DNA of 64,000 nucleotides from Elusimicrobiaceae bacterium (GTDB lineage Bacteria > Elusimicrobiota > Elusimicrobia > Elusimicrobiales > Elusimicrobiaceae): the NCBI GenBank assembly GCA_017520185.1, contig JAFXGO010000029.1:62001-126000 (forward strand). Direction: 5' to 3'. The position numbers were made by a program, and so were the translations under genes. Each line of letters begins with the position of its first letter. Within the stretch, counting starts at the first letter, position 1. The notes beneath the pieces were generated by a model. It was not told where the DNA came from, did not search any database, and saw only the letters and a program-made list of their open reading frames with translations. Shown here one piece after another: positions 1 through 64,000 of the stretch.

Positions 1-323
1 TTTTTGACGGCCGTTTTTTTAACGGCAGCTTTTTTTACAGTCACTTTTTTAGCAGCCGGTTTTTTGGCTACGGCTTTTTTAGCACAGGCCTTTTTAGCAC
101 AGGCCTTTTTGGCCACCGGTTTTTTAATAGCGGCTTTTTTTACAGTCACTTTTTTGGCCGGTTTTTTGGCTACAGCTTTTTTAGCGCAGGCTTTTTTGGC
201 ACAAACTTTTTTAGCGCAGGCTTTTTTCACAGCCGGTTTTTTAACGGCAGCTTTTTTTACGGTCACTTTTTTGGCAGCCGGTTTTTTAGCTACGGCTTTT
301 TTTACGGTTTTTTTAACGGCCAT
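1..323 (-). CDS. histone H1-like Lys/Ala/Cys-rich protein (3' end cut by window)
   Basis: The reading frame is open from the ATG at 323 to the window edge, so the C-terminus is missing. The 107 visible residues are almost only Lys, Ala, Val, Pro, Thr and Cys. They form pentads of the KKxxA type, with three copies of a [16 protein letters not shown]-like block. This composition is that of bacterial histone H1-like (AlgP/Hc-like) nucleoid proteins that bind DNA through charge. Five cysteines (about residues 36, 41, 46, 75 and 80), each in a K-x-C-A-K-K setting, are unusual for that class. A Shine-Dalgarno AGGAGA lies 5-10 bases before the ATG. The function is inferred from composition only. Confidence 0.75.
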
Positions 324-586
324 TTTCTTCTCCTAAGATAATTAGTTTTAACCTCATAAAAATAATACCACAAAAACTTTTTAAAATGCAACTTTTTTCC
401 GTCTGAAAAAATCTTTTTTAAAAATTCAAGTCCCCTTATTTTTTCATCGTTGTTATTTGTTTTTAAAATTATTTCGACGAGAAAAAAATTTTTTACACAA
501 AAAAAATACTCACTATTTTTATTTTTCAATCAAACAAAAAAACGCGAAAATATTTTCGCGTTTTTTAAAGTTAGCTTAACCTAATT
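324..586. other. AT-rich intergenic region
   Basis: This stretch is very AT-rich and holds the promoter region of the histone-like gene on the minus strand and a terminator at 541-562. A 75-codon minus-strand frame inside it is low complexity and I do not regard it as a gene. I see nothing else. Confidence 0.5.
541..568 (-). terminator. palindromic terminator, bidirectional in form
   Basis: Bases 541-562 are a perfect 22-base palindrome (11-bp stem, core ACGCGAAAA/TTTTCGCGT) flanked by A and T runs on both sides. It lies directly downstream of the minus-strand CYTH gene, which it would terminate. Confidence 0.75.
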
Positions 587-1201
587 TTATCTTTTAAGCA
601 TCTTTTCTGCAGTAGCCACCTTAGATATTTGAGCTGCTTTTAAACCACTTTTTTTTGTTAGCAGAGAAATGATTTCCATAAAATCTTCCATTTTCCCCTC
701 CTTCAGTTCCAACTCAATCTCTCGGCAGGGCAATGTGTCTGCTGCGGCATAAATACAGTAGCGGTCCAACGCGGCTTGGCATTGAGAAGATTTATAAGCA
801 AATTCATAAATTTGGCGATCGTTTTTTATTTCAAATTTTACCCATAAATCCGTCAATTTTATGCCCTCCCATTCTTTTTTCTTTTTCAGTTCACTTAGGG
901 CTTGATTCACATCTTGTACTGGTGGCAAAGGAAGCGTCAATTCCTTACGGCAAGCCAAGCCATCTGTCAAACAAGTACGCGTTTTAAGCGTTGCCTCCCA
1001 AGAGTTGTCCATCTGACGAATACGCAAGGCCACTTTTTCAGCAGACAAAGTGCCGGTTGAATTTTCTAGATAAGCATCAGAAATTTTCACTTCTTTAAGT
1101 GCAGGCACAACCCCTAACACAGATGTTAAAGCCGATAAAAAGCTTTCAAAATCTTGCTCCGTTTCTACGGTCCATTTAAATTCTCGTTCTATAGATCTCA
1201 T
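587..1201 (-). CDS. CYTH-domain (triphosphate tunnel) protein
   Basis: This 204-residue protein carries the CYTH signature: ExExK at the N-terminus (E5, E7, K9), then ALRIR near residue 80, a KTR after WEATL, and a second acidic strand EIELELKEG near residue 163. CYTH proteins are metal-dependent tunnel enzymes acting on inorganic triphosphate, thiamine triphosphate or, in adenylyl cyclase members, ATP. The length fits a stand-alone CYTH domain without a CHAD partner; tripolyphosphatase is the most likely activity but is not shown. A TACACT hexamer ends 6 bases before the ATG and there is no ribosome binding site, so the mRNA may be leaderless. Confidence 0.8.
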   Translation of the reverse strand: MRSIEREFKWTVETEQDFESFLSALTSVLGVVPALKEVKISDAYLENSTGTLSAEKVALRIRQMDNSWEATLKTRTCLTDGLACRKELTLPLPPVQDVNQALSELKKKKEWEGIKLTDLWVKFEIKNDRQIYEFAYKSSQCQAALDRYCIYAAADTLPCREIELELKEGKMEDFMEIISLLTKKSGLKAAQISKVATAEKMLKR

Positions 1202-1245
1202 GTAATTAGTGTAGCAAAATCAGGCGGGGCCTTTCTTTAAAAAAG

Positions 1246-1251
1246 TATAAT
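1246..1251 (+). promoter_or_regulatory. -10 TATAAT of a probable leaderless transcript
   Basis: A perfect TATAAT ends 7 bases before the ATG at 1259, so transcription would start at or next to the A of the start codon. No Shine-Dalgarno lies between them. Confidence 0.6.
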
Positions 1252-1258
1252 ATATTTT

Positions 1259-1765
1259 ATGAAGAAACTCAGACAACCAACCTCTTTAAAATGTTTTGCC
1301 TGCGGACGGGAAAATCCGTTTGGGCTAAAAATGGAATGGTTTAATAATTACGACGAAAACCGCATTGAAGCCGATTTTACGTTGAGCGATAATTATTGCT
1401 CTTATCCAGGCGTCGTACATGGTGGCATCGTGGCCACTATTTTAGACGAAACAGCAGGTCGTGCGGTACTTTTATCCAACGACTTTAACCGCTTAATGGT
1501 GACCCTCAAATTAGAAGTAGTGTATAAAAAAGTGACTCCCACTAACACCCCCCTCAAGGCCATTGGACGCGTCATTAAAAACGGAACGGGGCGCGCGCAA
1601 GTAGAAGGAGAAATCTTGCTTCCCGATGGCAGTGTGAGTGCAAAATGCAGCGCACTTTTATACAAAATGCCGCAAGAAGTAATGGACAACTGGGGCAGCG
1701 AAGCCGAAGAATGGGCCCGCACCACTCCCAAAGTGGAAGAGGAAATTGCATCTGAAAAAGAATAA
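1259..1765 (+). CDS. PaaI-family hotdog-fold thioesterase
   Basis: This 168-residue protein has the hotdog thioesterase signature VVHGGIVATILDE: HGG at residues 54-56, with the catalytic-type Asp/Glu nine residues later. An N-terminal CFACGRENPFGL motif (CxxC) is typical of the PaaI/YbgC-like subgroup. Such enzymes hydrolyse acyl-CoA or related thioesters in the cytoplasm; the substrate cannot be read from the sequence. It stands alone between the divergent CYTH gene and tRNA-Val, with a leaderless-type start. The C-terminal 35 residues are acidic and probably disordered. Confidence 0.8.
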   Translation: MKKLRQPTSLKCFACGRENPFGLKMEWFNNYDENRIEADFTLSDNYCSYPGVVHGGIVATILDETAGRAVLLSNDFNRLMVTLKLEVVYKKVTPTNTPLKAIGRVIKNGTGRAQVEGEILLPDGSVSAKCSALLYKMPQEVMDNWGSEAEEWARTTPKVEEEIASEKE

Positions 1766-1769
1766 ATCT

Positions 1770-1798
1770 TTGCACGCAATACATTTATTTGCTATAAT
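1770..1798 (+). promoter_or_regulatory. promoter of tRNA-Val
   Basis: TTGCAC at 1770-1775 and TATAAT at 1793-1798 are separated by 17 bases, placing the start about 1805, just before the tRNA. Confidence 0.7.
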
Positions 1799-1808
1799 AA
1801 ATGTAGAC

Positions 1809-1884
1809 GGATCGGTAGCTTAGTTGGTAGAGCGCCTGCTTTACACGCAGGAGGTCAGGGGTTCGAGTCCCTTCCGGTCCACCA
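1809..1884 (+). tRNA. tRNA-Val (anticodon TAC)
   Basis: The cloverleaf closes with GGATCGG pairing to CCGGTCC (one G-T), an anticodon loop reading TTTACAC (anticodon TAC), a T loop TTCGAGT and an encoded CCA end. It is the anchor of the accessory region: the last six bases (CCACCA) and the following terminator are repeated near 10.22 kb. Confidence 0.93.
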
Positions 1885-2032
1885 TTTGATAAGGCACTTC
1901 TTACGAAGTGCCTTTTTTGTTGCCTGCTTAATGGGTTCCCCGTCGGTGTTTAACCGATTTTCTTATCTATCCCCGTCTTGGAGAACTTTTTGGTAGGAAA
2001 GAAAAAGGCCCCTAACTGGCCTTTTTCTCTAA
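1879..2032. repeat. direct repeat copy A at the tRNA-Val end (putative attachment site)
   Basis: This 154-base segment begins with the tRNA CCACCA end. It matches 10221-10374 without indels: the first 44 bases are identical, and I count about 17 mismatches overall. It contains two hairpins: the tRNA terminator (1891-1916) and an AAAAAGGCC/GGCCTTTTT hairpin (2002-2026) that works on both strands and also ends the hsd operon. The position at a tRNA 3' end and the pairing with copy B suggest an integration boundary of the restriction-modification island. Confidence 0.7.
1891..1916 (+). terminator. terminator of tRNA-Val
   Basis: A 10-bp stem AAGGCACTTC/GAAGTGCCTT with a four-base loop is followed by a T run. 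Copies lie at 10233-10258 and, decayed, at 16926-16953. Confidence 0.9.
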
Positions 2033-2136
2033 CCGCCGAATTTGCAGGATCTAAATTCGACTCAAACTCCCCCCTTTTCTGTCGTTTAATTTCTGGCATC
2101 AAACCAAGCATTAAAAACAAAAAATCACTATTTCTT

Positions 2137-2352
2137 TTACCTCATATCGTCTATCAGTTTTAATAAATCATCCACTGTTTTACAATCATGCAAAGACCCT
2201 GAAAGGAATTTATCTAACAGTATTTTTTCTTTTTCCTCTGCAGAGAGATACGGATTATTTTGGATATTTTGAAAAACAGGATCTATACCATTTTTAAAAC
2301 CTATACCTAACCCTAATACTACTCCTTGCCAAAAAGTTAATTTTTCAAGCAT
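2137..2352 (-). CDS. small unknown protein at the end of the hsd operon
   Basis: This 71-residue frame starts 9 bases after the hsdR stop with a strong GGAGG ribosome binding site, so it is probably translated as the last gene of the operon. The N-terminal half (FWQGVVLGLGIGFKNGIDPVF) is hydrophobic enough for one membrane or amphipathic helix. The C-terminal half is acidic and helical, ending TVDDLLKLIDDMR. I do not recognise the family. Its place suggests an accessory role to the restriction system, but this is inference. Confidence 0.6.
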   Translation of the reverse strand: MLEKLTFWQGVVLGLGIGFKNGIDPVFQNIQNNPYLSAEEKEKILLDKFLSGSLHDCKTVDDLLKLIDDMR

Positions 2353-2360
2353 TTCCCCTC

Positions 2361-5300
2361 CTATTTTACCAACTCATCACTAATCAGTTCTGCTTGTTCC
2401 AGCACGCGGTCAATAGCGCCTTGTTGTTGGTCGGGCGGATAGTTATATTTGCGTAAAATCCGTTTCACCTGTAGCATAATACCGGCCTTCACACTTTCCC
2501 GTTTACTCCAATCCACCTTCACGGAAGAACGCAAATAATTGGTTAATTCTTGCGCAATTTGCTTCAGTACCGCATCGCCCAACTCCCGCACGGAGGACTC
2601 ATTCTCTTCTAAAGCATTATAAAAAGCCAGTTCCTTCTCGCTCAGTCCCAAACTTTCCCCTTGGCGTGTGGCCGCATTTGTCTCTTTGGCCAAATCAATT
2701 AAAGCCTCTATAACTTGGTAGGTTTCCAGAGCGCCGTTATTATACTTATTTACAATTTCCTTTAATTTTTCGGAATATTTTTTCATTTGAGCCAAATTGA
2801 GTCTGAACTTACTACGGATTTCCCCCTCTATGAGCCGTTTCAATAACTCCGCCGCCAAATCCTTTTGTTTCATAGTACGGATTTTCGCCAAAAACTTTTC
2901 ATCGACAAGGGATAAATTCGGCTTTTCCATGCCGATTTGCTCAAAAATATCCACAGGGTGATCCGTAGACACCGCCTGAGCCACCAAAGTTCCTATTAAA
3001 CTGGCTAAATCCTTCTTGTTGGATTTATTTTCTCCTTCCGGCTTTTTATTCATGGCCGTTCTTATCAAGCAGAAAAAAGCCAATTCTTCCGTCAAGGCTG
3101 CCGCCTTGGGCAAACTTTGGCACAATCCATAGGCCTTTTGAGCAGCTAACACATTATCGGAAAAATCACTTTGAGCAGTTTCGCGATTTACGGCATGAGA
3201 CAAAATAAAGTTCCACGCTTCGGGCAATAATTCATATGCCTTCGTTCTAAACTCGTTATAATCAAATCCGCTCAGGAACCCTCGGCACACGTCCATATAA
3301 GCCAGCAATTGCTCGTATGCCCGCTCAATATCTGCAGCCACCTCACCCCGCCCACCACCGCGGGTATAATCGCGTACGGCTTCTTCCAAACTACGCGCCA
3401 TGCCAATATAGTCCACCACCAAGCCCGCTGGCTTATCCTTAAACACACGATTCACACGGCTGATGGCTTGTATCAAGTTATGCGCGCGGATTGGTTTATC
3501 TATATACATAGTATGCAGACTAGGCACATCAAACCCTGTCAGCCACATATCACACACGATTACCAATTTTAACGGGTCTTGCGGGTCTTTCATGCGGTTT
3601 TCTATGGCTTTTTCCACCTGTTCATTGTATAGATGCGGTTGAAAATTTTGCGGATCAGCAGCAGACCCCGTCATAATCACTTTGATAGCCCCCTTGGTTG
3701 GGTCGGCATTGTGCCAATTTGGGCGCACTTTTACGATTTCTTCATATAAGCGCACGGCAATATCGCGGCTCATACATACAATCATTGCTTTTCCGTCCAA
3801 AGATTCCAAGCGCTTTTCGAAGTGTTCCACTAAATCTAAAGCCAATACTCTCAATCTTTCGGGAAGCCCCGCTAATTTTTCCACCGTCAACCAACGCATC
3901 TGTGCCTTTTCCGCATCGGACAGATCTTCCGCCAATCGGTTCACTTCTTCATCAAAATGTTTTAGTAATACTTCGCGCGTGTTTAGCTGAATATGCCGCG
4001 CCTCATAGTATATCGGCACGGTGGCGCCGTCGCGGATAGCGTCTTGCATATCATACACATCTACATAGGGTCCAAAGACGGCTTGTGTATCTCGGTCCCC
4101 TTCGGATACAGGCGTCCCCGTAAAACCTACAAAGCACGCATTGGGCAGGCCATCACGCAAATATTTAGCATAGCCGTATTTTAATTTGCCGGAGCGGAAA
4201 TTCGCCCCGAATCCGTACTGCGTTCGGTGGGCTTCGTCCGAAATTACCACAATGTTTTTTCTATCGGACAAAACAGGAAAAACATCTTCCCCATTTTCGG
4301 GCAGGAACTTTTGCATGGTGGTAAAAATCACACCACCGCTCGGGCGGTTTTTAAGGAGTTCCTGCATTTCTTCGCGGCTTTTGGCGGGCACAGGGGATAA
4401 CTGCGGCGCACAACGTGCAAAAGTGCCCGAAAGTTGAGTGTCTAAATCGTTGCGGTCGGTTATCAGCACAATAGTTGGATTGTTCATTTCGGGCGAGCGC
4501 ATAATTTTATGCGCCACACATACCATAGATAAACTCTTACCTGAGCCCGTCGTATGCCAGATAACTCCACCCTTATTACTGCCGCTTTGGACGGCTCGCA
4601 AAATGCTTTCCGCCGTTTTTCGTCCGGCGAAAAATTGATGATACCCCGCTATCTTTTTAATGGTCTGTGCTTCTTCTTTTTCAAACACAACGAAGAATTG
4701 CAAATAATCTAAGAGTTGCTCTTTATCAAAAAACCCTTTAATCAAAATTTCCGCTTCATGCTCGGTGGGGTTATCCCGCTTTTCCCCATGCAAGGTGCGC
4801 CACGGCATATAGCGCTCCTCTCGGGCGGACACGGAACCGATACGCGCCACGATTCCGTCAGAAATAATACATGCCAAATTATAGTCAAATAAGTCGGGAA
4901 TATCCGTTTTGTAGGTTTGGATTTGGTTATAGGCGGCGGTAGTGTCCGTTTTTTCGTTGGCGGGGTTTTTGAGTTCCAATAGAGCTATGGGAAGCCCATT
5001 CAAAAATACCACGATATCGGGCCGACGGGTGTTCATGTTGCCTTGGATAGAAAATTGGTTGATAGCCAAAAACTCGTTATTTTCGGGATTAGTAAAATCT
5101 ACTATTTTTACGTCGGTGGCGGTATCTTCCCCCGTGGCGGTTTTGTGGCAAACTTTTATTCCGTCTGTCAGATAATGGTAAATGGTTTCATTGCGGGCGA
5201 TAAGGGTGGCTTCGGACGGATTAACCAAAAGTTGGTAGGCCTCGTCCAACACCGCTTGCGCTACACCCGGGTTTAAGCGAACAAGAGCATTTTTAATATT

Positions 5301-5450
5301 TTGCGGCAAGACAACTTGGCGCACGTCCTCCCGCAAAGGGCTTACACCTTCCGGCAGAATATCCGGCCCATAAGCGGTTTGATAGCCGATTTGCCTAAAA
5401 TACTCCATACAATAATTTTCAAGGTCTTGTTCGTTGATTAGGTTCTTCAT
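2361..5450 (-). CDS. hsdR: type I restriction enzyme, R (motor/nuclease) subunit
   Basis: This 1029-residue HsdR is the ATP-driven translocase and nuclease that cuts unmethylated DNA together with HsdM2S. The N-terminal nuclease has the D...ExK core (RRPDIVVF near D145 and LELK at 159-161). The helicase part has Walker A TGSGKS at 301-306, DEAH at 405-408 and GFTGTP after it. The C-terminal helical part contacts the methylase. All key motifs are intact and the length is normal. The start overlaps the upstream unknown gene by 32 bases, suggesting translational coupling. Confidence 0.95.
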   Translation of the reverse strand: MKNLINEQDLENYCMEYFRQIGYQTAYGPDILPEGVSPLREDVRQVVLPQNIKNALVRLNPGVAQAVLDEAYQLLVNPSEATLIARNETIYHYLTDGIKVCHKTATGEDTATDVKIVDFTNPENNEFLAINQFSIQGNMNTRRPDIVVFLNGLPIALLELKNPANEKTDTTAAYNQIQTYKTDIPDLFDYNLACIISDGIVARIGSVSAREERYMPWRTLHGEKRDNPTEHEAEILIKGFFDKEQLLDYLQFFVVFEKEEAQTIKKIAGYHQFFAGRKTAESILRAVQSGSNKGGVIWHTTGSGKSLSMVCVAHKIMRSPEMNNPTIVLITDRNDLDTQLSGTFARCAPQLSPVPAKSREEMQELLKNRPSGGVIFTTMQKFLPENGEDVFPVLSDRKNIVVISDEAHRTQYGFGANFRSGKLKYGYAKYLRDGLPNACFVGFTGTPVSEGDRDTQAVFGPYVDVYDMQDAIRDGATVPIYYEARHIQLNTREVLLKHFDEEVNRLAEDLSDAEKAQMRWLTVEKLAGLPERLRVLALDLVEHFEKRLESLDGKAMIVCMSRDIAVRLYEEIVKVRPNWHNADPTKGAIKVIMTGSAADPQNFQPHLYNEQVEKAIENRMKDPQDPLKLVIVCDMWLTGFDVPSLHTMYIDKPIRAHNLIQAISRVNRVFKDKPAGLVVDYIGMARSLEEAVRDYTRGGGRGEVAADIERAYEQLLAYMDVCRGFLSGFDYNEFRTKAYELLPEAWNFILSHAVNRETAQSDFSDNVLAAQKAYGLCQSLPKAAALTEELAFFCLIRTAMNKKPEGENKSNKKDLASLIGTLVAQAVSTDHPVDIFEQIGMEKPNLSLVDEKFLAKIRTMKQKDLAAELLKRLIEGEIRSKFRLNLAQMKKYSEKLKEIVNKYNNGALETYQVIEALIDLAKETNAATRQGESLGLSEKELAFYNALEENESSVRELGDAVLKQIAQELTNYLRSSVKVDWSKRESVKAGIMLQVKRILRKYNYPPDQQQGAIDRVLEQAELISDELVK

Positions 5451-5853
5451 TTTTCATTATTTCCAACACAGCTTTGATTAAATCATGTGGAACTTCCTGC
5501 CAACTAGCTCTTTTAATGCTTCTCTGCAGGGTTAGCCAATTTTCTAATTTATATTCATTTACTGCTTTTTCTATATAATGTTTAATTTCCTTATTTGAAA
5601 TGGCATGATAAGAAATTTTTACAATTCTGATACATTGTTTTTTATAAGAAAATGCAGAGACATTATGCAAATGCCAATTATACGTTATCTCGGCAACAAG
5701 TCTGCTTAATATTTCCAAGCCCAAGTATTTATCGGCTAGGTTTATATCTTCATCAGAAAATCCTACTTTTTTTAATCCTTTAACAATAACAGGTTCAAGA
5801 ATTTTCGCTGTTAATAACAATTCATATTCATCTAATGTGAGTTGTACGGCCAT
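5419..5853 (-). CDS. unknown 144-residue protein between hsdS and hsdR
   Basis: This frame has an AAGGA ribosome binding site, starts 9 bases after hsdS and overlaps hsdR by 32 bases, so it is a genuine operon member. The protein is predicted mainly helical and mixed in charge, without a membrane segment or a nuclease motif I can recognise. It is not one of the three standard type I subunits. A regulatory or accessory-defence role is suggested only by its place. Confidence 0.65.
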   Translation of the reverse strand: MAVQLTLDEYELLLTAKILEPVIVKGLKKVGFSDEDINLADKYLGLEILSRLVAEITYNWHLHNVSAFSYKKQCIRIVKISYHAISNKEIKHYIEKAVNEYKLENWLTLQRSIKRASWQEVPHDLIKAVLEIMKNEEPNQRTRP

Positions 5854-5862
5854 ATTTTTCCT

Positions 5863-7104
5863 TTACACTCTGATTTTTCCGGAGATGAGGGGTGGTAAAA
5901 GCGTGTCGCGTAACTCCGTCAATGTTTGTATTTGTTTTAAATTGCTTCTAATTTTTACAAAATATATCTCAATAATTCCTTGAAATTGTCTGACAAAATC
6001 TTCTGTTGCCATGCAGACAGGGATGCTGTTCATATTCTTTTGATTCAATTTGGCTTGTACCGCTCCTGTGACGTAGGGTTGTATTTGTACATCACTTAAA
6101 AACAGATACAAAAATTCTGTACCAACTGGAGCTTTTCCTTGTAACACATGTGCATGATTATTTACCCATATTTTTCCAAAAACATATTGCAGAAAGGGCG
6201 TCCCTTCGGGTTTGACAACAGAACCGTCCTCTCCTAACAACAAATATATTCCATCGAAGAGAAAATCATCGACATGATCCATTATCGATGTTGCACCATA
6301 GTAAGGATAATTTCCTTGCCGTTCAGCACGTTCTCTATTGGATAATGGAATACGTTTAGAATCATAACATGTTGAAATATCTCCCAATGTTTTTACTTGC
6401 CAGCCGAGAGGGATGAGGCCGAGAGAGGAGTTTTCAAAATCGGACGGGAATAAATCGTAAAGTTCGTCGGTTAAGTGATACTCACGTATGATATCGGCTT
6501 TGGGGAGGCCTTTTTGTTTGGCGTGGACGACGTCAAAATCCACAAACCAACTCTTAAAGATGGCCTTTGCCATATCTTCTAGCGTTTTATTTTGCTTTTG
6601 CAGCAGTTCAATCTTATCATCCAACGCCCCCAATATCCCCGCAATCCTCTTCTGTTCCTCCACCGGCGGCAATAAAATATCATAATTCAACACATTAGAA
6701 GATTGGATGCGTTGATGACTATTAGAAGTCCCCGTAGCACATCCAATCATTGCATCTGTAAAGAAGGGGCTTGTTAAAATATAAAATAGAAAAGCTTGTT
6801 CAATCTTGTTTGCATAAATGGGCAAAAATTCCGTAGAACAGATCGTATTTTCTTTTAAACTAGAACCTAATTTCCATACCCTTTTAAATTTTATATTTAA
6901 TTTGTTGTATAAAATGGCATTCGGTTCCACCAATAATTTATTGCTTTTGATGTCTTCTCCTTTAACGTATTCAGGTGTTTTCTCCATATCAAAAGCGGGT
7001 AAACTATATAAAGTGTACCTCATTCCAACTTCAGGAGAAATGGAACGCTTTTTAATAGTACAAATATCCTCTAATTTACACTTTTTCCAATCACTTTTTT
7101 GCAT
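5863..7104 (-). CDS. hsdS: type I restriction-modification, S (specificity) subunit
   Basis: This 413-residue protein has the two-repeat architecture of HsdS: target recognition domain 1 (residues 1-130), a central conserved helix (LPPVEEQKRIAGILGALDDKI and on), then KSWFVDFD, target recognition domain 2 opened by LIPLGWQVKTLGDIS, and a distal helix ending in LRDTLLPPLISGKI. It chooses the DNA site methylated by HsdM and cut by HsdR. It overlaps the HEPN-type gene upstream by 14 bases. The recognition domains are more AT-rich than hsdM and hsdR, as is common for exchanged specificity domains. Confidence 0.92.
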   Translation of the reverse strand: MQKSDWKKCKLEDICTIKKRSISPEVGMRYTLYSLPAFDMEKTPEYVKGEDIKSNKLLVEPNAILYNKLNIKFKRVWKLGSSLKENTICSTEFLPIYANKIEQAFLFYILTSPFFTDAMIGCATGTSNSHQRIQSSNVLNYDILLPPVEEQKRIAGILGALDDKIELLQKQNKTLEDMAKAIFKSWFVDFDVVHAKQKGLPKADIIREYHLTDELYDLFPSDFENSSLGLIPLGWQVKTLGDISTCYDSKRIPLSNRERAERQGNYPYYGATSIMDHVDDFLFDGIYLLLGEDGSVVKPEGTPFLQYVFGKIWVNNHAHVLQGKAPVGTEFLYLFLSDVQIQPYVTGAVQAKLNQKNMNSIPVCMATEDFVRQFQGIIEIYFVKIRSNLKQIQTLTELRDTLLPPLISGKIRV

Positions 7105-8284
7105 TTTTCTTTTTTAACTTTTGATATACTTTCTTTGATAGTTCTTCATCTTCTTTAAATTCTTTAAATAACGGCCAATTCTCCCACTCATCTAATCTCA
7201 ATTTAGCTTTTGAGATTAATTGACAGAACTTTCTCTTATCGTTTTTTAAGACAGCAAAAGCCAGTTGAAATATTGGTTGCAGATGCGAGGTCTTGATTTT
7301 ATTTAATTCTTTTTCGTATTCTTTTTGCATTCCAGAATATTTCAACGCCAACAAATAATTAACTTGAGATTCTGTTTCTAATTCCCCATCAATAAAATCT
7401 ATTTTTTTACAACTATTAAAATATTTTAATACTAAAGAATATTTTTCTTTTTTTAGCAATTCAAAAACATCTTCTTCCAAAATCCAATGAAGAGCTTTTA
7501 CGTTTTTCATATTTACAGATAAATAAGTTAATAAGATCAACCCAAAAACATAAATTTCATTATACACTTCATCAAAGTATGAATCTGTTATTTTTAATTC
7601 TGTTCCTATGGGAATATTTTTGCCACTTTCTCGAATATATTTTTGATTTACTTTTCCTTCGTTGTGAATCAAAATATTTCTTCTCTTATCGGCTTCATTA
7701 ATTAAGTCCAAATCAGACGACAGGTCTTGATCTTTTATTCCTAGTATTTTAAGGACTAGTTTTACCTGTTCTTGCCAATTTTTATAAATAAGGCCATCGA
7801 CATATCCTTCCACTACCAATTTTTTAAGTTCTTCGATATCTGATGAAACATTTAGGTCGGTAATAGAAACTTTAACTTCTTTATCTTGTAAGGCTTCCCA
7901 ATGTTGGTAATAATATACTTTTAAAACATCTTTCATCAGGAATTCCAAATAACTAATCAAAATCAAGAAACTACTTTTTTTCAAGAGCGATAGACTTGGT
8001 GATATTTTACGCAACGCAGCAAAATGTTCTTCTATGATTTGGATTTCTTCACTTGTTAATTTAGATTTTGCCAATATTTGTCTGCCTGCAACTTCTTTCC
8101 CTTTCTGATCAAATAGTTTATCTACAATTGGAGCCTGCTTTTTTATATCGTCAATCATTGGATTGAGAATTTGCATAAATTGTAAAATAGCCTTCATATT
8201 TCGGCTAAATCCAGTTACTATGTAAGGGACTTCTTTGATACATGAATTCTTTCCTTTTACTTTTTTCTCTGATTTTTGAGTCAT
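7091..8284 (-). CDS. HEPN-motif protein embedded in the hsd operon
   Basis: This 397-residue protein sits between hsdM and hsdS. The start is taken at the ATG at 8284, preceded by GGTGGAG in the hsdM tail; a GTG 15 bases upstream is less likely. Around residues 200-209 it reads DKRRNILIHNEG, an R-x4-H motif of the HEPN ribonuclease superfamily. A helix-rich N-terminal region precedes it and helical repeat-like segments follow (about 285-395). HEPN proteins are often toxins or RNA-cleaving effectors in defence systems. I infer an RNase or abortive-infection add-on coupled to the restriction system. The family was not confirmed by search. It is clearly AT-richer than its neighbours. Confidence 0.6.
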   Translation of the reverse strand: MTQKSEKKVKGKNSCIKEVPYIVTGFSRNMKAILQFMQILNPMIDDIKKQAPIVDKLFDQKGKEVAGRQILAKSKLTSEEIQIIEEHFAALRKISPSLSLLKKSSFLILISYLEFLMKDVLKVYYYQHWEALQDKEVKVSITDLNVSSDIEELKKLVVEGYVDGLIYKNWQEQVKLVLKILGIKDQDLSSDLDLINEADKRRNILIHNEGKVNQKYIRESGKNIPIGTELKITDSYFDEVYNEIYVFGLILLTYLSVNMKNVKALHWILEEDVFELLKKEKYSLVLKYFNSCKKIDFIDGELETESQVNYLLALKYSGMQKEYEKELNKIKTSHLQPIFQLAFAVLKNDKRKFCQLISKAKLRLDEWENWPLFKEFKEDEELSKKVYQKLKKKNAKK

Positions 8285-8289
8285 ATTTT

Positions 8290-9813
8290 TTATCTCCACC
8301 CTAATTTAGCCAAATTCTCTTTAATCTGGGTGTCTAACTCTGCACTTTGAGTCATTTGGTCTTGTAAATCTTTGGTCAGCCGTGCCATTTTGGCGGCAAA
8401 GGCCTCGTCATCTTCGGCAGTATCGGCTACGCCTACATAGCGGCCAGGGGTGAGTACATAGTCATTGGCTTTAATTTCGGCTAGTGTGGCGGACTTGCAA
8501 AAGCCCTTTACGTCCGCGTATTTCTTGCCTTTGGGGGCAAATTCATCACCGCGCCAGGAGTGATAAGTATCCGCAATTTGGGCAATATCCGCATCTGTAA
8601 ATTCGCGCCGTGTTCTATCGGCCATGAAACCTAAGTTGCGCGCGTCAATAAACAGCACTTCGCCTTTGCGCTTTTTCTGCTTGCGCAAGAACCACAAACA
8701 CACCGGAATTTGCGTATTAAAGAATAACTGCCCCGGCAAGGCCACCATACATTCCACCAAATCGTTTTCCAGCAGGCGCGCACGGATTTCTCCCTCGCCG
8801 CCTGTATTGGAACTCATAGAGCCGTTGGCAAGCACCGTCCCCATGACCCCTGTGGGCGCCAAGTGCGCGAGCATATGCTGAATCCACGCATAGTTGGCAT
8901 TACCCGCAGGCGGAATACCATACTGCCAACGGGCATCTTTTTCCAACTTTTCACCGCCCCAATCGGAAATGTTGAACGGCGGGTTTGCCAAAATGTAATC
9001 GGCGCGTAAATTGGGGTGTTGGTCATTATGGAAGGTGTCGGCCGGCTCTTTGCCCAGGTCAAACTCTATCCCACGAATAGCCAAGTTCATCGCCGCCAAA
9101 CGCCACGTGGTGGGGTTGCTTTCCTGTCCGTAAATAGACAGGTTGCCTGTACCTTGGTGGAGCTTTACAAAGCGGCCGCTCTGCACAAACATTCCCCCCG
9201 AACCACAACAGGGGTCATAAACTTTGGTATTTTCGCGCGGAGCCATAATGGCCACCATAGTTTTAACGACGGAGACCGCCGTGTAGAATTGGCCGCCGCG
9301 TTTGCCTTCGGCATCGGCAAACATACCTAAAAAATATTCGTACACTTCGCCCAACGTATCGGGCGCGGTTTGGCCGTCTTCAAAGCCAATGGTGGAAATA
9401 GTATTGATTAAATCTGCCAAGCGGCCTTGCGGCAAGGAAAGGCGCGCGTAGTTTTTATTCAAAATGTTTTTGAGTTTTGGGTTTTCTTTTTCAATGGATA
9501 ACATGGCATCGTCAATGAGTTTGCCGATGTTGGGCTGTGGGGCATTGTTACGCAGAAACTCCCAGCGCGCTTCCTGCGGCACCCAAAAGGCATTGTGCTG
9601 GGCGGCATAGGCACGCATATCTTCTTCCATATATTGCGGGTTTTGGCGGTAGTATTCGTCTTCCTGCATGGTGGTGCGCAAGGTGGAGAAAGAATCGGAA
9701 ATGTATTTTAAGAAAATAAGCCCGAGAACGACGTGTTTATATTCGGCAGCGTCCATGTTGGAGCGGAGTTGGTCGGCGGTTTTCCAAAGTTTTTGTTTTG
9801 TGGCGTTATCCAT
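8290..9813 (-). CDS. hsdM: type I restriction-modification, M (methylase) subunit
   Basis: This 507-residue N6-adenine methylase has an N-terminal helical HsdM domain (WKTADQLRSNMDAAEYKHVVLG-like, residues 10-40), the AdoMet-binding motif DPCCGSGG at 200-207 and catalytic NPPF at 277-280. It modifies host DNA at the site set by HsdS. An AGGAA ribosome binding site precedes the ATG. It is the first gene of the operon hsdM, HEPN-type, hsdS, unknown, hsdR, small unknown. Confidence 0.96.
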   Translation of the reverse strand: MDNATKQKLWKTADQLRSNMDAAEYKHVVLGLIFLKYISDSFSTLRTTMQEDEYYRQNPQYMEEDMRAYAAQHNAFWVPQEARWEFLRNNAPQPNIGKLIDDAMLSIEKENPKLKNILNKNYARLSLPQGRLADLINTISTIGFEDGQTAPDTLGEVYEYFLGMFADAEGKRGGQFYTAVSVVKTMVAIMAPRENTKVYDPCCGSGGMFVQSGRFVKLHQGTGNLSIYGQESNPTTWRLAAMNLAIRGIEFDLGKEPADTFHNDQHPNLRADYILANPPFNISDWGGEKLEKDARWQYGIPPAGNANYAWIQHMLAHLAPTGVMGTVLANGSMSSNTGGEGEIRARLLENDLVECMVALPGQLFFNTQIPVCLWFLRKQKKRKGEVLFIDARNLGFMADRTRREFTDADIAQIADTYHSWRGDEFAPKGKKYADVKGFCKSATLAEIKANDYVLTPGRYVGVADTAEDDEAFAAKMARLTKDLQDQMTQSAELDTQIKENLAKLGWR

Positions 9814-9846
9814 GATAAATTCCTATATAAAAAGGGGTATATTCCT

Positions 9847-9875
9847 ACTATACAAAATAGGAAGTAGTGCTTCAA
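9847..9875 (-). promoter_or_regulatory. predicted promoter of the hsd operon
   Basis: Read on the minus strand, TTGAAG (9875-9870) and TATAGT (9852-9847) are separated by 17 bases, giving a leader of about 27 bases before hsdM. An imperfect TTCCTA/TAGGAA inverted repeat (about 9842-9863) overlaps the -10 and could be an operator. Confidence 0.55.
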
Positions 9876-10220
9876 TATTTGTTACACTTTGATTAGATAT
9901 GGCGCCATTAGGGCCTTTGCGTATGTGCAAGTCATACCCATATCAACGGAACTTATGGGGTAGGCTTTGCCTTTCAATAGATATTATCTAGCCTGATAAG
10001 TTCCTTTTTCTTTATATCAGGCATATTTCTTCCCTGTTAATAGTTTTAGAGAATTTGCGCGATATTCCCAATATATCTGCGACGAGGGATTTTACGGTGC
10101 ATATACTGCAAAATCCAAAAACTAACGAATTTTTATCTATAATTCCCTGCTAATTGCCTGATAAACAGGGAGTTTCTATGTACGCGTACGGGAGAGGTAA
10201 TTTCATCACGCACCACAGCC
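9876..10220. other. non-coding junction between the two islands
   Basis: I find no convincing gene here. A minus-strand frame without a start codon (ending near 10020) and a 73-codon minus frame crossing repeat B are not supported by a ribosome binding site or recognisable sequence. A GTACGCGTAC palindrome lies near 10180. The stretch may be the scar of lost integration genes. Confidence 0.4.
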
Positions 10221-10374
10221 CCACCATTTGATAAGGCACTTCTTACGAAGTGCCTTTTTTGTTGTGTGCTGAACGGGTCCCTCGTCAGGGTTTGAGCGGT
10301 TTTCTTATCTATCCCCATCTTGGAGATTTTTTTGGTAGAAAAGAAAAAGGCCACTAACTGGCCTTTTTCTCTAA
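10221..10374. repeat. direct repeat copy B of the tRNA-Val end
   Basis: This is the second 154-base copy of 1879-2032, starting CCACCATTTG, with the tRNA-type terminator (10233-10258) and the two-way hairpin AAAAAGGCC/GGCCTTTTT (10344-10368). The latter also sits at the end of the minus-strand nuclease gene. No tRNA precedes it, so it is a duplicated boundary rather than a second tRNA locus. Confidence 0.7.
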
Positions 10375-10397
10375 TGTGGAAAATGTGAGGATCGGAA

Positions 10398-12095
10398 TTA
10401 TTTGATCTTGTACCGCCAATAATACCCTCCAGCTAGAGCTCTCTGTCCTTTACAAACCATACAAATATTAGCATGATTAATCTTTAACTTTCTTGAGGCT
10501 TCAGAAAGAGAAATAAAAGTAGCTATTACTTTTTTTGTTTTTGGATCTAACATTTCTATAGCCTTTCGCTTAACAGCAGTAACTTTCTCAACGCCACATT
10601 TAGGGCATCCCGTTCCTCTTACTCTATGGTCGATAGTTGCTTCCCATTCCTGACTACATTTTTTACATTTCCACCAAACCTTTGCGGTTGAGCCTAAAGT
10701 AAACATATTGGGCATAAGGGTCTTATTCTTTGTTGGATGCCATTCTTCAACCAAATCCTGTCTTAAGTCATTTAAAGAGTCCTTCTTGAGAGATACCAAA
10801 TACTTGCGGATTTCATATTTATCTCTTTCCGTGTTGACATCAATTTTGGCACAAAAAGTATGACTTTGTAATAAACTGCTATGTTTTAGATGATTAAGTA
10901 ATATGAGAATAAGTTTATCTAATGCTTTTTTACTTTTATCTAGGTTGGGAACATGTAACAATAAATCATAAGAACATTTTTTTACTATATTCTCTTCTTT
11001 TTCTCCTTCTCTCAAGCGAACTAATTTAATACCGTGTTCTTGACAAATATGATATTTTCTTAATTCTCTCCTATTTTTCTCAGATTTATGATAATAAACC
11101 CCATCATATTCTATTCCAAGTTTTAATTGAGGAATATAAATATCTAATTCCATTCCATTCGTAAAAATATCTTTATATCTATTGATCGCATCTGGATAAA
11201 TTTTTTTAAGATAAAAGAAAACTGCCTGTTCTGCAAAAGATGTTTGCCGTCCTTCATTGCAAACAGGACACCCTGTTCCATTACTTCTATGATTAATCGT
11301 TGCTTGATATTCATGACCTTTCGGGCAAATCCACCAAACCTTTTTAGACATACCATGGGAAACATTAGAAGGCTTTAAATTCCCATTTTTTTGGAAGTTC
11401 CATTCTTTTGCAAGGGCAGGATGAGTTGTAGCTAAATCATTTTTTCCAAATATTACTACTTGATTAGAACACAAAGGACATCCTCTTTTTAATAAATTAC
11501 GGTTAGATATTTTAGCACGCCACTCATAACCACACTTATGACATATCCACCAAGCATACTTATTGCTAGACGGAGTAAAATCTTTAGGAGTAAAATTTCC
11601 ATTTTTATGGGGATGCCATTCTTTAATCAATAAAGAATCTTTTATACATCCTTTTTTTTGAAGAAAAGTTTGTTGGCGAGCATTTTTTATTTTTTCTATT
11701 GCACAAATAGGGCAGCCCGTTCCTCCAAGTGTCCTATTGCGCACTTGTGTTTGCCAACTATGTCCACAAACAGAGCAGATCCACCAAACTTTCCTCGTAG
11801 AAGTTGCTACAACATCCACAGGAAGTAAAGATATATTCAGTTCTTTATTCCATTCTTCTGCTATATTTGGGAAATTAGACTGTAAATCATTAAACCCAAC
11901 TAATACCTGATGATTTGAGCAAATAGAACAACCTAGACCTACAGACCTATTATATATCGTAGCCTGATATTTATGACCTTTAGGGCATTTCCACCACACT
12001 TTTTTATTGCTTCCTTGAGACAGGTCAGCAGGATTTAAAGTGTTTTTCTTATAATCCCATTCTTTCATTAATTTTGGATTATCGATTAGTTTCAT
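10398..12095 (-). CDS. zinc-ribbon-repeat protein with an embedded Vsr-like nuclease domain
   Basis: This 565-residue protein has four repeats of a WW-x-C zinc-ribbon unit (about 8-60, 65-131, 153-209, 215-279). Each has KxxWWxC, a CxxC or CxxxH pair, and a closing GCPxC. A nuclease-like core follows at 283-375, with ELDIYIP near D318 and GIEYDGVYYH with E329/D331/H336. Then comes a fifth ribbon (445-500) and a C-terminal NUMOD1-like segment (514-565, including SLSEASRKLKINHANI). This resembles DUF4379-type ribbons joined to Vsr/DUF559-like endonucleases and free-standing homing endonucleases. A DNA-cleaving mobile or defence role is inferred. It is flanked by repeat B and a recombinase remnant. 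Confidence 0.7.
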   Translation of the reverse strand: MKLIDNPKLMKEWDYKKNTLNPADLSQGSNKKVWWKCPKGHKYQATIYNRSVGLGCSICSNHQVLVGFNDLQSNFPNIAEEWNKELNISLLPVDVVATSTRKVWWICSVCGHSWQTQVRNRTLGGTGCPICAIEKIKNARQQTFLQKKGCIKDSLLIKEWHPHKNGNFTPKDFTPSSNKYAWWICHKCGYEWRAKISNRNLLKRGCPLCSNQVVIFGKNDLATTHPALAKEWNFQKNGNLKPSNVSHGMSKKVWWICPKGHEYQATINHRSNGTGCPVCNEGRQTSFAEQAVFFYLKKIYPDAINRYKDIFTNGMELDIYIPQLKLGIEYDGVYYHKSEKNRRELRKYHICQEHGIKLVRLREGEKEENIVKKCSYDLLLHVPNLDKSKKALDKLILILLNHLKHSSLLQSHTFCAKIDVNTERDKYEIRKYLVSLKKDSLNDLRQDLVEEWHPTKNKTLMPNMFTLGSTAKVWWKCKKCSQEWEATIDHRVRGTGCPKCGVEKVTAVKRKAIEMLDPKTKKVIATFISLSEASRKLKINHANICMVCKGQRALAGGYYWRYKIK

Positions 12096-12122
12096 AGGTA
12101 AAAATATTTTATCACATTCTTT

Positions 12123-12296
12123 CTATCTCCACTCCCTTTCCTGCCGTTCGAAATCAGTTTCCCCCTCGGCGAGATTCATGAGTTCCCGCAAGGTCATATT
12201 GCGCGGATTATTATATTCCAAAATATCGGCCACTATCTTGGGAGATAAATAACACAAATTCAAATACCTAGAAAACGTATGCTTTCGTATTGCTAT
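12123..12296 (-). pseudogene. C-terminal remnant of a recombinase-like protein
   Basis: A 57-codon minus-strand frame with no start codon ends at TAG 12123. It reads RYLNLCYLSPKIVADILEYN, then NPRNMTLRELMNLAEGE. This resembles the C-terminal helix-turn-helix tail (xLAYLSPxIVxxIL...LTLxxLxxLA) found in site-specific recombinases and their associated proteins. The frame runs upstream into the csoR coding end, so the N-terminal part is gone. I read it as the debris of the integration machinery of island 2. Confidence 0.5.
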
Positions 12297-12297
12297 T

Positions 12298-12573
12298 TTA
12301 ATTTTGAAGTTTATTAAAAAGCTCTTTAATTTCCGCGATTCTTTCCTTGGCCATGTCTTGATCTTTAAAAGAATCCGTCACGCATTTTTCCAAATGGGTG
12401 GATAAAATATTTTTTTCCACAGACACAATAGCAGAACGCACCGCTTTTAATTGAATTAAAATTTCGGGGCAATATCTCTGCTCTTCTATCATTTTTTTAA
12501 TACCTTCCAACTGACCGATAATTCTATTTAATCTAGGAAGTTCAGCTTTGTGACAAGGGTGTTGAGTGGGCAT
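12298..12573 (-). CDS. csoR: CsoR-family metal-sensing repressor
   Basis: This 91-residue all-helical protein has the CsoR/RcnR fold signature RLNRIIGQLEGIKKMIEE and the Cu(I) ligand triad Cys (RYCPEI), His and Cys (THLEKC), the C-H-C pattern of copper-sensing CsoR. The start is the ATG at 12573 with GAGG upstream; the longer frame begins inside the intergenic hairpin. CsoR releases its operator when it binds copper. It is the second gene after a metallothionein-like peptide, under a promoter with two matching operators, so autoregulation is expected. No copper-exporting ATPase lies in the window. Confidence 0.88.
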   Translation of the reverse strand: MPTQHPCHKAELPRLNRIIGQLEGIKKMIEEQRYCPEILIQLKAVRSAIVSVEKNILSTHLEKCVTDSFKDQDMAKERIAEIKELFNKLQN

Positions 12574-12597
12574 AAGATCCTCTTTTTTGTAAAATAG

Positions 12598-12622
12598 GTC
12601 CCCGAGCGTCATACTCGGGGAC
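12598..12622 (-). terminator. hairpin between the metallothionein-like gene and csoR
   Basis: A 9-bp stem GTCCCCGAG/CTCGGGGAC with a seven-base loop lies between the two genes. The following T stretch is imperfect (CTATTTTAC), so it may act as a partial terminator or mRNA stabiliser that makes more peptide than repressor. Confidence 0.55.
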
Positions 12623-12633
12623 TTTTAGTTATA

Positions 12634-12744
12634 TTATTTGCTATTTGTCGGCTTCGGACATTTGCAAGTAGTACCATCGCACTGGCAGTTATCGCCGCAG
12701 GTACAAGGGTCACAGGTGCATTTCGGATTTGAACATTTTGCCAT
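12634..12744 (-). CDS. metallothionein-like Cys-rich peptide
   Basis: This 36-residue peptide has a GGAGG ribosome binding site 5 bases before its ATG. Nine cysteines (4, 9, 11, 14, 16, 20, 22, 27, 29) form four CxC pairs (CTC, CTC, CQC, CKC) with no signal peptide and no aromatic residue. That is the design of a cytoplasmic metallothionein that binds Cu(I) or similar soft metals in clusters. It sits directly behind a CsoR-type operator and ahead of csoR, so it is very likely induced by copper. I do not recognise a named family. Confidence 0.8.
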   Translation of the reverse strand: MAKCSNPKCTCDPCTCGDNCQCDGTTCKCPKPTNSK

Positions 12745-12757
12745 ATTTTCCTCCTTT

Positions 12758-12774
12758 ATACCCCCTATGGGTAT
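12758..12774. promoter_or_regulatory. CsoR-type operator 1
   Basis: ATACCCCCTATGGGTAT is an inverted repeat of the CsoR type (TACCCC with GGGTA arms). It lies just downstream of the -10 of the metallothionein-csoR promoter, over the expected start site. Confidence 0.75.
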
Positions 12775-12781
12775 TTATTAT

Positions 12782-12810
12782 ATTATATACCCCTTGGGGG
12801 TATTTGTCAA
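12782..12810 (-). promoter_or_regulatory. consensus promoter of the metallothionein-csoR operon with operator 2 in the spacer
   Basis: On the minus strand TTGACA (12810-12805) and TATAAT (12787-12782) are both perfect, with a 17-base spacer. Operator 2, ATACCCCTTGGGGGTAT (12787-12803), fills that spacer, so repressor binding would block the polymerase. Confidence 0.85.
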
Positions 12811-12832
12811 GACCTTTTTAGCATCAACACAC

Positions 12833-12862
12833 TTGACAAATATAACTATTTTATAGTATAAT
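12833..12862 (+). promoter_or_regulatory. promoter of the effector-like operon
   Basis: TTGACA at 12833-12838 and TATAAT at 12857-12862, 18 bases apart, predict a start near 12869 and a leader of about 133 bases before the ATG at 13002. The leader contains no obvious riboswitch fold that I recognise. Confidence 0.7.
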
Positions 12863-13001
12863 ATAAAAATATAAAAGAAGTGCCTTCCTGTCGCAAAATT
12901 ACATTTTTAATCACTATTTCTTTTTATGCCTGTGTCCCCTACCGCAGGCAATACTCTGCCGTACTCATTCTGCCGTATATTCTCATCTAAAAGGAGCTAT
13001 T

Positions 13002-14015
13002 ATGTTCAAACGCATCAGCACAAAACTTCCGCACCGCCAACACGGGCAAAATCGCCAAAAAAACTTCATCTATTACCCCTCAAAAGATGTTGAAATCAAA
13101 ACCATGGAGTTGCCGCTTGATAAGCAGGAATCAGAAGAACTACACCCCCTACGCAGGCGATATTTAGAAAACCGTCTGCAACAAATTGCCCATCACGAAA
13201 GAAAACAAGCTATCCAAGACAAATTCACCACGCGCATGTATGGCAAACAAGATTATACCGAAGAAAAAAAGAATATTATGCAAGAGCTCTTACAAGCCAA
13301 GCAATCTCGCTCGAGCAATCATCAATATTTTGATGAAAGATTGGAAGATTTCACTGACGAGCAACAAGCCCAAGAAAAATATCCTCACACCCCTAAGGCA
13401 GTGGGGAAAGCAATCGCCCGTTATGAAAGGGAAAACCCCGAGGAATATCAAACATATATGGAAGAAATGGAAGAAAGAGAAAAAGCAAACAAAAAAACTT
13501 GGCAAACCGCCACTTTGGAAGAATGGAAGCGAAAAGATGCTGAATACCAACAAACTCAACCCTCTCATTGCAATACTGCATTGGGGAGTTTATTAAAAGA
13601 AAAGGGAATTGATTTACCCGCAAATAAATCTATGAATGATATAATAAACTTTATGGAAACTTCTGATGATTGGCAAAAGATTCCCCGTACGCAAAAAGGA
13701 CTTTTGGATCATCAAACAGCCAACGATTTGGCTAAAAAAGGAGAAACAGTGGTCTTCGGATACAACAATCCCGAAGGACACGGGCATGGTGGAATGTTAA
13801 CAGGAAATCCCACCATGTTTGAAAGTAAAAATTTCAAAGACAAGGAAGGTCATAAGATTGCTGTACCTGAGGTACAAGGAAGCATAGGCAAAGAAGAAAT
13901 AACTACCAAACATTTGGGATATCATATTACATCAAACAAAGAACCTCACACGAACTATTATATTTACAAAGGAAACTATAGTAAAGATTCCCAAGAAACA
14001 CAAAAAAATGAATAA
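13002..14015 (+). CDS. putative Cys/His amidase-type effector
   Basis: This 337-residue protein starts behind AAAGGAG. Residues 1-185 are highly charged and helical, with many Gln/Glu/Lys/Arg and no signal peptide. The C-terminal part (about 187-325) has a Cys-Asn start (HCNTALGSLLKEKGIDLP, C190), a MNDIINFM helix and GHGHGG (H260, H262) followed by beta-rich sequence. This layout fits NlpC/P60- or Tae-like papain-fold amidases, with C190 and H260 or H262 as catalytic candidates. The three next genes overlap it in one operon and all encode exported proteins, as immunity proteins to a cell-wall amidase would be. Fold and function are inference. Confidence 0.5.
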   Translation: MFKRISTKLPHRQHGQNRQKNFIYYPSKDVEIKTMELPLDKQESEELHPLRRRYLENRLQQIAHHERKQAIQDKFTTRMYGKQDYTEEKKNIMQELLQAKQSRSSNHQYFDERLEDFTDEQQAQEKYPHTPKAVGKAIARYERENPEEYQTYMEEMEEREKANKKTWQTATLEEWKRKDAEYQQTQPSHCNTALGSLLKEKGIDLPANKSMNDIINFMETSDDWQKIPRTQKGLLDHQTANDLAKKGETVVFGYNNPEGHGHGGMLTGNPTMFESKNFKDKEGHKIAVPEVQGSIGKEEITTKHLGYHITSNKEPHTNYYIYKGNYSKDSQETQKNE

Positions 14016-14817
14016 AATTATTTGGACATTTATTTTTGTTTTCCTCTCCTGCATGCTTTTTGCGCAGGAGAGGGTAAATAGAGTTTCTGTAGGCAGTCAA
14101 ACGGCAGTCTATTCACAAGGCCTGCCACAAACTGACGGCAGTTTGCTGATTGCCGAAGATTTCACTTATGCATCTGAGGGCATCTATTTTTATCCTGTGC
14201 CTAACGGAGATTTATATGTAGAAAACGGGGGTATTCTGCTTCGTTTTTCCCCCAAACAACCGGGGCTTGCTCTTATACAAGGCGTATGGAACGGATCTAA
14301 CGAACAGTATATAGAAAAAGAATTAAAAGAATACGAATACCCTCATTTAGAGCATTACAATTTAACTTTGTACTGCAATACGGAAAAAACTCAATTTATC
14401 ACCTTAAACAACAGTCACAAACCGGCTCCTTGTGAAGGGTGTGATTATGTGTCTCCTTATGCCGTAACATGGCATGACACGGTAAAAAAAGAAACAAAAA
14501 TACTTCCGTTACCGGAAGATTTATCTCCTTATGCCTTTGGGCTGCCAAGGTATGCCTTGTGCAAAGATGATGTGTTTTATTACGAGCATACTGTTCGCAA
14601 TGCAGATAAAAAAAGCAGTCAGTATTGGTGTAATGTCATCCGCGCCCATCATATTTCTACCGGGAAAGACGAGATTTTTGTTCCTTATCTTCCGGGACAT
14701 TGTCAGGACGATTTACACGGTCCGATATCTATACCAGGTACAAATTATCTTCTCTATCAACGTTCCAACTCTGCACAAAAACAAACTCGTATTGAAATGA
14801 AAAAAGGATTAAAATGA
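14008..14817 (+). CDS. exported protein, paralogue 1 (possible immunity protein)
   Basis: This 269-residue protein has a signal peptide (IIWTFIFVFLSCMLFAQ, cleavage after the AQ near residue 20) and overlaps the preceding gene by 8 bases. The mature part is beta-rich, with cysteines at CEGCDY and in YWCNV. It is similar to the next gene along most of its length: VYSQGLP versus VYSRLRP, YLLYQRS versus WIIYAKQ, and a shared IPGT. No known family is recognised. Its place after an amidase-like gene suggests periplasmic protection or delivery. Confidence 0.6.
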   Translation: MNKIIWTFIFVFLSCMLFAQERVNRVSVGSQTAVYSQGLPQTDGSLLIAEDFTYASEGIYFYPVPNGDLYVENGGILLRFSPKQPGLALIQGVWNGSNEQYIEKELKEYEYPHLEHYNLTLYCNTEKTQFITLNNSHKPAPCEGCDYVSPYAVTWHDTVKKETKILPLPEDLSPYAFGLPRYALCKDDVFYYEHTVRNADKKSSQYWCNVIRAHHISTGKDEIFVPYLPGHCQDDLHGPISIPGTNYLLYQRSNSAQKQTRIEMKKGLK

Positions 14818-15725
14818 AAAATATACTCATAGCCCTATTTGTTTTAAGTATCTTTCCATCCACTATATTCGCGGATCCTTTGCCTTTGAATCCATACGAC
14901 AAAGATAATACAAAAATAAAGGCGCCTGTCTATTCACGTCTTCGTCCTTTTTACTATCCTCAAAAAGATAAAGACGGAGCTTATATATTAGCCGAAGCTA
15001 CTACTTATAACGAAGGAACTGATTATTACATAATTGACGGATATTTGTATATGGAATTTATAAGTTTCTTTTTATATATTCCTTCAACAAAAACATTACC
15101 TAAACCGGAAATCATAGATTTTTGGGTGGATGGTGAAAAATATCTAGATTTTCGTAAACAAACATTAGATAAATTTCGCGTTCATCCGAATGATGGAGAA
15201 AACTATTCTATCTCTTGCGGAAAAGATAAATCTGTTAAATTTACTAAAAAAATTATCCCCTCAACATTAGGCGAGGAATCATCCTCATATTATCAAGTAA
15301 CTTGGATTGATCATGATGTCGAATATCCGTTTACTTTAGAAGAATGTCCTGTTGATATTGATCATATGACCGAAAAATATTTTTCTTACTGCGATAACAA
15401 TATACTTTATTACGACAGAAGTGAATTTTACAAGCAGGATGGAAAACCAAAATGGAAAGCTGGTATTTTCTTTTGCGATTTGAAAAACCGTACCCGTGGG
15501 ATATATGCTTCTACCATAAACCACACATATCCTCATAATCCTATGGGAATTCCGGGGACGGATTGGATCATTTATGCTAAACAATTTGATGATGACGAGC
15601 ATAAAGACCAAATCACTAATCAACTGGTCGTTAGAAAAAAGCTAACTCAAGAACAAGCTGACATAGCCGTCAAAGAATACCAAGAGTGGAAAAAAAGTTT
15701 ACAACAAGAACAAACAAAAAAATGA
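14814..15725 (+). CDS. exported protein, paralogue 2 (possible immunity protein)
   Basis: This 303-residue protein has a signal peptide (ILIALFVLSIFPSTIFA, cleavage near residue 21) and an ATGA start/stop overlap with the gene before. It shares the layout of the upstream paralogue: YILAEATTYNEGTDYYI near residue 60, QVTWIDHD near 160, an NNILYYDR stretch near 195 and MGIPGTDWIIYAKQ near 245. The C-terminal 40 residues are Lys/Gln-rich. The pair indicates an internal duplication. The function is unknown. Confidence 0.6.
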   Translation: MKNILIALFVLSIFPSTIFADPLPLNPYDKDNTKIKAPVYSRLRPFYYPQKDKDGAYILAEATTYNEGTDYYIIDGYLYMEFISFFLYIPSTKTLPKPEIIDFWVDGEKYLDFRKQTLDKFRVHPNDGENYSISCGKDKSVKFTKKIIPSTLGEESSSYYQVTWIDHDVEYPFTLEECPVDIDHMTEKYFSYCDNNILYYDRSEFYKQDGKPKWKAGIFFCDLKNRTRGIYASTINHTYPHNPMGIPGTDWIIYAKQFDDDEHKDQITNQLVVRKKLTQEQADIAVKEYQEWKKSLQQEQTKK

Positions 15726-16903
15726 AAAAAACATTCCTAGCTCTATTGTTTGTATTTTCTTTTGCAGCGACGTCTATTGCCAATGACACAGCCGGTACAA
15801 TACTTCCCACCGGCGGGGTCGTGTTTGAAAAACAGGACGGGATAAAAATGAAAGTAGAAGCCCTTTATATCCGTCCGTACCAAATAGAAGTGAACTATCT
15901 TTTTGAAAATACAACGGATAAAGATATTAACACACAAATGTTTTTCCCTTTACCGCAAATGCCCGCCGTCAAAGAATATTTAGGTGATGAGGCACACGAT
16001 TATAAATTTAAATTATGGGTTAACGGAAAGACGAAACCATATCAGACACATTGGACTGTCACCCAAAACGATAAAGATATTACAAACGACGTGTTTATCC
16101 TATTTTACCGTCCCGAAGAAGTTATTACGGATCAACAATTAGCCAAACGCATCCAAACCTTACAGGAAGAAACCCGTCAAAAATTACAGGATAAAAAAAT
16201 TATTGAGTGGGGTTGGACATTGGATAGAGATAAAGGCGAAATACAAAATTGGAAAATACCGGACGATACAAATTGGAAAAAACAAATTTCCTATTCGTGG
16301 CAGCAAACTTTTCCGGCACACAAAACAGTATCTGTTCGGCATACCTATACTCCTACTGCCATTTATAATAATGTGGGCTTTCCCTTTTCCGAATGTATTA
16401 ACAGGGAGAGTGAGCTGTATAAATCATTTGCCTATATACCGGAAAATGAAAATACATACTCCCTAGAGCATCTGCAGGCTCGTAATTACTTAGAATATAT
16501 TCTTACAACCGCTAATAATTGGCAAGGGCCGATTGAAAGTTTCAATTTAATCGTGCAAAGTCCGTTCAAATCGGTCGGCTGTTTTGACGGAGAGGCATTT
16601 TACGGTGAGGAATATTATGCCGTTAATCGGCAAGACTATACCCCAGAGTGGGATTTATCTGCAGAATTTCTGGTAAATGGAGTATTACCCTTTAACCGTA
16701 CACAAAAAAATATTCCTGTACTTTACCGCATAGACGGCCCTGCCAATTTGCGCGATAACCCCAATGGGAAAGTAATCGGCCAATTAGCAAACGACACCTA
16801 TGTATGGGTTTGGCCTGAGGAGAAAAAAGGCAAATGGTACCCCGTCATGCAAAACCAAATAAAGGGCTACACGCACAAACAAAATTTGATAAAAGTGTTT
16901 TAA
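15722..16903 (+). CDS. exported DUF4424-like protein with a C-terminal SH3-like domain
   Basis: The ATG at 15722 overlaps the preceding stop (ATGA), so a GTG 36 bases upstream is rejected. The 393-residue protein has a signal peptide (TFLALLFVFSFAATSIAN). A DUF4424-type body follows, with YQIEVNYLFENTTDKDI then FFPLPQMP, which is beta-rich. The C-terminal 60 residues (YRIDGPANLRDNPNGKVIG and following) have the form of a bacterial SH3 domain that can hold cell-wall or protein ligands. As the last gene of the amidase-like operon it may guard or position the system at the envelope. This is inference. Confidence 0.65.
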   Translation: MKKTFLALLFVFSFAATSIANDTAGTILPTGGVVFEKQDGIKMKVEALYIRPYQIEVNYLFENTTDKDINTQMFFPLPQMPAVKEYLGDEAHDYKFKLWVNGKTKPYQTHWTVTQNDKDITNDVFILFYRPEEVITDQQLAKRIQTLQEETRQKLQDKKIIEWGWTLDRDKGEIQNWKIPDDTNWKKQISYSWQQTFPAHKTVSVRHTYTPTAIYNNVGFPFSECINRESELYKSFAYIPENENTYSLEHLQARNYLEYILTTANNWQGPIESFNLIVQSPFKSVGCFDGEAFYGEEYYAVNRQDYTPEWDLSAEFLVNGVLPFNRTQKNIPVLYRIDGPANLRDNPNGKVIGQLANDTYVWVWPEEKKGKWYPVMQNQIKGYTHKQNLIKVF

Positions 16904-16920
16904 TGGTATGTTTTTAACTA

Positions 16921-16959
16921 TTGATAAGGCACTTCTTACAAAATGCCTTTTTATTGCTT
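16921..16959. repeat. decayed third copy of the tRNA-Val terminator
   Basis: The 19 bases from TTGATAAGGC to CTTCTTAC are identical to copies A and B. The right arm has lost pairing (AAAATGCCTTTTTATTGC), leaving a 6-bp AAGGCA/TGCCTT stem that can still terminate the effector operon. It marks the right edge of the accessory region. Confidence 0.65.
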
Positions 16960-16991
16960 AATTAACACGCTTTTTTATATATAATAATGCT

Positions 16992-17729
16992 ATGAACAAC
17001 TCACTTAAAAACCCATATTTTCAAGCAGTAGAAAACTTACTGCAAAAAATAGAACAAACCCAGAGCGACACTCTGGAAAAAGCCGCCCAAGCCATTGCCC
17101 TTTCTTTGGAAAAAAATGGTATTTTGCATACCTTTGGTTGCGGCCATAGTGGCAGTGTGACGGTAGATGCTTTTCACCGTAGTGGCTGTTTTGCAGCGGT
17201 GGATGCCATTTTGGATCCGGGCCTTATGTTTCAAAGCGGTGCTCATACAGGAACGGCTTTTGAGAGACTAGAAGGCTATAGCAAAGCGGTTTTGGCCAAG
17301 CATACGTTCCAACCGCAAGACATATTGCTCACCGTATCCAATTCAGGCAAAAATCCTGCCGGTATTGATGCGGTATTGTATGCCAAAGAACGCGGTGTCA
17401 CCACCATTGTCATTACCGCAGCAGGCTCTCACCAAAAAAGTGCTTCCCGTCATTCCAGCGGAAAAATGCTGAAAGACGTAGGTGATATTGTGATAGACAA
17501 TTGTTGCTCTGCCAATGAAACCTCCTTAGAAGTGGCCGGAGTAGATGTGGCACCTATTTCTACAGTGGCAGGGGTCAGCATTTTTCAGGCAATCCTTTTC
17601 CGCGCGGCTCAAATCATGGCGGAAAAAGGGTTGGAAATCCCCGTCTATCGCAGTAGTAATGCCGGCGGAGACGAGCATAACACCCGTTTGGCTGCTAAGT
17701 ATGAAGGACGCATTAAATATTTAGATTAA
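16992..17729 (+). CDS. SIS-domain sugar isomerase-like protein (UPF0309-like)
   Basis: This 245-residue protein has a SIS fold: GILHTFGCGHSGSVTVDAFHR near residue 43 and DILLTVSNSGKNPAGIDAVLYAK near 112, the phosphosugar-binding loops. Sequence style and length match the UPF0309/SIS_13 group of uncharacterised sugar-phosphate isomerase or binding proteins. The ATG lies 6 bases after TATAAT (16980-16985) with no ribosome binding site, so the transcript is probably leaderless. It is the first core gene after the accessory region. Confidence 0.8.
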   Translation: MNNSLKNPYFQAVENLLQKIEQTQSDTLEKAAQAIALSLEKNGILHTFGCGHSGSVTVDAFHRSGCFAAVDAILDPGLMFQSGAHTGTAFERLEGYSKAVLAKHTFQPQDILLTVSNSGKNPAGIDAVLYAKERGVTTIVITAAGSHQKSASRHSSGKMLKDVGDIVIDNCCSANETSLEVAGVDVAPISTVAGVSIFQAILFRAAQIMAEKGLEIPVYRSSNAGGDEHNTRLAAKYEGRIKYLD

Positions 17730-17746
17730 AAATGTTTCCGAAAATC

Positions 17747-17774
17747 AAAACCCCCGAAGAACTCGGGGGTTTTT
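17747..17774 (+). terminator. terminator of the SIS gene
   Basis: The hairpin AACCCCCGA/TCGGGGGTT is followed by TTTTTT. Confidence 0.85.
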
Positions 17775-17781
17775 TAACCCC

Positions 17782-17810
17782 AAAAAATACCCCGCCTTTG
17801 GGGCGGGGTA
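17782..17810 (-). terminator. terminator of pilin gene 1
   Basis: On the minus strand the stem TACCCCGCC/GGCGGGGTA (9 bp) is followed by a T6 run. Confidence 0.85.
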
Positions 17811-17862
17811 AAATCCTAAGAATCAGCAATTAAGAACCAGTGGTACCACCACCGCTGGTCGG

Positions 17863-18414
17863 TTAATCAGTACATGCAGCTTCTGTACCATCGTTGCAGC
17901 AAGCACCAGTATTAGAAACGGTATCCGTACCGCAATAGTCGGCACATAAGGCTTTGTCTTCTTCTGTTGTTCCTGTGCAGGTGGTATGCGTACTTTGATA
18001 CTTGCGAGTCAACACATAAGAGTATTGGCTGTTGCCCACGCGGGTAGCGGTGGCAGAACCACTACCATATGCATTAGTGGTTGAACCTAATGTAATTTCA
18101 AAACCGTTATTACAAGTGGTCGTAGCGCTCGCGCCCTCTCCAGAAGTGGTGCCACCTTTCGTACAGAAAGTAGCAGAAGCAGCATTGGTGGGGGATACGT
18201 CTAAGCCGGAGAACAATGCAGAATAAGAATTGTTCTTCATCCAGCGGCGTTGTTGAGCTTGAGCAACAGAACCCAAAATGGTATCAGCTTCTGCAATGCG
18301 AGCCCGTTCAACGGACTTGAAGTAGGCCGGCATGGCCATAGCGGCTAAAATACCGATGATAAGCACTACCACCAATAATTCAACCAAGGTAAAACCTTTG
18401 TTATTTTTCATCAT
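17863..18414 (-). CDS. type IV pilin-like protein 1
   Basis: This 183-residue prepilin has a short basic leader ending in Gly, prepilin peptidase site G|FTLVELLVVVLIIG with Glu5, and an N-terminal helix ending in AMAMPAYFKSVERARIAEAD. The globular part is Ser/Thr/Gly-rich and has at least nine Cys, clustered at the C-terminus (CADYCG, GACC, AACTD). The start at 18414 has GAGGAG 6 bases upstream; a longer frame to 18432 would overlap that site. It could be the major pilin because its promoter and leader are the strongest of the three, but this is inference. Confidence 0.88.
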   Translation of the reverse strand: MMKNNKGFTLVELLVVVLIIGILAAMAMPAYFKSVERARIAEADTILGSVAQAQQRRWMKNNSYSALFSGLDVSPTNAASATFCTKGGTTSGEGASATTTCNNGFEITLGSTTNAYGSGSATATRVGNSQYSYVLTRKYQSTHTTCTGTTEEDKALCADYCGTDTVSNTGACCNDGTEAACTD

Positions 18415-18443
18415 TTTAATCTCCTCGGGCACATGAACCCTGT

Positions 18444-18501
18444 GTACGGGCCGTTTTTGGGAAACTGTAGGAGGTTTTTTAAACCCATCTGCGGCCCGTA
18501 C
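18444..18501 (-). promoter_or_regulatory. structured 5' leader of pilin gene 1
   Basis: A perfect 10-base inverted repeat, GTACGGGCCG/CGGCCCGTAC, spans 18444-18453 and 18492-18501. The predicted transcription start lies at the outer arm, so the mRNA would open with a long-range stem ending about 18 bases before the GAGGAG site. A GGTTT/AAACC pair lies in the loop. I do not recognise a riboswitch class. Confidence 0.6.
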
Positions 18502-18505
18502 CCAA

Positions 18506-18533
18506 ATCGTATCAAAAAAAAAAAAATAGTCAA
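18506..18533 (-). promoter_or_regulatory. pilin gene 1 promoter with an oligo(dT) spacer
   Basis: TTGACT (18533-18528) and TACGAT (18511-18506) are 16 bases apart, and the spacer on the minus strand is almost a pure T tract. The same design precedes the other two pilin genes. Confidence 0.7.
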
Positions 18534-18630
18534 GAGTTTTTTATTTCTCGACGATAAACCCTTTTTAATTTTTTCAATAAACAAATCTATTTCTTTTCCG
18601 ACAATCAATAAACTTATAAAATCTATACAC

Positions 18631-18664
18631 AAAAAAATCCCCCACCTTTTGGTGCGGGATTTTG
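18631..18664 (-). terminator. terminator of cinA
   Basis: On the minus strand an AATCCCGCACC/GGTGGGGGATT hairpin with one mismatch is followed by seven T. Confidence 0.75.
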
Positions 18665-18678
18665 GATAAGATAAACTT

Positions 18679-19923
18679 TTACGGCAGGTCTTTTTGTATT
18701 TCTTGCAAGAGCATTTCTAAGGCTTTGGCAGATGCTTTGGCGATATTACGCTCACGTGTGGCAGAAAAATGAAACTCTTGCGCATAGGCCCTATTCGGCC
18801 CTGCCACCCCAATCCATACCGTACCTACGGGCTTCTGCGGTGTTCCGCCTGACGGCCCCGCCACCCCTGTGGTAGAGACAGCATAATCTGCACCCGTTGC
18901 GCGCCGCACACCGCAGGCCATTTGTATGGCCACCGGCTCACTCACCGCCCCATATTTTTGTAAATCCTGTGCAGACACGCCCAACACATTTATTTTTACC
19001 TCGTTGGCATAGGATACAACCCCACCCCAAAAATACGCCGAAGACCCTGCCACCTCCGTAATCAAGTGGGCCACATTTCCCCCTGTACAACTTTCCGCAG
19101 TGGCTACTTTTACTTGGCGTTTTTTTAGTTCTTCTGCAAAAACATGTTGTATCTCAGATTCAGCGGCCATACTAACTTTTTTGCCCTTTAAAGCCTGTTG
19201 TAAACGTGCCCAAAAATGCTCCAGATCTCTCTGAGATGTTCCTTTCGCCGTCAGGCGCAAACGCACAAAACCCGGTGAAGGTAAATATGCCAATGTCAGC
19301 CCTTTGGGCAAAGAGTCTTCATACGTTTTCAAATCCAAAGCCAAACAGGATTCCACCACATCATACACCGTAAGCATTTTATACTTTAACAGATCTGTTT
19401 TCAGTCTTTTTTCCAAACGGGGCAAAACTTCCGCCGTCATCAAATACTCGGCTTCAAAAGGAACTCCCGGCAAAGATATCAAAACTTTCCCCCCTGCCTC
19501 AAACCACATACCGCTGGCCGTACCCTTTAAATTACGCAAAACAGTACAATCTTTCGGCAAATAGGCTTGGTTCTTATTATATTGGTTCATCGTACCCTGA
19601 GGGTAATGCGAAACAAATTGTTTTACCCATTCATAAGCCTGCTCATGAAAAATCAGTTCCATACCAAAATATTCGGCTAAAGTTTTTTTGGTAATATCAT
19701 CTTTGGTCGGGCCTAATCCGCCCGTAATAATAACCACATCACTTTCTTGTAAAGCCGAGTCCAGACAGCGGGTAATCTCTGCAGCATTATCTGAAATAGA
19801 GTACATCCTCACCGTCTCCATGCCGATATGAGCCAAAGCATTGGCTATATAACGGGAATTTGTATCCAAAATTTGCCCCAACAAAATTTCATCACCGATG
19901 GTAATAATGGTTGATTTCATCAT
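18679..19923 (-). CDS. cinA: CinA-family protein, nicotinamide-nucleotide amidase type
   Basis: This 414-residue protein has both CinA domains. The N-terminal MoCF-like domain begins IITIGDEILLGQILDTNSRYIA and has DVVIITGGLGPTKDD near residue 61. The C-terminal amidase domain (from about 255) has ATAESCTGG near residue 270, SYANEVK and TTGVAGPSGGTP. It recycles NMN from DNA ligase and other NAD-consuming reactions. ATG codons at 19923 and 19920 are equally possible starts. It is divergent from the redox-protein gene at 19983. Confidence 0.92.
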   Translation of the reverse strand: MMKSTIITIGDEILLGQILDTNSRYIANALAHIGMETVRMYSISDNAAEITRCLDSALQESDVVIITGGLGPTKDDITKKTLAEYFGMELIFHEQAYEWVKQFVSHYPQGTMNQYNKNQAYLPKDCTVLRNLKGTASGMWFEAGGKVLISLPGVPFEAEYLMTAEVLPRLEKRLKTDLLKYKMLTVYDVVESCLALDLKTYEDSLPKGLTLAYLPSPGFVRLRLTAKGTSQRDLEHFWARLQQALKGKKVSMAAESEIQHVFAEELKKRQVKVATAESCTGGNVAHLITEVAGSSAYFWGGVVSYANEVKINVLGVSAQDLQKYGAVSEPVAIQMACGVRRATGADYAVSTTGVAGPSGGTPQKPVGTVWIGVAGPNRAYAQEFHFSATRERNIAKASAKALEMLLQEIQKDLP

Positions 19924-19982
19924 TTATACACCCAAATTTACAGTAATTTCCTTCTCTTTTTCATAAATTATATAATAAAAAC

Positions 19983-20432
19983 ATGACGAAAAAAGAAAAA
20001 GCAACTGCTTTATTTAAAGAAGGGTATAACTGCTCTCAAGCGGTACTCTTAGCCTTTGCAGAAGACTTGGGCTTAGATCCAAACACCGCACAGAAAATAG
20101 CCACCCCGTTTGGCGGCGGCATGGGCCGCATGCGTGAGGTATGCGGTGCTTTTAGCGGATTATTAATGGTACTAGGGGTTAAATATGCCTCTAATGACCC
20201 CAAAGACCAAAAAGCCAAAGCCGAACATTATGCTTTGGTACAAAAAATGGCAGAAGAATTTAAAAAGCAAAACGGCTCCATCATCTGCCGCGAACTGCTG
20301 GGATTAAGCGGTCCTCAAGAGCCCACTCCTCAACCGCGCACCCCACAGTATTACCAAAAGCGCCCCTGCGCCGATATGGTAGGCAGTGCGGCAGAAATAT
20401 TGGAAAATTTATTTAACTCCTCTGAAAAATAA
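19983..20432 (+). CDS. C_GCAxxG_C_C-family redox protein
   Basis: This 149-residue protein shows the family pattern: GYNCSQAVL near residue 15, GGGMGRMREVCGAFSG near 43, then later single cysteines (SIICREL and KRPCADMV). The conserved Cys residues are thought to bind a metal or redox centre; no reaction is established. TATAAT (19971-19976) ends 6 bases before the ATG with no ribosome binding site, so the mRNA is probably leaderless. Confidence 0.8.
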   Translation: MTKKEKATALFKEGYNCSQAVLLAFAEDLGLDPNTAQKIATPFGGGMGRMREVCGAFSGLLMVLGVKYASNDPKDQKAKAEHYALVQKMAEEFKKQNGSIICRELLGLSGPQEPTPQPRTPQYYQKRPCADMVGSAAEILENLFNSSEK

Positions 20433-20479
20433 CCCAAAAATCCATTAGTCGCGCCGCGCCGTTTTTGATAAAAAAAGAT

Positions 20480-21001
20480 ATGAAACAAAAGTTTAAACGC
20501 GGCGCGTGGATTTATGTGCATGATAAAATGCAAACCGATTACCGTTATAGACTCAGTGCAGAATCGGGGCAAGGGTTCGCGCCGAATTTTACACCACAAC
20601 TTACACCACAAGAAATGCTTCAACGCGGCGTTTTTGAGGGGCACTATTTAAACGATTGTCAAAACGAATTTCCGACGGAATGGTTTAAAGAGGCTAAAAT
20701 CTCTTTTAAACAAGCAGATATTTCTTGCAACCAGTTTGGGGTGAAATCCCGTTTAGGGCTGAGCATTTGGCGTCAAAAGGGGTGGATTTTAGGACCTGAT
20801 GTACGGGGTTGGTTTCAATGGTACTGCCGTTATTATTTGGGGCGCAGATTACCGGCTATAGATACGATCCAAATCGCGCGTTGGCGCGCATTTTACCGCC
20901 ACAAAGCCCAAATCCTCAAAAATTGCCCACCCGGACATACGCAATGTAGAGCACGCCAAAGACAAGCCCTGCTACAATGGGCCTATTTACCAGATTTTTA
21001 A
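20480..21001 (+). CDS. conserved protein of unknown function
   Basis: This 173-residue frame starts at the ATG at 20480; an upstream TTG is less likely. Aromatic and charged motifs such as GWFQWYCRYYLGRR (near residue 110), DIGW-like QIARWRAF and CRARQRQALLQWAY at the C-terminus resemble a widespread conserved family of bacteria and plants without assigned function. The cysteines at about 61, 86, 117, 153 and 161 do not form a known cluster motif. Its stop meets the end of the convergent kinase-like gene with no gap. Confidence 0.7.
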   Translation: MKQKFKRGAWIYVHDKMQTDYRYRLSAESGQGFAPNFTPQLTPQEMLQRGVFEGHYLNDCQNEFPTEWFKEAKISFKQADISCNQFGVKSRLGLSIWRQKGWILGPDVRGWFQWYCRYYLGRRLPAIDTIQIARWRAFYRHKAQILKNCPPGHTQCRARQRQALLQWAYLPDF

Positions 21002-21580
21002 TTACCACATGGCAGAAGTGTCGAAAACCACATCCGCATGAGCACGAACTTCACAAGCGGCAAAATATTTTTCTTCTGCCGGAATCCAACGACTTAAGAA
21101 TAACGAGGTTTTTTCCGCGCCTTCTCTTTTCAGCAGACGCTCTTGTTGAATGGCTGAGGAAACGGTTAGAAAAATTTTATAATGATAAAAACCTGCTAAC
21201 TCCGGCAACTGACTGTAAGAGCCTTCTACGATGTAAATGCTATGCGGTGCTATTTTTTGGCTTTCTTCCCAAAAATCATGATGTGGACGATACGGACGAT
21301 ATAAAATCTCTTTTCCTTGCGCAATCGGGGTCAACACCTCATGGCTAAAACGTTGCCAATCTATATGCCCCCCCACACACTCCATACGCAAAGCACTACG
21401 ACGGGAAAAGGGTAAATAAAAATCGTCTATATGCAAAACAGGAGCGCTAAGTTTCTCCCCCAAAAAGGCTGCCAACGTGCTTTTACCGCTGCTGCATCGA
21501 CCGTCTATCGCCACCAAAAATGGCGCAGGCCCTTGTTCGAGCCGCGCCATAATGGTTTGCAAAATATCGTCTTGAAACAT
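21002..21580 (-). CDS. uridine kinase-like P-loop protein
   Basis: This 192-residue protein has a P-loop (AIDGRCSSGKSTLA near residue 24) and HIDDFYLPF near 50, as in uridine kinases and related nucleoside kinases. It also has the RPYRPHHDFW stretch and a lid-type RWIPAEEKYF near 166. The substrate is not certain; it resembles the uridine kinase group commonly left unnamed. It overlaps the DUF362 gene stop by one base (TAATG), so the two are cotranscribed. Confidence 0.75.
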   Translation of the reverse strand: MFQDDILQTIMARLEQGPAPFLVAIDGRCSSGKSTLAAFLGEKLSAPVLHIDDFYLPFSRRSALRMECVGGHIDWQRFSHEVLTPIAQGKEILYRPYRPHHDFWEESQKIAPHSIYIVEGSYSQLPELAGFYHYKIFLTVSSAIQQERLLKREGAEKTSLFLSRWIPAEEKYFAACEVRAHADVVFDTSAMW

Positions 21581-22689
21581 TATTTGATTTCTACCAACTC
21601 ATACTCAGTAGAGCCTAAGCCCATTTCTTGGGCATATTCTACGCACACACGCCAATTGGTGACGGGCGTTAAATTGGTAAAGTGGTCCCCATGACAGTGT
21701 TCGCGCTCAGCCAACAAACTGCCCGGCATAACGGGTTGACGATTAGCAGCATCGCCACAGGCCGTATCTAAAGCCACCGGATCAAAAGAGGCAAACATAC
21801 CGATATCCGGCACAATGGGGGCATCATTTTCACTATGGCAATCACAATACGGAGAAATATCGATGGCCAAACTAATATGAAAATGCGGTCTACCCGACAA
21901 AACGGCCCAAGAATATTCCACAATTTTTTTATTTAAAATATCATTGGATTCATCATTAGCTGCCGTCACGGCATCCGTCGGACAAACGCCTATACAACGG
22001 CCACAACCCACACACTTGGTCTGATCAATGGCGGCTTTTGCGTTGGTCACTTTCGGGGCATCATGCGCGCAAATGCGCAGGCAGGCCCCACAGCCTACAC
22101 ATTTTTCGGTATGAACAAAAGGCTTGCCTGCGCTATGCATTTCCATCTTGCCGGCACGAGAGCCACACCCCATACCTAAATTTTTAAGTGCACCGCCGGT
22201 ACCGGTACATTCATGACCTTTAAAATGATTGAGAGAAATCACGATATCGGCATCCATCACTGCATGACCGATTTTGGCCTCTTTTACATATTTTCCTTGC
22301 GGTACGGGCACCAATGTTTCATCCGTTCCCTTTAGGCCGTCTGCAATAATAATCTGGCAGCCCGTAGTCTGCGCAGTGTAGCCGTTATAAGCGGCAGAGG
22401 CTAAGTGGTCTAAGGCATTTTTTCGCCCACCTACATATAAAGTATTACAATCGGTTAAAAAGGGCTTTCCTCCTAATTCTCTCACCACTTCTGCAACGGC
22501 AGTGGCATAATTGGGACGCAGAAAAGCCAAATTGCCCGGTTCTCCAAAATGAATTTTAATAGCTACAAATTTATTTTTAAAGTCAATTTGATCAATGCCC
22601 GCCTGTTTGATCAAACGTTTTAATTTCTTAGGTAAGCCCTCACCTAATTTGGTGCGCATGTTGGTAAAATATACTTTTGATTTAGCCAT
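21580..22689 (-). CDS. DUF362-domain protein with two 4Fe-4S clusters
   Basis: This 369-residue protein begins with a DUF362 domain (VAIKIHFGEPGN near residue 44, ISLNHFKGHECTGTGGALKNLGMG near 151). Two ferredoxin-like motifs follow, CVGCGACLRIC and CVGCGRCIGVC (about residues 196-240). DUF362 proteins are cytoplasmic iron-sulfur proteins of uncertain reaction, common in anaerobes. GAGGAGA precedes the ATG. It is the first gene of a pair with the uridine-kinase-like gene. Confidence 0.88.
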   Translation of the reverse strand: MAKSKVYFTNMRTKLGEGLPKKLKRLIKQAGIDQIDFKNKFVAIKIHFGEPGNLAFLRPNYATAVAEVVRELGGKPFLTDCNTLYVGGRKNALDHLASAAYNGYTAQTTGCQIIIADGLKGTDETLVPVPQGKYVKEAKIGHAVMDADIVISLNHFKGHECTGTGGALKNLGMGCGSRAGKMEMHSAGKPFVHTEKCVGCGACLRICAHDAPKVTNAKAAIDQTKCVGCGRCIGVCPTDAVTAANDESNDILNKKIVEYSWAVLSGRPHFHISLAIDISPYCDCHSENDAPIVPDIGMFASFDPVALDTACGDAANRQPVMPGSLLAEREHCHGDHFTNLTPVTNWRVCVEYAQEMGLGSTEYELVEIK

Positions 22690-22737
22690 AAAAAGTCTCC
22701 TCTACTTATTCTACTTTTATTACTTCCCATGCACAAT

Positions 22738-25700
22738 TTAGGGTTGTACAGAATTAGGGAAAGAATAAGGAATATTGCTGGGCGGAACCTGATTAAACAG
22801 TTCTTCCGCTACGCCGGATACATAGTTAACCCATGCTTCATCTAAGATAATAAAAGGAAATTCAAAATTTTCATAATCTTGATAATCCCTTTCGTCTATG
22901 CCCCAAGCAAAAGAGGCAAAGCCGTTTTCTTTACAGTTTCCAAACCACATAACGCGCCCGAAAAATTCTTTCTCAATTTGATAAACTGTTTTCGTCACTT
23001 CATCTTCGCTAGTGGCATTAGCCAACTGTAAAAGTAATTCTAACGCATTTAACATTTTCTTCTTTTCACGATTGGGGAAAAGGCCTTTTGTTTCCTCTTG
23101 CAAGCGTTTTACACTTTCAGCCAATGGATATATTTCTTTTCCGTCTATCATAACTCTGGCGGCCAAGCCGTCTCCATTAAAGCGCATACGTTGCAAAACT
23201 TTACCCAATAATTTTTTGCGGGTATCGCCCTGTTCCCATTGGGCAGGTAAATCTTCCGGCATGCTTCGCTGATTTTTAGAAGCAGTGACGAAGATATCTG
23301 TCGTCATCAGCAAGTCGGCATATCTGGCTTGGGCAAACATTTCTTGCATATCGTTTAAAAAATGTCCGGAGAAACAAGCATTTAGGTAAATAGACGTATG
23401 GGCAGAAGGAGTCTCTGCGAGCAATTGTGCTATTTTCACAGCACTGACACTATGCTCCGGATGCAATTGCTCCTCCGGCCAAACTAAAGGTGCTTTCCAT
23501 GTATTGAGTCTGTTTACACCGCCATGTCCATGAATAAGAAGTACGTTTTCTTTTCCTTCGACAAAATGATCAAAGGCTTCTTCCAAAGGAGCTTCTCTGA
23601 CTAAAATCGGCTGAGAAAAGCCCAATAATGTTTTTCTATCCCACACATTGGAAGGCACAAAATCATGCCCCACCACAAAGATGGTATTGGGAGTAGGAGC
23701 TTCCCATTTAGAAAACATTAATAATCTGTTCTGCAACAAAATAGCCTCATAAGGATCAAAGGAAATTTTGGCATAAAGATCTGTTTTTAACTGCTCATAT
23801 TCTTGCATTTGCATTTCGGAAAAAGCAGATTCCAAGCCTTCAAATTTTCTCAAGAATTTTCTCAAAGCAGGCGCCGGACTTAATGCGTGATTATCCGGAT
23901 ATCCCACCCATTTGTTCACTACCTCATCATGCCAATCTACCACACTTTGTCTGTTTTCTTCTAAACGGGCTTTTTCGGAAGAATTTGTTTCTTGCGCAAT
24001 TTTAGTGACCAATAAATCATGAAAAGCTTCTATGATTTTTCCTTTATAGGCATCGGCAAAAATACTGCTTTCTTTATTGCTGACTTTATGCACGATCCGT
24101 CTCTTGGGGGTATTGTTGGACAAGGCAGCCTCTTCCTCCGGATAAGCCTTTGGCATGTATAGCATATGAAATTCTTTCATAAATCTTTGTTTTCCGTCGG
24201 AAAAATCCTTTTCCAAGCGATAATACGTTGCCAAATCTTCTGCAGCAGCCGCCAATAACTGCTCATCTGCCAAAATTTGTTCTATGCTTCTATCAGCAAG
24301 TTGCCATTTATCAATCAAATCTTGTCTTTGCACACCGTTATCTTCCATTTGACGGCGCAAAACTCTTTGTTCTTCAGGTTCTTCCGGTTGGGACGGCGCA
24401 GTGGGCTTTTTTAACGGTGTGACAGGCCAACCCAAAGCGGTAAAAACCTGCACCTGATATTGAGCAAATTTGCTTGATTTGAGCATTTGGGAAACCACTT
24501 CTTCCTTAAACTTATTTTCCAAAAGTTCAAGATCAGAATTCCCTACCGCCAACAAAGCCTGCCAATAAGCATCCAACACCATATCCGTAATTTCTTGACT
24601 TATTTGCAAGTTATTAGCTCTTTCCACAAATTGAGCCACAAATCCATTAGCCCCTAAAACCAGCCCCCCTTTGTTGAGAAGTCTTACCAAATTTTCCTGA
24701 AACATATCAACGTTTAAAATAGAAGGTTCTGGGCGAGGCTCCGACACTAATACTCCTTCTTGTCCGCGAACAGCAAATAAATCATCGGCAGCCACCGGAT
24801 CTTTTTGATAAGCGGCCGCTACCACCTGATCATCAAATTGTCCTTTAAAAGCAGATACTCCGGCAGGAAACAACAAGCGGGGGCCTAATTGTTGCAAGGA
24901 AAAATAGGAACCGCTGCTAAAAGGAGAAAGCAAACTTTTGCTAGACATTGGCACAGATACCTGTGCCATTCCTAAAGTTCTGGGTGCATTTAAGCCGGGT
25001 ACGGTAAATGTCCTTAACGTATTAAACTTGCTTCCCATACCACCGGCATAATCGGCTATCATCACCAGCGGAGCCGTCGTGCGTGAGGCGGCCACAGGAG
25101 TGGTGGCGGTAATGGTAAAGGCAGGGTTGCCTACTCCGGTCATAGCAGATAAACCGGCAAACCCTTGCGGAGTAGTCAAAGATCCTTTCAACCCGATTCT
25201 TAGATTATCCCACAACATAGAGAGTCCCACCTGAAAACGTACACTCCACGGAATGTGGCGAATTACGCGGTTGGTTTTTGCAGCGGTAGAAGTATAGGCT
25301 AAAGCCAATTCGTCTAACTGAGCCAAGTGCATGGCTTCACGTTGAGCTTGAAATACATTTTGAAAAGCCAGGTAATAGGCTTCTTCTCTTTGAGCCATCG
25401 TAAGGGGTCTGCCCAATTGTCGAGCAATTTGATATTGATTGGCCAAATTAAAGCGATACTTACTTAAGAATGTTTGTTTATCGGCTAAACTAAAACCTTT
25501 CACCTGTTGTTGCATTTTGGCAATGCTGGCAGCAGCCTTTTCTTCCGTTAATCCCACTCTGACAGCAGCTTCACCGGTAGCAGTGATTTGAGGGGCGGAA
25601 AACGTCACCGGTTTTAAAGAGGTATTAACAACAGGAGTAGCTGCGGAAGTTGCCTTTGCTCCGGCAGAGGCCGTTCTGGCCGTAGTGGCTGAAGAAGCAG

Positions 25701-27330
25701 TTTTGCCCGCAGAAGATGCCACTCTGACAGAAGATGCAGGATGAATTCTTCTCAGAACACGCGTCATTTTGCTAGCCATTGTTTCTATTTTACGAATGTG
25801 GCGTATTTTGCCAAAAGCCGCCAATCCCTTTGCACCCAACGTACCCAAAGAAACCACTAAACGAGGCAACAAAATAACTGCTACTGCCAAATCAATAAAA
25901 CCAAATACATTTCTTTCTCTCTGTTGTCGGGCATAACGATCAAACTTTGCCTGATCGCGAACCGTATAGTCGGATAAGGAAACGTTTTCCCCTCTCTTTT
26001 TCAAAGACTCCGCTGCCGCTATTTTAAGGCGACGCTGAGAACCTTCATTCAAATCAGAAAAATCAATACTGAGAATGCCAAATAACAATTTTTTGGCTTC
26101 AGTTCCCCCTTTTTCATAGGTCCATTTTCCGTCAGCACCCGTTAACAAGCCCATAATCAATGGTACAGGCAGGCTTGCTCTATTGCTCCAAATCCAACCG
26201 GCCAAAGCACCAGTTTGAGCGTTCGCACTGTCTTGCGCAATAGCCATGCCCAAATCTTCTAACAAATTACCGTAGGGGCACTGAAACATATTCTTAACGG
26301 AGGAAATGGCATTTTCACGGTTAGCACAGGTACCTCTGCCAAACCATTTATCTCCTAAATCCGTATCTAAATACGTGTATTTACCCGTATAAGAATCTAA
26401 ATACTCTCCTTGTGTAAAGGACCGATTTTCATGAACAATTCGGGCAATGCCTTCGAAAGAAAAATAACTTATTTTGTCCAACACGCTGTCAAAACCCGTT
26501 GGTTGCGCTTCACTGCTTAAAAAGGATTTTAATTTCTCTTGTTCGTTTAAAGCCAACAATAACAAAGCCCCTTGATAAATAGCCCCCTGCCCCATTTTAG
26601 AGCGGTTTTTATTAACCATAAATTGATATATGTCAGCAGCGGCTCTTTTTTTATAAGAGGGATGCTGCATACCTAAGACAGCCAACCCTTCCAATGCTTC
26701 GGCAGCTAATCCGCACTGGAATTGCTGCGGCTGACGAACCATATCCGTATCTGCTTTATTGCATAAATTTTCAATGCTTAAAAGGCCTTTTAGATACCGA
26801 TATGCTCGATCAACACCTTTTTCACTGGCTCCTACATCAAGAATCGTATTTACTACGAGGCGATTTTGCCCCTCATCATATATTTTATTTTGGGCATCGC
26901 CTATTACTGAATTACCGTTCCAACCCTTTTGCAAAGTTAAATCCAAACAACTTTGCAAATACTGTCCGGCATTGGCCTTCCATTTATATACCTCTATTTC
27001 TCCTTCCCACAAGTCTTTGTTTTTAGAAGCGGCAAAGGCATTTTTCTGACAGTTTTTCAACACCCTATTCATGATATAACGGGCATCTTGCGGATATGAG
27101 TGAAGACGAGCAAAAAGTTCGGCCTGTTGATAATGGATAAAAACTTCTACTTGAGAGGAGGTGGTGGCATATTCCGTTTCAGGGGATTGCGCGGCAGAGG
27201 CTTCTTGAAAAGCGGCCTCAAACATATCCTCCAACTCAGAAGATGACGGAGCAACGATGCCTCCAGCCATCGGAGCAGTAGAGGAAAAAAGCAAACAAAA
27301 AGACAATAATAAGGATAACCATTTTTTCAT
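22738..27330 (-). CDS. very large exported protein with a caspase/gingipain-like signature
   Basis: This 1530-residue protein has a signal peptide (WLSLLLSFCLLFSSTAPMAGG). A long helical N-terminal region follows, then a hydrophobic stretch near 480-510 (DLAVAVILLPRLVVSLG), an Ala/Ser/Thr-rich linker near 530-575 and a long helical middle. Near 1266 it reads VLLIHGHGGVNR and near 1316 IYLNACFSGHF: a His-Gly and an Ala-Cys-Phe-Ser-Gly pair after hydrophobic strands, the clan CD (caspase, gingipain, clostripain) catalytic pattern. I infer a self- or partner-processing cysteine peptidase at the cell surface or periplasm. The rest has no family I recognise. Confidence 0.65.
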   Translation of the reverse strand: MKKWLSLLLSFCLLFSSTAPMAGGIVAPSSSELEDMFEAAFQEASAAQSPETEYATTSSQVEVFIHYQQAELFARLHSYPQDARYIMNRVLKNCQKNAFAASKNKDLWEGEIEVYKWKANAGQYLQSCLDLTLQKGWNGNSVIGDAQNKIYDEGQNRLVVNTILDVGASEKGVDRAYRYLKGLLSIENLCNKADTDMVRQPQQFQCGLAAEALEGLAVLGMQHPSYKKRAAADIYQFMVNKNRSKMGQGAIYQGALLLLALNEQEKLKSFLSSEAQPTGFDSVLDKISYFSFEGIARIVHENRSFTQGEYLDSYTGKYTYLDTDLGDKWFGRGTCANRENAISSVKNMFQCPYGNLLEDLGMAIAQDSANAQTGALAGWIWSNRASLPVPLIMGLLTGADGKWTYEKGGTEAKKLLFGILSIDFSDLNEGSQRRLKIAAAESLKKRGENVSLSDYTVRDQAKFDRYARQQRERNVFGFIDLAVAVILLPRLVVSLGTLGAKGLAAFGKIRHIRKIETMASKMTRVLRRIHPASSVRVASSAGKTASSATTARTASAGAKATSAATPVVNTSLKPVTFSAPQITATGEAAVRVGLTEEKAAASIAKMQQQVKGFSLADKQTFLSKYRFNLANQYQIARQLGRPLTMAQREEAYYLAFQNVFQAQREAMHLAQLDELALAYTSTAAKTNRVIRHIPWSVRFQVGLSMLWDNLRIGLKGSLTTPQGFAGLSAMTGVGNPAFTITATTPVAASRTTAPLVMIADYAGGMGSKFNTLRTFTVPGLNAPRTLGMAQVSVPMSSKSLLSPFSSGSYFSLQQLGPRLLFPAGVSAFKGQFDDQVVAAAYQKDPVAADDLFAVRGQEGVLVSEPRPEPSILNVDMFQENLVRLLNKGGLVLGANGFVAQFVERANNLQISQEITDMVLDAYWQALLAVGNSDLELLENKFKEEVVSQMLKSSKFAQYQVQVFTALGWPVTPLKKPTAPSQPEEPEEQRVLRRQMEDNGVQRQDLIDKWQLADRSIEQILADEQLLAAAAEDLATYYRLEKDFSDGKQRFMKEFHMLYMPKAYPEEEAALSNNTPKRRIVHKVSNKESSIFADAYKGKIIEAFHDLLVTKIAQETNSSEKARLEENRQSVVDWHDEVVNKWVGYPDNHALSPAPALRKFLRKFEGLESAFSEMQMQEYEQLKTDLYAKISFDPYEAILLQNRLLMFSKWEAPTPNTIFVVGHDFVPSNVWDRKTLLGFSQPILVREAPLEEAFDHFVEGKENVLLIHGHGGVNRLNTWKAPLVWPEEQLHPEHSVSAVKIAQLLAETPSAHTSIYLNACFSGHFLNDMQEMFAQARYADLLMTTDIFVTASKNQRSMPEDLPAQWEQGDTRKKLLGKVLQRMRFNGDGLAARVMIDGKEIYPLAESVKRLQEETKGLFPNREKKKMLNALELLLQLANATSEDEVTKTVYQIEKEFFGRVMWFGNCKENGFASFAWGIDERDYQDYENFEFPFIILDEAWVNYVSGVAEELFNQVPPSNIPYSFPNSVQP

Positions 27331-27484
27331 AAGATACCTGTTATACTATATATTTTGCATTTTTATTCTCATGAAAAAAAGGGCCAAAGGACCTATTTCT
27401 ATTTACCTAAAAGACCTATCTGTCTAATTACTTTTACCGCTGGTCAAAGGGCACAATTTATTCCAAACTTTTAAAGAGGTTTTT

Positions 27485-27922
27485 ATGGCAGAAATACACG
27501 TATTAATTATTTTATTTATAGTAGGGTTTACATCGGCCGGACTTTTGCCCTCTCAGGCTGAAGTGGTGCTTTTTGCCATCTTGGCAACGGGCGACTATCG
27601 GGCCTGGCTATTAGTCTTGGTGACTACGGCAGGAAATGTGACGGGAAGTGTGGGTAATTACTATTTAGGCAAATATATTCGTCGGTTTGAAAATAAAAAG
27701 TGGTTTCCGGTAAAAGAAAAATACCTACTTAGCGCGCAACATCTTTTTGAGCAAAAAGGCCCTCTGACTTTGTTGTTAGCCGGAATCCCTTTTATAGGAG
27801 ACCCCATTACTATCGCCGCCGGAATGAATCAAGTAAAAATGTGGCTTTTTCTGCCATTGGTAAGCCTATCCAAAGGATGCCGCTATGCTTTTGTATGGCT
27901 TTTATTTACAGGTATTTTCTAA
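27485..27922 (+). CDS. YqaA/DedA-like membrane protein
   Basis: This 145-residue protein has four or five hydrophobic segments and the SNARE-associated/YqaA pattern: LPSQAEVVLFAILATGD near residue 21, GNVTGSVGNYYLGKY near 57, GIPFIGDPITIAAGM near 100. DedA-type proteins are implicated in lipid-carrier translocation and membrane homeostasis. AAAGAGG precedes the ATG. The family call is good; the substrate is unknown. Confidence 0.75.
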   Translation: MAEIHVLIILFIVGFTSAGLLPSQAEVVLFAILATGDYRAWLLVLVTTAGNVTGSVGNYYLGKYIRRFENKKWFPVKEKYLLSAQHLFEQKGPLTLLLAGIPFIGDPITIAAGMNQVKMWLFLPLVSLSKGCRYAFVWLLFTGIF

Positions 27923-27928
27923 TATATT

Positions 27929-28117
27929 TTATTTACTCTTTTTGGAAGATATTTTCTTATCATTCGAACAAATGCGTTGACAGCATTTAGTATTGGGAAA
28001 AAAAGATATAATTTTCCAATTTTTATCTTTGAAATATTGGGCTAAACTAGAGGCGGCTATGGTGGCGGAATCTTCTTGGCTTAGATCTTTATTTTTTTCT
28101 ATCTTTTTACTTTTCAT
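27929..28117 (-). CDS. small unknown lysine/serine-rich protein
   Basis: This 62-residue frame starts at 28117, with GGGGATT 6 bases upstream. It is basic, with a central AASSLAQYFKDKNWKIISFF helix/strand and a CC-x3-C group near the C-terminus. No family is recognised and it lies tail to tail with the YqaA gene. It may be real because of the ribosome binding site, but the evidence is thin. Confidence 0.4.
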   Translation of the reverse strand: MKSKKIEKNKDLSQEDSATIAASSLAQYFKDKNWKIISFFPNTKCCQRICSNDKKISSKKSK

Positions 28118-28210
28118 TTCAATCCCCAAACAAAATATTAATAATTATTTAACATTATTTTTATGATTTAAAAACATTATATATTAATTAGCAAGAAAAA
28201 AATATATTTT

Positions 28211-28223
28211 TGAAATGATTTCA
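28211..28223. promoter_or_regulatory. 13-base palindrome in the nitroreductase promoter
   Basis: TGAAATGATTTCA overlaps a TTGAAA -35-like hexamer and sits 7 bases before a TACTAT -10-like hexamer (28231-28236). It may be a repressor site; the 15-base spacer makes the promoter call weak. Confidence 0.35.
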
Positions 28224-28255
28224 TTTTTGATACTATTAAAAAATAGGAGAAAAGT

Positions 28256-28798
28256 ATGGAATTTGAAAAGGTTATTTTAGATAGACGCAGCATCCGCAAA
28301 TATGCAGACAAACCCGTTGAACGCGAAAAAATAAATGCTTGTTTACAGGCTGCACTGCTAGCACCTTCGGCTTGCAATTCACAACCTTGGCATTATATTG
28401 TTATAGATGATCCAAAGGTAAAAGAGGATTTCTGCAAAGAAGTTTTTACCGGAGTTTACGGCATGAGCAAATGGGCCGAAAAAGCCCCCGTTTTAGTAGC
28501 GGTGGTATCGGATCGCGGCAATTTTACCAGCCGCATTGGCAACTTTTTCCGCCGTACGGAATTTTACTTGGTAGATCAAGGCATCTCTGGCGAACATTTT
28601 GTATTGCGTGCTCATGATTTGGGGTTAGGCACTTGTTGGATTGGCTGGCTTAACTCTGACAAAGCCGAAAAATTCTTTAAACTTCCGAAAGGAAAAAAGA
28701 TAGAGCATTTGATTTCTGTAGGATACCCGGCCGAGTCTCCCTCCCCGCGCCCCAGAAAAGATTTTCAAGAAAGTGTCAGTTATAACAAGTATAAATAA
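28256..28798 (+). CDS. nitroreductase-family FMN protein
   Basis: This 180-residue protein has the nitroreductase signature: DRRSIRKYADKPVE near residue 9, APSACNSQPWHYIVIDD near 37, and LGLGTCWIGW near 121 (FMN contacts). These are FMN-dependent NAD(P)H oxidoreductases in the cytoplasm. AGGAGAAAAG precedes the ATG. The substrate is unknown. Confidence 0.9.
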   Translation: MEFEKVILDRRSIRKYADKPVEREKINACLQAALLAPSACNSQPWHYIVIDDPKVKEDFCKEVFTGVYGMSKWAEKAPVLVAVVSDRGNFTSRIGNFFRRTEFYLVDQGISGEHFVLRAHDLGLGTCWIGWLNSDKAEKFFKLPKGKKIEHLISVGYPAESPSPRPRKDFQESVSYNKYK

Positions 28799-28800
28799 TT

Positions 28801-28826
28801 AACCCCCCAAACTTTTTTGGGGGGTT
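28801..28826. terminator. bidirectional terminator between nitroreductase and pilin gene 2
   Basis: The stem AACCCCCCAAA/TTTGGGGGGTT lies between the two convergent genes and can serve both. Confidence 0.8.
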
Positions 28827-28838
28827 AAATCAGATACT

Positions 28839-29333
28839 CTAATCCATGTAATAGCAACTGCCGTTTCCACCAGTGACAATACAGTTCGTAGTTCCCGACA
28901 AAACTTTAGTAAATCCAAGTTCTGTACAAGAAGTTCCATCGCATATACGCTGTCCGTTCCTGTTAATACCCAACCTGAAATTATGATTTCCACCACCACG
29001 ATACGTAGCATAAAGATCGTGCGCACCTGACGCAGCAGAACAGGCTATCACACCCCGATAAGTAAAATATTCAGAATCCTGTACTTCAATGGATAATAGA
29101 TCATAATTCCCTTCAGAAAAGAAAACGGTTCCGTCCGGATTTTCCAAACAAGCTGCTTTTACTGCTTTATTCAAAGTCCCCAAATTTGCCCATACTTCTG
29201 CGGTGCGGCTTCTAAGCACCGTTTTTTGATACTGCGGCAAAGCCATCGCAGATAAAATACCGATAATTAGAACCACTACCAATAATTCTATCAATGTAAA
29301 TCCTTTACAGTCTTTAATTTTGATTTTTTTCAT
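28839..29333 (-). CDS. type IV pilin-like protein 2
   Basis: This 164-residue prepilin has leader KDCKG|FTLIELLVVVLIIG with Glu5, then ILSAMALPQYQKTVLRSRTAEVWANL, nearly the same as pilin 3. The globular part has paired Cys in CSAASG-type, ICDGTSC and a C-terminal CYYMD. It probably assembles with a type IV pilus or pseudopilus; no assembly genes are in this window. The start is set by the conserved GAG-ATG junction also used by pilin 3. Confidence 0.88.
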   Translation of the reverse strand: MKKIKIKDCKGFTLIELLVVVLIIGILSAMALPQYQKTVLRSRTAEVWANLGTLNKAVKAACLENPDGTVFFSEGNYDLLSIEVQDSEYFTYRGVIACSAASGAHDLYATYRGGGNHNFRLGINRNGQRICDGTSCTELGFTKVLSGTTNCIVTGGNGSCYYMD

Positions 29334-29369
29334 CTCTAAAACTCATTTTTTCAATTTTGCTTTAACAAA

Positions 29370-29398
29370 ATATTAATTTTTAAAAAAAAATAAGTCAA
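29370..29398 (-). promoter_or_regulatory. pilin gene 2 promoter
   Basis: TTGACT (29398-29393) and TAATAT (29375-29370) are separated by 17 T-rich bases. The leader, including a TTTTGTTAAAGCAAAATTGA block, is nearly identical to that of pilin 3. Confidence 0.65.
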
Positions 29399-29484
29399 GG
29401 CTTTTTTTATTTCGTTTAAACAAATTTGCGCACTCCACCGGAAAATTATACAATGTTAGTGTAGTTTACAACCGTTAACGCGTA

Positions 29485-29535
29485 TATAATAAAGTATGCG
29501 CGCGCGGAATCATTTTTTATATTACAACAAGGAGA
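29485..29535 (+). promoter_or_regulatory. nifJ promoter and ribosome binding site
   Basis: TATAAT lies at 29485-29490, with a weak TTTACA upstream at 29465-29470. AAGGAG at 29530-29535 is spaced for the ATG at 29543. The leader is about 45 bases. Confidence 0.5.
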
Positions 29536-29542
29536 TTTACTC

Positions 29543-32500
29543 ATGGCAAAATTAGTCGCTATGGACGGCAACGCGGCAGTATCCCACGTCGCGCATGCCA
29601 CCAACGAAGTCATCGCCATTTACCCCATTACTCCGTCTTCTACGATGGGTGAAATCTGCGATGCCAAAAGCGCCAAAGGCGAAACCAACATCTGGGGCAA
29701 TGTACCCGTAGTCACGGAAATGCAATCCGAAGGCGGTGCCTCCGGTGCCGTACACGGTGCTTTGACTGCCGGTGCTTTGACCACCACTTTCACCGCTTCT
29801 CAGGGTCTTTTACTCATGATCCCGAACATGTACAAAATCGCCGGCGAATTAACCCCGACGGTTTTCCACGTTTCTGCTCGCGCTTTGGCCACTACCGCTT
29901 TGTCTATTTTCGGAGACCATTCCGACGTAATGTCTGTACGCAATACCGGTTGGGCCATGTTGTGCTCCGATAATCCGCAAGAAGCAATGGACTTGGCCTT
30001 AGTCGCTCAAGCCGCCACCTTGAAAGCTCGCGTACCGTTCTTGCACTTCTTTGACGGTTTCCGCACCAGCCACGAACTTAACATGGTTGAACCCTTGACC
30101 AAAGAACAAATGGCCAGCATGATTGATGAAAAAGCCATCAGCGAACACAAAGGACGCGGTTTAAACCCCGAACACCCGACTGTACGCGGTACCGCTGCCA
30201 ATCCGGACGTATACTTCCAATCTCGCGAAGCTGTAAATAAATTCTACAATGCCGTTCCCGCCATCGTAAAAGAAGAAATGGCCGCCTTTGAAAAAATGAC
30301 CGGTCGCAAGTACGATTTATTCCAATACTTCGGTGATGCCGATGCCGAAAAACTCATTGTAGTCATGGGTTCCGGTGCTGACGTTGCTCAGTTGGCCGTA
30401 GAATCTATGAAAGGTGAAAAAGTGGGTGTACTCAAAATCAAATTGTTCCGCCCCTTCTCCATTGCTGACTTTATTCGCGTTATCCCCAACACCGTTAAAA
30501 AAGTGGCCGTTTTGGATCGCACCAAAGAACCGGGTTCTTTGGGAGAACCGTTGTTCCAAGATGTTTGCGCCGCTTTCTTGACCGATGAAGCCAAAGCCAA
30601 ATTTGCTGCCACTCCGCTCATTATCGGAGGCCGCTATGGTATCGGTTCTAAAGACTTTACTCCCGCCGACGTCAAAGCCGTATTTGAAAACTTGGCTTTG
30701 CCCGAACCCAAAAAGAATTTCACCGTCGGTATCAATGATGATTTGACTTTCACTTCCTTGCCCGCTGCCAAAATGACGGGTTCTTCCAACGATGTGTTTG
30801 AAGCAATGTTCTATGGTTTGGGCTCTGACGGTACGGTCGGTGCCAACAAAAACACCATGAAAATCATCAGCGCCAATGGTTTCTTTGCTCAAGGCTATTT
30901 CGTTTACGACTCTAAGAAGTCTGGTTCTATGACCACTTCTCACATTCGCTTTGGCAAAAACTATATCCGCGCTCCGTATCTCATTCAAGAAGCTGATTTT
31001 ATCGGCGTGCACATGTTTGACTTCTTGGCTCAGTACGATGTACTCGGCAAAGCCAAAAAAGGTGCTACCGTACTTATCAATGCCCCGTATTCTGCCGAAG
31101 AAGTGTGGAACCACTTAACCGCCGAAGTACAAAAACAAATCATTGATAAACAACTCAAAGTATACACGATTGATGCTTCTGAAATTGCTTTAAAAACCGG
31201 TATGGGCAGCCGCACCAACACCATCATGCAAACCGCTTTCTTCGGTATTGCCGGTGTAATCCCGTCTGAAAAAGCCATCGCCGATATTAAAGAAGCTATT
31301 AAGAAAACCTATTCCAAAAAAGGTGAAGAAATCGTCAATAAAAACTATGTGGCTGTAGATGCTGCCTTAGCCGGCTTGCACGAAGTAAAATATCCGGCTG
31401 AAGTGACTTCTGAACTTCATACCAAAGCTGCCGTACCGGCCGATGCTCCTGCGTTTGTAAAAGACGTCTTGGGTGAAATGATTGCCGGACGCGGTGACAC
31501 CTTGCCTACTTCTGCCATGCCCGAAGGCGGCGTGTTCCCCACCGGTACCACTCAATATGAAAAACGCAATATCGCCGTTATGGTACCCCAATGGGATCCC
31601 AGCGTTTGTATCCAATGCGGTTTCTGCTCTTTGGTATGTCCGCATGCTGCAATTCGCATCAAAGCCTATGATGAAGCAGCCTTGAAAGACGCTCCGAAAA
31701 CCTTTAAATCTGCCGACGGCAAAGGCGACATCGCCGGTAAAAAATTCACTGTCCAAGTGGCGGTGGAAGATTGTACCGGTTGTGGTGCCTGTATTTACAA
31801 CTGCCCGGCTAAAAACAAAGAAAATCCGGAAAAGAAAGCCATCAACATGGTGCACCAACTCGACGTACGCGAAAATGAAATTGACAACTTTGCCTTCTTC
31901 TTGGGCTTAAAACAAGCCGATGTCACCACCAAGAAAGAATCTGTCAAAGGATCTCAATTCAAACAACCGTTGTTTGAGTTCTCCGGTGCCTGTGCCGGTT
32001 GTGGTGAAACTCCGTATGTAAAACTTTTAACGCAACTCTTTGGTGATCGCTTAGCCGTAGCCAACGCGACTGGTTGTTCCTCCATCTACGGCGGCAACTT
32101 ACCCACCACCCCGTACTGCAAACGCGACGACGGAAAAGGACCCGCTTGGGCCAACTCCTTGTTCGAAGATAATGCTGAATTCGGTTTGGGTATCCGCGTA
32201 GCTTATGACCAACTTTACAGCGATGCTGTAGCCTTGCTCAAACAAGCCAAAGAAAACTGCCAAAAAGATCACGCCGCTTTGATTGACGCCCTTTTGAATA
32301 ATCCTCAAAAGACCGATGCCGAAGTGGAAGAACAACGCAAAAATGTGGCTGCCTTAAAAGAAATCTTGGCCGGCAGACCCGAATGCGAAAAATGCAAACG
32401 CCTCTTGAGCTTTGCCGATTACTTAATCCGCAAATCCGTATGGATTTTGGGCGGTGACGGCTGGGCCTATGATATCGGCTACGGCGGTTTGGACCACGTA

Positions 32501-33103
32501 TTAGCCTCCGGCAAAAACGTGAAAATCTTGGTCTTGGATACCGAAGTGTACTCCAATACCGGTGGTCAAATGTCCAAAGCCACCCCGCTCGGTGCCAAAG
32601 CCTTGTTTGCTGCCGGTGGTAAAACCATGCCGAAAAAAGACTTGGGTATGATTGCCATGACCTATGGCAATATCTACGTAGCCCAAGTGGCTATGGGTGC
32701 CAACATGAACCAAGCCATTCAAGCCTTAGCTGAAGCTGATGCTTACGATGGTCCGGCGTTGGTCATTGCCTACTCTCACTGTATCGCTCACGGTATTGAT
32801 ATGTCCAAAGGTATGGGTGAAGCCAAACGTGCCGTACAAGCCGGCCGCTGGATCCTCTACCGCTTCAATCCGGAAATGCGCTACGAAGGCAAAAACCCGC
32901 TCAAAGTGGACAGCCCTTTAGGCGCTCCGACCTTGCCGTTAGCCGACTACATGAGTGGTGAAAACCGCTTCAAAGGCTTAATGCGCGACAATCCGGAACT
33001 CGCACAAGAACTCATCAAACGTGCCGAATCCGAATATGCTTGGAGACGCGATTTGTATAAACAACTCGCTGCTATCGAGCCGACTGAAAAAGTGATCAAA
33101 TAG
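29543..33103 (+). CDS. nifJ: pyruvate:ferredoxin (flavodoxin) oxidoreductase
   Basis: This 1186-residue single-chain enzyme oxidises pyruvate to acetyl-CoA and CO2 and reduces ferredoxin or flavodoxin, the central step of fermentation. Domains run in order: the pyruvate domain (IAIYPITPSSTMGE near residue 26), a domain with VMGSGADV near 275, two 4Fe-4S motifs CIQCGFCSLVC (about 690) and CTGCGACIYNC (about 742), the third-cluster Cys of CAGCGE (about 815), and the thiamine diphosphate motif GDGWAYDIGYGGLDHV (about 970). The full length is intact. GC-richer third positions suggest high expression. Its end is triplicated downstream. Confidence 0.97.
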   Translation: MAKLVAMDGNAAVSHVAHATNEVIAIYPITPSSTMGEICDAKSAKGETNIWGNVPVVTEMQSEGGASGAVHGALTAGALTTTFTASQGLLLMIPNMYKIAGELTPTVFHVSARALATTALSIFGDHSDVMSVRNTGWAMLCSDNPQEAMDLALVAQAATLKARVPFLHFFDGFRTSHELNMVEPLTKEQMASMIDEKAISEHKGRGLNPEHPTVRGTAANPDVYFQSREAVNKFYNAVPAIVKEEMAAFEKMTGRKYDLFQYFGDADAEKLIVVMGSGADVAQLAVESMKGEKVGVLKIKLFRPFSIADFIRVIPNTVKKVAVLDRTKEPGSLGEPLFQDVCAAFLTDEAKAKFAATPLIIGGRYGIGSKDFTPADVKAVFENLALPEPKKNFTVGINDDLTFTSLPAAKMTGSSNDVFEAMFYGLGSDGTVGANKNTMKIISANGFFAQGYFVYDSKKSGSMTTSHIRFGKNYIRAPYLIQEADFIGVHMFDFLAQYDVLGKAKKGATVLINAPYSAEEVWNHLTAEVQKQIIDKQLKVYTIDASEIALKTGMGSRTNTIMQTAFFGIAGVIPSEKAIADIKEAIKKTYSKKGEEIVNKNYVAVDAALAGLHEVKYPAEVTSELHTKAAVPADAPAFVKDVLGEMIAGRGDTLPTSAMPEGGVFPTGTTQYEKRNIAVMVPQWDPSVCIQCGFCSLVCPHAAIRIKAYDEAALKDAPKTFKSADGKGDIAGKKFTVQVAVEDCTGCGACIYNCPAKNKENPEKKAINMVHQLDVRENEIDNFAFFLGLKQADVTTKKESVKGSQFKQPLFEFSGACAGCGETPYVKLLTQLFGDRLAVANATGCSSIYGGNLPTTPYCKRDDGKGPAWANSLFEDNAEFGLGIRVAYDQLYSDAVALLKQAKENCQKDHAALIDALLNNPQKTDAEVEEQRKNVAALKEILAGRPECEKCKRLLSFADYLIRKSVWILGGDGWAYDIGYGGLDHVLASGKNVKILVLDTEVYSNTGGQMSKATPLGAKALFAAGGKTMPKKDLGMIAMTYGNIYVAQVAMGANMNQAIQALAEADAYDGPALVIAYSHCIAHGIDMSKGMGEAKRAVQAGRWILYRFNPEMRYEGKNPLKVDSPLGAPTLPLADYMSGENRFKGLMRDNPELAQELIKRAESEYAWRRDLYKQLAAIEPTEKVIK

Positions 33104-33351
33104 TATTTCTTTTTCAAGCATTGAAAGACCCCTGTGTTGCCCAAAGCAAGACAGGGGTTTTCTTATATCCGTATGAGGTGACTTGTACAAACAACTCGCT
33201 GCTACCCAAGCCACTGAAAAAGTGATCAAATAGTATTTCTTTTTCAAGCATTGAAATACCCCTGTGTTGCCCAAAGCAAGACAGGGGTTTTCTTATATCC
33301 GTATGAGGTGACTTGTACAAACAACTCGCTGCTACCCAAGCCACTGAAAAA
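33053..33351 (+). repeat. 130-base tandem triplication of the nifJ 3' end and terminator
   Basis: A unit beginning TTGTA(T/C)AAACAACTCG starts at 33053, 33183 and 33313. Each full unit holds the last 17 codons of nifJ plus its terminator; the third is cut after about 38 bases. Copies 2 and 3 share TACCCAAGCC where the coding copy has TATCGAGCCG, so they derive from each other or from a different allele. No extra gene is made because the copies lack a start. Confidence 0.85.
33127..33164 (+). terminator. terminator of nifJ (first of two copies)
   Basis: The stem ACCCCTGTGTTGC/GCAAGACAGGGGT, with one mismatch and a CCAAA loop, is followed by TTTTC. The second copy lies at 33257-33294. Confidence 0.8.
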
Positions 33352-33367
33352 ATAATATTTGTATTCT

Positions 33368-33410
33368 AAGCCACCCTATGTTAATTGAAAACATAGGGTG
33401 GCTTGTTTCG
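33368..33410. terminator. long hairpin after the repeats
   Basis: The 15-bp perfect stem AAGCCACCCTATGTT/AACATAGGGTGGCTT spans 33368-33382 and 33390-33404. It lies between nifJ and the convergent pilin 3 and can terminate either. Confidence 0.7.
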
Positions 33411-33440
33411 ACAACTACTTAAAAGTCTATAAAATTCCTG

Positions 33441-33923
33441 TTATTTTGCGTAATAACAACCTGAATCACTCTCATCGACTCCACCGCAATGGCACTTCCA
33501 ACCCAAATTTGTGTAAGAAGAAAAACCTAAATCCTTGCATACTTTTCCTCCTTTGCACAAACGCCCTTCTTGCAGAGCAAATCCTAACGTGAACTTTTCT
33601 TTTCCTAAATAATTAGCTGAAACTGAAATTCCATTGGGGCAAGTAATAGACACTTCATAATTAAAATATTTACTATTTTGTACCTCAATAGATAAATCCG
33701 AAAGTGATAAATTGTCTGATGAATCCGGATTTTCCAAACAATATAATTTTGCAGCTGTATGTAATGCGCTCAAATTCGCCCACGCTTCTGTGGTACGGCT
33801 TTTGAGCACTGTTTTCTGATATTGCGGAAGCGCTACTGCAGATAAAATACCAATAATTAACACAACTACCAATAATTCTATCAGCGTAAAACCGCTGACT
33901 TTGCTTTTAGATGCTTTTTTCAT
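33441..33923 (-). CDS. type IV pilin-like protein 3
   Basis: This 160-residue prepilin has SKVSG|FTLIELLVVVLIIG, then SAVALPQYQKTVLKSRTTEAWANL. The C-terminal domain has several Cys (KLYCLEN, RLCKGGKVCKDLG, WKCHCGG and GCYYAK at the end). The start at 33923 has AAGGAG upstream; a TTG-started frame from 33944 would cover that site. It is a paralogue of pilin 2, including its leader and promoter, and the two flank nifJ. Confidence 0.88.
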   Translation of the reverse strand: MKKASKSKVSGFTLIELLVVVLIIGILSAVALPQYQKTVLKSRTTEAWANLSALHTAAKLYCLENPDSSDNLSLSDLSIEVQNSKYFNYEVSITCPNGISVSANYLGKEKFTLGFALQEGRLCKGGKVCKDLGFSSYTNLGWKCHCGGVDESDSGCYYAK

Positions 33924-33959
33924 CTCTAAAACTCCTTTTTTCAATTTTGCTTTAACAAA

Positions 33960-33987
33960 ATATTAACAAAAAAAAAAAATAAGTCAA
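33960..33987 (-). promoter_or_regulatory. pilin gene 3 promoter
   Basis: TTGACT (33987-33982) and TAATAT (33965-33960) lie 16 bases apart with a T-tract spacer, the same design as pilin genes 1 and 2. Confidence 0.7.
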
Positions 33988-34139
33988 CCGGTATCACTTT
34001 CCTGATAAAACCCACCCCACAAAGTAAAGATATACACAAACAAGGAGAAGATAAGAAAATTAAATATAAGAAATTCTTTCTTCATAATGACAAACAACTA
34101 AAAAACCGTTGTTTATCTAAGTTTTTATATAATAGAAGC

Positions 34140-34850
34140 ATGAAAAAAACAATTATTCTTTTGATTTCTTTTATCTCTCTTGCTTTTTTTGTGGCTTACG
34201 AAGAAAACTTCAAGGAGCGACAAGCAGAGGCTCTCATTTGGGCCGCTTATGAAGGAGATTTAATCGGCGTAAAAAATTTGATGGAAGATGGGGCTGAAAC
34301 AAACTACGGCATATACATCACAGACCCAAAGCGCCACTATCAACAAGCATTATTTACATTACCTCTTGCAGCTGCTTCAGGCGGAAATGAAAAAATACTC
34401 CGCTACCTCATTAAAAATAAAGTCGCCAATCATGCCCCTAATGACAAAAATTGGACTCCTTTGCTGATTGCCGTACGAGACGGGCATGCCGAATATGCAG
34501 CCCAACTGATTGAAAACGGGGCCGATATTAACGCACAAACAGACAGTGGTGCTACTGCGTTAATTTTGGCCTTTGTGACTGATTTTCCCGAAGAAAAACA
34601 ACGCTTATCCATCATTGAATATATGCTTAAAAAAGAGGCAGACCCCAACAAACAAACCCTTTTGCAAAGCGATGCACTGTTCTATGCTGTCACAGAACTA
34701 AACCGCTTAGAGGGAGTAAAACTACTGCTGGAATATGGGGCAGATGTATGTAGGCTTTACGAAGGAAAAAATATTGTAGAAATCAGTAAGGATAATGAAA
34801 TACGCTCCCTATTAAAAGAAGCGTATGAAAAGCAGTGCCGACATCAATAG
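34140..34850 (+). CDS. exported ankyrin-repeat protein
   Basis: This 236-residue protein has an N-terminal hydrophobic signal (IILLISFISLAFFVAY). Four or five ankyrin repeats follow: ALIWAAYEGDLIGVKNLMEDGA, LPLAAASGGNEKILRYLI, TPLLIAVRDGHAEYAAQLIENGADINAQ, and SIIEYMLKKEADPN. Ankyrin repeats bind other proteins; the partner is unknown. TATAAT (34128-34133) is 6 bases before the ATG, so the mRNA is probably leaderless. The end overlaps the convergent next gene by 7 bases. Confidence 0.85.
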   Translation: MKKTIILLISFISLAFFVAYEENFKERQAEALIWAAYEGDLIGVKNLMEDGAETNYGIYITDPKRHYQQALFTLPLAAASGGNEKILRYLIKNKVANHAPNDKNWTPLLIAVRDGHAEYAAQLIENGADINAQTDSGATALILAFVTDFPEEKQRLSIIEYMLKKEADPNKQTLLQSDALFYAVTELNRLEGVKLLLEYGADVCRLYEGKNIVEISKDNEIRSLLKEAYEKQCRHQ

Positions 34851-35458
34851 TGGTGGTCTTGGAAAAGATACTCCTCTTGATGCATCCAATAATACCACAA
34901 ACTGTATATAGCGATTATCAAACAAAAAACACCGCCAAAAATTAAAATTTTACCGATAATCAAATCATACTCCAAAAGGCCCAAAGGCTCTAAAATATAG
35001 TGCCAATCTCCTTTTACTTCGCCGGGGGCAAAGTTGGTCATCATGTCAGAAGATGTCAGCGGCAGTTGGCAGGCGCGCGCATCGCTGGCGTAAATTCCCG
35101 CCCCGTATAAAGTAGTGCCCAGCCAATAGGTCAGTATCGGCAAGAGATACCGTCCCCCGCGCAAACGCAAAGCCCCAAAACACAAGGCCAAAGGAATCAA
35201 TGTTTCCATACCATTACCGCTGGCATAGCACCACCATTGCCAACGCAAGGTACACCAAAAACGGTGAGAAAACTCATGCGTTAAATAATTGGGCAAATAC
35301 ACAAAGACATTATCCAAAGCACCTTTTACCAAGCCACCCTGCGCGTGAGCACATAGCCATAGCAGCGCACCCACACAAAATAAAATACTCCAAAAGCCCC
35401 ACTTAAAATACAGGAAACTCTGGCGGTAAGGATCTATAAAGTGCAAAATTCTTTTCAT
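34844..35458 (-). CDS. integral membrane protein with an HEFSH motif
   Basis: This 204-residue protein has about five hydrophobic segments (near 24-42, 88-103, 106-122 and 166-190). Between segments it carries THEFSHRFWCTLRWQWWCYASGNG, so HExxH (near residue 62) lies in a loop or membrane edge as in membrane zinc proteases. A third ligand is not obvious. It may be a metalloprotease-like or a metal-binding membrane protein; the call is tentative. TACAAT precedes the ATG by 6 bases (leaderless type). Confidence 0.6.
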   Translation of the reverse strand: MKRILHFIDPYRQSFLYFKWGFWSILFCVGALLWLCAHAQGGLVKGALDNVFVYLPNYLTHEFSHRFWCTLRWQWWCYASGNGMETLIPLALCFGALRLRGGRYLLPILTYWLGTTLYGAGIYASDARACQLPLTSSDMMTNFAPGEVKGDWHYILEPLGLLEYDLIIGKILIFGGVFCLIIAIYSLWYYWMHQEEYLFQDHHY

Positions 35459-35469
35459 GTAATTATTGT

Positions 35470-35505
35470 ATCAAAAAAAACACCTCTGCTTACACAGAGG
35501 TGTTT
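35470..35505 (-). terminator. terminator of the J-domain gene
   Basis: The stem AACACCTCTG/CAGAGGTGTT is followed on the minus strand by eight T. The T run overlaps the promoter of the next minus-strand gene. Confidence 0.75.
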
Positions 35506-35522
35506 GGTTAAAAAATATTTTT

Positions 35523-36494
35523 TCAACTAATTTGGGCTAGTTTATTAAACAACTCTTTCTGCTCTTTACTCAATGTGCGAGGCACATCTATCGTCAATGT
35601 GGCATACAAGTTGCCTTTTGAATTTAAGCCTTTTCCGCTGAGTTTTAATTTCTTGCCATTATGCGTACCGGCAGGTACTTTCACTTTTACGGGGCCGTCC
35701 AACGTAGGCACAAAAATCGTACCGCCTAAGGCAGCTGTCCAAGGCATGAGCGTCACCGGTACGTACAAATCATCACCCTCTAAACGATAGGTTAAGTGTG
35801 GGCGAATTTTAATCAAAAGATACAAATCCCCTGTTCCTCGTCCGGTAGGATTGCCGTAGCCTTTGAGTTTAATGCGTTTTCCTTCCCCCACTCCGGCAGG
35901 AATTTTGACTGTCACATTCCTTCCGCCGGGCAGTGTAAGTTGCATAGGTCCACCGCGATGGGCATCTTCTAAGTTTAGGGCAAGTTCGGCCTCTACATCA
36001 CCGTTTCTGTGTCCGGAGCCACCGGCACGAGCTCCGCCAAAACCGCTAAAACCTCCTGCACTTCCCATGCCTCCAAAGCCTCCCATCCCGCCAAAAATAC
36101 TTTGGAAAAAATCACTAAAATCCGCTCCGCCAAAAGATCCCCCTCCGTTGGAACTAAAATTATAATAGGCATTACCGTTTCCGCCACCGTATTGTTGATA
36201 ACCACCGGCAAACGGATTTCCCCGTCCCTGTGCATTTTGGCCTCCGCCTCGTGCATAATTTTGATATCCTTCTTGGCCTACTTGGTCATAAATAGTGCGT
36301 TTTTGTTTGTCGGAAAGTACGGCATAGGCTTCATTGACGTCTTTAAACTTTTCGGTCATTTCGGCCTTTTTTCCTTCGGGATGCAAATCCGGATGATATT
36401 TACGCGCCGCAGATTTGAATGCCTTTTTAATTTCGGCCTCTGTGGCATTTTTACTTACACCTAAAATCTTGTAATAATCTTTATAATCACTCAT
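35523..36494 (-). CDS. J-domain co-chaperone of the CbpA/DnaJB type
   Basis: This 323-residue protein has a J domain (DYYKILGVSKNATEAEIKKAF, HPD in KYHPDLHP near residue 34). A Gly/Phe/Asn-rich linker (75-165) and two C-terminal beta domains follow (DVEAELALNLEDA near 167, DLYLLIKIRPHLTYRLEGDDLY near 223). The DnaJ zinc-finger CxxCxGxG repeats are absent, so it is CbpA- or class B-like. It stimulates DnaK ATPase in protein folding. GGGGGG precedes the ATG. Confidence 0.92.
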   Translation of the reverse strand: MSDYKDYYKILGVSKNATEAEIKKAFKSAARKYHPDLHPEGKKAEMTEKFKDVNEAYAVLSDKQKRTIYDQVGQEGYQNYARGGGQNAQGRGNPFAGGYQQYGGGNGNAYYNFSSNGGGSFGGADFSDFFQSIFGGMGGFGGMGSAGGFSGFGGARAGGSGHRNGDVEAELALNLEDAHRGGPMQLTLPGGRNVTVKIPAGVGEGKRIKLKGYGNPTGRGTGDLYLLIKIRPHLTYRLEGDDLYVPVTLMPWTAALGGTIFVPTLDGPVKVKVPAGTHNGKKLKLSGKGLNSKGNLYATLTIDVPRTLSKEQKELFNKLAQIS

Positions 36495-36545
36495 AATCCC
36501 CCCTTTTTACAATTTCATTTTATATAATTTTTCCAAGGAGGCAAC

Positions 36546-37874
36546 ATGTTATTATGGACTAGATGGGCCAACCACAAGACCCCCCTGACCTTACTTTGGA
36601 CGGCGGAAGGGACGTCTTCCTTAGTCAATCAATTTATGCAGCTTCTGTTGCCATGGTATGTGCTAAGCACCACAGGCAGCTTGCTGTGGACGGGGTTTAT
36701 TGGTTTTTGTTCTTTGCTTCCAAATATTTTTTCCTCTTTATACGGAGGAAAAATCATTGATAAGTTGGGCCGTTCTAAGATGATGCTCAGTTGTGAAGTT
36801 ATTCAATTTGTGTTGTTGGGTGCCATTCCTATTTTGATTGCTTGCCGCGTGGCCTACCCATATCTCATAGGCCTACTTATTTTCTTAAGTTCTTTTTTTG
36901 ACGCACCCGGACAATTGGCACGTACGGCATTGGCCCCTACTTTTTCACGATATGCAGAGGTCTCTTTGCCCCGTGCTACCGGAGTTGTGGAGGCTTTGGA
37001 TGGTATTATGTCTGTATTTGGCCCCATTTTAGGCGGTATTTTTATTGCTTTTTTAGGGCTATATGCCTCTTGGGTAGCGGTGGTAATAATGTGTGCATTT
37101 ATCGTATTGATTAGTTTGACGATTTATAGCCAGCGAAATCGTCGGCTAATATCCAACAACACCACTTTTGCTCATGCTTGGCAACTGCTCAAATCCGATC
37201 ATGTGCTTAAAGACAGCATTTTATTTACCATGCCCTTTTTTATACTAGGACAATCTTGGGAATTGTTGCTCTTGCCCGGTTATATTTATCAATATCATTA
37301 TGACCCTGTTTATTTAGGGCTTTTGGGAGCGGCTTTTGGTCTGGGGGCTTTTATAGGTGCGCTTTATTTCGCACGAGCCGCAAAAAAATTTAAGTTTTTT
37401 ACATTGCTTACGGCCAACTATGCTGCTTATACCCTCTCAGTACTAGTGCTATATTACAATTTTCATAAAATCATTGTGTTGGGAGCCACCTTGTTATGCG
37501 GCATTCCTTTTGGGGCGTTCTCTGCGATGATTTCCACACTTATTTTATTACGCGCACCCGAAAATTTACGTGGAAAAATATTGGGGCTTTTTGCCACCGC
37601 CTCTTATACGGTAGAAAGTTTATGTGTATTAAGTATTGCCATTTTTATGCATTTTGCAGGACTACAAAAAACATTGGCCTTTATGGCTTATATATTTAGC
37701 GGATTAATTTTGCTAAGTATTATCGGTAGAAAAAAGAATGATTTTTGGGCAGAAACTTCTGGCAAAACACCTCTGCCGGAATGGCAAAAAACGAAAAAAA
37801 AGAAAGTGCTTTTGCTGGAGTATAAACCGGGTATGCCACCGCGCCGCACAGAACATATTTGGACACATAAGTAA
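36546..37874 (+). CDS. MFS transporter
   Basis: This 442-residue protein has about twelve hydrophobic segments and the loop motif GKIIDKLGRSKMM (near residue 68, the MFS GxxxDRxGR type). It resembles the MFS_3/enterobactin-exporter-like (EntS) group, possibly drug or siderophore efflux, but the substrate cannot be read. AAGGAGG precedes the ATG. It is divergent from the J-domain gene and ends before tRNA-Asn. The C-terminal 45 residues are polar and cytoplasmic. Confidence 0.82.
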   Translation: MLLWTRWANHKTPLTLLWTAEGTSSLVNQFMQLLLPWYVLSTTGSLLWTGFIGFCSLLPNIFSSLYGGKIIDKLGRSKMMLSCEVIQFVLLGAIPILIACRVAYPYLIGLLIFLSSFFDAPGQLARTALAPTFSRYAEVSLPRATGVVEALDGIMSVFGPILGGIFIAFLGLYASWVAVVIMCAFIVLISLTIYSQRNRRLISNNTTFAHAWQLLKSDHVLKDSILFTMPFFILGQSWELLLLPGYIYQYHYDPVYLGLLGAAFGLGAFIGALYFARAAKKFKFFTLLTANYAAYTLSVLVLYYNFHKIIVLGATLLCGIPFGAFSAMISTLILLRAPENLRGKILGLFATASYTVESLCVLSIAIFMHFAGLQKTLAFMAYIFSGLILLSIIGRKKNDFWAETSGKTPLPEWQKTKKKKVLLLEYKPGMPPRRTEHIWTHK

Positions 37875-37899
37875 ATTTCTCGTCGAGAAAAATAAATTA

Positions 37900-37928
37900 T
37901 TTACAAATTATTTTTTTTTATGTACAAT
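37900..37928 (+). promoter_or_regulatory. tRNA-Asn promoter
   Basis: TTTACA (37900-37905) and TACAAT (37923-37928) are 17 bases apart. Confidence 0.6.
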
Positions 37929-37956
37929 AAATAGGTAGTCAGAAAAACGGATTTAT

Positions 37957-38031
37957 TCCCCGATAGCTCAATGGTGGAGCGACCGGCTGTTAACCGGTAG
38001 GTTGTAGGTTCGAGTCCTACTCGGGGAGCCA
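37957..38031 (+). tRNA. tRNA-Asn (anticodon GTT)
   Basis: The acceptor TCCCCGA/TCGGGGA pairs fully, the anticodon loop reads CTGTTAAC (GTT) and the T loop is TTCGAGT. CCA is encoded. An antisense frame (37968-38156) is only the tRNA read backwards. Confidence 0.93.
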
Positions 38032-38033
38032 TT

Positions 38034-38062
38034 TAAAAACCAGACGAAGGTCTGGTTTTTTT
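38034..38062 (+). terminator. terminator of tRNA-Asn
   Basis: The stem AAACCAGAC/GTCTGGTTT with a GAAG loop is followed by a T run. Confidence 0.85.
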
Positions 38063-38207
38063 GTCTTAAAATCAGCAAAACTCTCCCTTGCATCGTGATA
38101 GAAAATACCCTGACACATCTTATTAAAGCAATATTTATAAATTTTACACTTAGCATTCTTCTTCAAAAAGCAGTTAAAATGACAAGTGTGGTAGCAGTTT
38201 CAATAAA

Positions 38208-38236
38208 AAAACCTCAGTTAACACTGAGGTTTTTAG
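38208..38236 (-). terminator. terminator of the Pro/Lys-rich exported gene
   Basis: The stem AAAACCTCAG/CTGAGGTTTT lies just after the minus-strand stop. The segment 38063-38207 has nothing else that I can see. Confidence 0.75.
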
Positions 38237-38239
38237 TTT

Positions 38240-38578
38240 TTATCTTTTCCCCCCTTTAGAATTTCCTTTTTTGGCAGGATCTTTGGGTTTGTCAGCCGGT
38301 TTATGATTGGGATGATTAGCCGGTTTCCACGCTTTGGGCGGTGTGGGCTTGTGCTCTTTTTTCAACAATTGTTTATGAGGTTTATGCACCACGTGTTTAT
38401 TAAAAATCTGTCTAGGCTCCACACGAGGTGGCGGCGGGGGCGCTTTGTGCCCATAATTTATAGATACTATGGGAGGCACGTAATAAGACGTTGTTATATC
38501 CCCATTGGAAGACACGGTCACCATTCCCCCCATTCCTACCGTGCTCATTAAAGCTAATGCAAGTGCTCCTTTAATCAT
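38240..38578 (-). CDS. exported Pro/Lys/His-rich low-complexity protein
   Basis: This 112-residue protein has a hydrophobic N-terminus (GALALALMSTVGMGGMVTVSS) that could be a signal peptide. After a short ordered part (TTSYYVPPIVSINYGHK) it is nearly only Pro, Lys, His, Ala and Arg. It is probably an unstructured cell-envelope protein. AGGAGGTG is an excellent ribosome binding site. No family is recognised. Confidence 0.7.
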   Translation of the reverse strand: MIKGALALALMSTVGMGGMVTVSSNGDITTSYYVPPIVSINYGHKAPPPPPRVEPRQIFNKHVVHKPHKQLLKKEHKPTPPKAWKPANHPNHKPADKPKDPAKKGNSKGGKR

Positions 38579-38704
38579 AAGTACACCTCCTAATTGGTAT
38601 ATCTATATAACCCAAAAGAAGTTCTTTTTATTGCAAATCTAATCTTTTTTCTGGGTTTACCGACGAAAAATAAAATAGTAAACTATAATTGACAGGAGGA
38701 TTTT

Positions 38705-39103
38705 ATGACTAAAATTTTATCTACTTACCTAGCAGACGGACAAACAGAACTGCTACATGAACCTACCGGCAGTAAAATTTATACAGATTTACCCCCTGAT
38801 AATGGCGGAAAGGGGCGGCTTTTCTCACCTACAGATCTTTTAGCATCGGCTTTTGCTTCTTGCATATTAACTATTATGGGGAAAATGGCTGAAAGAAATA
38901 AAGAAAACTTAAAGGGAGCCAAAATAGAAATAGATAAAATAATGGCTGAAAATCCGCGCAGAGTAGGAGAATTTGTATTAAACATCAGTTTTCCGGCAGA
39001 TTTTACACAAGAACAAAAGCAACGTTATATCGGAGCCGTAAAAGCCTGCCCCGTTCATCATACTTTAAGAGAAGACATCAAAATTAGCATAAACATTCAA
39101 TAA
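38705..39103 (+). CDS. OsmC-family protein 1
   Basis: This 132-residue protein has the OsmC peroxidase fold pattern: DLLASAFASCILTIM near residue 41 (first Cys) and KACPVHHTL near 115 (second Cys). OsmC/Ohr proteins reduce organic peroxides with the Cys pair. It starts behind GGAGG and lies 9 bases before a paralogue, so the two form an operon. Confidence 0.85.
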   Translation: MTKILSTYLADGQTELLHEPTGSKIYTDLPPDNGGKGRLFSPTDLLASAFASCILTIMGKMAERNKENLKGAKIEIDKIMAENPRRVGEFVLNISFPADFTQEQKQRYIGAVKACPVHHTLREDIKISINIQ

Positions 39104-39112
39104 GGGGGTTCT

Positions 39113-39502
39113 ATGACAGACAAAATACACTGTATATATACGGGCAATAGCCACGTAGAAATCAAGACTGAGCAAGTAAAAGATATTTTGCATACTGCTC
39201 ATGACGGTAAAAAAGAATGGGTGACGCCGGGAGATATGTTGGTTGGAGCCTTGGGCGCGTGTACATTGACGATGATGAGTGTCATCGCACAAAAAGCCGG
39301 AGAAAAATTGGACGGAACCAACATAGAAATATCTTCCGTTTTTGGGCCGAATTTAAGCGGCCTGCAGGAAGTGGCACTTCACGTGATATTTCCAAAAGAA
39401 CTTAGCGAAGATACAAGAAAAAAATGCTTGGCGGCGGCAGAGGCTTGCCCTGTGCATAAAAGCCTAAACCCAGCCATCAAATTTTCTTTGACTGCCCAAT
39501 AA
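39113..39502 (+). CDS. OsmC-family protein 2
   Basis: This 129-residue paralogue has both Cys in the same places: DMLVGALGACTLTMMSV near residue 40 and EACPVHKSLNP near 115. It shares the motif set of OsmC-family 1 but only part of the sequence. AAGGGGG lies before its ATG. A cotranscribed duplicated peroxide defence pair is likely. A terminator follows (39509-39532). Confidence 0.85.
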   Translation: MTDKIHCIYTGNSHVEIKTEQVKDILHTAHDGKKEWVTPGDMLVGALGACTLTMMSVIAQKAGEKLDGTNIEISSVFGPNLSGLQEVALHVIFPKELSEDTRKKCLAAAEACPVHKSLNPAIKFSLTAQ

Positions 39503-39508
39503 TCTAAA

Positions 39509-39534
39509 ACCCCGCTTCATGAGCGGGGTTTATT
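39509..39534 (+). terminator. terminator of the OsmC pair
   Basis: The stem AAACCCCGC/GCGGGGTTT with a short TTCATGA-type loop is followed by a weak T run. Confidence 0.7.
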
Positions 39535-39568
39535 ACACCCTCTTATAAAATTGATACAATAAAAGTAT

Positions 39569-40951
39569 ATGCTAAAAAACCTTTCCATAAAAGAAGCCTT
39601 TCTCTCTACGGCTCAATTTATTCGCAAAGCACTCAAAAAATATACTTTATTTGTGCTTCATCTTTCTCCACATCAAAATATGTTGCAAGGAATTTTGATG
39701 TACATGATACTTGGGTGGGTGGTATTGTGTTTGCCTTTTATGGATAAAGGCGGCGTAAGCATGATAGATAATTTATTTACGGCAGCGGCGGCGGCTTCTA
39801 CTTCAGGACTGACAACCGTTAATTTTGCCGAATCTTATACTTTCCTTGGCAAATTGGTAGTGCTTATTATTATCCAAACGGCTGGTATTGGATATATGAC
39901 GATATCATCTTTTCTCTATTTATCTTTTTCTCATCGCCTTCGCCACAGACATACCGAAGTGTTAAATACTGAGTTTGCCCTCCCGCGTACGGTACGCTTG
40001 CAAGACTTTTTAAGAGCCGTTATTATCTTTACTTTTGTGGCGGAAATGATTGGTGCAGGATTTTTATACAATTATTTTATCCGACATAATTACACTGCCT
40101 TTGATGCTACGTGGTATGCTGTTTTTCATAGTGTATCTGCCTTTTGTACGGCTGGATTTAGCCTATTTCCGGATAGTTTAATGTCTTTTGCAGATAGCAA
40201 AACGATTAATATCGTCATATCCCTTTTATCTTTGGCAGGAGCTATGGGTTTTATCGTTGTGACGGATATTTTCAACCGTATTGTGGGAAGAACAAGAGCC
40301 ATCTCTTACACCACCAAAATTATTGTTTTCTCTACTTTGATGGCCTTGCTTTTATGTTCTTTCTTCATTTTACTCACTAATCCGAATTTGGCCCCCAGCG
40401 CCGTTTTGTTTCAGGCAATTGCAGCTATGACAACCGCCGGATTTAATACGATTCCCATTTCCTCTTTGGCAATATCTTCTTATCTGGTGATTATGGCACT
40501 AATGTCTATCGGTGGTTCTCCGTCCGGTACCGGCGGCGGCTTGAAAACAACCACCGTCACTTGTTTGGTGGCCACCGTCTCCAGCCATTTATTTGGCAGA
40601 AAACATATCACTTTTTTAGGAAGACAAATTCCATTACATCGCTTATATATAGCAAACTCTACTTTTATCTTCTATATATTTATGTTATTTGTCACCATGT
40701 TCTTACTTACATGGGTAGAAGATTTGCCTTTTTTGGACCTCTTGTTTGAGGCGATTGCTGCTTTAAGTACTGCCGGCATTAGTTTAGGAACCACTGCCAA
40801 GTTGAGTTTCTTGGGTAAATTGATTATTATTGCCACAATGATTATTGGGCGCGTAGGAGTTATCACCTTTGGTATGGCTTTACTCAAACGAGATGAAGAC
40901 GAACTTGAGGAAGAAGAAGAACATCTGAAAAGAGAGGATTTGGCGGTTTAG
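39569..40951 (+). CDS. TrkH/KtrB-type potassium transporter
   Basis: This 460-residue protein has about ten membrane segments and four selectivity-loop repeats: TSGLTTVNF near residue 78, CTAGFS near 195, TAGFNT near 291 and STAGIS near 402, plus GGSPSGTGGGLKTTT near 315. It imports K+ with a cytoplasmic regulatory subunit (TrkA/KtrA), which is not present here. The C-terminus is acidic. TACAAT ends 8 bases before the ATG. rimO starts 14 bases after its stop. Confidence 0.9.
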   Translation: MLKNLSIKEAFLSTAQFIRKALKKYTLFVLHLSPHQNMLQGILMYMILGWVVLCLPFMDKGGVSMIDNLFTAAAAASTSGLTTVNFAESYTFLGKLVVLIIIQTAGIGYMTISSFLYLSFSHRLRHRHTEVLNTEFALPRTVRLQDFLRAVIIFTFVAEMIGAGFLYNYFIRHNYTAFDATWYAVFHSVSAFCTAGFSLFPDSLMSFADSKTINIVISLLSLAGAMGFIVVTDIFNRIVGRTRAISYTTKIIVFSTLMALLLCSFFILLTNPNLAPSAVLFQAIAAMTTAGFNTIPISSLAISSYLVIMALMSIGGSPSGTGGGLKTTTVTCLVATVSSHLFGRKHITFLGRQIPLHRLYIANSTFIFYIFMLFVTMFLLTWVEDLPFLDLLFEAIAALSTAGISLGTTAKLSFLGKLIIIATMIIGRVGVITFGMALLKRDEDELEEEEEHLKREDLAV

Positions 40952-40965
40952 CCACTTTAAAGATT

Positions 40966-42252
40966 ATGAAATTTTCCGTCATCAGTTTAGGTTGCCCCAA
41001 AAACCTAACCAATACCGAAGAATTTTCTGCCCGTTTGCTGGGCAAAGGGCATGAACTTATGCTAGATCCGCAAGGGGCGGATATACTCATCATTAATACG
41101 TGCGGATTTATTGCTTCCGCCGTTAAAGAAGCAGAAGACACCATCTGCTATGCTTTGGAACTAAAAAGGACAGGACAAGTAAAAAAAGTGGCCGTCACCG
41201 GTTGCATGGTAGAGAGATATAAAGATAAAATTTTGGCTGATTTTCCGCAACTGGATTTAATTTTTTCCATTGGGAAACAAGAACAAGTGGAAAGAATACT
41301 CAACAAAACAGGTTTTATAAGCAGTCCTCTGCCCAAACAACTCTATCTTCCCAAGTATAAAATGAGCCTTACCGCACCGCATACGGCATATTTAAAAGTA
41401 GCCGACGGTTGCAATAACCGTTGCGCGTACTGTACTATTCCTTTTTTGCGTGGCCCTTATCGCTCCAAACCGATGGAAGATATCGTTAGAGAGGCGGCTC
41501 TCATGGCTGAAAACGGGGTAAAAGAGATTTCTTTAATTGCACAGGACACCACCTCTTACGGACAAGATTTGTATGGTCAGCCACAACTGGTCAAACTACT
41601 TAAAAAACTTCTAGAAAACCGCCAAATCAAACGTTTACGCATTATGTACGGTTATCCGCACCGTGTCACGGAGGAATTGGCTGAGTTAATGGCCTCTACG
41701 CCGCGCATTTTCCATTACATAGATATTCCGTTGCAGCACATCGCAGACCCTGTTTTAAAACGTATGAATCGTCATTGTGACGGGTCTCAAATCAGACGTA
41801 CGCTGGACATGCTTAAAAAGAAGGTGAAAGACATTTCATTACGCACGAATTTCATCGTCGGCTTTCCGGGAGAAACAGAAGCGGATTTTAAAGAATTGCA
41901 ACAATTTGTACAAGACTATGAATTTGATAATATGGGTGTGTTTGAATATTTCCGCGAAAAAGGAACCGCTGCTCATGATTTAGACTTGCAAATTGAACAA
42001 ACACTTAAACAAGAACGCCGCTTACGCCTAGAGCAAACGCAAAGCCGAGTCATTGATCGTATAAATAAAAAAATTAAAGCAAGTATAGTAGAGGCTATTG
42101 CAGACGGGCCCACCTTTGGCCGCACGTATAAAGATGCTCCAGATATTGACGGACAAGTGACATTTACCACCCCCGTTAAGACTGGACATATTTTTAAGGC
42201 TAAAATTGTCAAAGCCGAAGGATACAAACGCACATTAGAACCGATTAAATAA
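40966..42252 (+). CDS. rimO: ribosomal protein S12 methylthiotransferase
   Basis: This 428-residue radical SAM protein has the MiaB/RimO order. The N-terminal UPF0004 domain has LGCPKNLTNTE, INTCGF and a third Cys (GCMVER). The radical SAM domain has CNNRCAYC near residue 148, and the C-terminal TRAM domain begins near 362. RimO thiomethylates an Asp of S12 in the ribosome. It shares an operon with the K+ transporter. Confidence 0.94.
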   Translation: MKFSVISLGCPKNLTNTEEFSARLLGKGHELMLDPQGADILIINTCGFIASAVKEAEDTICYALELKRTGQVKKVAVTGCMVERYKDKILADFPQLDLIFSIGKQEQVERILNKTGFISSPLPKQLYLPKYKMSLTAPHTAYLKVADGCNNRCAYCTIPFLRGPYRSKPMEDIVREAALMAENGVKEISLIAQDTTSYGQDLYGQPQLVKLLKKLLENRQIKRLRIMYGYPHRVTEELAELMASTPRIFHYIDIPLQHIADPVLKRMNRHCDGSQIRRTLDMLKKKVKDISLRTNFIVGFPGETEADFKELQQFVQDYEFDNMGVFEYFREKGTAAHDLDLQIEQTLKQERRLRLEQTQSRVIDRINKKIKASIVEAIADGPTFGRTYKDAPDIDGQVTFTTPVKTGHIFKAKIVKAEGYKRTLEPIK

Positions 42253-42254
42253 AA

Positions 42255-42284
42255 TAAAAGACTCGGGATTTACCCGAGTTTTTT
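42255..42284. terminator. terminator between rimO and the PLD gene
   Basis: The stem ACTCGGG/CCCGAGT with T5 after it lies between convergent genes and can serve both. Confidence 0.8.
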
Positions 42285-42285
42285 A

Positions 42286-44313
42286 TTAAAGTTGATTGGT
42301 CAATGCCCCAACGATAAAAGAGTTCCAACCCACTTTTCGTTCTTCCGTCATTTCTTCGGAATTGGCAAAATCCTTTTCAAATAAACGCTCCTCTAATTCT
42401 TTGACAAAGACAGGATCAGAAATACCCAAACTCATTTCCTGATTAATAAATAGGCTCATTTTGTCAAAATTAGCCGATCCTACTACCGCCCAACCATCAT
42501 AAATAGCTGCTTTTACATGACTCATGGCTTTGTAAAAATATACTCGCACTCCATTGCGCCAAAGTTTATTGGCCATAATTTGATTATTGCTATGCATAAT
42601 CGTCACGTCATTTTCACTGGGTAAAATGACGCGCACATCTACCCCACGCCCGCGTGCCTTGATGATTTCCCCCACAATGCGATCATCAGAAAAATAAGCA
42701 TTTTGAATATAAATACGTTTTTTGGCTCGTTTAATGGCTTCCAACTGTGCCGAAAAGATTTCTGCTTGAGTAGGTTTAGTATAAAGCAGGCGCACATCAA
42801 TCATATCCGGAGTTTCTTTGTTTACAGAACGGTATTTTTTGCTAAAAAGTTGGCGGTAAATAGCGGCAAAGTCTCCCCCCCAACCATTAAAAGACCATGC
42901 TTCATAAAAATTTTTGACCAGCTGCCCCACCACCGGTCCGCGCAATGCAACCATCATATCATGCCATGTATAGCGATACTCCTCCCCAATATTCATACCT
43001 CCTGTATAGGCTAACTCTCGGTCTATCAGATATACTTTGGTGTGGTCAAAGGTGGCCCATGTATTTAAATGGGTTCGTGCTTTGGCATGCGAATCTTTAC
43101 GCAAATATTTTTTTATGCTTTTAGGCATAACAAAATCTTCTTTATATGCCAACTCCGGTTGACGGGTAGAATTGACAATATTGTTTAACTCATCGGTTAA
43201 TACACGCACGTCTATTCCATCGGCAGAGCGAGCCTTCAGCATATCGGCAATTTTGATGCCATAGGGATCTGTACCAAAAATATACACTCTAGTAAAAATG
43301 GAATGTTGGGCTTGTTGGGCAGCTAACATAAAATGCGGAAAAAATTCTTCTCCGTCAATTAAGAGTTCCACTGAGGCTTTATAATTTTGTTTGCTGATAT
43401 TTTTATCCAACCATTGATTAAAGTCTTGAAGGTCCATCTCTTGGTCATCAACAGACAAAGCGGGAACTTCCTCTAAATCTTTGTATCTGGGCGGGAAAGC
43501 CGTATAAATACTAGAAACCGTCAAAGAACCCAACCTTGTGGCCGAAGTGACAGGTGATTTGATAATTCCTAAAAAATGACTTTTAACAAAAAAGGACCAC
43601 AAAAAATTGGCAGAAAACCCCAAGCGGGTCATCTCTTTTTCCAGTTCGTAGTAAGCGGGCAATTGCAACGGAGTGATGATACCCTGCTCTACATCCACAT
43701 ACAAAAAAGGTGTTAAAGGGACGTTTTTTAACTTCAGCAGGAAACGAGTGTAAGCAACACCGGCATCATTGACCATCTCTTTCAATTTTTCAAAAACCAG
43801 AAGATCAAATTCTTTGGATTGCACTTTTCCTATAACTTGAATATTAGACGGAGAATGGCTCAAATCTACCAAATCTAATTTACCGCTTAAATCCCTGTAC
43901 AAGAGTGTTTCAAAATTTTCAATAAAAACCACTTTTCCTTCTTGCGCATTTTGTGGAGCAATGGAAATCAGCACTTCCTTTAACACTTCTGTCCACTCCT
44001 GTCCAACCACCACCACTTCCTGCTCATTTTTGTGATCTGCAAGGTCAAAAAATCTCTTAGGTTCCATTAAAGCATACGGATTTCCCTTCTCCATATCGGG
44101 TTTAGCAGAAGCAACAAAATAAAATTTTTCTCCTTCATAATTATAAAGCAGATAAAGTTTTTCCTTCCACAAAGATACTTTGGCAGGAGATAAAGAATGT
44201 TCTTCAATGGAAGAAAACACCTGATATTTTTGGGATTGTGTAGAAGCACAAGCACTGAGCAAACAAGAGGCCAAAACGGCATAAAAAATATAAAGAAAAG
44301 AAAATTTTTTCAT
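42286..44313 (-). CDS. phospholipase D-family lipoprotein (cardiolipin synthase-like)
   Basis: This 675-residue protein has a lipoprotein signal (VLASCLLSACAS; lipobox LSAC, Cys 22). Two HKD motifs occur: FDHTKVYLIDRELAYTGGMN near residue 420 and HVKAAIYDGWAVVGSANFD near 597. That is the PLD/cardiolipin synthase pattern of membrane phospholipid transfer. Residues 25-260 are an extra N-terminal domain of unknown function. The protein would sit in the envelope facing the periplasm. TACAAT ends 6 bases before the ATG (leaderless type). Confidence 0.85.
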   Translation of the reverse strand: MKKFSFLYIFYAVLASCLLSACASTQSQKYQVFSSIEEHSLSPAKVSLWKEKLYLLYNYEGEKFYFVASAKPDMEKGNPYALMEPKRFFDLADHKNEQEVVVVGQEWTEVLKEVLISIAPQNAQEGKVVFIENFETLLYRDLSGKLDLVDLSHSPSNIQVIGKVQSKEFDLLVFEKLKEMVNDAGVAYTRFLLKLKNVPLTPFLYVDVEQGIITPLQLPAYYELEKEMTRLGFSANFLWSFFVKSHFLGIIKSPVTSATRLGSLTVSSIYTAFPPRYKDLEEVPALSVDDQEMDLQDFNQWLDKNISKQNYKASVELLIDGEEFFPHFMLAAQQAQHSIFTRVYIFGTDPYGIKIADMLKARSADGIDVRVLTDELNNIVNSTRQPELAYKEDFVMPKSIKKYLRKDSHAKARTHLNTWATFDHTKVYLIDRELAYTGGMNIGEEYRYTWHDMMVALRGPVVGQLVKNFYEAWSFNGWGGDFAAIYRQLFSKKYRSVNKETPDMIDVRLLYTKPTQAEIFSAQLEAIKRAKKRIYIQNAYFSDDRIVGEIIKARGRGVDVRVILPSENDVTIMHSNNQIMANKLWRNGVRVYFYKAMSHVKAAIYDGWAVVGSANFDKMSLFINQEMSLGISDPVFVKELEERLFEKDFANSEEMTEERKVGWNSFIVGALTNQL

Positions 44314-44434
44314 ATATCTATTGTATCAAAAACCAGCATCGTTAAAATTTTCTGTTGAAAATTTAATTAAAATAGATATACTAATAATGAGTTGTATCTT
44401 TTTCCGTCGTTATTTAATCTATAAGGAGCCGTCA

Positions 44435-44818
44435 ATGAAAATCACCTTTGAAGGAAATAAAAAGGTACGGGTGCGTGTCAAAAATTTTGATGTATGGACA
44501 GATCAACCCAAAGAACAAGGCGGTGATGCCTCCGCCCCTACTCCGATTGACCTGTTTTTAGCATCATTGGGCAGTTGTTGCGGAGTGTTTGTTTTAAACT
44601 TCTTAAAACAACATGATTTGCCGGAAAATGTTTATTTAACCTTAGATCCTGTGTGGAACATCAGTGATTACGTAATTGAAAAAATAAAAGTATCTATCCA
44701 TACCCCGTCAGGATTTCCGTCAAAATACGAAAATGCCTTGATTGAAGTGGCCAAACGTTGCCTGGTGGCAAGACACGTCAAAATAGAACATGATATTTCT
44801 TTGGTAAAAGAACCTTAA
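44435..44818 (+). CDS. OsmC-family protein 3
   Basis: The start is the ATG at 44435, with AAGGAG upstream; an in-frame start at 44321 lies in promoter-like sequence. The 127-residue protein has PTPIDLFLASLGSCCGVFVL near residue 32 and KRCLVARHV near 108, so two Cys are placed as in OsmC, with CC instead of one Cys in the first motif. Hydroperoxide reduction is likely. It is the third member of the family in this window. Confidence 0.82.
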   Translation: MKITFEGNKKVRVRVKNFDVWTDQPKEQGGDASAPTPIDLFLASLGSCCGVFVLNFLKQHDLPENVYLTLDPVWNISDYVIEKIKVSIHTPSGFPSKYENALIEVAKRCLVARHVKIEHDISLVKEP

Positions 44819-44843
44819 AAAAACCCCGCTTTATGCGGGGTTT
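44817..44843. terminator. terminator of OsmC 3
   Basis: The stem AAACCCCGC/GCGGGGTTT with loop TTTAT lies between convergent genes. Confidence 0.75.
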
Positions 44844-44850
44844 TAAATTA

Positions 44851-46065
44851 TTAGAGCAATGCCTTTTTAATCGTAGTGGCTAAGCGTTTTACGCCTTCTT
44901 CTATTTGCTGTGGTGAAGAATAAGAAAAGTTTAAGCGCAAATCATTCTTTTTAGCATCACGCGGTGGGTAAAAATCTACCCCAGCCACATAAGCCACATT
45001 TTCTTGTAAAGAAAGTTTTAACATTTCTTGAGCATCAATACGCTCCGGCAAAGTGACCCAAAGGAACAATCCTCCCTCCGGTTTGGTCCACTTTACTTCT
45101 TTGGGCATATATTTTTCCAGCATTTCTAACATTAAATTTCTTTTTCGACGGTACACTTCCACCACTGTTTGAATGTGTTGCAGTAAACGTCCGCTTCTCA
45201 AATAAGCCGCTGCGGCCAATTGAATAATGGGTGTGGTGCACAAATCCATTGCCTGCTTTAAAATAACGTATTTCTGTATCACTTCAGCAGGAGCCACCAC
45301 ATAACCTAAGCGAAAGCCCGGCACAAAGACTTTTGAGAATGTAAATAAGGTAATTACATTTCCGCGTCCGCCGTCCAACTCATAAAATGTTTTCGGAGAG
45401 ACCCCTTCAAAACGCACTTGACGATAAGGAGAATCTTCCACAATTAAAGTATTGTATTTTTCGGCTAATCTTAAAATTTCTATACGACGTTCTTGCGGAA
45501 TGGTTAATCCGTTTGGATTTTGAAAATCAGGTACCAAGTAAATAAATTTACAGGCTTTTCCGGTATCTTTTAACAATTGAAGTCTTTTCTCTATAGCAGC
45601 CGGGATAACACCAAAATCGTCGCTCTCTGCTCCATATACATCGGCACCGGAGGCTTCAAAAGCCTGCAAAGCACCTAAATAAGTGGGAGAAGATGTGACA
45701 ATGCAATCGCCTCTGTTTAAAAAAATACGAGAGGTCATATCCAAGCCCTGTTGAGAAGCGGAAACTACCAAAAGTTGCTCTGCCGTAGCATCAATGTTTT
45801 CTGTCTCTTTCAACAACTTAATCAGTTCTTTCTTCAAAACGGCTTGGCCTTCTGTAGTACCGTACTGCAAGGATTCTTTGGGAGAAAGAGTCAATGCTTG
45901 CTGTATACTTTTGCTTACATCTTCTACAGGAAACAAATTAGGATCGGGTAAACCGCCGGCTAAAGAAATGACTTCCGGACGAGCAATTACCTTTAAAAGT
46001 TCGCGTATGGCAGAAGCCTTAATACTAAGAGCCGTATCTGAATATAATTTTGAGTAGTCCATCAT
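44851..46065 (-). CDS. PLP-dependent aminotransferase, class I/II fold
   Basis: This 404-residue protein has a fold-type I aminotransferase layout: ISLAGGLPDPNLFP near residue 35, DFQNPNGLTIP (PNG) near 186 and the PLP lysine in FTFSKVFVPGFRLG near 247. It resembles the LysN/2-aminoadipate and aromatic aminotransferase group. AAGGAG precedes two possible ATG codons (46065, 46062). It lies 31 bases after nadC in the same direction. The substrate is not certain. Confidence 0.85.
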   Translation of the reverse strand: MMDYSKLYSDTALSIKASAIRELLKVIARPEVISLAGGLPDPNLFPVEDVSKSIQQALTLSPKESLQYGTTEGQAVLKKELIKLLKETENIDATAEQLLVVSASQQGLDMTSRIFLNRGDCIVTSSPTYLGALQAFEASGADVYGAESDDFGVIPAAIEKRLQLLKDTGKACKFIYLVPDFQNPNGLTIPQERRIEILRLAEKYNTLIVEDSPYRQVRFEGVSPKTFYELDGGRGNVITLFTFSKVFVPGFRLGYVVAPAEVIQKYVILKQAMDLCTTPIIQLAAAAYLRSGRLLQHIQTVVEVYRRKRNLMLEMLEKYMPKEVKWTKPEGGLFLWVTLPERIDAQEMLKLSLQENVAYVAGVDFYPPRDAKKNDLRLNFSYSSPQQIEEGVKRLATTIKKALL

Positions 46066-46096
46066 TTACTCCTTTTTCATCTGCTGAAATAACGAG

Positions 46097-46930
46097 TTAT
46101 TTAATATACTCGGTAATTTTAAGACTTAAATCTTTACTGGGTACGGAGTGGGTTAAAGCTCCGCTAGAAATAACATCTGGCTTGGCCTGACAATAAGCGG
46201 CCAAGTTTTCCTTATTAATTCCGCCGGAAATCTCCACCAAAGCGCGCCCGGCAATCCATTTTACCGCTTCTGCTGCCTGAGCAGGGGTCATATTGTCAAG
46301 CATAATAATATCAGCACCGGCTTCTAAAGCCTCATTGATTTGCGCCATATTAGTCACTTCTACTTCCACTTTAGGAGTATGTCCGATGGATTCTTTGATA
46401 CGTTTAACAGCAGCGGTAATAGAGCCTGCCGCTGCGATATGATTATCCTTAATCATTACACTGTCGGCCAAAGACATACGATGGTTGCGCGCGCCACCGC
46501 AACGAACGGCATATTTATCCAACTTGCGCATGCCCGGCTGGCTTTTGCGTGTATCCACCATCATCACTCCGTAAGGCTTAGTAATTTCGGCATATTCGCG
46601 GCTGGCAGTAGCAATACCGCTCATACGTTGCATGAAATTTAATGCAGTCCGCTCCCCCTTTAAAATACTTAAAGTCGGTCCTTCCAATTCTAAAACTTTT
46701 TCACCTTTTTTAACAAAATCTCCATCTTTTTTTAAGGGAGTAAAAACGACATTTTCATCGACATACCAAAAAGTCTGACGGGCTATATCCATACCGCACA
46801 ACACCAAATCTTCTTTAGCCACAATAACGGCACGAGCGCTATCTTGCTCCGTAAAAATATTATCAGAGGTAATATCCCCCAGTCCCAAATCTTCTTCAAT
46901 GGCCAATTGTATAATTTTTTCAATAATCAT
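46097..46930 (-). CDS. nadC: nicotinate-nucleotide pyrophosphorylase (carboxylating)
   Basis: This 277-residue protein has the quinolinate phosphoribosyltransferase signature: EEDLGLGDITSDNIF near residue 13, GERTALNFMQRMSGIAT near 91, DTRKSQPGMRKLDKYAVRCGGARNHR near 126 and DIIMLDNMTP near 214. It converts quinolinate to nicotinate mononucleotide in NAD synthesis. It overlaps nadA by 4 bases (ATGA). Confidence 0.94.
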   Translation of the reverse strand: MIIEKIIQLAIEEDLGLGDITSDNIFTEQDSARAVIVAKEDLVLCGMDIARQTFWYVDENVVFTPLKKDGDFVKKGEKVLELEGPTLSILKGERTALNFMQRMSGIATASREYAEITKPYGVMMVDTRKSQPGMRKLDKYAVRCGGARNHRMSLADSVMIKDNHIAAAGSITAAVKRIKESIGHTPKVEVEVTNMAQINEALEAGADIIMLDNMTPAQAAEAVKWIAGRALVEISGGINKENLAAYCQAKPDVISSGALTHSVPSKDLSLKITEYIK

Positions 46931-47973
46931 TTGCTTAACTCAAACATTTTTTGTAAAGATTTTTGTGCACGGGCTATCACGTCACTCGATAGAGAAACTA
47001 TTTGCTCCGGCTGAGGCTCTAACAAAGCCTGAAAAGTATTTTCCAACGTGTTTTGCTTCATATATTGGCACGTACCGAACGGCCAAACAAATTGCTTATC
47101 TGTAAAGGCGGCTTCCAAACGATTCACCAACCCTTGCTCCGTCAACATGCCAAAAATCTTGGCAGGGCTTTTGCTTACGTAGTCTTGCATCGCTTTGGTG
47201 CTGCCCACATAGTCGCACGCGGCACAAACTTGCGGCTGACACTCAGGGTGACAAATAACCACAATATCAGGATATTGCGCACGTAATTTTTGCACGTCTT
47301 CTACGCTATAGCGATCATGCACGCAGCAACTTCCGCCTGCGGCAATAATTTTTTTAGGATTTCCGCGTCGTTTCAACTCTTGCTCTATGTTTTGAGCCAT
47401 TAACAAATCCGGCACGAAAATCAATTCTTTTTGGGGCAATCTTTCCGCAATATCAAAGACATTGCCGGAGGTGACACAAACATCACATTCTGCTTTTACC
47501 TCTGCAGTACTATTAACGTAGCAGAGTACCGCAACATCAGGATATTCTCTTTTTAGTCGGCGCACTTCTTCAGCAGTAATAGCATCGGCCAAACTACAGC
47601 CAGCTTTTCCCGCCGGAATAATAACGTGCTTACAAGGATTTAAAATTTTAGCCGTTTCTGCCATAAACCAAACACCGGCGAAAATAATTTTTTCTTCGCG
47701 CACTTCTTTTGCTTTCAAACTTAATGCATAAGAGTCTCCGCTAAAATCAGCCACACCCAACACTAATTCCGGCACTGTATAAGAGTGGGCTAAAATAACG
47801 GCATTTTGCTCTTTTTTAATTTGGTTAATGGAAAGGGTGTAAGGAGCAATTTGAAGACAGTCGGCATAGGTCCATTTTCGCCCTTCTAAATGCGAAACAG
47901 AACCCAAAAGCCCATAGAGTCTATGGGCTTCTTGTGTTAAAAGTTCTTCTTTGTTTGGAAGTTCAAAAGACAT
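46927..47973 (-). CDS. nadA: quinolinate synthase A
   Basis: This 348-residue protein shows the NadA pattern, including VILAHSYTVPELVLGVADFSGDSYALS near residue 60 and three candidate 4Fe-4S Cys sites in KAGCSLAD, CHPECQP and FGTCQYM. It condenses iminoaspartate with dihydroxyacetone phosphate. I start it at the ATG at 47973, one base after the lipoprotein stop; an ATG at 47994 is possible. No nadB lies nearby, so the iminoaspartate source is not visible. Confidence 0.93.
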   Translation of the reverse strand: MSFELPNKEELLTQEAHRLYGLLGSVSHLEGRKWTYADCLQIAPYTLSINQIKKEQNAVILAHSYTVPELVLGVADFSGDSYALSLKAKEVREEKIIFAGVWFMAETAKILNPCKHVIIPAGKAGCSLADAITAEEVRRLKREYPDVAVLCYVNSTAEVKAECDVCVTSGNVFDIAERLPQKELIFVPDLLMAQNIEQELKRRGNPKKIIAAGGSCCVHDRYSVEDVQKLRAQYPDIVVICHPECQPQVCAACDYVGSTKAMQDYVSKSPAKIFGMLTEQGLVNRLEAAFTDKQFVWPFGTCQYMKQNTLENTFQALLEPQPEQIVSLSSDVIARAQKSLQKMFELSK

Positions 47974-47974
47974 C

Positions 47975-48328
47975 TTATAAATCAGCCTCTTCATCCGGCA
48001 AGGCTTCCTGGTCCGTCACCGGAGCAGTGACATCAGCTGAAAGCTGATTTCCTTCTCCGTCTACTACTGTCTTTTTAACAGACATCGTGCGGTTGGGTCT
48101 TTGATTTTTTTGATGTGTAGTACTTTGAATATAAGAAACGCCACTGACCTGTTCTTCATAAGCGCTGACGCGTTCATAACTATCATTAGGCACGATAAGG
48201 TTATCAAATTCTTGGTCTACAATCTGATACTTGGCATACTGGTCGGACAATCCTTCAGATTGGGTCGAGGTGGTGGAACAACCCACCGCAAAAGCACCTA
48301 TTACTGCCAAAAGAAAAATTTTTTTCAT
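47975..48328 (-). CDS. small lipoprotein of unknown function
   Basis: This 117-residue protein has a lipobox AFAVGC (Cys 17) after a short hydrophobic signal, so it would be lipid-anchored. The rest is polar and acidic, with ANTIPARALLEL-like charged stretches but no known domain. AAGGAGAG precedes the ATG. It ends one base before the nadA ATG, so it may head an operon with nadA-nadC. Confidence 0.7.
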   Translation of the reverse strand: MKKIFLLAVIGAFAVGCSTTSTQSEGLSDQYAKYQIVDQEFDNLIVPNDSYERVSAYEEQVSGVSYIQSTTHQKNQRPNRTMSVKKTVVDGEGNQLSADVTAPVTDQEALPDEEADL

Positions 48329-48483
48329 AAGAATCTCTCCTTAATTGCTACAACATATCATTGCTAAATACATTGTATAAATTATTTTCCCCTCCATGTT
48401 AATATTTTTTACAAGCAAGGCTAAGGTTTTTGTAAAATAGAATATATCTTTCCTAATTTTTCATTATTAAGCTGGAGTTCTAT

Positions 48484-49881
48484 ATGGAAACATTATTAAA
48501 TTGTGTCAATGCCCTAAATTCATTTATTTGGGGCCCACCCATGATTATTTTAATTTTTAGCATGGGTATTTATTTTACGTTCAAGTTGGGTTTTATCCAA
48601 AAACATGTATTTAAAGCGATTTCTCTTTCTTTGAGCAGTGATGAAGGAAGCGGCACCGTCAGCAGTTTTGCTTATTTAGCCATGATGATTGGCGCTACTG
48701 TAGGAACGGGCAGTATTTTGGGTGTCACCACTGCAGTGTCTGAGGGTGGACCCGGAGCTGTTTTTTGGATGATTGTAGCTGGATTTTTTAACTTCGTAAT
48801 TAAATACTGCGAGTGTACGGCCACCGTCAAATATCGCCTGCATAAAGAGGGCGAATATGTGGGCGGACCGATGTATGTAATGGCGCGCGTACTTAAAATG
48901 AAATGGCTGGCTTTTATTTTTTCTATCGGCACTATTTTTATGGCCATTGTAGCAGGGGCCGCCTTACAATCAAACTCTATTGCTGATGTTTTAAGAGAAG
49001 GCTATAGTTTGAACCCTTGGATAATTGGTACTATCGTAGCCGCCTTAGCAGCGGTTATTACCATTGGCGGGGTAAAAAGAATCGCTGCCTATTCTGAATG
49101 GTTAGTACCTATCATGGGATCGGCTTATATTTCTATTGTTCTTATCATTATGTGTATGAATTTCACCAAAATTCCGCAAGCGATTGAGCTTATCATCACT
49201 TCTGCTTTCACCGGAAAAGCCGCCGTCGGAGGAGCGGCCGGCGTCACCGTTATGGCACTCTTTCAATCGGCTTTAAGTGCTATTGGTATCGGCGTGTCCA
49301 GAAGTGTGTTAAGCACAGAAGCCGGACTAGGCAGTGCTTCTATCGCCGCTTCTGCTGCGCAAACCAAGAGTGCCGTAAAAATGGGTATTATATCTGCAAC
49401 ATCTGTTTTCTGGACGGTACTCATTTGTACTTTTTCCGGTTTGGTCATTGTGTTGGCCGGAGATTGGCAAAACCCCAACGTTTTTGCAGCCAATCTCTGT
49501 AATAGCGCATTCAAAACAGTTCCTTATTTAGGAACGCCCGTATTAATATTTTCACTTATTATTTTTTCGTTCACCACCTTAATTGGTTGGTCCTACTACG
49601 GAGAAAAAGCCTTGCAATTTTTAGGTGGCGGAAAGTGGGCCATAGCATGGCGCGTATTTTATGTTATTATCTGCGTCATAGGCGGCGGTTTAGGCACCAC
49701 ATTTTCTTTAAGTTGGACAATTTCCCCCGATGCCTTTGAAGTAGGTCTCAGCACCCGCTTGGCATGGGGATTGACGGTACTGATGATGACATTGATGACC
49801 TTACCCAATGTTTATATGTTATGGAAAATCCGTCATAAACTACAAAAAGAAACTCAAAAAAACTTACATAAAGTCTTATAA
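48484..49881 (+). CDS. sodium:alanine symporter (AGCS) family protein
   Basis: This 465-residue protein has about ten membrane segments and AGCS motifs: GATVGTGSILGVTTAVSEGGPGAVFWM near residue 72, KYCECTATVKYR near 115, and VSRSVLSTEAGLGSASIAASAA near 275. It is expected to import alanine or glycine with Na+. It starts behind CTGGAG. A terminator follows (49882-49907). Confidence 0.9.
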   Translation: METLLNCVNALNSFIWGPPMIILIFSMGIYFTFKLGFIQKHVFKAISLSLSSDEGSGTVSSFAYLAMMIGATVGTGSILGVTTAVSEGGPGAVFWMIVAGFFNFVIKYCECTATVKYRLHKEGEYVGGPMYVMARVLKMKWLAFIFSIGTIFMAIVAGAALQSNSIADVLREGYSLNPWIIGTIVAALAAVITIGGVKRIAAYSEWLVPIMGSAYISIVLIIMCMNFTKIPQAIELIITSAFTGKAAVGGAAGVTVMALFQSALSAIGIGVSRSVLSTEAGLGSASIAASAAQTKSAVKMGIISATSVFWTVLICTFSGLVIVLAGDWQNPNVFAANLCNSAFKTVPYLGTPVLIFSLIIFSFTTLIGWSYYGEKALQFLGGGKWAIAWRVFYVIICVIGGGLGTTFSLSWTISPDAFEVGLSTRLAWGLTVLMMTLMTLPNVYMLWKIRHKLQKETQKNLHKVL

Positions 49882-49907
49882 TAAAACCCCGCTTTTGAAG
49901 CGGGGTT
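49882..49907. terminator. terminator between the alanine symporter and MscS genes
   Basis: The stem AAACCCCGCTT/AAGCGGGGTTT lies between convergent genes. Confidence 0.8.
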
Positions 49908-49912
49908 TGTAT

Positions 49913-51202
49913 TTATTTTTCTATTTGATTTAATCCTTGATTTCTCTCTGAAAATATCATCTTAGTTGCTTGGTTGAAATTTCTGCCGGCAGGTTGTTGA
50001 TACGGCAACAAATCAAACTCTGGCATCACAGAATATAAATGATCAAAAACATCCGACTGTATTGCCTCATATTTTACCCATTCTGTCGTAGCGGTAAAAC
50101 AATAAATTTCCAGTGGCAGTCCCGCCGTAGTGGGAGCCAATTGACGCACCATGCAGGTTTCTTTATGATCAATGGTGGATAAACTGTTTAAGTAAGCCAC
50201 CGCATATTGACGGAAAGTACCTATATTGGTTAAATGACGTCCGTTCAAAACACTTTCTTTGTTGCCATGTTTTTCATTAAAATCACGAATTTCTGTTTCT
50301 TTATTTTCCAAGTAATCCGAAATCAGTTTGATTTTTTTCAAGCGATTTAACAAATTTTGATCCAAAAACTTAATCGTTTCCACGTCTATATTAATAGAAC
50401 GTTTAATACGTCTTGCACCACTTTGGAACATACCGCTCCAATTCTGAAAAGGACGAGAAACTAAATCATACGCAGGAATATTTACGATAGTATTATCAAA
50501 GTTTTGCACGCGCACCGTAGTCAATGTAATATCAATTACCGTACCGTCTGCCCCATGAGATTCCATAGTAATCCAGTCTCCAATTTTTAGCAGATTATTA
50601 CTGGCCAGCTGGATACCGGCAGCAAAACCCAAAATAGGATCTTTAAAAATCAACATAAACACAGCCGCTGCCGCAGACAAACCCGTAATGACGTACATCG
50701 GCTTCTTGCTGATTAAAATAGAAATGATGACTAATGCCCCCAACAAATAGATGACAATTTTGCCCGCCTGAAATACACCCCGCAACGGGACATTGGGGTT
50801 TCTGCCATACATATAATCCAATATATTCATTGCACATACAAACAGGTGCATAAAGCAAGATACTACATAAATCCCCACCACCTTTTGCATGACGGAAACC
50901 CAAAATAGCCCTTCCACCGGAATAAACAAAGAATATAACTGTATCACCGCTACAGCAGAAACAGCATAGCCGGTAGCTGCTAAAATATGAGAATGTTTGA
51001 CTGCTTGAAAGAAATGAGGAAACTTCGACCCAAAAAAGGAACGATCAAAAATAAAAAGAAGCAGTCTTTTGCAAATTTTGGCAATCAAAAAAACGGCCAA
51101 AACCAATAATAAAATCCCTAAAATTTCCGCAGATAAAGAACTTGCTCTTTCAGATACCAATGCCCAAGAAGAAAACAATTTTCCCAACCAAGCACTTAAC
51201 AT
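49913..51202 (-). CDS. MscS-family mechanosensitive channel
   Basis: This 429-residue protein has four N-terminal membrane segments, then the MscS core: a pore-lining helix near 190 (ILGFAAGIQLASNNLLKIGDWI) and a beta domain (VIDITLTTVRVQNFDNTIVNIPAYDLVSRPFQNWS). Length and domain order fit the larger YbdG-type members. It releases solutes on hypo-osmotic shock. AAGGAGGG precedes the ATG. Confidence 0.9.
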   Translation of the reverse strand: MLSAWLGKLFSSWALVSERASSLSAEILGILLLVLAVFLIAKICKRLLLFIFDRSFFGSKFPHFFQAVKHSHILAATGYAVSAVAVIQLYSLFIPVEGLFWVSVMQKVVGIYVVSCFMHLFVCAMNILDYMYGRNPNVPLRGVFQAGKIVIYLLGALVIISILISKKPMYVITGLSAAAAVFMLIFKDPILGFAAGIQLASNNLLKIGDWITMESHGADGTVIDITLTTVRVQNFDNTIVNIPAYDLVSRPFQNWSGMFQSGARRIKRSINIDVETIKFLDQNLLNRLKKIKLISDYLENKETEIRDFNEKHGNKESVLNGRHLTNIGTFRQYAVAYLNSLSTIDHKETCMVRQLAPTTAGLPLEIYCFTATTEWVKYEAIQSDVFDHLYSVMPEFDLLPYQQPAGRNFNQATKMIFSERNQGLNQIEK

Positions 51203-51250
51203 ATACCCTCCTTCGTTTTTTTCTTTAAAAAAGTTATTATAATTAAGTGT

Positions 51251-52126
51251 ATGAAAAAAGTTTTCCCATTGGCAATATTCTCTTTATTCATAACGGATTG
51301 TTATGCACCTCTTAATAATTCCGGTACAGCCACCAACAAGGCGTGGTTGGATATTCCTGCCAAAAAAACTGATTTTGACGGAAAACAGTTTGACTCTTGC
51401 TATCAGTTCCGTCTCACCTTTTCCCCCTCTGAGGCCAAAGAAAATTTAATGAAGCAACAAACTTGCATAAACTCTTGCTGTTGGCGAAGTGAACACAAAG
51501 AAGTAGTGTTGGACTTTAATAAAAACTTTGAGAAAAATCTAAAATATTACGGACGTGCTTATAAATACACACCGGAAAAAATTACCCTTTCCGTCAGCCA
51601 TTCCAATTTCGTCAACACTACTTCCGTTCAAGTTTCCCCGAAAGGAAGTATTAATAACAACGGATTGGTGAAGTTAAAAAGAGAGTTGGTAGAAGACCTT
51701 GTCCGCTTAGCTCAAATAGAAAGCCAAGCCCGTTTTCTACAAGTTCGTCGAAATGCCTATTTGGCTGACCAAGCCGCTCTGCAAGAGGATAGCATCGATA
51801 CTGCCCAAGACCCTGCCGCCCGACAACGGGCACAAGATTTGTTGCAACGGTTGGAAGGATCAAAAGTAGATCGCTATTTTTATAGTTTAAATAAGAATTA
51901 TAAAAAGAAAGGTTATATTTTCTTGCTGAGTCAACGAATCTATACGGCCCAGCACCGTGATGAAAATATTTATACCGTTTATTGCAAGGCAAAAGTACAA
52001 ATGGGCAAACAAGCCGAAAATTTACAAAACCGTACTGTCAGTTGCGGAATATGGAAAGTGGATCTAGAACACTCTATCGCTAGTCCTTTAGATAGCGTAG
52101 CACGAAAAATCAAAACGCAAAACTAA
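51251..52126 (+). CDS. exported protein of unknown function
   Basis: This 291-residue protein has an N-terminal signal (FPLAIFSLFITDCYA) whose Cys in TDC could be a lipobox, so it may be a lipoprotein. Cysteines occur as QTCINSCCW near 80. A helical, Arg/Gln-rich segment (about 160-205) is followed by a beta-rich C-terminus. No family is recognised. TATAAT (51238-51243) ends 7 bases before the ATG (leaderless type). Confidence 0.65.
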   Translation: MKKVFPLAIFSLFITDCYAPLNNSGTATNKAWLDIPAKKTDFDGKQFDSCYQFRLTFSPSEAKENLMKQQTCINSCCWRSEHKEVVLDFNKNFEKNLKYYGRAYKYTPEKITLSVSHSNFVNTTSVQVSPKGSINNNGLVKLKRELVEDLVRLAQIESQARFLQVRRNAYLADQAALQEDSIDTAQDPAARQRAQDLLQRLEGSKVDRYFYSLNKNYKKKGYIFLLSQRIYTAQHRDENIYTVYCKAKVQMGKQAENLQNRTVSCGIWKVDLEHSIASPLDSVARKIKTQN

Positions 52127-52159
52127 TATTTTCAATACAAAAGCCCTAATTTTATAATA

Positions 52160-52188
52160 AATAACCCTCCGAAAATAGGAGGGTTTTT
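52160..52188. terminator. terminator between two exported-protein genes
   Basis: The stem AACCCTCC/GGAGGGTT with GAAAATA loop is followed by TTT and lies between convergent genes. Confidence 0.75.
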
Positions 52189-52196
52189 AAATATTT

Positions 52197-52751
52197 CTAT
52201 TTTTTGCCGGCTGATTTAGCCGCTTCATGATTACGTTGTTTAAGTTTTCCCATGATTTCAGGAGGAACAATATTCTTAAAAGTCCCCTCATCTAATGCTT
52301 TTTGAATATCAAAAGTACGCGCATCGGCCTCCTTTTGAGCCGCCATCGGATCTTTCATACCCAATCCGTTGTTTTTCGCTTCCGGATTTTGATTTGTTTG
52401 TTTAGGAACAGCAGTAGACGAAGATTTAAAATCTTTCGCCTTTTTATAACTCGGTTCATAACTGGATTTGGCGCTGGTTTTTGTACCGACAACCGGTGTT
52501 GCAGCGGGGGCTGCCCCTGCCGGCTGATCTTCTTTGGTACCAAGCATAAAGGCCTGCGTAGTCCCGCCCGGAGTCAATGGTTGGGCTACTCTTGACGTTG
52601 TTGTAGGACGAGCCACCACCGCATTACTGCGTGGCCTGACCAACGGAACAACGTCTGTTTTCGGATGCGTCACAACGGCTGTTGTCTTTGGATGAGCAAA
52701 CAAGGCAACTGCCGCAAACATAAAACAAACAATTAAAAACAAATGTTTCAT
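52197..52751 (-). CDS. exported low-complexity protein
   Basis: This 184-residue protein has a signal peptide (FLIVCFMFAAVALFAHP). Repeats of Val/Thr-Pro-Lys/Arg units (ATTAVVTHPKTDVV, RPRSNAVVARPTTTSR) lead into a polar C-terminus that is Lys/Ala-rich. It is probably disordered and envelope-located. No family is recognised. Confidence 0.65.
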   Translation of the reverse strand: MKHLFLIVCFMFAAVALFAHPKTTAVVTHPKTDVVPLVRPRSNAVVARPTTTSRVAQPLTPGGTTQAFMLGTKEDQPAGAAPAATPVVGTKTSAKSSYEPSYKKAKDFKSSSTAVPKQTNQNPEAKNNGLGMKDPMAAQKEADARTFDIQKALDEGTFKNIVPPEIMGKLKQRNHEAAKSAGKK

Positions 52752-52803
52752 ATATATCTCCTTTTTTATAGTATAGCAAAGCGATATGTTTTTTCAAGGT
52801 ATA

Positions 52804-53973
52804 CTACCGGCGAAAAATTTCCGTCACTCGGCTAAAAATCCCCGTACACCACGCAATTGTCAACCCATAATTACTCACCGGCACGCCGGATTGGCTCAAA
52901 TGGGCCAAACGATTTAAAATTTGTTGTCTTGTCACCATACATCCGCCACATTGCAGTGCCAACTTATAAACCGATAAATCCGAAGGCAACGGATCTAAAT
53001 TGGTGACATAATCAAAATATAATTTTTTACCTGTCTTTTTCTGCAATAGGGCCGGCAGTTTTACCCTGCCGATATCGTCACACACATTTACACTATGTGT
53101 GCAAGACTCCAACACCAATACTTTATCCCCCTCTTGCAAAGAATCTATTTTTTCCGTTCCTGTCAAAAATAAATCAAAATCCCCCTTTAAACGAGAAAAA
53201 AGAATGCTAAAGCTGGTAAGCGGAATATGGCTGGGGACCAAAGGATTGACCTGTGCAAATACTTGCGAGTCTGTCACCACCAACTTAGGACTATGCTTTT
53301 TCAGCCATCCTTGTAATTGATTCGGCTGCAAACAAATTCCGACGGCATGATTATCTAGCAAACCACGCAAACTTTGTACCTGTGGCAAAATAAGACGGCC
53401 TTCCGGAGCGGAGGAATCTATCGGCATAACAAAAACCACCTCATCTCCCTCTTTTACAAATCCGTCAAAGATATCATCGTGATTATAGGCATTTGGCGGC
53501 ATATGGCGGATAATGGCCCCTACTAAACTGCCTGTATCTGCCCATTTATCTGAAAACTCCACTACTTCCGCTCCCTCTATCTCAGATGCAACAGACGGCA
53601 ACAAATCTGCCTTATTGTGCACTAAAAAGTAGGGAATGTTTTTTGCTCGAAAAAGAGAAGTCCATTGATATTCGTAATCGGCAAATTCTTCGGTAAAAAC
53701 CAAAATAGCCAAATTTACCTGCTCCAAAACTTCTTGAGTCTTGGCCACACGTTGAGCCCCTAATTCGGAGGCATCGTCTACTCCTGCTGTATCTATCAAG
53801 GTGACCGGCCCTATTCCCAAAATTTCCATATTTTTTTTAACGGGGTCGGTAGTAGTGCCGGCCACATCGGCTACGACGGCCGTTTTTTGACGGGTCAGCG
53901 CATTAATCAGTGAACTCTTGCCCACGTTCATTCTGCCAAAAATACCGATATGAGGTCTATTTAGTTTTACCAT
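52804..53973 (-). CDS. hydF: [FeFe]-hydrogenase H-cluster maturation GTPase HydF
   Basis: The 389-residue frame is started at the ATG at 53973, because TATAAT (53985-53980) lies 6 bases upstream and no homologous residues precede MVKLNRPHIGIFG. It has a TrmE-type GTPase domain (GRMNVGKSS, residues 13-21; DTAGVDD near 67), a middle domain, and a C-terminal Fe-S cluster site (CTHSVNVCDD near 300; CGGCMVTRQQ near 350). HydF delivers the di-iron subcluster to HydA. HydE, HydG and HydA are outside this window. Confidence 0.93.
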   Translation of the reverse strand: MVKLNRPHIGIFGRMNVGKSSLINALTRQKTAVVADVAGTTTDPVKKNMEILGIGPVTLIDTAGVDDASELGAQRVAKTQEVLEQVNLAILVFTEEFADYEYQWTSLFRAKNIPYFLVHNKADLLPSVASEIEGAEVVEFSDKWADTGSLVGAIIRHMPPNAYNHDDIFDGFVKEGDEVVFVMPIDSSAPEGRLILPQVQSLRGLLDNHAVGICLQPNQLQGWLKKHSPKLVVTDSQVFAQVNPLVPSHIPLTSFSILFSRLKGDFDLFLTGTEKIDSLQEGDKVLVLESCTHSVNVCDDIGRVKLPALLQKKTGKKLYFDYVTNLDPLPSDLSVYKLALQCGGCMVTRQQILNRLAHLSQSGVPVSNYGLTIAWCTGIFSRVTEIFRR

Positions 53974-54041
53974 ACTTTTATTATATATTTTAAAAAGCAA
54001 GAAAATACGTTCGTTTCGTTCCTGACACCCCTGCTTTAATG

Positions 54042-54047
54042 TATAAT
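54042..54047 (+). promoter_or_regulatory. -10 TATAAT of the ispA-dxs-LOG operon
   Basis: This perfect hexamer lies inside a longer apparent coding frame. It shows that the true ispA start is the ATG at 54075, which has GAGGTGG upstream. Confidence 0.6.
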
Positions 54048-54074
54048 AAAGGATATACCCTTTTAGAGGTGGTT

Positions 54075-55130
54075 ATGACAAAAAATTGCAGCTCAACGTT
54101 TACCGATAACACAAAACAAATGAAAGCCTTTGACGTGTATTTAAAAGAACGCGCCAAGTTGGTAGAAAAAAATCTTTCCAAATTTATTAACAAAATTCCC
54201 AATTCTCCCAAAATTTTAACAGACTCTATGGATTATTCCTTACAGGCTGGCGGCAAACGCGTTCGCCCCATTTTGGCAATGGCTACCGCAGAGGCTTTTG
54301 GCAAAAAGCCAGCCGATGTCATGCCGGCTGCCTGCGCGCTGGAAATGCTGCACACCTATTCTTTAATTCATGACGATTTACCTTGCATGGATAATGATGA
54401 TTTAAGACGCGGAAAACCCACCAATCACAAAGTTTTTGGCGAAGACTTATCTTTGCTTGCCGGTGATGCTATGCTTACCTATGTGTTTGAGGTCTTTGCC
54501 CAAAACGGAAAAATAAAATCCATCGGGTATGAAAACACGTTGCTTGCTTTGCAAAATTTTGCCCACCGCGCCGGTGCTTCCGGTATGGTTGGCGGTCAAA
54601 CGGCTGACGTATACGCTGAAGGTATGGGTACGCAAGAGGCCTCCAGCTTCCGCGCCGAAAAACTCAAGAAAACCTCTAAAAAGTTAGCCGACAAAAGTTT
54701 GCATTATTTCCTTTTACCTCAATCGGTCAAAGAAACCACCCCTGAAAATGTACTGCTTTACATTCACGCCAACAAAACCGGTGCTTTAATTCGCGCCAGT
54801 GTAGAAACGGGGGCCATTTTGGCCGGAGTCAAAGGAGCAGATTTGAAACATATCCAAAAATATGCAGATTGTATCGGTTTGGTGTTCCAAATTGTAGACG
54901 ATATTTTAGATGTCACCGCTTCTGCCAAACAGTTGGGTAAATCCAACAGCGATGCCCAAAACGGCAAACTTACCTTTGTCAGCCTGTTTGGATTAGAAGG
55001 AAGCCGCAAACACGCCCAATTGCTGATTGCTAAAGCGCAAAAAGCCTTAGATAGTTTAAAAAACGTCAATCGCAAAAACTTGGCTCCGTTGTATTGCATG
55101 GCTGAATTTTTCAAAACCCGTACTTATTAA
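54075..55130 (+). CDS. ispA: polyprenyl (farnesyl-type) diphosphate synthase
   Basis: This 351-residue protein has the prenyl transferase motifs: GGKRVRPILAM near residue 60, first Asp-rich DDLPCMDNDD near 98, GGQTADVY near 172, and the second Asp-rich QIVDDILD near 276. It makes a short-chain isoprenoid diphosphate. It is longer than usual: about 40 additional residues (GTQEASSFRAEKLKKTSKKL and on) follow the GGQ motif. It is the first gene of ispA-dxs-LOG. Confidence 0.9.
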   Translation: MTKNCSSTFTDNTKQMKAFDVYLKERAKLVEKNLSKFINKIPNSPKILTDSMDYSLQAGGKRVRPILAMATAEAFGKKPADVMPAACALEMLHTYSLIHDDLPCMDNDDLRRGKPTNHKVFGEDLSLLAGDAMLTYVFEVFAQNGKIKSIGYENTLLALQNFAHRAGASGMVGGQTADVYAEGMGTQEASSFRAEKLKKTSKKLADKSLHYFLLPQSVKETTPENVLLYIHANKTGALIRASVETGAILAGVKGADLKHIQKYADCIGLVFQIVDDILDVTASAKQLGKSNSDAQNGKLTFVSLFGLEGSRKHAQLLIAKAQKALDSLKNVNRKNLAPLYCMAEFFKTRTY

Positions 55131-55139
55131 GGAGTGCTC

Positions 55140-56993
55140 ATGAAAGTATTACCCACCGTCAAAACTCCCGCTGATTTGCGCAATATTAAGCGTGAACTTC
55201 TGCCCACGTTGTGTGAAGAAATTCGGCAGGAAATCATTCAAACCACCAGCAAAAACGGAGGACATTTAGGCTCTAGTTTAGGAGCGGTGGAAATTATTAC
55301 GGCACTTCACTATGTGTTTAATACTCCCAAAGATAAACTGGTTTTTGATACCGGTCACCAGGCATACGCACATAAACTTTTAACAGACAGACAAAGCCAA
55401 TTTCACTCTATCCGCACCAAAGGCGGCCTTAGCGGATTTCCTAAACGAAGCGAAAGCAAATATGATGATTTTGGCGTAGGTCATGCCAGCACGGCTTTAT
55501 CGGCTGCATTGGGTATGGCCATTGCACGCGATCAAAAGAAATCTGATGCACGCATTGTAGCATTAGTGGCAGACGGAGCCTTAACCGGCGGTATGTCTTA
55601 TGAAGCCATGCAAAATGCAGGGCTTTTAGGCTCTGACATGTTGGTGATTTTAAACGACAATCAAATGTTTATTTCCAAGCGTGTCGGAGCTTTGGGGCAA
55701 CTGCTCACCAAACTGCTCACCAAAAAATATGTACAACTGGCTGAAGAAAAAGCCGCAAGTTTTCTAAAGCAGTTTGACGAATTAGGCAATAATGCCGCCA
55801 AACTGGCCAAAAGAGCGCGCTCTATTTTATTTCCGGGAACTATTTTTGAAGAAATGGGTTTCCGTTATTATGGCCCCGTCAACGGAAACGATATTGAGGC
55901 CATGATAGAAGTGTTGGAAAGTGTAAAAGAAATAAAAGGCCCCGTACTTTTGCACGTAGTCACCAAAAAAGGCAAAGGCTACACACCGGCCGAAGAAAAA
56001 CCGACCAAATTTCATGGTATCGGTATCTTTGATGCCGACACAGGCGACACTATCGGTAAAGCTAGTTGTATTACCTTTACTAAAGCCTTTTCCGATACCA
56101 TCGTAAAATTGGCCAAAGAAGATAAAACCATTAATGCCATCACCGCCGCTATGCCGGAAGGAACGGGTTTGGACGAATTTCGTCACACTTATCCGGAGCG
56201 ATTTTTTGATGTCGGCATTGCCGAAGAACATGCCGCTACCTTTGCAGCAGGTTTAGCCGCTGAAGGCATGAAGCCGGTAGTAGCGGTTTATTCCTCTTTT
56301 GCCCAACGCTGTTATGACCAAATTGTGCATGACATTGCTTTGCAAAATTTGCCCGTCGTTTTTGCATTAGACCGCGCCGGACTGGTGGGTGAGGACGGCC
56401 CTACCCATCATGGGGCTTATGATTTGAGTTTCCTGCGCAGCACCCCTAACTTAATCATCGCCGCACCGGCTGATGAAAATGAATTGCAACATATGCTCAA
56501 AACGGGTGTAAATTGCGGCAAACCATATGTGTTGCGTTATCCGCGCGGATCGGGCTTTGGAGTAAAAATAGATGAAGAACTGCAAGACTTGCCCATCGGC
56601 AAAGGTGTTTGGCTTAAAAAAGGAAACGACCTTACTATTGTAGCGGTAGGCAACCGTGTACACCCTGCCTTAGAAACGGCCGAACTCTTACGAAAAAAAG
56701 GCATAGACGCAGGTGTAATTAATGCTCGTTTTGTTAAACCTTTGGATACAGATATATTGGATCAAGCCCTAAAAGGTTCCCCCCGTATTGTGACGGTGGA
56801 AGACAACAGCCTTTGCGGAGGATTTGGCTCTGCCGTAGCGGAATATTTAACCAGTCAAGAGAAACCCTTTAAACTCTTGCGTTTGGGCTTGCCGGACGAA
56901 TTTGTAGAACATGGAAAAGTAAGCCAGTTGTTTGAACAATTAGGCCTTACTCCGCAAAAAATGACGGAACAAATACTCAAATGGGGTAAATAA
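55140..56993 (+). CDS. dxs: 1-deoxy-D-xylulose-5-phosphate synthase
   Basis: This 617-residue enzyme has the thiamine-diphosphate GHASTALS-type loop, VALVADGALTGGMSYEAMQNAG near residue 146 and DVGIAEEHAATFAAGLAAEG near 358 for the pyrimidine domain. It makes DXP from pyruvate and glyceraldehyde-3-phosphate, the entry of the MEP pathway. AAGGAG precedes the ATG at 55140; a GTG two codons earlier lies in the ribosome binding site. It is cotranscribed with ispA. Confidence 0.95.
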   Translation: MKVLPTVKTPADLRNIKRELLPTLCEEIRQEIIQTTSKNGGHLGSSLGAVEIITALHYVFNTPKDKLVFDTGHQAYAHKLLTDRQSQFHSIRTKGGLSGFPKRSESKYDDFGVGHASTALSAALGMAIARDQKKSDARIVALVADGALTGGMSYEAMQNAGLLGSDMLVILNDNQMFISKRVGALGQLLTKLLTKKYVQLAEEKAASFLKQFDELGNNAAKLAKRARSILFPGTIFEEMGFRYYGPVNGNDIEAMIEVLESVKEIKGPVLLHVVTKKGKGYTPAEEKPTKFHGIGIFDADTGDTIGKASCITFTKAFSDTIVKLAKEDKTINAITAAMPEGTGLDEFRHTYPERFFDVGIAEEHAATFAAGLAAEGMKPVVAVYSSFAQRCYDQIVHDIALQNLPVVFALDRAGLVGEDGPTHHGAYDLSFLRSTPNLIIAAPADENELQHMLKTGVNCGKPYVLRYPRGSGFGVKIDEELQDLPIGKGVWLKKGNDLTIVAVGNRVHPALETAELLRKKGIDAGVINARFVKPLDTDILDQALKGSPRIVTVEDNSLCGGFGSAVAEYLTSQEKPFKLLRLGLPDEFVEHGKVSQLFEQLGLTPQKMTEQILKWGK

Positions 56994-56995
56994 TT

Positions 56996-57826
56996 ATGAA
57001 AAAAAACACCAAAGTGAGAAATGTAGCCGCAGCAGAACATGATTCTTCTTACATCCGCGCCTATGAGGATATTGATTTGTTAAACAAATCCACATTGCGC
57101 CCCGTACGCATTCAACTGGAAGTGTTAAAACCGGAACTTTACTTACAAGCACTTAATATTACACAAACCATCGTCTGTTTCGGAAGTGCGCGTGTACGTC
57201 CTGAAAAAGAAGCAAAAGCCATCGTCGCCGCCGCCAAAAAAGAATTGGCCAAAAAACCCAAAAGCAAAATATTACAAACAAAATTGGCTGAAGCGGAAGG
57301 CTTGCTCTCTTTGTCCAAATATTATGAAGTCGGCCGCGAATTTGCAAAATTGGTTGTGAAAAAAGGCAAAAAACGCTTTGCTGTAGTGACAGGTGGCGGA
57401 CCGGGCCTGATGGAAGCGGCCAATCGCGGAGCTTTTGAAAACGGCGGCACCAGTATCGGTTTTAATATTACGTTGCCGCACGAGCAACGCCCCAACCCCT
57501 ACATCACCAAGAATTTGGCTTTTTTATTTCATTATTTTGCCATTCGCAAACTCCACTTGGTCATGCGCTCTAAAGCCATTTTAGGGTTTCCGGGCGGATT
57601 TGGCACATTTGACGAACTGTTCGAAATTCTCACCCTAATCCAAACCTATAAAAAAGAAGAAATCCCCGTTATTTTAGTGGGTAAGGAATTCTGGAGCAAG
57701 GTGGTTAATTTTGATGCTTTAGCCTCTTACGGTGTGATTAATAAAGCCGATGCCAAAATGTGCCACATCGTAGACACCGCCGAAGAAGCATGGGCTGTTA
57801 TTGCAGACTTCTACGGTATTAAATAG
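56996..57826 (+). CDS. LOG-family (TIGR00730-like) protein
   Basis: This 276-residue protein has a Rossmann-type PGGFGTFDELFE motif near residue 199 and FGSARV near 62. LOG proteins are nucleoside monophosphate phosphoribohydrolases, some cytokinin-activating, and many bacterial members are mis-named lysine decarboxylases. An N-terminal extension of about 50 residues precedes the core. It follows dxs by 2 bases and ends at a terminator (57844-57870). Confidence 0.85.
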   Translation: MKKNTKVRNVAAAEHDSSYIRAYEDIDLLNKSTLRPVRIQLEVLKPELYLQALNITQTIVCFGSARVRPEKEAKAIVAAAKKELAKKPKSKILQTKLAEAEGLLSLSKYYEVGREFAKLVVKKGKKRFAVVTGGGPGLMEAANRGAFENGGTSIGFNITLPHEQRPNPYITKNLAFLFHYFAIRKLHLVMRSKAILGFPGGFGTFDELFEILTLIQTYKKEEIPVILVGKEFWSKVVNFDALASYGVINKADAKMCHIVDTAEEAWAVIADFYGIK

Positions 57827-57843
57827 AAAATCTGAGTGTTCAA

Positions 57844-57871
57844 AACCCCGCCGAATCGGCGGGGTTTTTAG
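57844..57871 (+). terminator. terminator of the isoprenoid operon
   Basis: The stem AAACCCCGCCGA/TCGGCGGGGTTT is followed by TT. Confidence 0.85.
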
Positions 57872-58202
57872 TGAAATATTTTCTAAAGAGTGTAATAACA
57901 AGAACCGGCACCACATAAACAACTGAAAATTGGCTTATTAAATCTTAACTTTGCACAGACCTCTCTTTCACAAGTCCGAAAACACCTCATTCAAAGGAAG
58001 AAATTTTTTATATCCAAGTATAGCAAGTTTAAAAAATATCCGTTATGTGAGGTATTTTTACTTTCTCTGTCGACTAAACTTCTTGCTTACTTTGGGGCAA
58101 TGCCAAAAAGTAAGAATAAATTCTTTACCCGAAAAACAACGAAACCCGACACTTTGCGTATCGGGTTTCTGTACTTATCGTCTCAGATGAAAAACTTGAA
58201 TA
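57872..58202. other. intergenic region with a pilin remnant and hairpins
   Basis: No intact gene is found in these 331 bases. It holds a degenerate pilin C-terminus on the minus strand (57883-57990), an imperfect hairpin TTACTTT...AAAGTAA with an inner GGC/GCC pair (58088-58114), and a terminator-like hairpin AAACCCGA/TCGGGTTT (58142-58168) beside the response regulator stop. Confidence 0.5.
57883..57990 (-). pseudogene. remnant of a type IV pilin C-terminus
   Basis: This 35-codon frame reads CERE-VCAKLRF, then SCLCGAG and SCYYTL at the end. It matches the C-terminal pattern of the window pilins (C-x4-VC-xxLGF ... C-x-C ... CYY-x-stop). No signal or N-terminal helix lies upstream in frame; a stop is directly before the ATG. 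It is the decayed end of a fourth pilin gene. Confidence 0.5.
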
Positions 58203-58556
58203 TTATGCTTGCTTAATGGCATTTAGTAAATCATCGGTATCAAACGGCTTATACAACACACCGCTGGCACCTAATCTTTTGGCTTCGGTGGTAATCGTTT
58301 CTTGTTTAAGGCCGGTCACCATCAATACTTTGACAGGCGGATACTGTTTTTTTAAGCGAGCCAAAATATCCAACCCATTTTCCGTCGGGAAAAAGACATC
58401 CAATAAAATCAGCGAAGGAATTGTTTTTTCCATCTTTTCAAATAACTCTTGTGAACCACCCGCTTCCAACACCACTTCATAACCGGAAGATTCTAACACG
58501 TTCTTAATAGCAGAACGCAACATCACAGAATCATCCACTAAACCTATTTTTAACAT
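58203..58556 (-). CDS. CheY-like response regulator (receiver only)
   Basis: This 117-residue receiver domain has the acidic pocket VDDS (8-10), phosphoacceptor Asp in LILLDVFFP near residue 53, Thr in MVTG near 81 and Lys in LYKPF near 103. It has no output domain, so it acts by protein binding. GGGGAG precedes the ATG, 9 bases after the phosphohexomutase stop; the pair is probably one operon. Confidence 0.88.
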   Translation of the reverse strand: MLKIGLVDDSVMLRSAIKNVLESSGYEVVLEAGGSQELFEKMEKTIPSLILLDVFFPTENGLDILARLKKQYPPVKVLMVTGLKQETITTEAKRLGASGVLYKPFDTDDLLNAIKQA

Positions 58557-58564
58557 ACTCTCCC

Positions 58565-59974
58565 CTATTTAATATATTGCGCTACTAATTTTTCCCCAAA
58601 ATCCAACAAAGCCTGTGTGTCTTTTTTGGTAGCGGTTTCGGCATATACGCGCACCAACGGCTCTGTGCCGGACGGACGCACTAATAACCATTCATCATTT
58701 TCAAAATAAATTTTCACACCGTCTAAAGTGGACACTTCGGCCACTTTAAAAGAAGCTATTTTTTTCGGTAATTTTTTACGCAATTTTTCTTCAAAAGCAG
58801 CCTTATCAATGGCTTTGGCGGCAGGCAAGTCTCTGCGCAAATAAACAGAGGCGCCATATTCTTTGGCCACTTCGTCACACAATTCAGATACTTTCTTTTT
58901 AGTGTTGGCCAAAATATCCAGCCAAGCCAATGCAACGGCCAAGCCATCTCTGTCAGAGGCTCCGCCTTTCCAAGCAAAACCACCGGCTTCTTCTACCCCA
59001 AAAGCCACATCTTCCAAGTTCATCACTTCGGCCACATATTTAAATCCTACCGGCACTTCCTCAAAGCCCAAGCCTTTGGCACGAGCAATACGTCTGGGCA
59101 AATATCCCATAGAAACCGTTTGCACTATTTTGCCTTTAAATTTTTTATCGTTAGTTAAGTGATGCAAAAGTACCGCAGCTACCAATCCGGGCGTCACATA
59201 ATTGCCTTTTTCATCTAACAAACCAAATCTGTCCCCGTCTCCGTCAAAAGCAAAACCGGCAATAGCCTTTTTTTCCAAAACAGTCTTTTTCAACTCTGCC
59301 ATATTTTTTAAAGAAGGATCCGGTTGTAAACCGTTAAACGTAGGGTCATGTTTATCATGTAAGGCCACAATTTTATTAGACGGTAATAATTTTTCTAACC
59401 AGCCGGCCGTTGTGCCATACATATAATCTACGGCGATGTTCCCTTTCAGCGTGGCAATTTTCTTTACGTTAGCGATAGAAGATAAATATTTTTGATAAAG
59501 ATCATTTAAATTCTTCTGCTCGGCTTTTTGACCGTATAAGAAAAGGACAGGATTTTCATCTACATTTTCCTCTATCTCTTTGCTCTCGCGCACAGGTATG
59601 GAACAACCGGCCAATTTGACCTTGACTCCGTTATACTGGGCAGGATTATGGCTGGCCGTCACCATGATGCCCAACCAAAACTTTTTAAGTGTCAGCATGC
59701 TGACCATAGGAGTTGTCACCGGACATTCAGACAAAATAACATCTATTTTATTGGATCGCAAAATGCTGGCAATATCGGCTGCAAACAAATCCGACATAAA
59801 ACGATGGTCAAAGCCTACAAATACTTTGGCACTTTTCCCCTCATCTTCAGAAGGGGCATTTTCATTAATATAATCTGCCAATGCCTGTGCCAAACGGCGC
59901 ACATTTTCATACGTAAAATCCCAAGCGATTACTCCTCTCCAACCATCAGTACCGAATTTAATTTCAGCGGCCAT
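58565..59974 (-). CDS. phosphoglucomutase/phosphomannomutase family enzyme
   Basis: This 469-residue alpha-D-phosphohexomutase has the phosphoserine loop TASHNP near residue 109, metal loop DGDGDR near 246, sugar loop GVEEAGG near 327 and phosphate loop RPSGTEP near 431. It interconverts 1- and 6-phosphosugars. It could make glucose, mannose or glucosamine phosphate; the sequence alone does not decide. GGAGGG precedes the ATG. Confidence 0.9.
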   Translation of the reverse strand: MAAEIKFGTDGWRGVIAWDFTYENVRRLAQALADYINENAPSEDEGKSAKVFVGFDHRFMSDLFAADIASILRSNKIDVILSECPVTTPMVSMLTLKKFWLGIMVTASHNPAQYNGVKVKLAGCSIPVRESKEIEENVDENPVLFLYGQKAEQKNLNDLYQKYLSSIANVKKIATLKGNIAVDYMYGTTAGWLEKLLPSNKIVALHDKHDPTFNGLQPDPSLKNMAELKKTVLEKKAIAGFAFDGDGDRFGLLDEKGNYVTPGLVAAVLLHHLTNDKKFKGKIVQTVSMGYLPRRIARAKGLGFEEVPVGFKYVAEVMNLEDVAFGVEEAGGFAWKGGASDRDGLAVALAWLDILANTKKKVSELCDEVAKEYGASVYLRRDLPAAKAIDKAAFEEKLRKKLPKKIASFKVAEVSTLDGVKIYFENDEWLLVRPSGTEPLVRVYAETATKKDTQALLDFGEKLVAQYIK

Positions 59975-60037
59975 AGCAGCCCTCCGTAAAAAATAAAATT
60001 TTCTATTTCCATATTTTTATGCTTTATAAATAAAAAG

Positions 60038-60380
60038 TGGAGGTGGGGGGATTCGCACCCCCGTCCGAACATCCTAACAACCCAGACCCTACAGGTTTAG
60101 CTGCACTTTATTAATCATGAAGTAAGCGTGCAGCAGCACCTTCATGATTTGTTTCGTAGGTCTTACATATATCAAGACGAAACGCGCCCGATATATGGCA
60201 TTTCACATAATGACTGCTATTCCCAAGTGTGTGAAAAGCACTCAGGAAGCAGTGGACTAAGCGTTAGCCCAAGCGACTTGATTGTCGTTAGTTATTTTTG
60301 TAGCCCTATTTGAATTGGCCTGGCCAACCAATACCTGCTTCTAGGTCATAACAGATACCCGTCGAATCTATTACACCCCC
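60038..60380 (-). ncRNA. ssrA: transfer-messenger RNA
   Basis: The 5' GGGGGTG pairs with a 3' CACCTCC, and the T arm is GGGGGTGCGAATCCCCC; CCA is not encoded. The body contains TAGATTCGACGGG near the 5' end and a tag frame at 60292-60257. Reading ACT AAC GAC AAT CAA GTC GCT TGG GCT AAC GCT TAG, it gives TNDNQVAWANA. The tag tags stalled nascent proteins for proteolysis. A TATAAT-like hexamer near 60430 and a GCGGCT/AGCCGC hairpin lie upstream in a probable precursor leader. Confidence 0.92.
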
Positions 60381-60501
60381 GTAAATACGGAAATTTTCAA
60401 AGAACGCGGCTTTTGACTAGCCGCCCCTATAAACGGTATTATATTGTATCATTTTCTTATAGCAATTTTGGAACGTTGGCACAATACATTACTAAAAATT
60501 T

Positions 60502-60912
60502 ATGTACACCACCACTAAACCTACCATTTATTTGATTGACGGACTCAACTTAGTACGCAGTTTTCTATGGCAATTTGCGCGTACGGAAGAAGAAGTGACG
60601 GCGGATTTTTTGGATTTTTTAGAAGAAGTTTCTAATGACGAAAAATATAATATGCATGAGTATTGCGTAGTATTTGACGGTGCTTACCGCTCTGTAGGGC
60701 CTTTATATCGTGGCGGAGTGCATATTATTTTTTCAGAACAAGATACCGCTGACGATTATATTTACCAGCAAGCCTATTTTCTTGCGCAACAAAATCGCCG
60801 CGTTATCGCGGTGACTTCAGATAGAGATTTGCAAAGCAGACTCAAAGACATCGGTGTAAAAACGCTATTTTGTCAGAAATTTTACAACAGTTTAAAGTTA
60901 TCCTACCGTTAA
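60502..60912 (+). CDS. NYN-domain (YacP-like) ribonuclease
   Basis: This 136-residue protein has the PIN/NYN signature: YLIDGLNLVRSF near residue 11, VVFDGAYR near 56, DTADDYIYQQAY near 80 and VTSDRDLQ near 103, with several conserved Asp residues for metal binding. YacP/Rae1-like proteins cleave RNA in ribosome-linked contexts. It lies alone between ssrA and tRNA-Leu. Confidence 0.8.
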   Translation: MYTTTKPTIYLIDGLNLVRSFLWQFARTEEEVTADFLDFLEEVSNDEKYNMHEYCVVFDGAYRSVGPLYRGGVHIIFSEQDTADDYIYQQAYFLAQQNRRVIAVTSDRDLQSRLKDIGVKTLFCQKFYNSLKLSYR

Positions 60913-60956
60913 AAGAATTGTAATCTTGCTTTTTTTTTGTTAAAATAATAACAGAA

Positions 60957-61040
60957 GGGCTGGTGGCGGAATTGGTAGACGCGACAGACTTAAAATCTGT
61001 TGGCCGCAAGGCCGTGGGGGTTCGAGTCCCCCCCTGCCCA
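60957..61040 (+). tRNA. tRNA-Leu (anticodon TAA)
   Basis: This class II tRNA of about 84 bases has anticodon loop CTTAAAA (TAA), a variable arm (TTGGCCGCAAGGCCG) and T loop TTCGAGT. The acceptor GGGCTGG/CCTGCCC contains one T-T mismatch. CCA is not encoded. A minus-strand frame across it is only the tRNA read backwards. Confidence 0.92.
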
Positions 61041-61080
61041 CTCTTTTTTTAAAGACCGGGCCGACCCGGCAGAGGGTGAC

Positions 61081-61749
61081 ATGTTAGAAGATTTGCAAAG
61101 AACATTGGGAAAGGCCTTTGGTTGGGTGTTTACGGTCCATTCTACCGGACTTCGTTTTTTTTCTATCGCGATGGTTGTTGCGGTAATTTTCTTGTTATTG
61201 GGCTTCCGGCTTATCGGTGGCCTGTTTTTATTGATAGCTTGTTTCTGCGCTTTCTTCTTCCGCATTCCCAAAGTCAATGCTGTTTTTGCTGATGATGAAA
61301 TTGCCAGCCCGGCCAACGGTACTGTGATTAGTATCAAAACCGAAGATGACCCCAATTCCATCGTTATCCGCATTTTCTTATCCGTTTTTGATGTCCATGT
61401 ACAACGCGCTACAGTAAGCGGGAAAATCGGTGAGATTTTCTATCATAAAGGCTTGTTCCTTTTTGCCAACAATCCTGATGCCGCTTCTAAAAATGAACGC
61501 AATTTGATTCAAATCTACCGCCCGAATAGCGACCGTTTTGCTCACGTAGAGCAATTAACCGGTGCTATTGCTCGCCGTATTGAATGCTGGGTAAAACCCG
61601 GTCAAGAAGTAAAAACCGGGGATTTAATCGGCTTGATTCGTTTCGGCAGTCAAGTAGCGGTATACCTGCCTAAAGATGCCGTACGCATCATCGTCAAAGA
61701 AGGTCAAAAAGTAGAAGGTGGCAACACCGTCTTGGCCTTGTGGAAATAA
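61081..61749 (+). CDS. psd: phosphatidylserine decarboxylase (archaeal-type short form)
   Basis: The start is the ATG at 61081 behind GAGGGTGAC; the longer frame runs back through tRNA-Leu. The 222-residue proenzyme has two hydrophobic segments (about 27-60) and the self-cleavage site RFGSQV near residue 182, where Ser becomes the pyruvoyl group. It decarboxylates phosphatidylserine to phosphatidylethanolamine at the membrane. pssA starts 2 bases after its stop. Confidence 0.92.
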   Translation: MLEDLQRTLGKAFGWVFTVHSTGLRFFSIAMVVAVIFLLLGFRLIGGLFLLIACFCAFFFRIPKVNAVFADDEIASPANGTVISIKTEDDPNSIVIRIFLSVFDVHVQRATVSGKIGEIFYHKGLFLFANNPDAASKNERNLIQIYRPNSDRFAHVEQLTGAIARRIECWVKPGQEVKTGDLIGLIRFGSQVAVYLPKDAVRIIVKEGQKVEGGNTVLALWK

Positions 61750-61751
61750 TT

Positions 61752-62543
61752 ATGTCCCAAGAAAAAAATACGCCAAAAGCCGTACAAAAAATCAAACAAA
61801 CCGGAGCTGCGGCCGCGCCTTCTTTATTTACATTGGGCAACTTAGCCTGTGGTTTCTTTTCTATTTTATCTGCCGCTCAAGGCAACTTTGCAAAAGCCGG
61901 TTGGCTTATTTTGATTGCTGCCGTTTTTGATTTATTTGACGGTCGTGTGGCACGCATGTTAGGTACGGAAAGTGAATTTGGGGTAGAAATGGATTCTTTG
62001 GCAGATGCCGTTTCTTTCTGCACTGCTCCTGCTATTTTGATGTATTTTATGGTGTTGCACCAATACCCTTTATGGGGTGCTCCCATTGCTTGTGTATATG
62101 CCTGTTTTGGCGTTTTGCGTTTAGCCAAATTTAATACAATGGCCCATGCCGGCGAAGGGTCCAAGAAATATTTTTCCGGCCTTCCTGTTCCGGCTCCTGC
62201 CGCCATTTTAGCCTCTTTTGCTATTTCTTACAGCATCATGCAGTCCGGTGGGCACAACTTGCGTCTGATGCCCGTATTTTTACCGCATATTTACAATTTG
62301 GTTGCTTTTGCTATGTTGGTAATGGCGATTTTGATGGTTTCCACCGTTCCGTATGCTGCGTTTAAATCCAAACGGGAAAACAAAAAAATGAGTGTATGGA
62401 CTATGCTTTTATTAGTGGTATTGGTGGTACTGCTTATTCGTTTTCCGCAAGACATTGTGTTTATTGTTATGACTTCCTATGTTTTGTTTGGAATATTGGC
62501 TCTTTTTTACAGAGCATTTAAGGGAATTAAAGTAGAAAAATAA
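61752..62543 (+). CDS. pssA: CDP-diacylglycerol--serine O-phosphatidyltransferase
   Basis: This 263-residue membrane enzyme has the CDP-alcohol motif DGRVARMLGTESEFGVEMDSLAD near residue 62. Six to eight membrane segments follow, with a charged N-terminus. It makes phosphatidylserine from CDP-diacylglycerol and serine; the preceding psd turns it into phosphatidylethanolamine. The ATG at 61752 is chosen over a TTG at 61740. Confidence 0.93.
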   Translation: MSQEKNTPKAVQKIKQTGAAAAPSLFTLGNLACGFFSILSAAQGNFAKAGWLILIAAVFDLFDGRVARMLGTESEFGVEMDSLADAVSFCTAPAILMYFMVLHQYPLWGAPIACVYACFGVLRLAKFNTMAHAGEGSKKYFSGLPVPAPAAILASFAISYSIMQSGGHNLRLMPVFLPHIYNLVAFAMLVMAILMVSTVPYAAFKSKRENKKMSVWTMLLLVVLVVLLIRFPQDIVFIVMTSYVLFGILALFYRAFKGIKVEK

Positions 62544-62558
62544 ATTTTCCTTTTTCTT

Positions 62559-62588
62559 AAAAGCCCGTGTTAAAAGCACGGGCTTTTC
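62559..62588 (+). terminator. terminator of psd-pssA
   Basis: The stem AAAAGCCCGTG/CACGGGCTTTT is followed by CTTTG. Confidence 0.8.
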
Positions 62589-62636
62589 TTTGATTTATTT
62601 TGAGAAATTGCTACAATAAATCAAAAGGAGCTTTCT

Positions 62637-63278
62637 GTGAAAACATCTTTGCAAGAATTTGATAAAAAAATGGCCATCAAATTAGAAACGCTGACCCTTT
62701 TTGGCATTGATGAGGCAGGGCGTGGCCCTTTGGCCGGCCCGGTAGTAGCATGCGCCTGCTTTATTGCCCCCAACATGTACGGCGATTTTGAAGATGTAAA
62801 CGACAGTAAAAAATTAACTGCTCAAAAAAGAGAAAAAATCTTTGACAGAATGAATCAACTTGGTATTTTGTATAGAGTAGGGTTTGCTTCTGCCGAAGAA
62901 ATAGACCGTTATAATATTTTGCAGGCTACATTTTTGGCCATGCGCAGAGCCGCACAAAAATTTTATAAACTTCATAAGGCCGTTGCTTTGGTAGACGGAA
63001 ATCATTTAATCAAAGATTTCCCCCTCTGCCAACAAGCCGTTGTAGACGGTGATGCCAAATCTCTAAATATTGCCGCAGCCAGCATTATTGCCAAAGTGAC
63101 TCGAGACCGATACATGAACACCCTGGAAAAACTCTATCCCGGTTATGGTTTTTCCGCTCACAAAGGCTACGGTACGCCTAAACATATTGAGGCTGTACGA
63201 AAGTTAGGCCCTTGTAAGGAACATCGTAAAACTTTTGCCCCGATACGAGATTTTTTTCAACCCACTTTATTTCCATGA
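62637..63278 (+). CDS. rnhB: ribonuclease HII
   Basis: This 213-residue protein starts at GTG behind AAAGGAG. The active-site motif is GIDEAGRGPLAGP near residue 22 (Asp-Glu), with more acidic residues in VDGDAKS near 137 and the C-terminal SAHKGYGTPKH near 174. It cuts the RNA strand in RNA-DNA hybrids and removes ribonucleotides. TACAAT at 62612-62617 is a likely -10. Confidence 0.94.
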   Translation: MKTSLQEFDKKMAIKLETLTLFGIDEAGRGPLAGPVVACACFIAPNMYGDFEDVNDSKKLTAQKREKIFDRMNQLGILYRVGFASAEEIDRYNILQATFLAMRRAAQKFYKLHKAVALVDGNHLIKDFPLCQQAVVDGDAKSLNIAAASIIAKVTRDRYMNTLEKLYPGYGFSAHKGYGTPKHIEAVRKLGPCKEHRKTFAPIRDFFQPTLFP

Positions 63279-63634
63279 ACACTACACAAGCAGGATTTTT
63301 GGCAGAAGATAAAGCCGTTGCCTTATTGCTAAGTAAAGGCCATCGAATTATTGCGCGCAATTATCGCCAACAATGCGGAGAAATAGATATTATTTCTTAT
63401 GACGGAAAAACATTGGTTTTTTCTGAAGTGAAACAACGCAAAAGCGATGCCTTTGGCGGCCCCATAGCCGCTATTACCAAGAGCAAACAAAACAAAATCG
63501 TACAAACGGCAGTATTATATATTAAGGAAAATGCTCCCAAATTTGATAGTATAAGATTTGATGCTATATGTCTGCTGGGTGAGCAAGCAACTCATATACC
63601 CAATGCTTTTACACCTACGCGGAGCACTTTATAA
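63275..63634 (+). CDS. YraN/UPF0102-family nuclease-like protein
   Basis: This 119-residue protein overlaps rnhB by 4 bases (ATGA). It has the UPF0102 pattern: AEDKAVALLLSKGHRIIARNYR near residue 10, GEIDIIS near 36 and VFSEVKQRKS near 48, a PD-(D/E)xK-like core. The family is commonly found beside rnhB and may act on DNA or RNA; no activity is established. Confidence 0.88.
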   Translation: MNTTQAGFLAEDKAVALLLSKGHRIIARNYRQQCGEIDIISYDGKTLVFSEVKQRKSDAFGGPIAAITKSKQNKIVQTAVLYIKENAPKFDSIRFDAICLLGEQATHIPNAFTPTRSTL

Positions 63635-63645
63635 ACGGAGGCCGT

Positions 63646-64000
63646 ATGACTCAACTTCAGCAAGTCAAAAAAGCTGTTGCCTATATCAACAAAAAAACCA
63701 AAAATTTTAAGCCGGAAATCGCCATCATTACAGGTTCCGGTTTAGCGGGATCTATTCCCCCTTTGGACAAGAAAATTACCATCTCTTATGCTGATATTCC
63801 CGGTTTTTTGCAAAGCACTGTACCGGGACATACGGGCAATTTGATTTTTGGTACTTACAAGGGCAAAAATATTATGGTCATGCAGGGCCGTTTTCACTAT
63901 TACGAAGGACACCCGATGAAAGACTTGGCCATTTCTATCCGCACCATGTTTATGTTAGGCGTAGAAAAATTGGTGGTGTCTGCCGCTGTGGGCTCTTTGG
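63646..64000 (+). CDS. purine-nucleoside phosphorylase (3' end cut by window)
   Basis: The frame is open to the window end (118 codons seen). It begins behind ACGGAG and has AIITGSGLAGSI near residue 26, FLQSTVPGHTGNL near 55, MQGRFHYYEGH near 78 and VVSAAVGSLG near 109, the type II (trimeric) PNP pattern. It releases purine bases from nucleosides. The C-terminus is not seen. Confidence 0.9.
   Translation, partial: MTQLQQVKKAVAYINKKTKNFKPEIAIITGSGLAGSIPPLDKKITISYADIPGFLQSTVPGHTGNLIFGTYKGKNIMVMQGRFHYYEGHPMKDLAISIRTMFMLGVEKLVVSAAVGSL

Follow-up and report, generated by a model that had tools for sequence, protein, structure and literature searches.

A candidate autoregulated metal-buffering operon pairing a metallothionein-like peptide with a CsoR repressor in Elusimicrobiaceae

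Organization of the locus

The window analysed here is a 64,000-nt stretch of an Elusimicrobiaceae bacterium MAG (GCA_017520185.1; contig JAFXGO010000029.1, positions 62,001-126,000); the MAG as a whole (G000) comprises 1.4 Mb and is 95.5% complete. Between window positions 12810 and 12298, on the minus strand, a promoter with its operators is followed in order by a short ORF for a Cys-rich peptide, a hairpin, and csoR (Table 1). The initial annotation had described a perfect TTGACA-17-TATAAT promoter with one operator exactly in the spacer and a second over the start, and all three elements were recovered as described: the promoter (12810-12782) carries 12 of 12 consensus bases, operator 1 has the form ATACCCC-CAA-GGGGTAT and extends over the first T of the -10 hexamer, and operator 2 lies between the -10 hexamer and the Shine-Dalgarno sequence, 29 bp from operator 1 when measured centre to centre. 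The two predicted operators would serve both the peptide gene and csoR from this one promoter. For csoR we took the ATG at position 12573 as the start codon; a further in-frame ATG upstream of it, at 12612, falls inside the hairpin.

Table 1 Features of the operon, in window coordinates.
Feature	Position	Strand	Basis
-35 hexamer TTGACA	12805..12810	-	sequence match
Operator 1 ATACCCCCAAGGGGTAT, perfect palindromic arms	12787..12803	.	fills promoter spacer
-10 hexamer TATAAT, 17-nt spacer	12782..12787	-	sequence match
Operator 2 ATACCCATAGGGGGTAT	12758..12774	.	predicted +1 and 5' UTR
Shine-Dalgarno AAAGGAGG of peptide gene	12750..12757	-	sequence
Metallothionein-like peptide gene, 36 aa, nine Cys	12634..12744	-	ORF, 67 relatives, purifying selection
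Intercistronic hairpin, 10 bp stem, then weak broken U-tract	12598..12622	-	folding; recurs in spaced operons
GAGG, likely ribosome-binding site of csoR	12579..12582	-	sequence
csoR, 91 aa, CsoR/RcnR family repressor, C35-H60-C64 plus Y34/E81	12298..12573	-	PF02583 match

Two further features were seen next to the operon. A second perfect promoter, TTGACA-18-TATAAT, faces the opposite way 30 bp beyond operator 1 (12833-12862, plus strand) and aims at a 337-aa ORF (13002-14015); it is kept in a near relative that has the same locus, the water buffalo colon Elusimicrobiaceae MAG G043 (JAFYXM010000006). On the other side, the operon adjoins a 565-aa ORF containing repeats of a CxxC unit (10398-12095, minus strand), which is missing at the corresponding position in G043, the two flanks there being directly joined.

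The peptide, its repressor, and the hairpin between them

The peptide (MAKCSNPKCTCDPCTCGDNCQCDGTTCKCPKPTNSK) has the 36 residues and nine Cys first reported for it, although these are not all in CxC pairs, as had been claimed: there are four such pairs plus Cys4. Its small size, richness in Cys, CxC motifs, conserved Cys, and lack of any other domain are features of metallothioneins (MTs). Searches against Pfam and NCBIfam models at E-values up to 10 matched no family, in which it differs from SmtB/SmtA-type bacterial metallothioneins, and its PDB match, a cadmium metallothionein, was marginal (E=6.7); as no named metallothionein family model matched, we class the peptide as metallothionein-like only. 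Comparison with the peptide of a second module on contig C13 of the MAG (see below) gave a pS of 0.59 and a pN of 0.046, indicating purifying selection, and among relatives the core CxNPxCxCxxCxCGxxCxC is nearly constant, with extra Cys-rich repeats lengthening many of the alphaproteobacterial forms. The peptide would be expected to fold only upon binding metal; for CsoR, structures are already known.

The csoR product matched PF02583 with an E-value of 1.5e-26 and 93 bits (cut-off 22.8), and the complete Cys-His-Cys triad attributed to it is present as C35-H60-C64, the same x-C-H-C ligands as in Cu(I) CsoR. These three residues, together with Y34, E81, and the N-terminal His8, are invariant in 44 MT-linked CsoRs. 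We take the Tyr34/Glu81 pair to be equivalent to the second shell of Cu(I) CsoR; InrS has Pro where CsoR has Tyr. The ATACCC-type inverted repeat sits in the target promoter, as in CsoR systems, and operator 1 is an exact match to ATACCCCnnnGGGGTAT, the CsoR box of C. glutamicum (PMC5057107). The closest CsoRs that are not MT-linked, found on plasmids of Criblamydia, Legionella, and Asticcacaulis, adjoin copper-type ATPases.

The intercistronic hairpin, previously noted as strong, folds at -19.5 kcal/mol (z = -4.6). Across relatives, a hairpin was predicted in all 21 loci with a peptide-csoR spacer of 37-89 nt, each at -11.8 kcal/mol or lower, and no stable stem occurred in the 15 loci with a gap of at most 21 nt. 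The two Elusimicrobiaceae modules retain the fold with different stem sequences. Among Gastranaerophilales, most stems continue into a T-run and are terminator-like, whereas in both Elusimicrobiaceae modules the T-run is weak or absent; given that neither has a proper U-tract, the hairpin may stabilise the mRNA here rather than terminate transcription. Its recurrence in the spaced operons makes it plausible that it sets the peptide in excess over csoR. A separate observation concerns 11 Gastranaerophilales loci (L045-L053, L055, L065), in which an extended -10-like ATG(T/G)TATAAT lies a few bases before the csoR start codon, a placement resembling that of a leaderless transcript of csoR's own.

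Relatives across phyla

A search for peptide homologues behind CsoR sites had been proposed in the initial annotation. Using the peptide alignment as query, we scanned about 85,000 species genomes and obtained 67 loci with relatives. Gut Alphaproteobacteria, Candidatus Gastranaerophilales, and Elusimicrobiaceae all carry the peptide-csoR operon, and relatives without csoR were found in Tsukamurella, Mycobacterium, Bacteroidota, Fimbriimonadaceae, and an acidimicrobial MAG. The initial annotation had supposed the peptide to be too short for standard gene callers; at the one Tsukamurella plasmid relative no gene is listed, in a gene table that is known to be incomplete. A csoR gene was present in the fetched stretch at 42 of the 67 loci and directly downstream of the peptide at 36. 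Calling an operator where 11 or all 12 of the arm bases matched within 120 bp upstream of the peptide, we detected one at 35/42 csoR-linked loci versus 1/25 loci without csoR, counts that are not to be read as probabilities because the loci are not phylogenetically independent; at the same threshold there was no operator elsewhere in 309,981 bp. In most relative loci the operator lies inside the -35/-10 spacer, a placement common to three phyla, and many relatives also have a second site. Comparison across phyla strongly supports a module made up of the MT, CsoR, and the predicted operator.

Presence of the module is sporadic within the phylum (3/341 genomes). In the CsoR tree the MT-linked Elusimicrobiaceae sequences form one clade, the nearest by path being those of Gastranaerophilales, with the deep forks unresolved. 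This placement and the sporadic presence together suggest that Elusimicrobiaceae gained MT-csoR horizontally.

Weak peptide matches in other genomes (L013-L025, L027-L030) were set aside as noise, with neither csoR nor an operator at these loci. A search of IMG/VR yielded no confirmed relative of the peptide. A faecal contig labelled 'Bacteriophage sp.' (MT836935) encodes a related 40-aa peptide (L036:3909-4031), but none of the ORFs listed for it was recognised as csoR, and they look bacterial despite the phage label.

Operator sites and exporters in the genome

Scanning the 1.4 Mb MAG for other ATACCCC-type operators, as had also been proposed, we found the exact pattern ATACCCN4-5GGGTAT at four sites, a pair for each of the two MT-csoR modules, and the reversed control pattern at none. 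The second module lies on the 11.9-kb contig C13 (locus L031). We considered this copy as a duplication and rejected it: over 10,187 bp the contig shares 99.87% identity with a near relative of another species, the sheep colon Elusimicrobiaceae MAG G024 (JAFVWP010000137), against only 72.5% for a core region, and it was therefore probably mis-binned. Genes flanking the C13 copy are not conserved in the genus. With or without this copy, the CsoR regulon defined by exact matches appears to be the MT-csoR operon alone. An operator-like sequence on another contig (C34:15137, TACCCCTTGTAGGGGTA) falls outside the exact pattern, and its neighbours include no recognised metal gene. Allowing two mismatches gave 47 sites compared to 40 in the control, and we dropped these as a wider regulon given that they hardly exceed the control.

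The statement that no exporter ATPase accompanies the operon proved to hold genome-wide. We found no HMA domain and no canonical CopA in the MAG, though at 95.5% completeness an exporter may have been missed. Its single P1B-like ATPase is divergent, with GCPLC replacing CPC and without an HMA domain, scores just below the NCBIfam heavy-metal cut-off and well below the copper cut-off, and has neither an operator nor linkage to csoR; an ATPase of like size and score also occurs in members of the genus without any CsoR. The three MT-bearing genomes of the genus have this ATPase only, versus three P-type ATPases in each of five examined relatives with other CsoRs. In five same-genus relatives (L119-L123) a CPC-type copA adjoins csoR, both copA genes tested among them passed the copper-ATPase cut-off, and their CsoRs are placed far from the MT-linked CsoRs in the tree.

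Which metal is sensed

Copper is our best guess for the sensed metal and likely the correct one. The original reading of the locus as a copper module is favored by the Tyr-Cys-His-Cys-Glu set and the C. glutamicum box, and is weakened by the CDF and MerT-like genes in the operons of some relatives. These genes raise the alternative that the circuit is the same and serves Zn(II), Cd(II), or a different soft metal, bound by a Zn/Cd metallothionein and sensed by a CsoR of relaxed specificity. At three loci (L043, L044, L072) a CDF exporter lies between the peptide and csoR, the tested CDF being nearest to the ZitB and DmeF models. At another three (L074:2723-3109, L093:1218-1613, L101:2661-3002) this position is taken by a small CCGLP membrane protein; these proteins matched no Pfam family, and weak MerT/MerTP similarity was seen in the L093 protein only (MerT-like, E=6e-4). 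An ATPase of Zn/Cd type by NCBIfam also lies about 1 kb upstream at L094. The CDF or CCGLP genes suggest that at least these six relatives may sense Zn, Cd, or Hg, and certain CsoRs are also responsive to Zn and Cd (PMC5057107). The metal sensed by MT-csoR could accordingly be broader than copper. We nonetheless judge a circuit dedicated to Zn, Cd, or another soft metal to be unlikely in the face of the C-H-C site with second-shell Tyr and Glu as in Cu(I) CsoR, the operator's identity with a published CsoR box, the copper ATPases adjoining the nearest CsoRs that are not MT-linked, and the restriction of CDF- and CCGLP-containing operons to just 6 of the 42.

It is far less probable that the peptide serves as a metallochaperone or as a store feeding a cuproenzyme rather than as a detoxifier: cytosolic copper storage proteins of Streptomyces are reported to be tied to CsoR regulation (PMC6414726 and titles cited there), but the MAG offers neither an HMA domain nor a canonical CopA to receive copper. 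Lastly, the notion that a chance Cys-rich ORF lies upstream of an autoregulated csoR, with the operators serving csoR alone, might draw on the peptide's 36-aa length and lack of a Pfam or NCBIfam family, but is refuted by its conservation, with 67 relatives, purifying selection, a Shine-Dalgarno sequence of its own, and a Cys pattern kept across phyla.

A model of the operon

The reading we prefer, at a probability of roughly two in three, is that of a self-contained, autoregulated buffering operon for a thiophilic metal, most likely Cu(I), which would act by sequestration rather than export. We infer that a promoter of consensus strength would be silenced by tetramers of apo-CsoR bound to operator 1, between the -35 and -10 hexamers, and to operator 2, at the predicted start of transcription. 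Cytosolic Cu(I) filling the Cys35-His60-Cys64 site would cause CsoR to leave the DNA, upon which the peptide would be made in bulk and csoR, behind the hairpin, in smaller amounts. The nine thiolates of the peptide would then clamp the metal as a cluster, and the fall in free metal would allow CsoR to re-bind, closing a negative feedback. As the CsoR regulon is apparently this operon only, the induced response would be one of sequestration rather than export.

Discussion

Accounts of bacterial copper defence usually centre on export pumps. Among known systems, the closest in logic to the window operon is RicR–MymT of Mycobacterium tuberculosis, in which a CsoR-family copper repressor controls itself and the small Cu(I) metallothionein MymT and is derepressed by Cu (PMC10470581; PMC7558416). 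The window operon shares with it predicted repressor sites at the MT promoter, which here would also drive csoR. RicR, however, governs five loci including a multicopper oxidase, in an organism that also has CsoR, whereas the window MAG has no other exact operator target; and unlike in RicR–MymT, the peptide and repressor are in one operon. Closest in regulator are the CsoR–CopA and CopZA systems, with a C-H-C site and an ATACCC/GGGTAT-type box (PMC5057107, PMC10233261), yet their output is an exporter and that of the window a putative sequestering peptide, and the CopA version within the same genus uses a CsoR distant from the MT-linked one. In output, the closest are SmtB/SmtA-type metallothioneins, likewise small Cys-rich cytosolic proteins under a metal-released repressor, which is of the ArsR/SmtB type in place of CsoR; AzuR–NmtA similarly places a metallothionein under a metal-released repressor (PMC8790569). 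Csp3 of Streptomyces also represents CsoR-linked sequestration as copper defence (PMC6414726), but it is a folded four-helix bundle forming a second layer on top of export, in contrast to the short peptide of the window.

In the literature searched, which was covered in part, we found no description of a peptide-csoR operon of this kind. It is an even bet, in our estimation, that these loci constitute an undescribed and horizontally spread MT–CsoR operon class, one that lets gut bacteria from three or more phyla respond to copper by autoregulated sequestration, stands in for a copper exporter in Elusimicrobiaceae, and is built on an unnamed, modular family of short metallothioneins. If so, a one-promoter, two-gene buffer that targets itself only would be a minimal natural circuit for metal homeostasis, recurring across phyla in animal guts. 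It would open an unannotated metallothionein family to study and would give a compact, testable sensor/buffer module.

Follow-up and report, generated by a model that had tools for sequence, protein, structure and literature searches.

Results

Organization of the locus

The window analyzed here, a stretch of 64,000 nucleotides from the genome of an Elusimicrobiaceae bacterium (assembly GCA_017520185.1, contig JAFXGO010000029.1, positions 62,001 to 126,000), carries on its minus strand a giant gene flanked by genes for a DUF362 / ferredoxin-like protein and a VTT-domain membrane protein. The features of the locus are as follows (window coordinates; aa, residues of the giant protein):

21580..22689, minus strand: DUF362 / ferredoxin-like gene
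22738..27330, minus strand: giant open reading frame (ORF) of 1530 aa with an ATG start and no internal stop (equal to G000:C29:84741-89330)
22792..23694, minus strand: predicted caspase-like (clan CD) domain, aa 1213-1513, assigned by fold, profiles and motif conservation
23374..23376, minus strand: predicted catalytic Cys1319, from conservation and motif position
23524..23526, minus strand: predicted catalytic His1269, from conservation and motif position
23695..24348, minus strand: helical segment, aa 995-1212, before the caspase-like domain; also present in tandem copies
24751..25593, minus strand: region aa 580-860, with 59% and 61% identity to the two closest orthologues
25696..26883, minus strand: N-module, aa 150-545, defined by iterated hmmsearch and common to a wider family with different C-termini
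25852..25908, minus strand: hydrophobic helix, aa 475-493, proposed membrane span, mean hydropathy 2.34
27250..27330, minus strand: Sec signal peptide-like start, ~aa 1-27, sequence MKKWLSLLLSFCLLFSSTAPMAGG, hydrophobic scan aa 8-26
27485..27922, plus strand: VTT-domain membrane protein

The ORF is intact, in agreement with the sequence-only reading, which had described an exported 1530-residue protein with a clan CD-like His/Cys pair. That pair is confirmed as well: HGHGG begins at aa 1267 and ACFSG at aa 1318, a hydrophobic run precedes each, and H1269, the second His of its motif, stands 50 residues before C1319. Among the window ORFs of at least 100 aa, the pattern hydrophobic-HG...hydrophobic-C-x-[STA]-G is unique to the giant, and it arose in one of 5000 shuffles of the protein, a figure that is a rough guide only because the pattern was devised once the sequence was known. 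Motif conservation among relatives, presented below, is the stronger evidence for the pair.

The DUF362 gene adjoins the giant gene at all 12 orthologous loci, and the VTT gene lies on its other side at ten; the 12 orthologous proteins are thus placed by both flanks in ten cases and by the DUF362 side in L034 and L088, where the contig ends. The window protein is ~52% identical to its two closest orthologues, and the nitroreductase, VTT and DUF362 neighbours are 81-95% identical in the same two loci. The DUF362 subfamily (E<=1e-50) occurs in 15 of 61 genomes of the genus, 12 of which have a full-length giant. This co-occurrence looks like the inheritance of one locus, because the VTT-to-CinA block is missing beside the nitroreductase gene at the 16 DUF362-minus sites inspected (L091-L094, L099-L110). 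As co-occurrence is no proof of joint function, DUF362 was not retained as a functional partner. Both neighbours are kept at three further loci (L095, L096 and L097), where the giant is absent and a few small genes stand in its place.

Near two N-module giants that have no caspase-like domain (L046 and L047) stand genes of the C_GCAxxG or CinA type, both also present among the neighbours of the window gene; these giants are possibly the same locus with another C-terminus. The window also holds a short prepilin-like gene with an N_methyl motif (28839-29333), and BLAST found similar short genes at other places in the window and near relatives.

Fold and classification of the caspase-like domain

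An AlphaFold2 model of aa 990-1530, computed from 18 aligned copies, reached a pLDDT of 86.2 and a pTM of 0.83. Its best Foldseek match is human MALT1 (E 2.5e-4), and all eight matches at E<=0.001 are MALT1 or metacaspase. Among the best 50 of 461 matches, ranks 1-36 are occupied by MALT1, one metacaspase and one asparaginyl endopeptidase, followed by unrelated enzymes. Since only ~160-190 of the 541 model residues align, the clan CD rows have low TM-scores (0.15-0.22 by query, 0.21-0.42 by target). VIA-align, which re-aligns Foldseek candidates only, listed 50 rows that are caspase-fold proteins by entry title, with Z of 10.1-11.5 over 162-186 residues; the titles name mTORC1/Raptor entries, MALT1, legumain/AEP, GPI transamidase, caspases and a metacaspase, and we infer that the mTORC1 chains are those of Raptor. 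Strands 272-279 and 322-329 of the model directly precede model residues H280 and C330, which correspond to H1269 and C1319. In the structure prediction proposed in the sequence-only reading as a check, His and Cys each stand at the end of a strand, as in clan CD, and the matched fold implies that the two would lie close in space rather than apart.

Remote profile matches point to the same clan. The NCBIfam profile NF047832 (caspase_w_EACC1) matches aa 1249-1355 of the window protein, covering both motifs, with an E-value of 1.9e-4 (21 bits), and the orthologue L082 with 8.2e-7 (28.7 bits); neither reaches the curated cut-off of 140 bits. Of the 13 proteins in a broad set, eight match the same profile at E<=1 (best 7.9e-8). 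Since these scores are far under the curated cut-off, the domain belongs to clan CD by fold and to no filed family. The earlier statement that the remainder of the protein has no recognised family holds for Pfam, where DUF726 at E 4 was the only match in a scan that lists matches at E<=10 and in which the HMMER filters drop most matches above ~0.1; it is to be qualified by the weak caspase_w_EACC1 match. Weak Pfam Peptidase_C13 matches appeared in two sets of domain copies (2/15 and 3/13; best E 0.0096); the score on L080 was 15.3 bits against a gathering score of 22.8, and the window copy gave no match. Searches of the PDB with phmmer (whole protein) and with domain profiles A1, A3 and A6 gave nothing useful, nor did a search of the genome contigs with the window protein as single query.

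Gingipains and clostripains (C25, C11) are also clan CD enzymes, among them large surface-related proteases, and the domain had initially been called caspase/gingipain-like. Its clan CD half is upheld by fold, remote profiles and motif conservation. Gingipain affiliation is rejected: neither C25 nor C11 gave a Pfam match at E<=10, and MALT1, metacaspase and legumain are the closest matches. A caspase fold appears nearly certain, and that the domain is an active protease is a well-favoured prediction.

Conservation and phylogenetic range

Homologues were surveyed in 32 distinct domain copies (repeats removed), which are not an independent sample because they were gathered with a profile of the same domain. 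The Cys1319 position is Cys in 32/32. At the His1269 position, 28 copies have His, two have Arg and two are not covered by the alignment (28 of 30 scorable). The two exceptions are the second domain copies of L085 and L088, where Arg replaces the catalytic His and the first copy has both residues, a possible active/inactive pair judging from these residues.

Of 149 genomes of the order, 19 encode the domain (16 in the same genus and three in a sister genus). In a sample of 340 genomes from the phylum, covering 100 genera, it was found in 17, all from these two genera, both of one family. Eight of nine named records encoding relatives are titled Elusimicrobiaceae, Elusimicrobiales or Candidatus Avelusimicrobium, and the ninth 'uncultured bacterium'. 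One of the eight comes from roe deer rectum, and a gut habitat is likely for the window's own genome.

A branch with support 100/100 sets the eight first copies (A) apart in a tree built from 23 domain copies, and another (94/97) does so for the four single-copy proteins. The B copies need two changes on this tree, and the placement of three long-branch rows is unsure.

Further proteins carry the domain. The genome of the window encodes a relative (L032:2-13777, G000:C9) of at least 4592 aa, whose 5' end lies at the contig edge and whose caspase-like domain is at the very end. MFS was recognised in it with E 3.1e-18 and a 5'-nucleotidase C-terminal domain with a score right at the cut-off, and several repeated segments are visible by eye. 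At a second locus (L111, L112, L113, L114 and L044), gene products of ~820-840 aa begin with a signal-peptide-like segment and contain a divergent form of the caspase-like domain; two such genes stand in tandem in L111 and L112, and one neighbour gene is common to four of the five. In L116 and L117 the caspase-like ORF immediately follows a long ORF that is read in a different frame and, in L117, looks MFS-like by eye; this may reflect a giant gene that has been split, or a mistake in the assembly.

Domain architectures and receiver domains of the orthologues

One caspase-like domain is found in four of the 12 orthologous proteins (window, L082, L098 and L034) and two, A then B, in the other eight. 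Seven proteins end in a ~340-aa tail with a receiver domain, and five have none (window, L034, L083, L084 and L087).

A profile of eight receiver tails, taken from orthologues and not from the window protein, found two-component receivers in the PDB, SLN1, CtrA and others (11 of 13 sequences at E<=0.01), with SLN1 as the best match (8.4e-8). Pfam Response_reg matched five of seven receiver-type proteins scanned at E 1.1e-4 to 0.089, all under the cut-off, and gave no match in L082 and L039/L089. The phospho-acceptor Asp is kept in all eight tails; at the position that we take to be that of the usual conserved Lys, most tail rows have another residue. The window's own genome and four relatives each encode five HisKA and seven to eight receiver matches, so that histidine kinases and response regulators are present in these hosts.

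L044:1111-6980 holds a caspase-like gene immediately followed by one that encodes an N-module protein ending in a receiver domain, and the two overlap if the first start codon is used. This two-gene arrangement repeats the pairing of protease and receiver. Since a receiver is joined to the domain in several relatives, the protease is suggested to be switched on by signals rather than to be a secreted weapon.

N-module and membrane topology

Iterated hmmsearch with the N-module found 30 ORFs, six pairs of which are the same gene fetched twice (24 distinct), and detected the module at E<=1e-5 in 37 of the 149 genomes from the order; the E-values are inflated by iteration, and tandem-type proteins match part of the module only. 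The C-termini behind it comprise one caspase-like domain, two such domains, a receiver without protease (L044), MFS and sequence of no assigned type. A Pfam MFS domain above the cut-off stands behind the module in one relative only (L049), and L040, L042 and L043 have many hydrophobic segments there and no Pfam MFS match.

All 15 scanned proteins with N-module and complete start combine a signal-peptide-like segment with a hydrophobic helix that follows the module. Of the 23 proteins scored, 21 have more net positive charge on the C-side flank of the helix than on the other flank (means +7.9 and +3.8), with a tie in L090, a score taken at the wrong place in L088, and the truncated L045 skipped. 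The helix contains Asp and Arg, and its hydropathy is 1.25-1.57 in tandem-type proteins, making aa 475-493 a weak candidate for a membrane span.

Receivers act in the cytoplasm, and MFS proteins begin there with their N-terminus. Because of the receiver tails, the MFS domain behind the N-module in L049 and the charge around the helix, the C-terminus is predicted to face the cytoplasm, and that of the window protein most likely lies inside the cell. The signal-peptide-like start agrees with the proposal of an exported protein acting on the surface, but the helix, the receivers in 7 of 12 orthologues and the MFS domain of L049 make it doubtful; it is the weaker half of the original reading.

Discussion

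Proposed mechanism

Taken from these architectures and the domain model, our main reading is that of a membrane-anchored sensor with a cytoplasmic caspase-like protease, which in several orthologues would be coupled to two-component signalling; we give it a probability of about 0.5. The combination of cytoplasmic location, membrane anchor and signal gating may hold at about even odds, and the window protein is probably membrane-bound. For topology, sensing, protease activity, gating and substrate we infer the following steps. The signal peptide would take the N-terminal region (~aa 28-470) across the inner membrane, the hydrophobic helix (~aa 475-493) would serve as the anchor, and the remainder, ending in the caspase-like domain with predicted His1269 and Cys1319, would be kept in the cytoplasm. 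The outer part would sense an envelope condition, a role suggested by its position, because the structure model of aa 1-887 (two aligned sequences) had a pLDDT of 35 and was not used. Targets of the protease would then be the protein itself or a partner in the cytoplasm or inner membrane. In the 7 of 12 orthologous proteins that have it, the receiver behind the protease would gate it via phosphorylation; the window protein, which lacks this tail, would need a separate signal. As a guess from the model, the loop at aa 1062-1086 before the domain is a candidate self-cleavage site: it is disordered (pLDDT <50) and poorly conserved, with identities of 16% and 22% in aa 1051-1100.

Extending this reading, we tentatively consider an Elusimicrobiota family-specific transmembrane protease system, with a periplasmic sensor, one span and, in the cytoplasm, a single or doubled caspase-like domain under the control of a receiver that is fused or, in one genome, encoded by the neighbouring gene. 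In such a system, which we hold to be possible rather than likely, two-component signalling would be wired directly to a caspase, and other copies of the scaffold would carry a transporter or receiver instead.

Alternative readings

The protein could instead be an exported clan CD protease or large surface protein whose whole chain crosses the inner membrane, its domain processing the protein itself or surface partners, and helix 475-493 being membrane-associated or buried. Clostripains and gingipains, which process themselves or surface partners, offer a parallel. The signal-peptide-like start, the marginal quality of the helix as a span and the lack of a receiver in the window protein all fit. 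Secreted proteins with caspase-like domains are described in the available text of PMC3482391. We nevertheless judge this reading rather unlikely, as receiver tails in the orthologues, MFS behind the same N-module in L049 and the positive C-side flank of the helix speak against it.

A non-catalytic caspase fold that acts as a binding scaffold, comparable with the caspase-like domain of Raptor, would accord with mTORC1/Raptor chains standing at the top of the VIA-align list, tied with others, and with Arg for His in two B copies; the retention of His in 28/30 and Cys in 32/32 copies across very divergent relatives, the window included, makes it improbable.

Least probable is a polymorphic toxin-like protein, in which a constant N-terminal carrier would bear variable C-termini and the caspase-like domain would be an effector or release protease against competitors: the constant N-module does have varied C-termini (one or two caspase-like domains, receiver, MFS and others), the giant diverges fast (~52%) against neighbours at 81-95%, and the available text of PMC3482391 reports such uses of caspase-like domains, arrays included, but receiver and transporter domains, both found among these C-termini, are no toxins, the neighbours that stay constant are the DUF362 and VTT genes, with no candidate immunity gene recognised among the named ones, and PADLOC gave no match for the window protein.

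Comparison with known systems

Prokaryotic caspases and metacaspases (MEROPS C14, including NF047832) share the clan CD fold, with His-Gly and Cys-x-[ST]-Gly at strand ends; the domain of the window protein differs in lying C-terminal to a 1200-residue family-specific region, and in relatives it is often doubled and in several cases followed by a receiver tail. Legumain/AEP (C13) and the MALT1 paracaspase are among the best structural matches and differ in architecture. The available text of PMC3501461 describes bacterial metacaspases with membrane helices, one of which combines an extracellular CHASE2 receptor domain with a cytoplasmic protease, and names Elusimicrobia as one of the groups for which its 2011 genome set contains no metacaspase.

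For the EACC1/EACC2 caspase conflict systems, activation of the caspase by a membrane or sensory part has been proposed. They resemble the mechanism suggested here in membrane-linked sensing that would switch on a caspase and in a combination of constant and variable parts, and receiver domains are among the effectors of related systems, according to the available text of PMC7159879 and PMC8195603. In the EACC1 systems as presented there, a separate short membrane gene precedes a protein with an often N-terminal caspase (PMC7159879), whereas the window protein has its proposed membrane part and a C-terminal caspase (aa 1213-1513 of 1530) in one chain. No EACC1-like partner was recognised from the Pfam names of the neighbours (VTT, DUF362).

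Elusimicrobiota are rich in proteins of >5000 aa to which no COG is assigned, as stated in the available text of PMC11573180; the window protein is shorter at 1530 aa, and that text does not describe its family. A literature search returned no title or abstract opening that describes the family, an absence that is no proof.

Implications

Bacterial caspases are usually discussed for cell death and conflict with invaders. If the proposed mechanism is true, a membrane caspase joined to a receiver would tie bacterial caspases to ordinary envelope signalling, and it would provide a first function for part of the large uncharacterised proteins of Elusimicrobiota.
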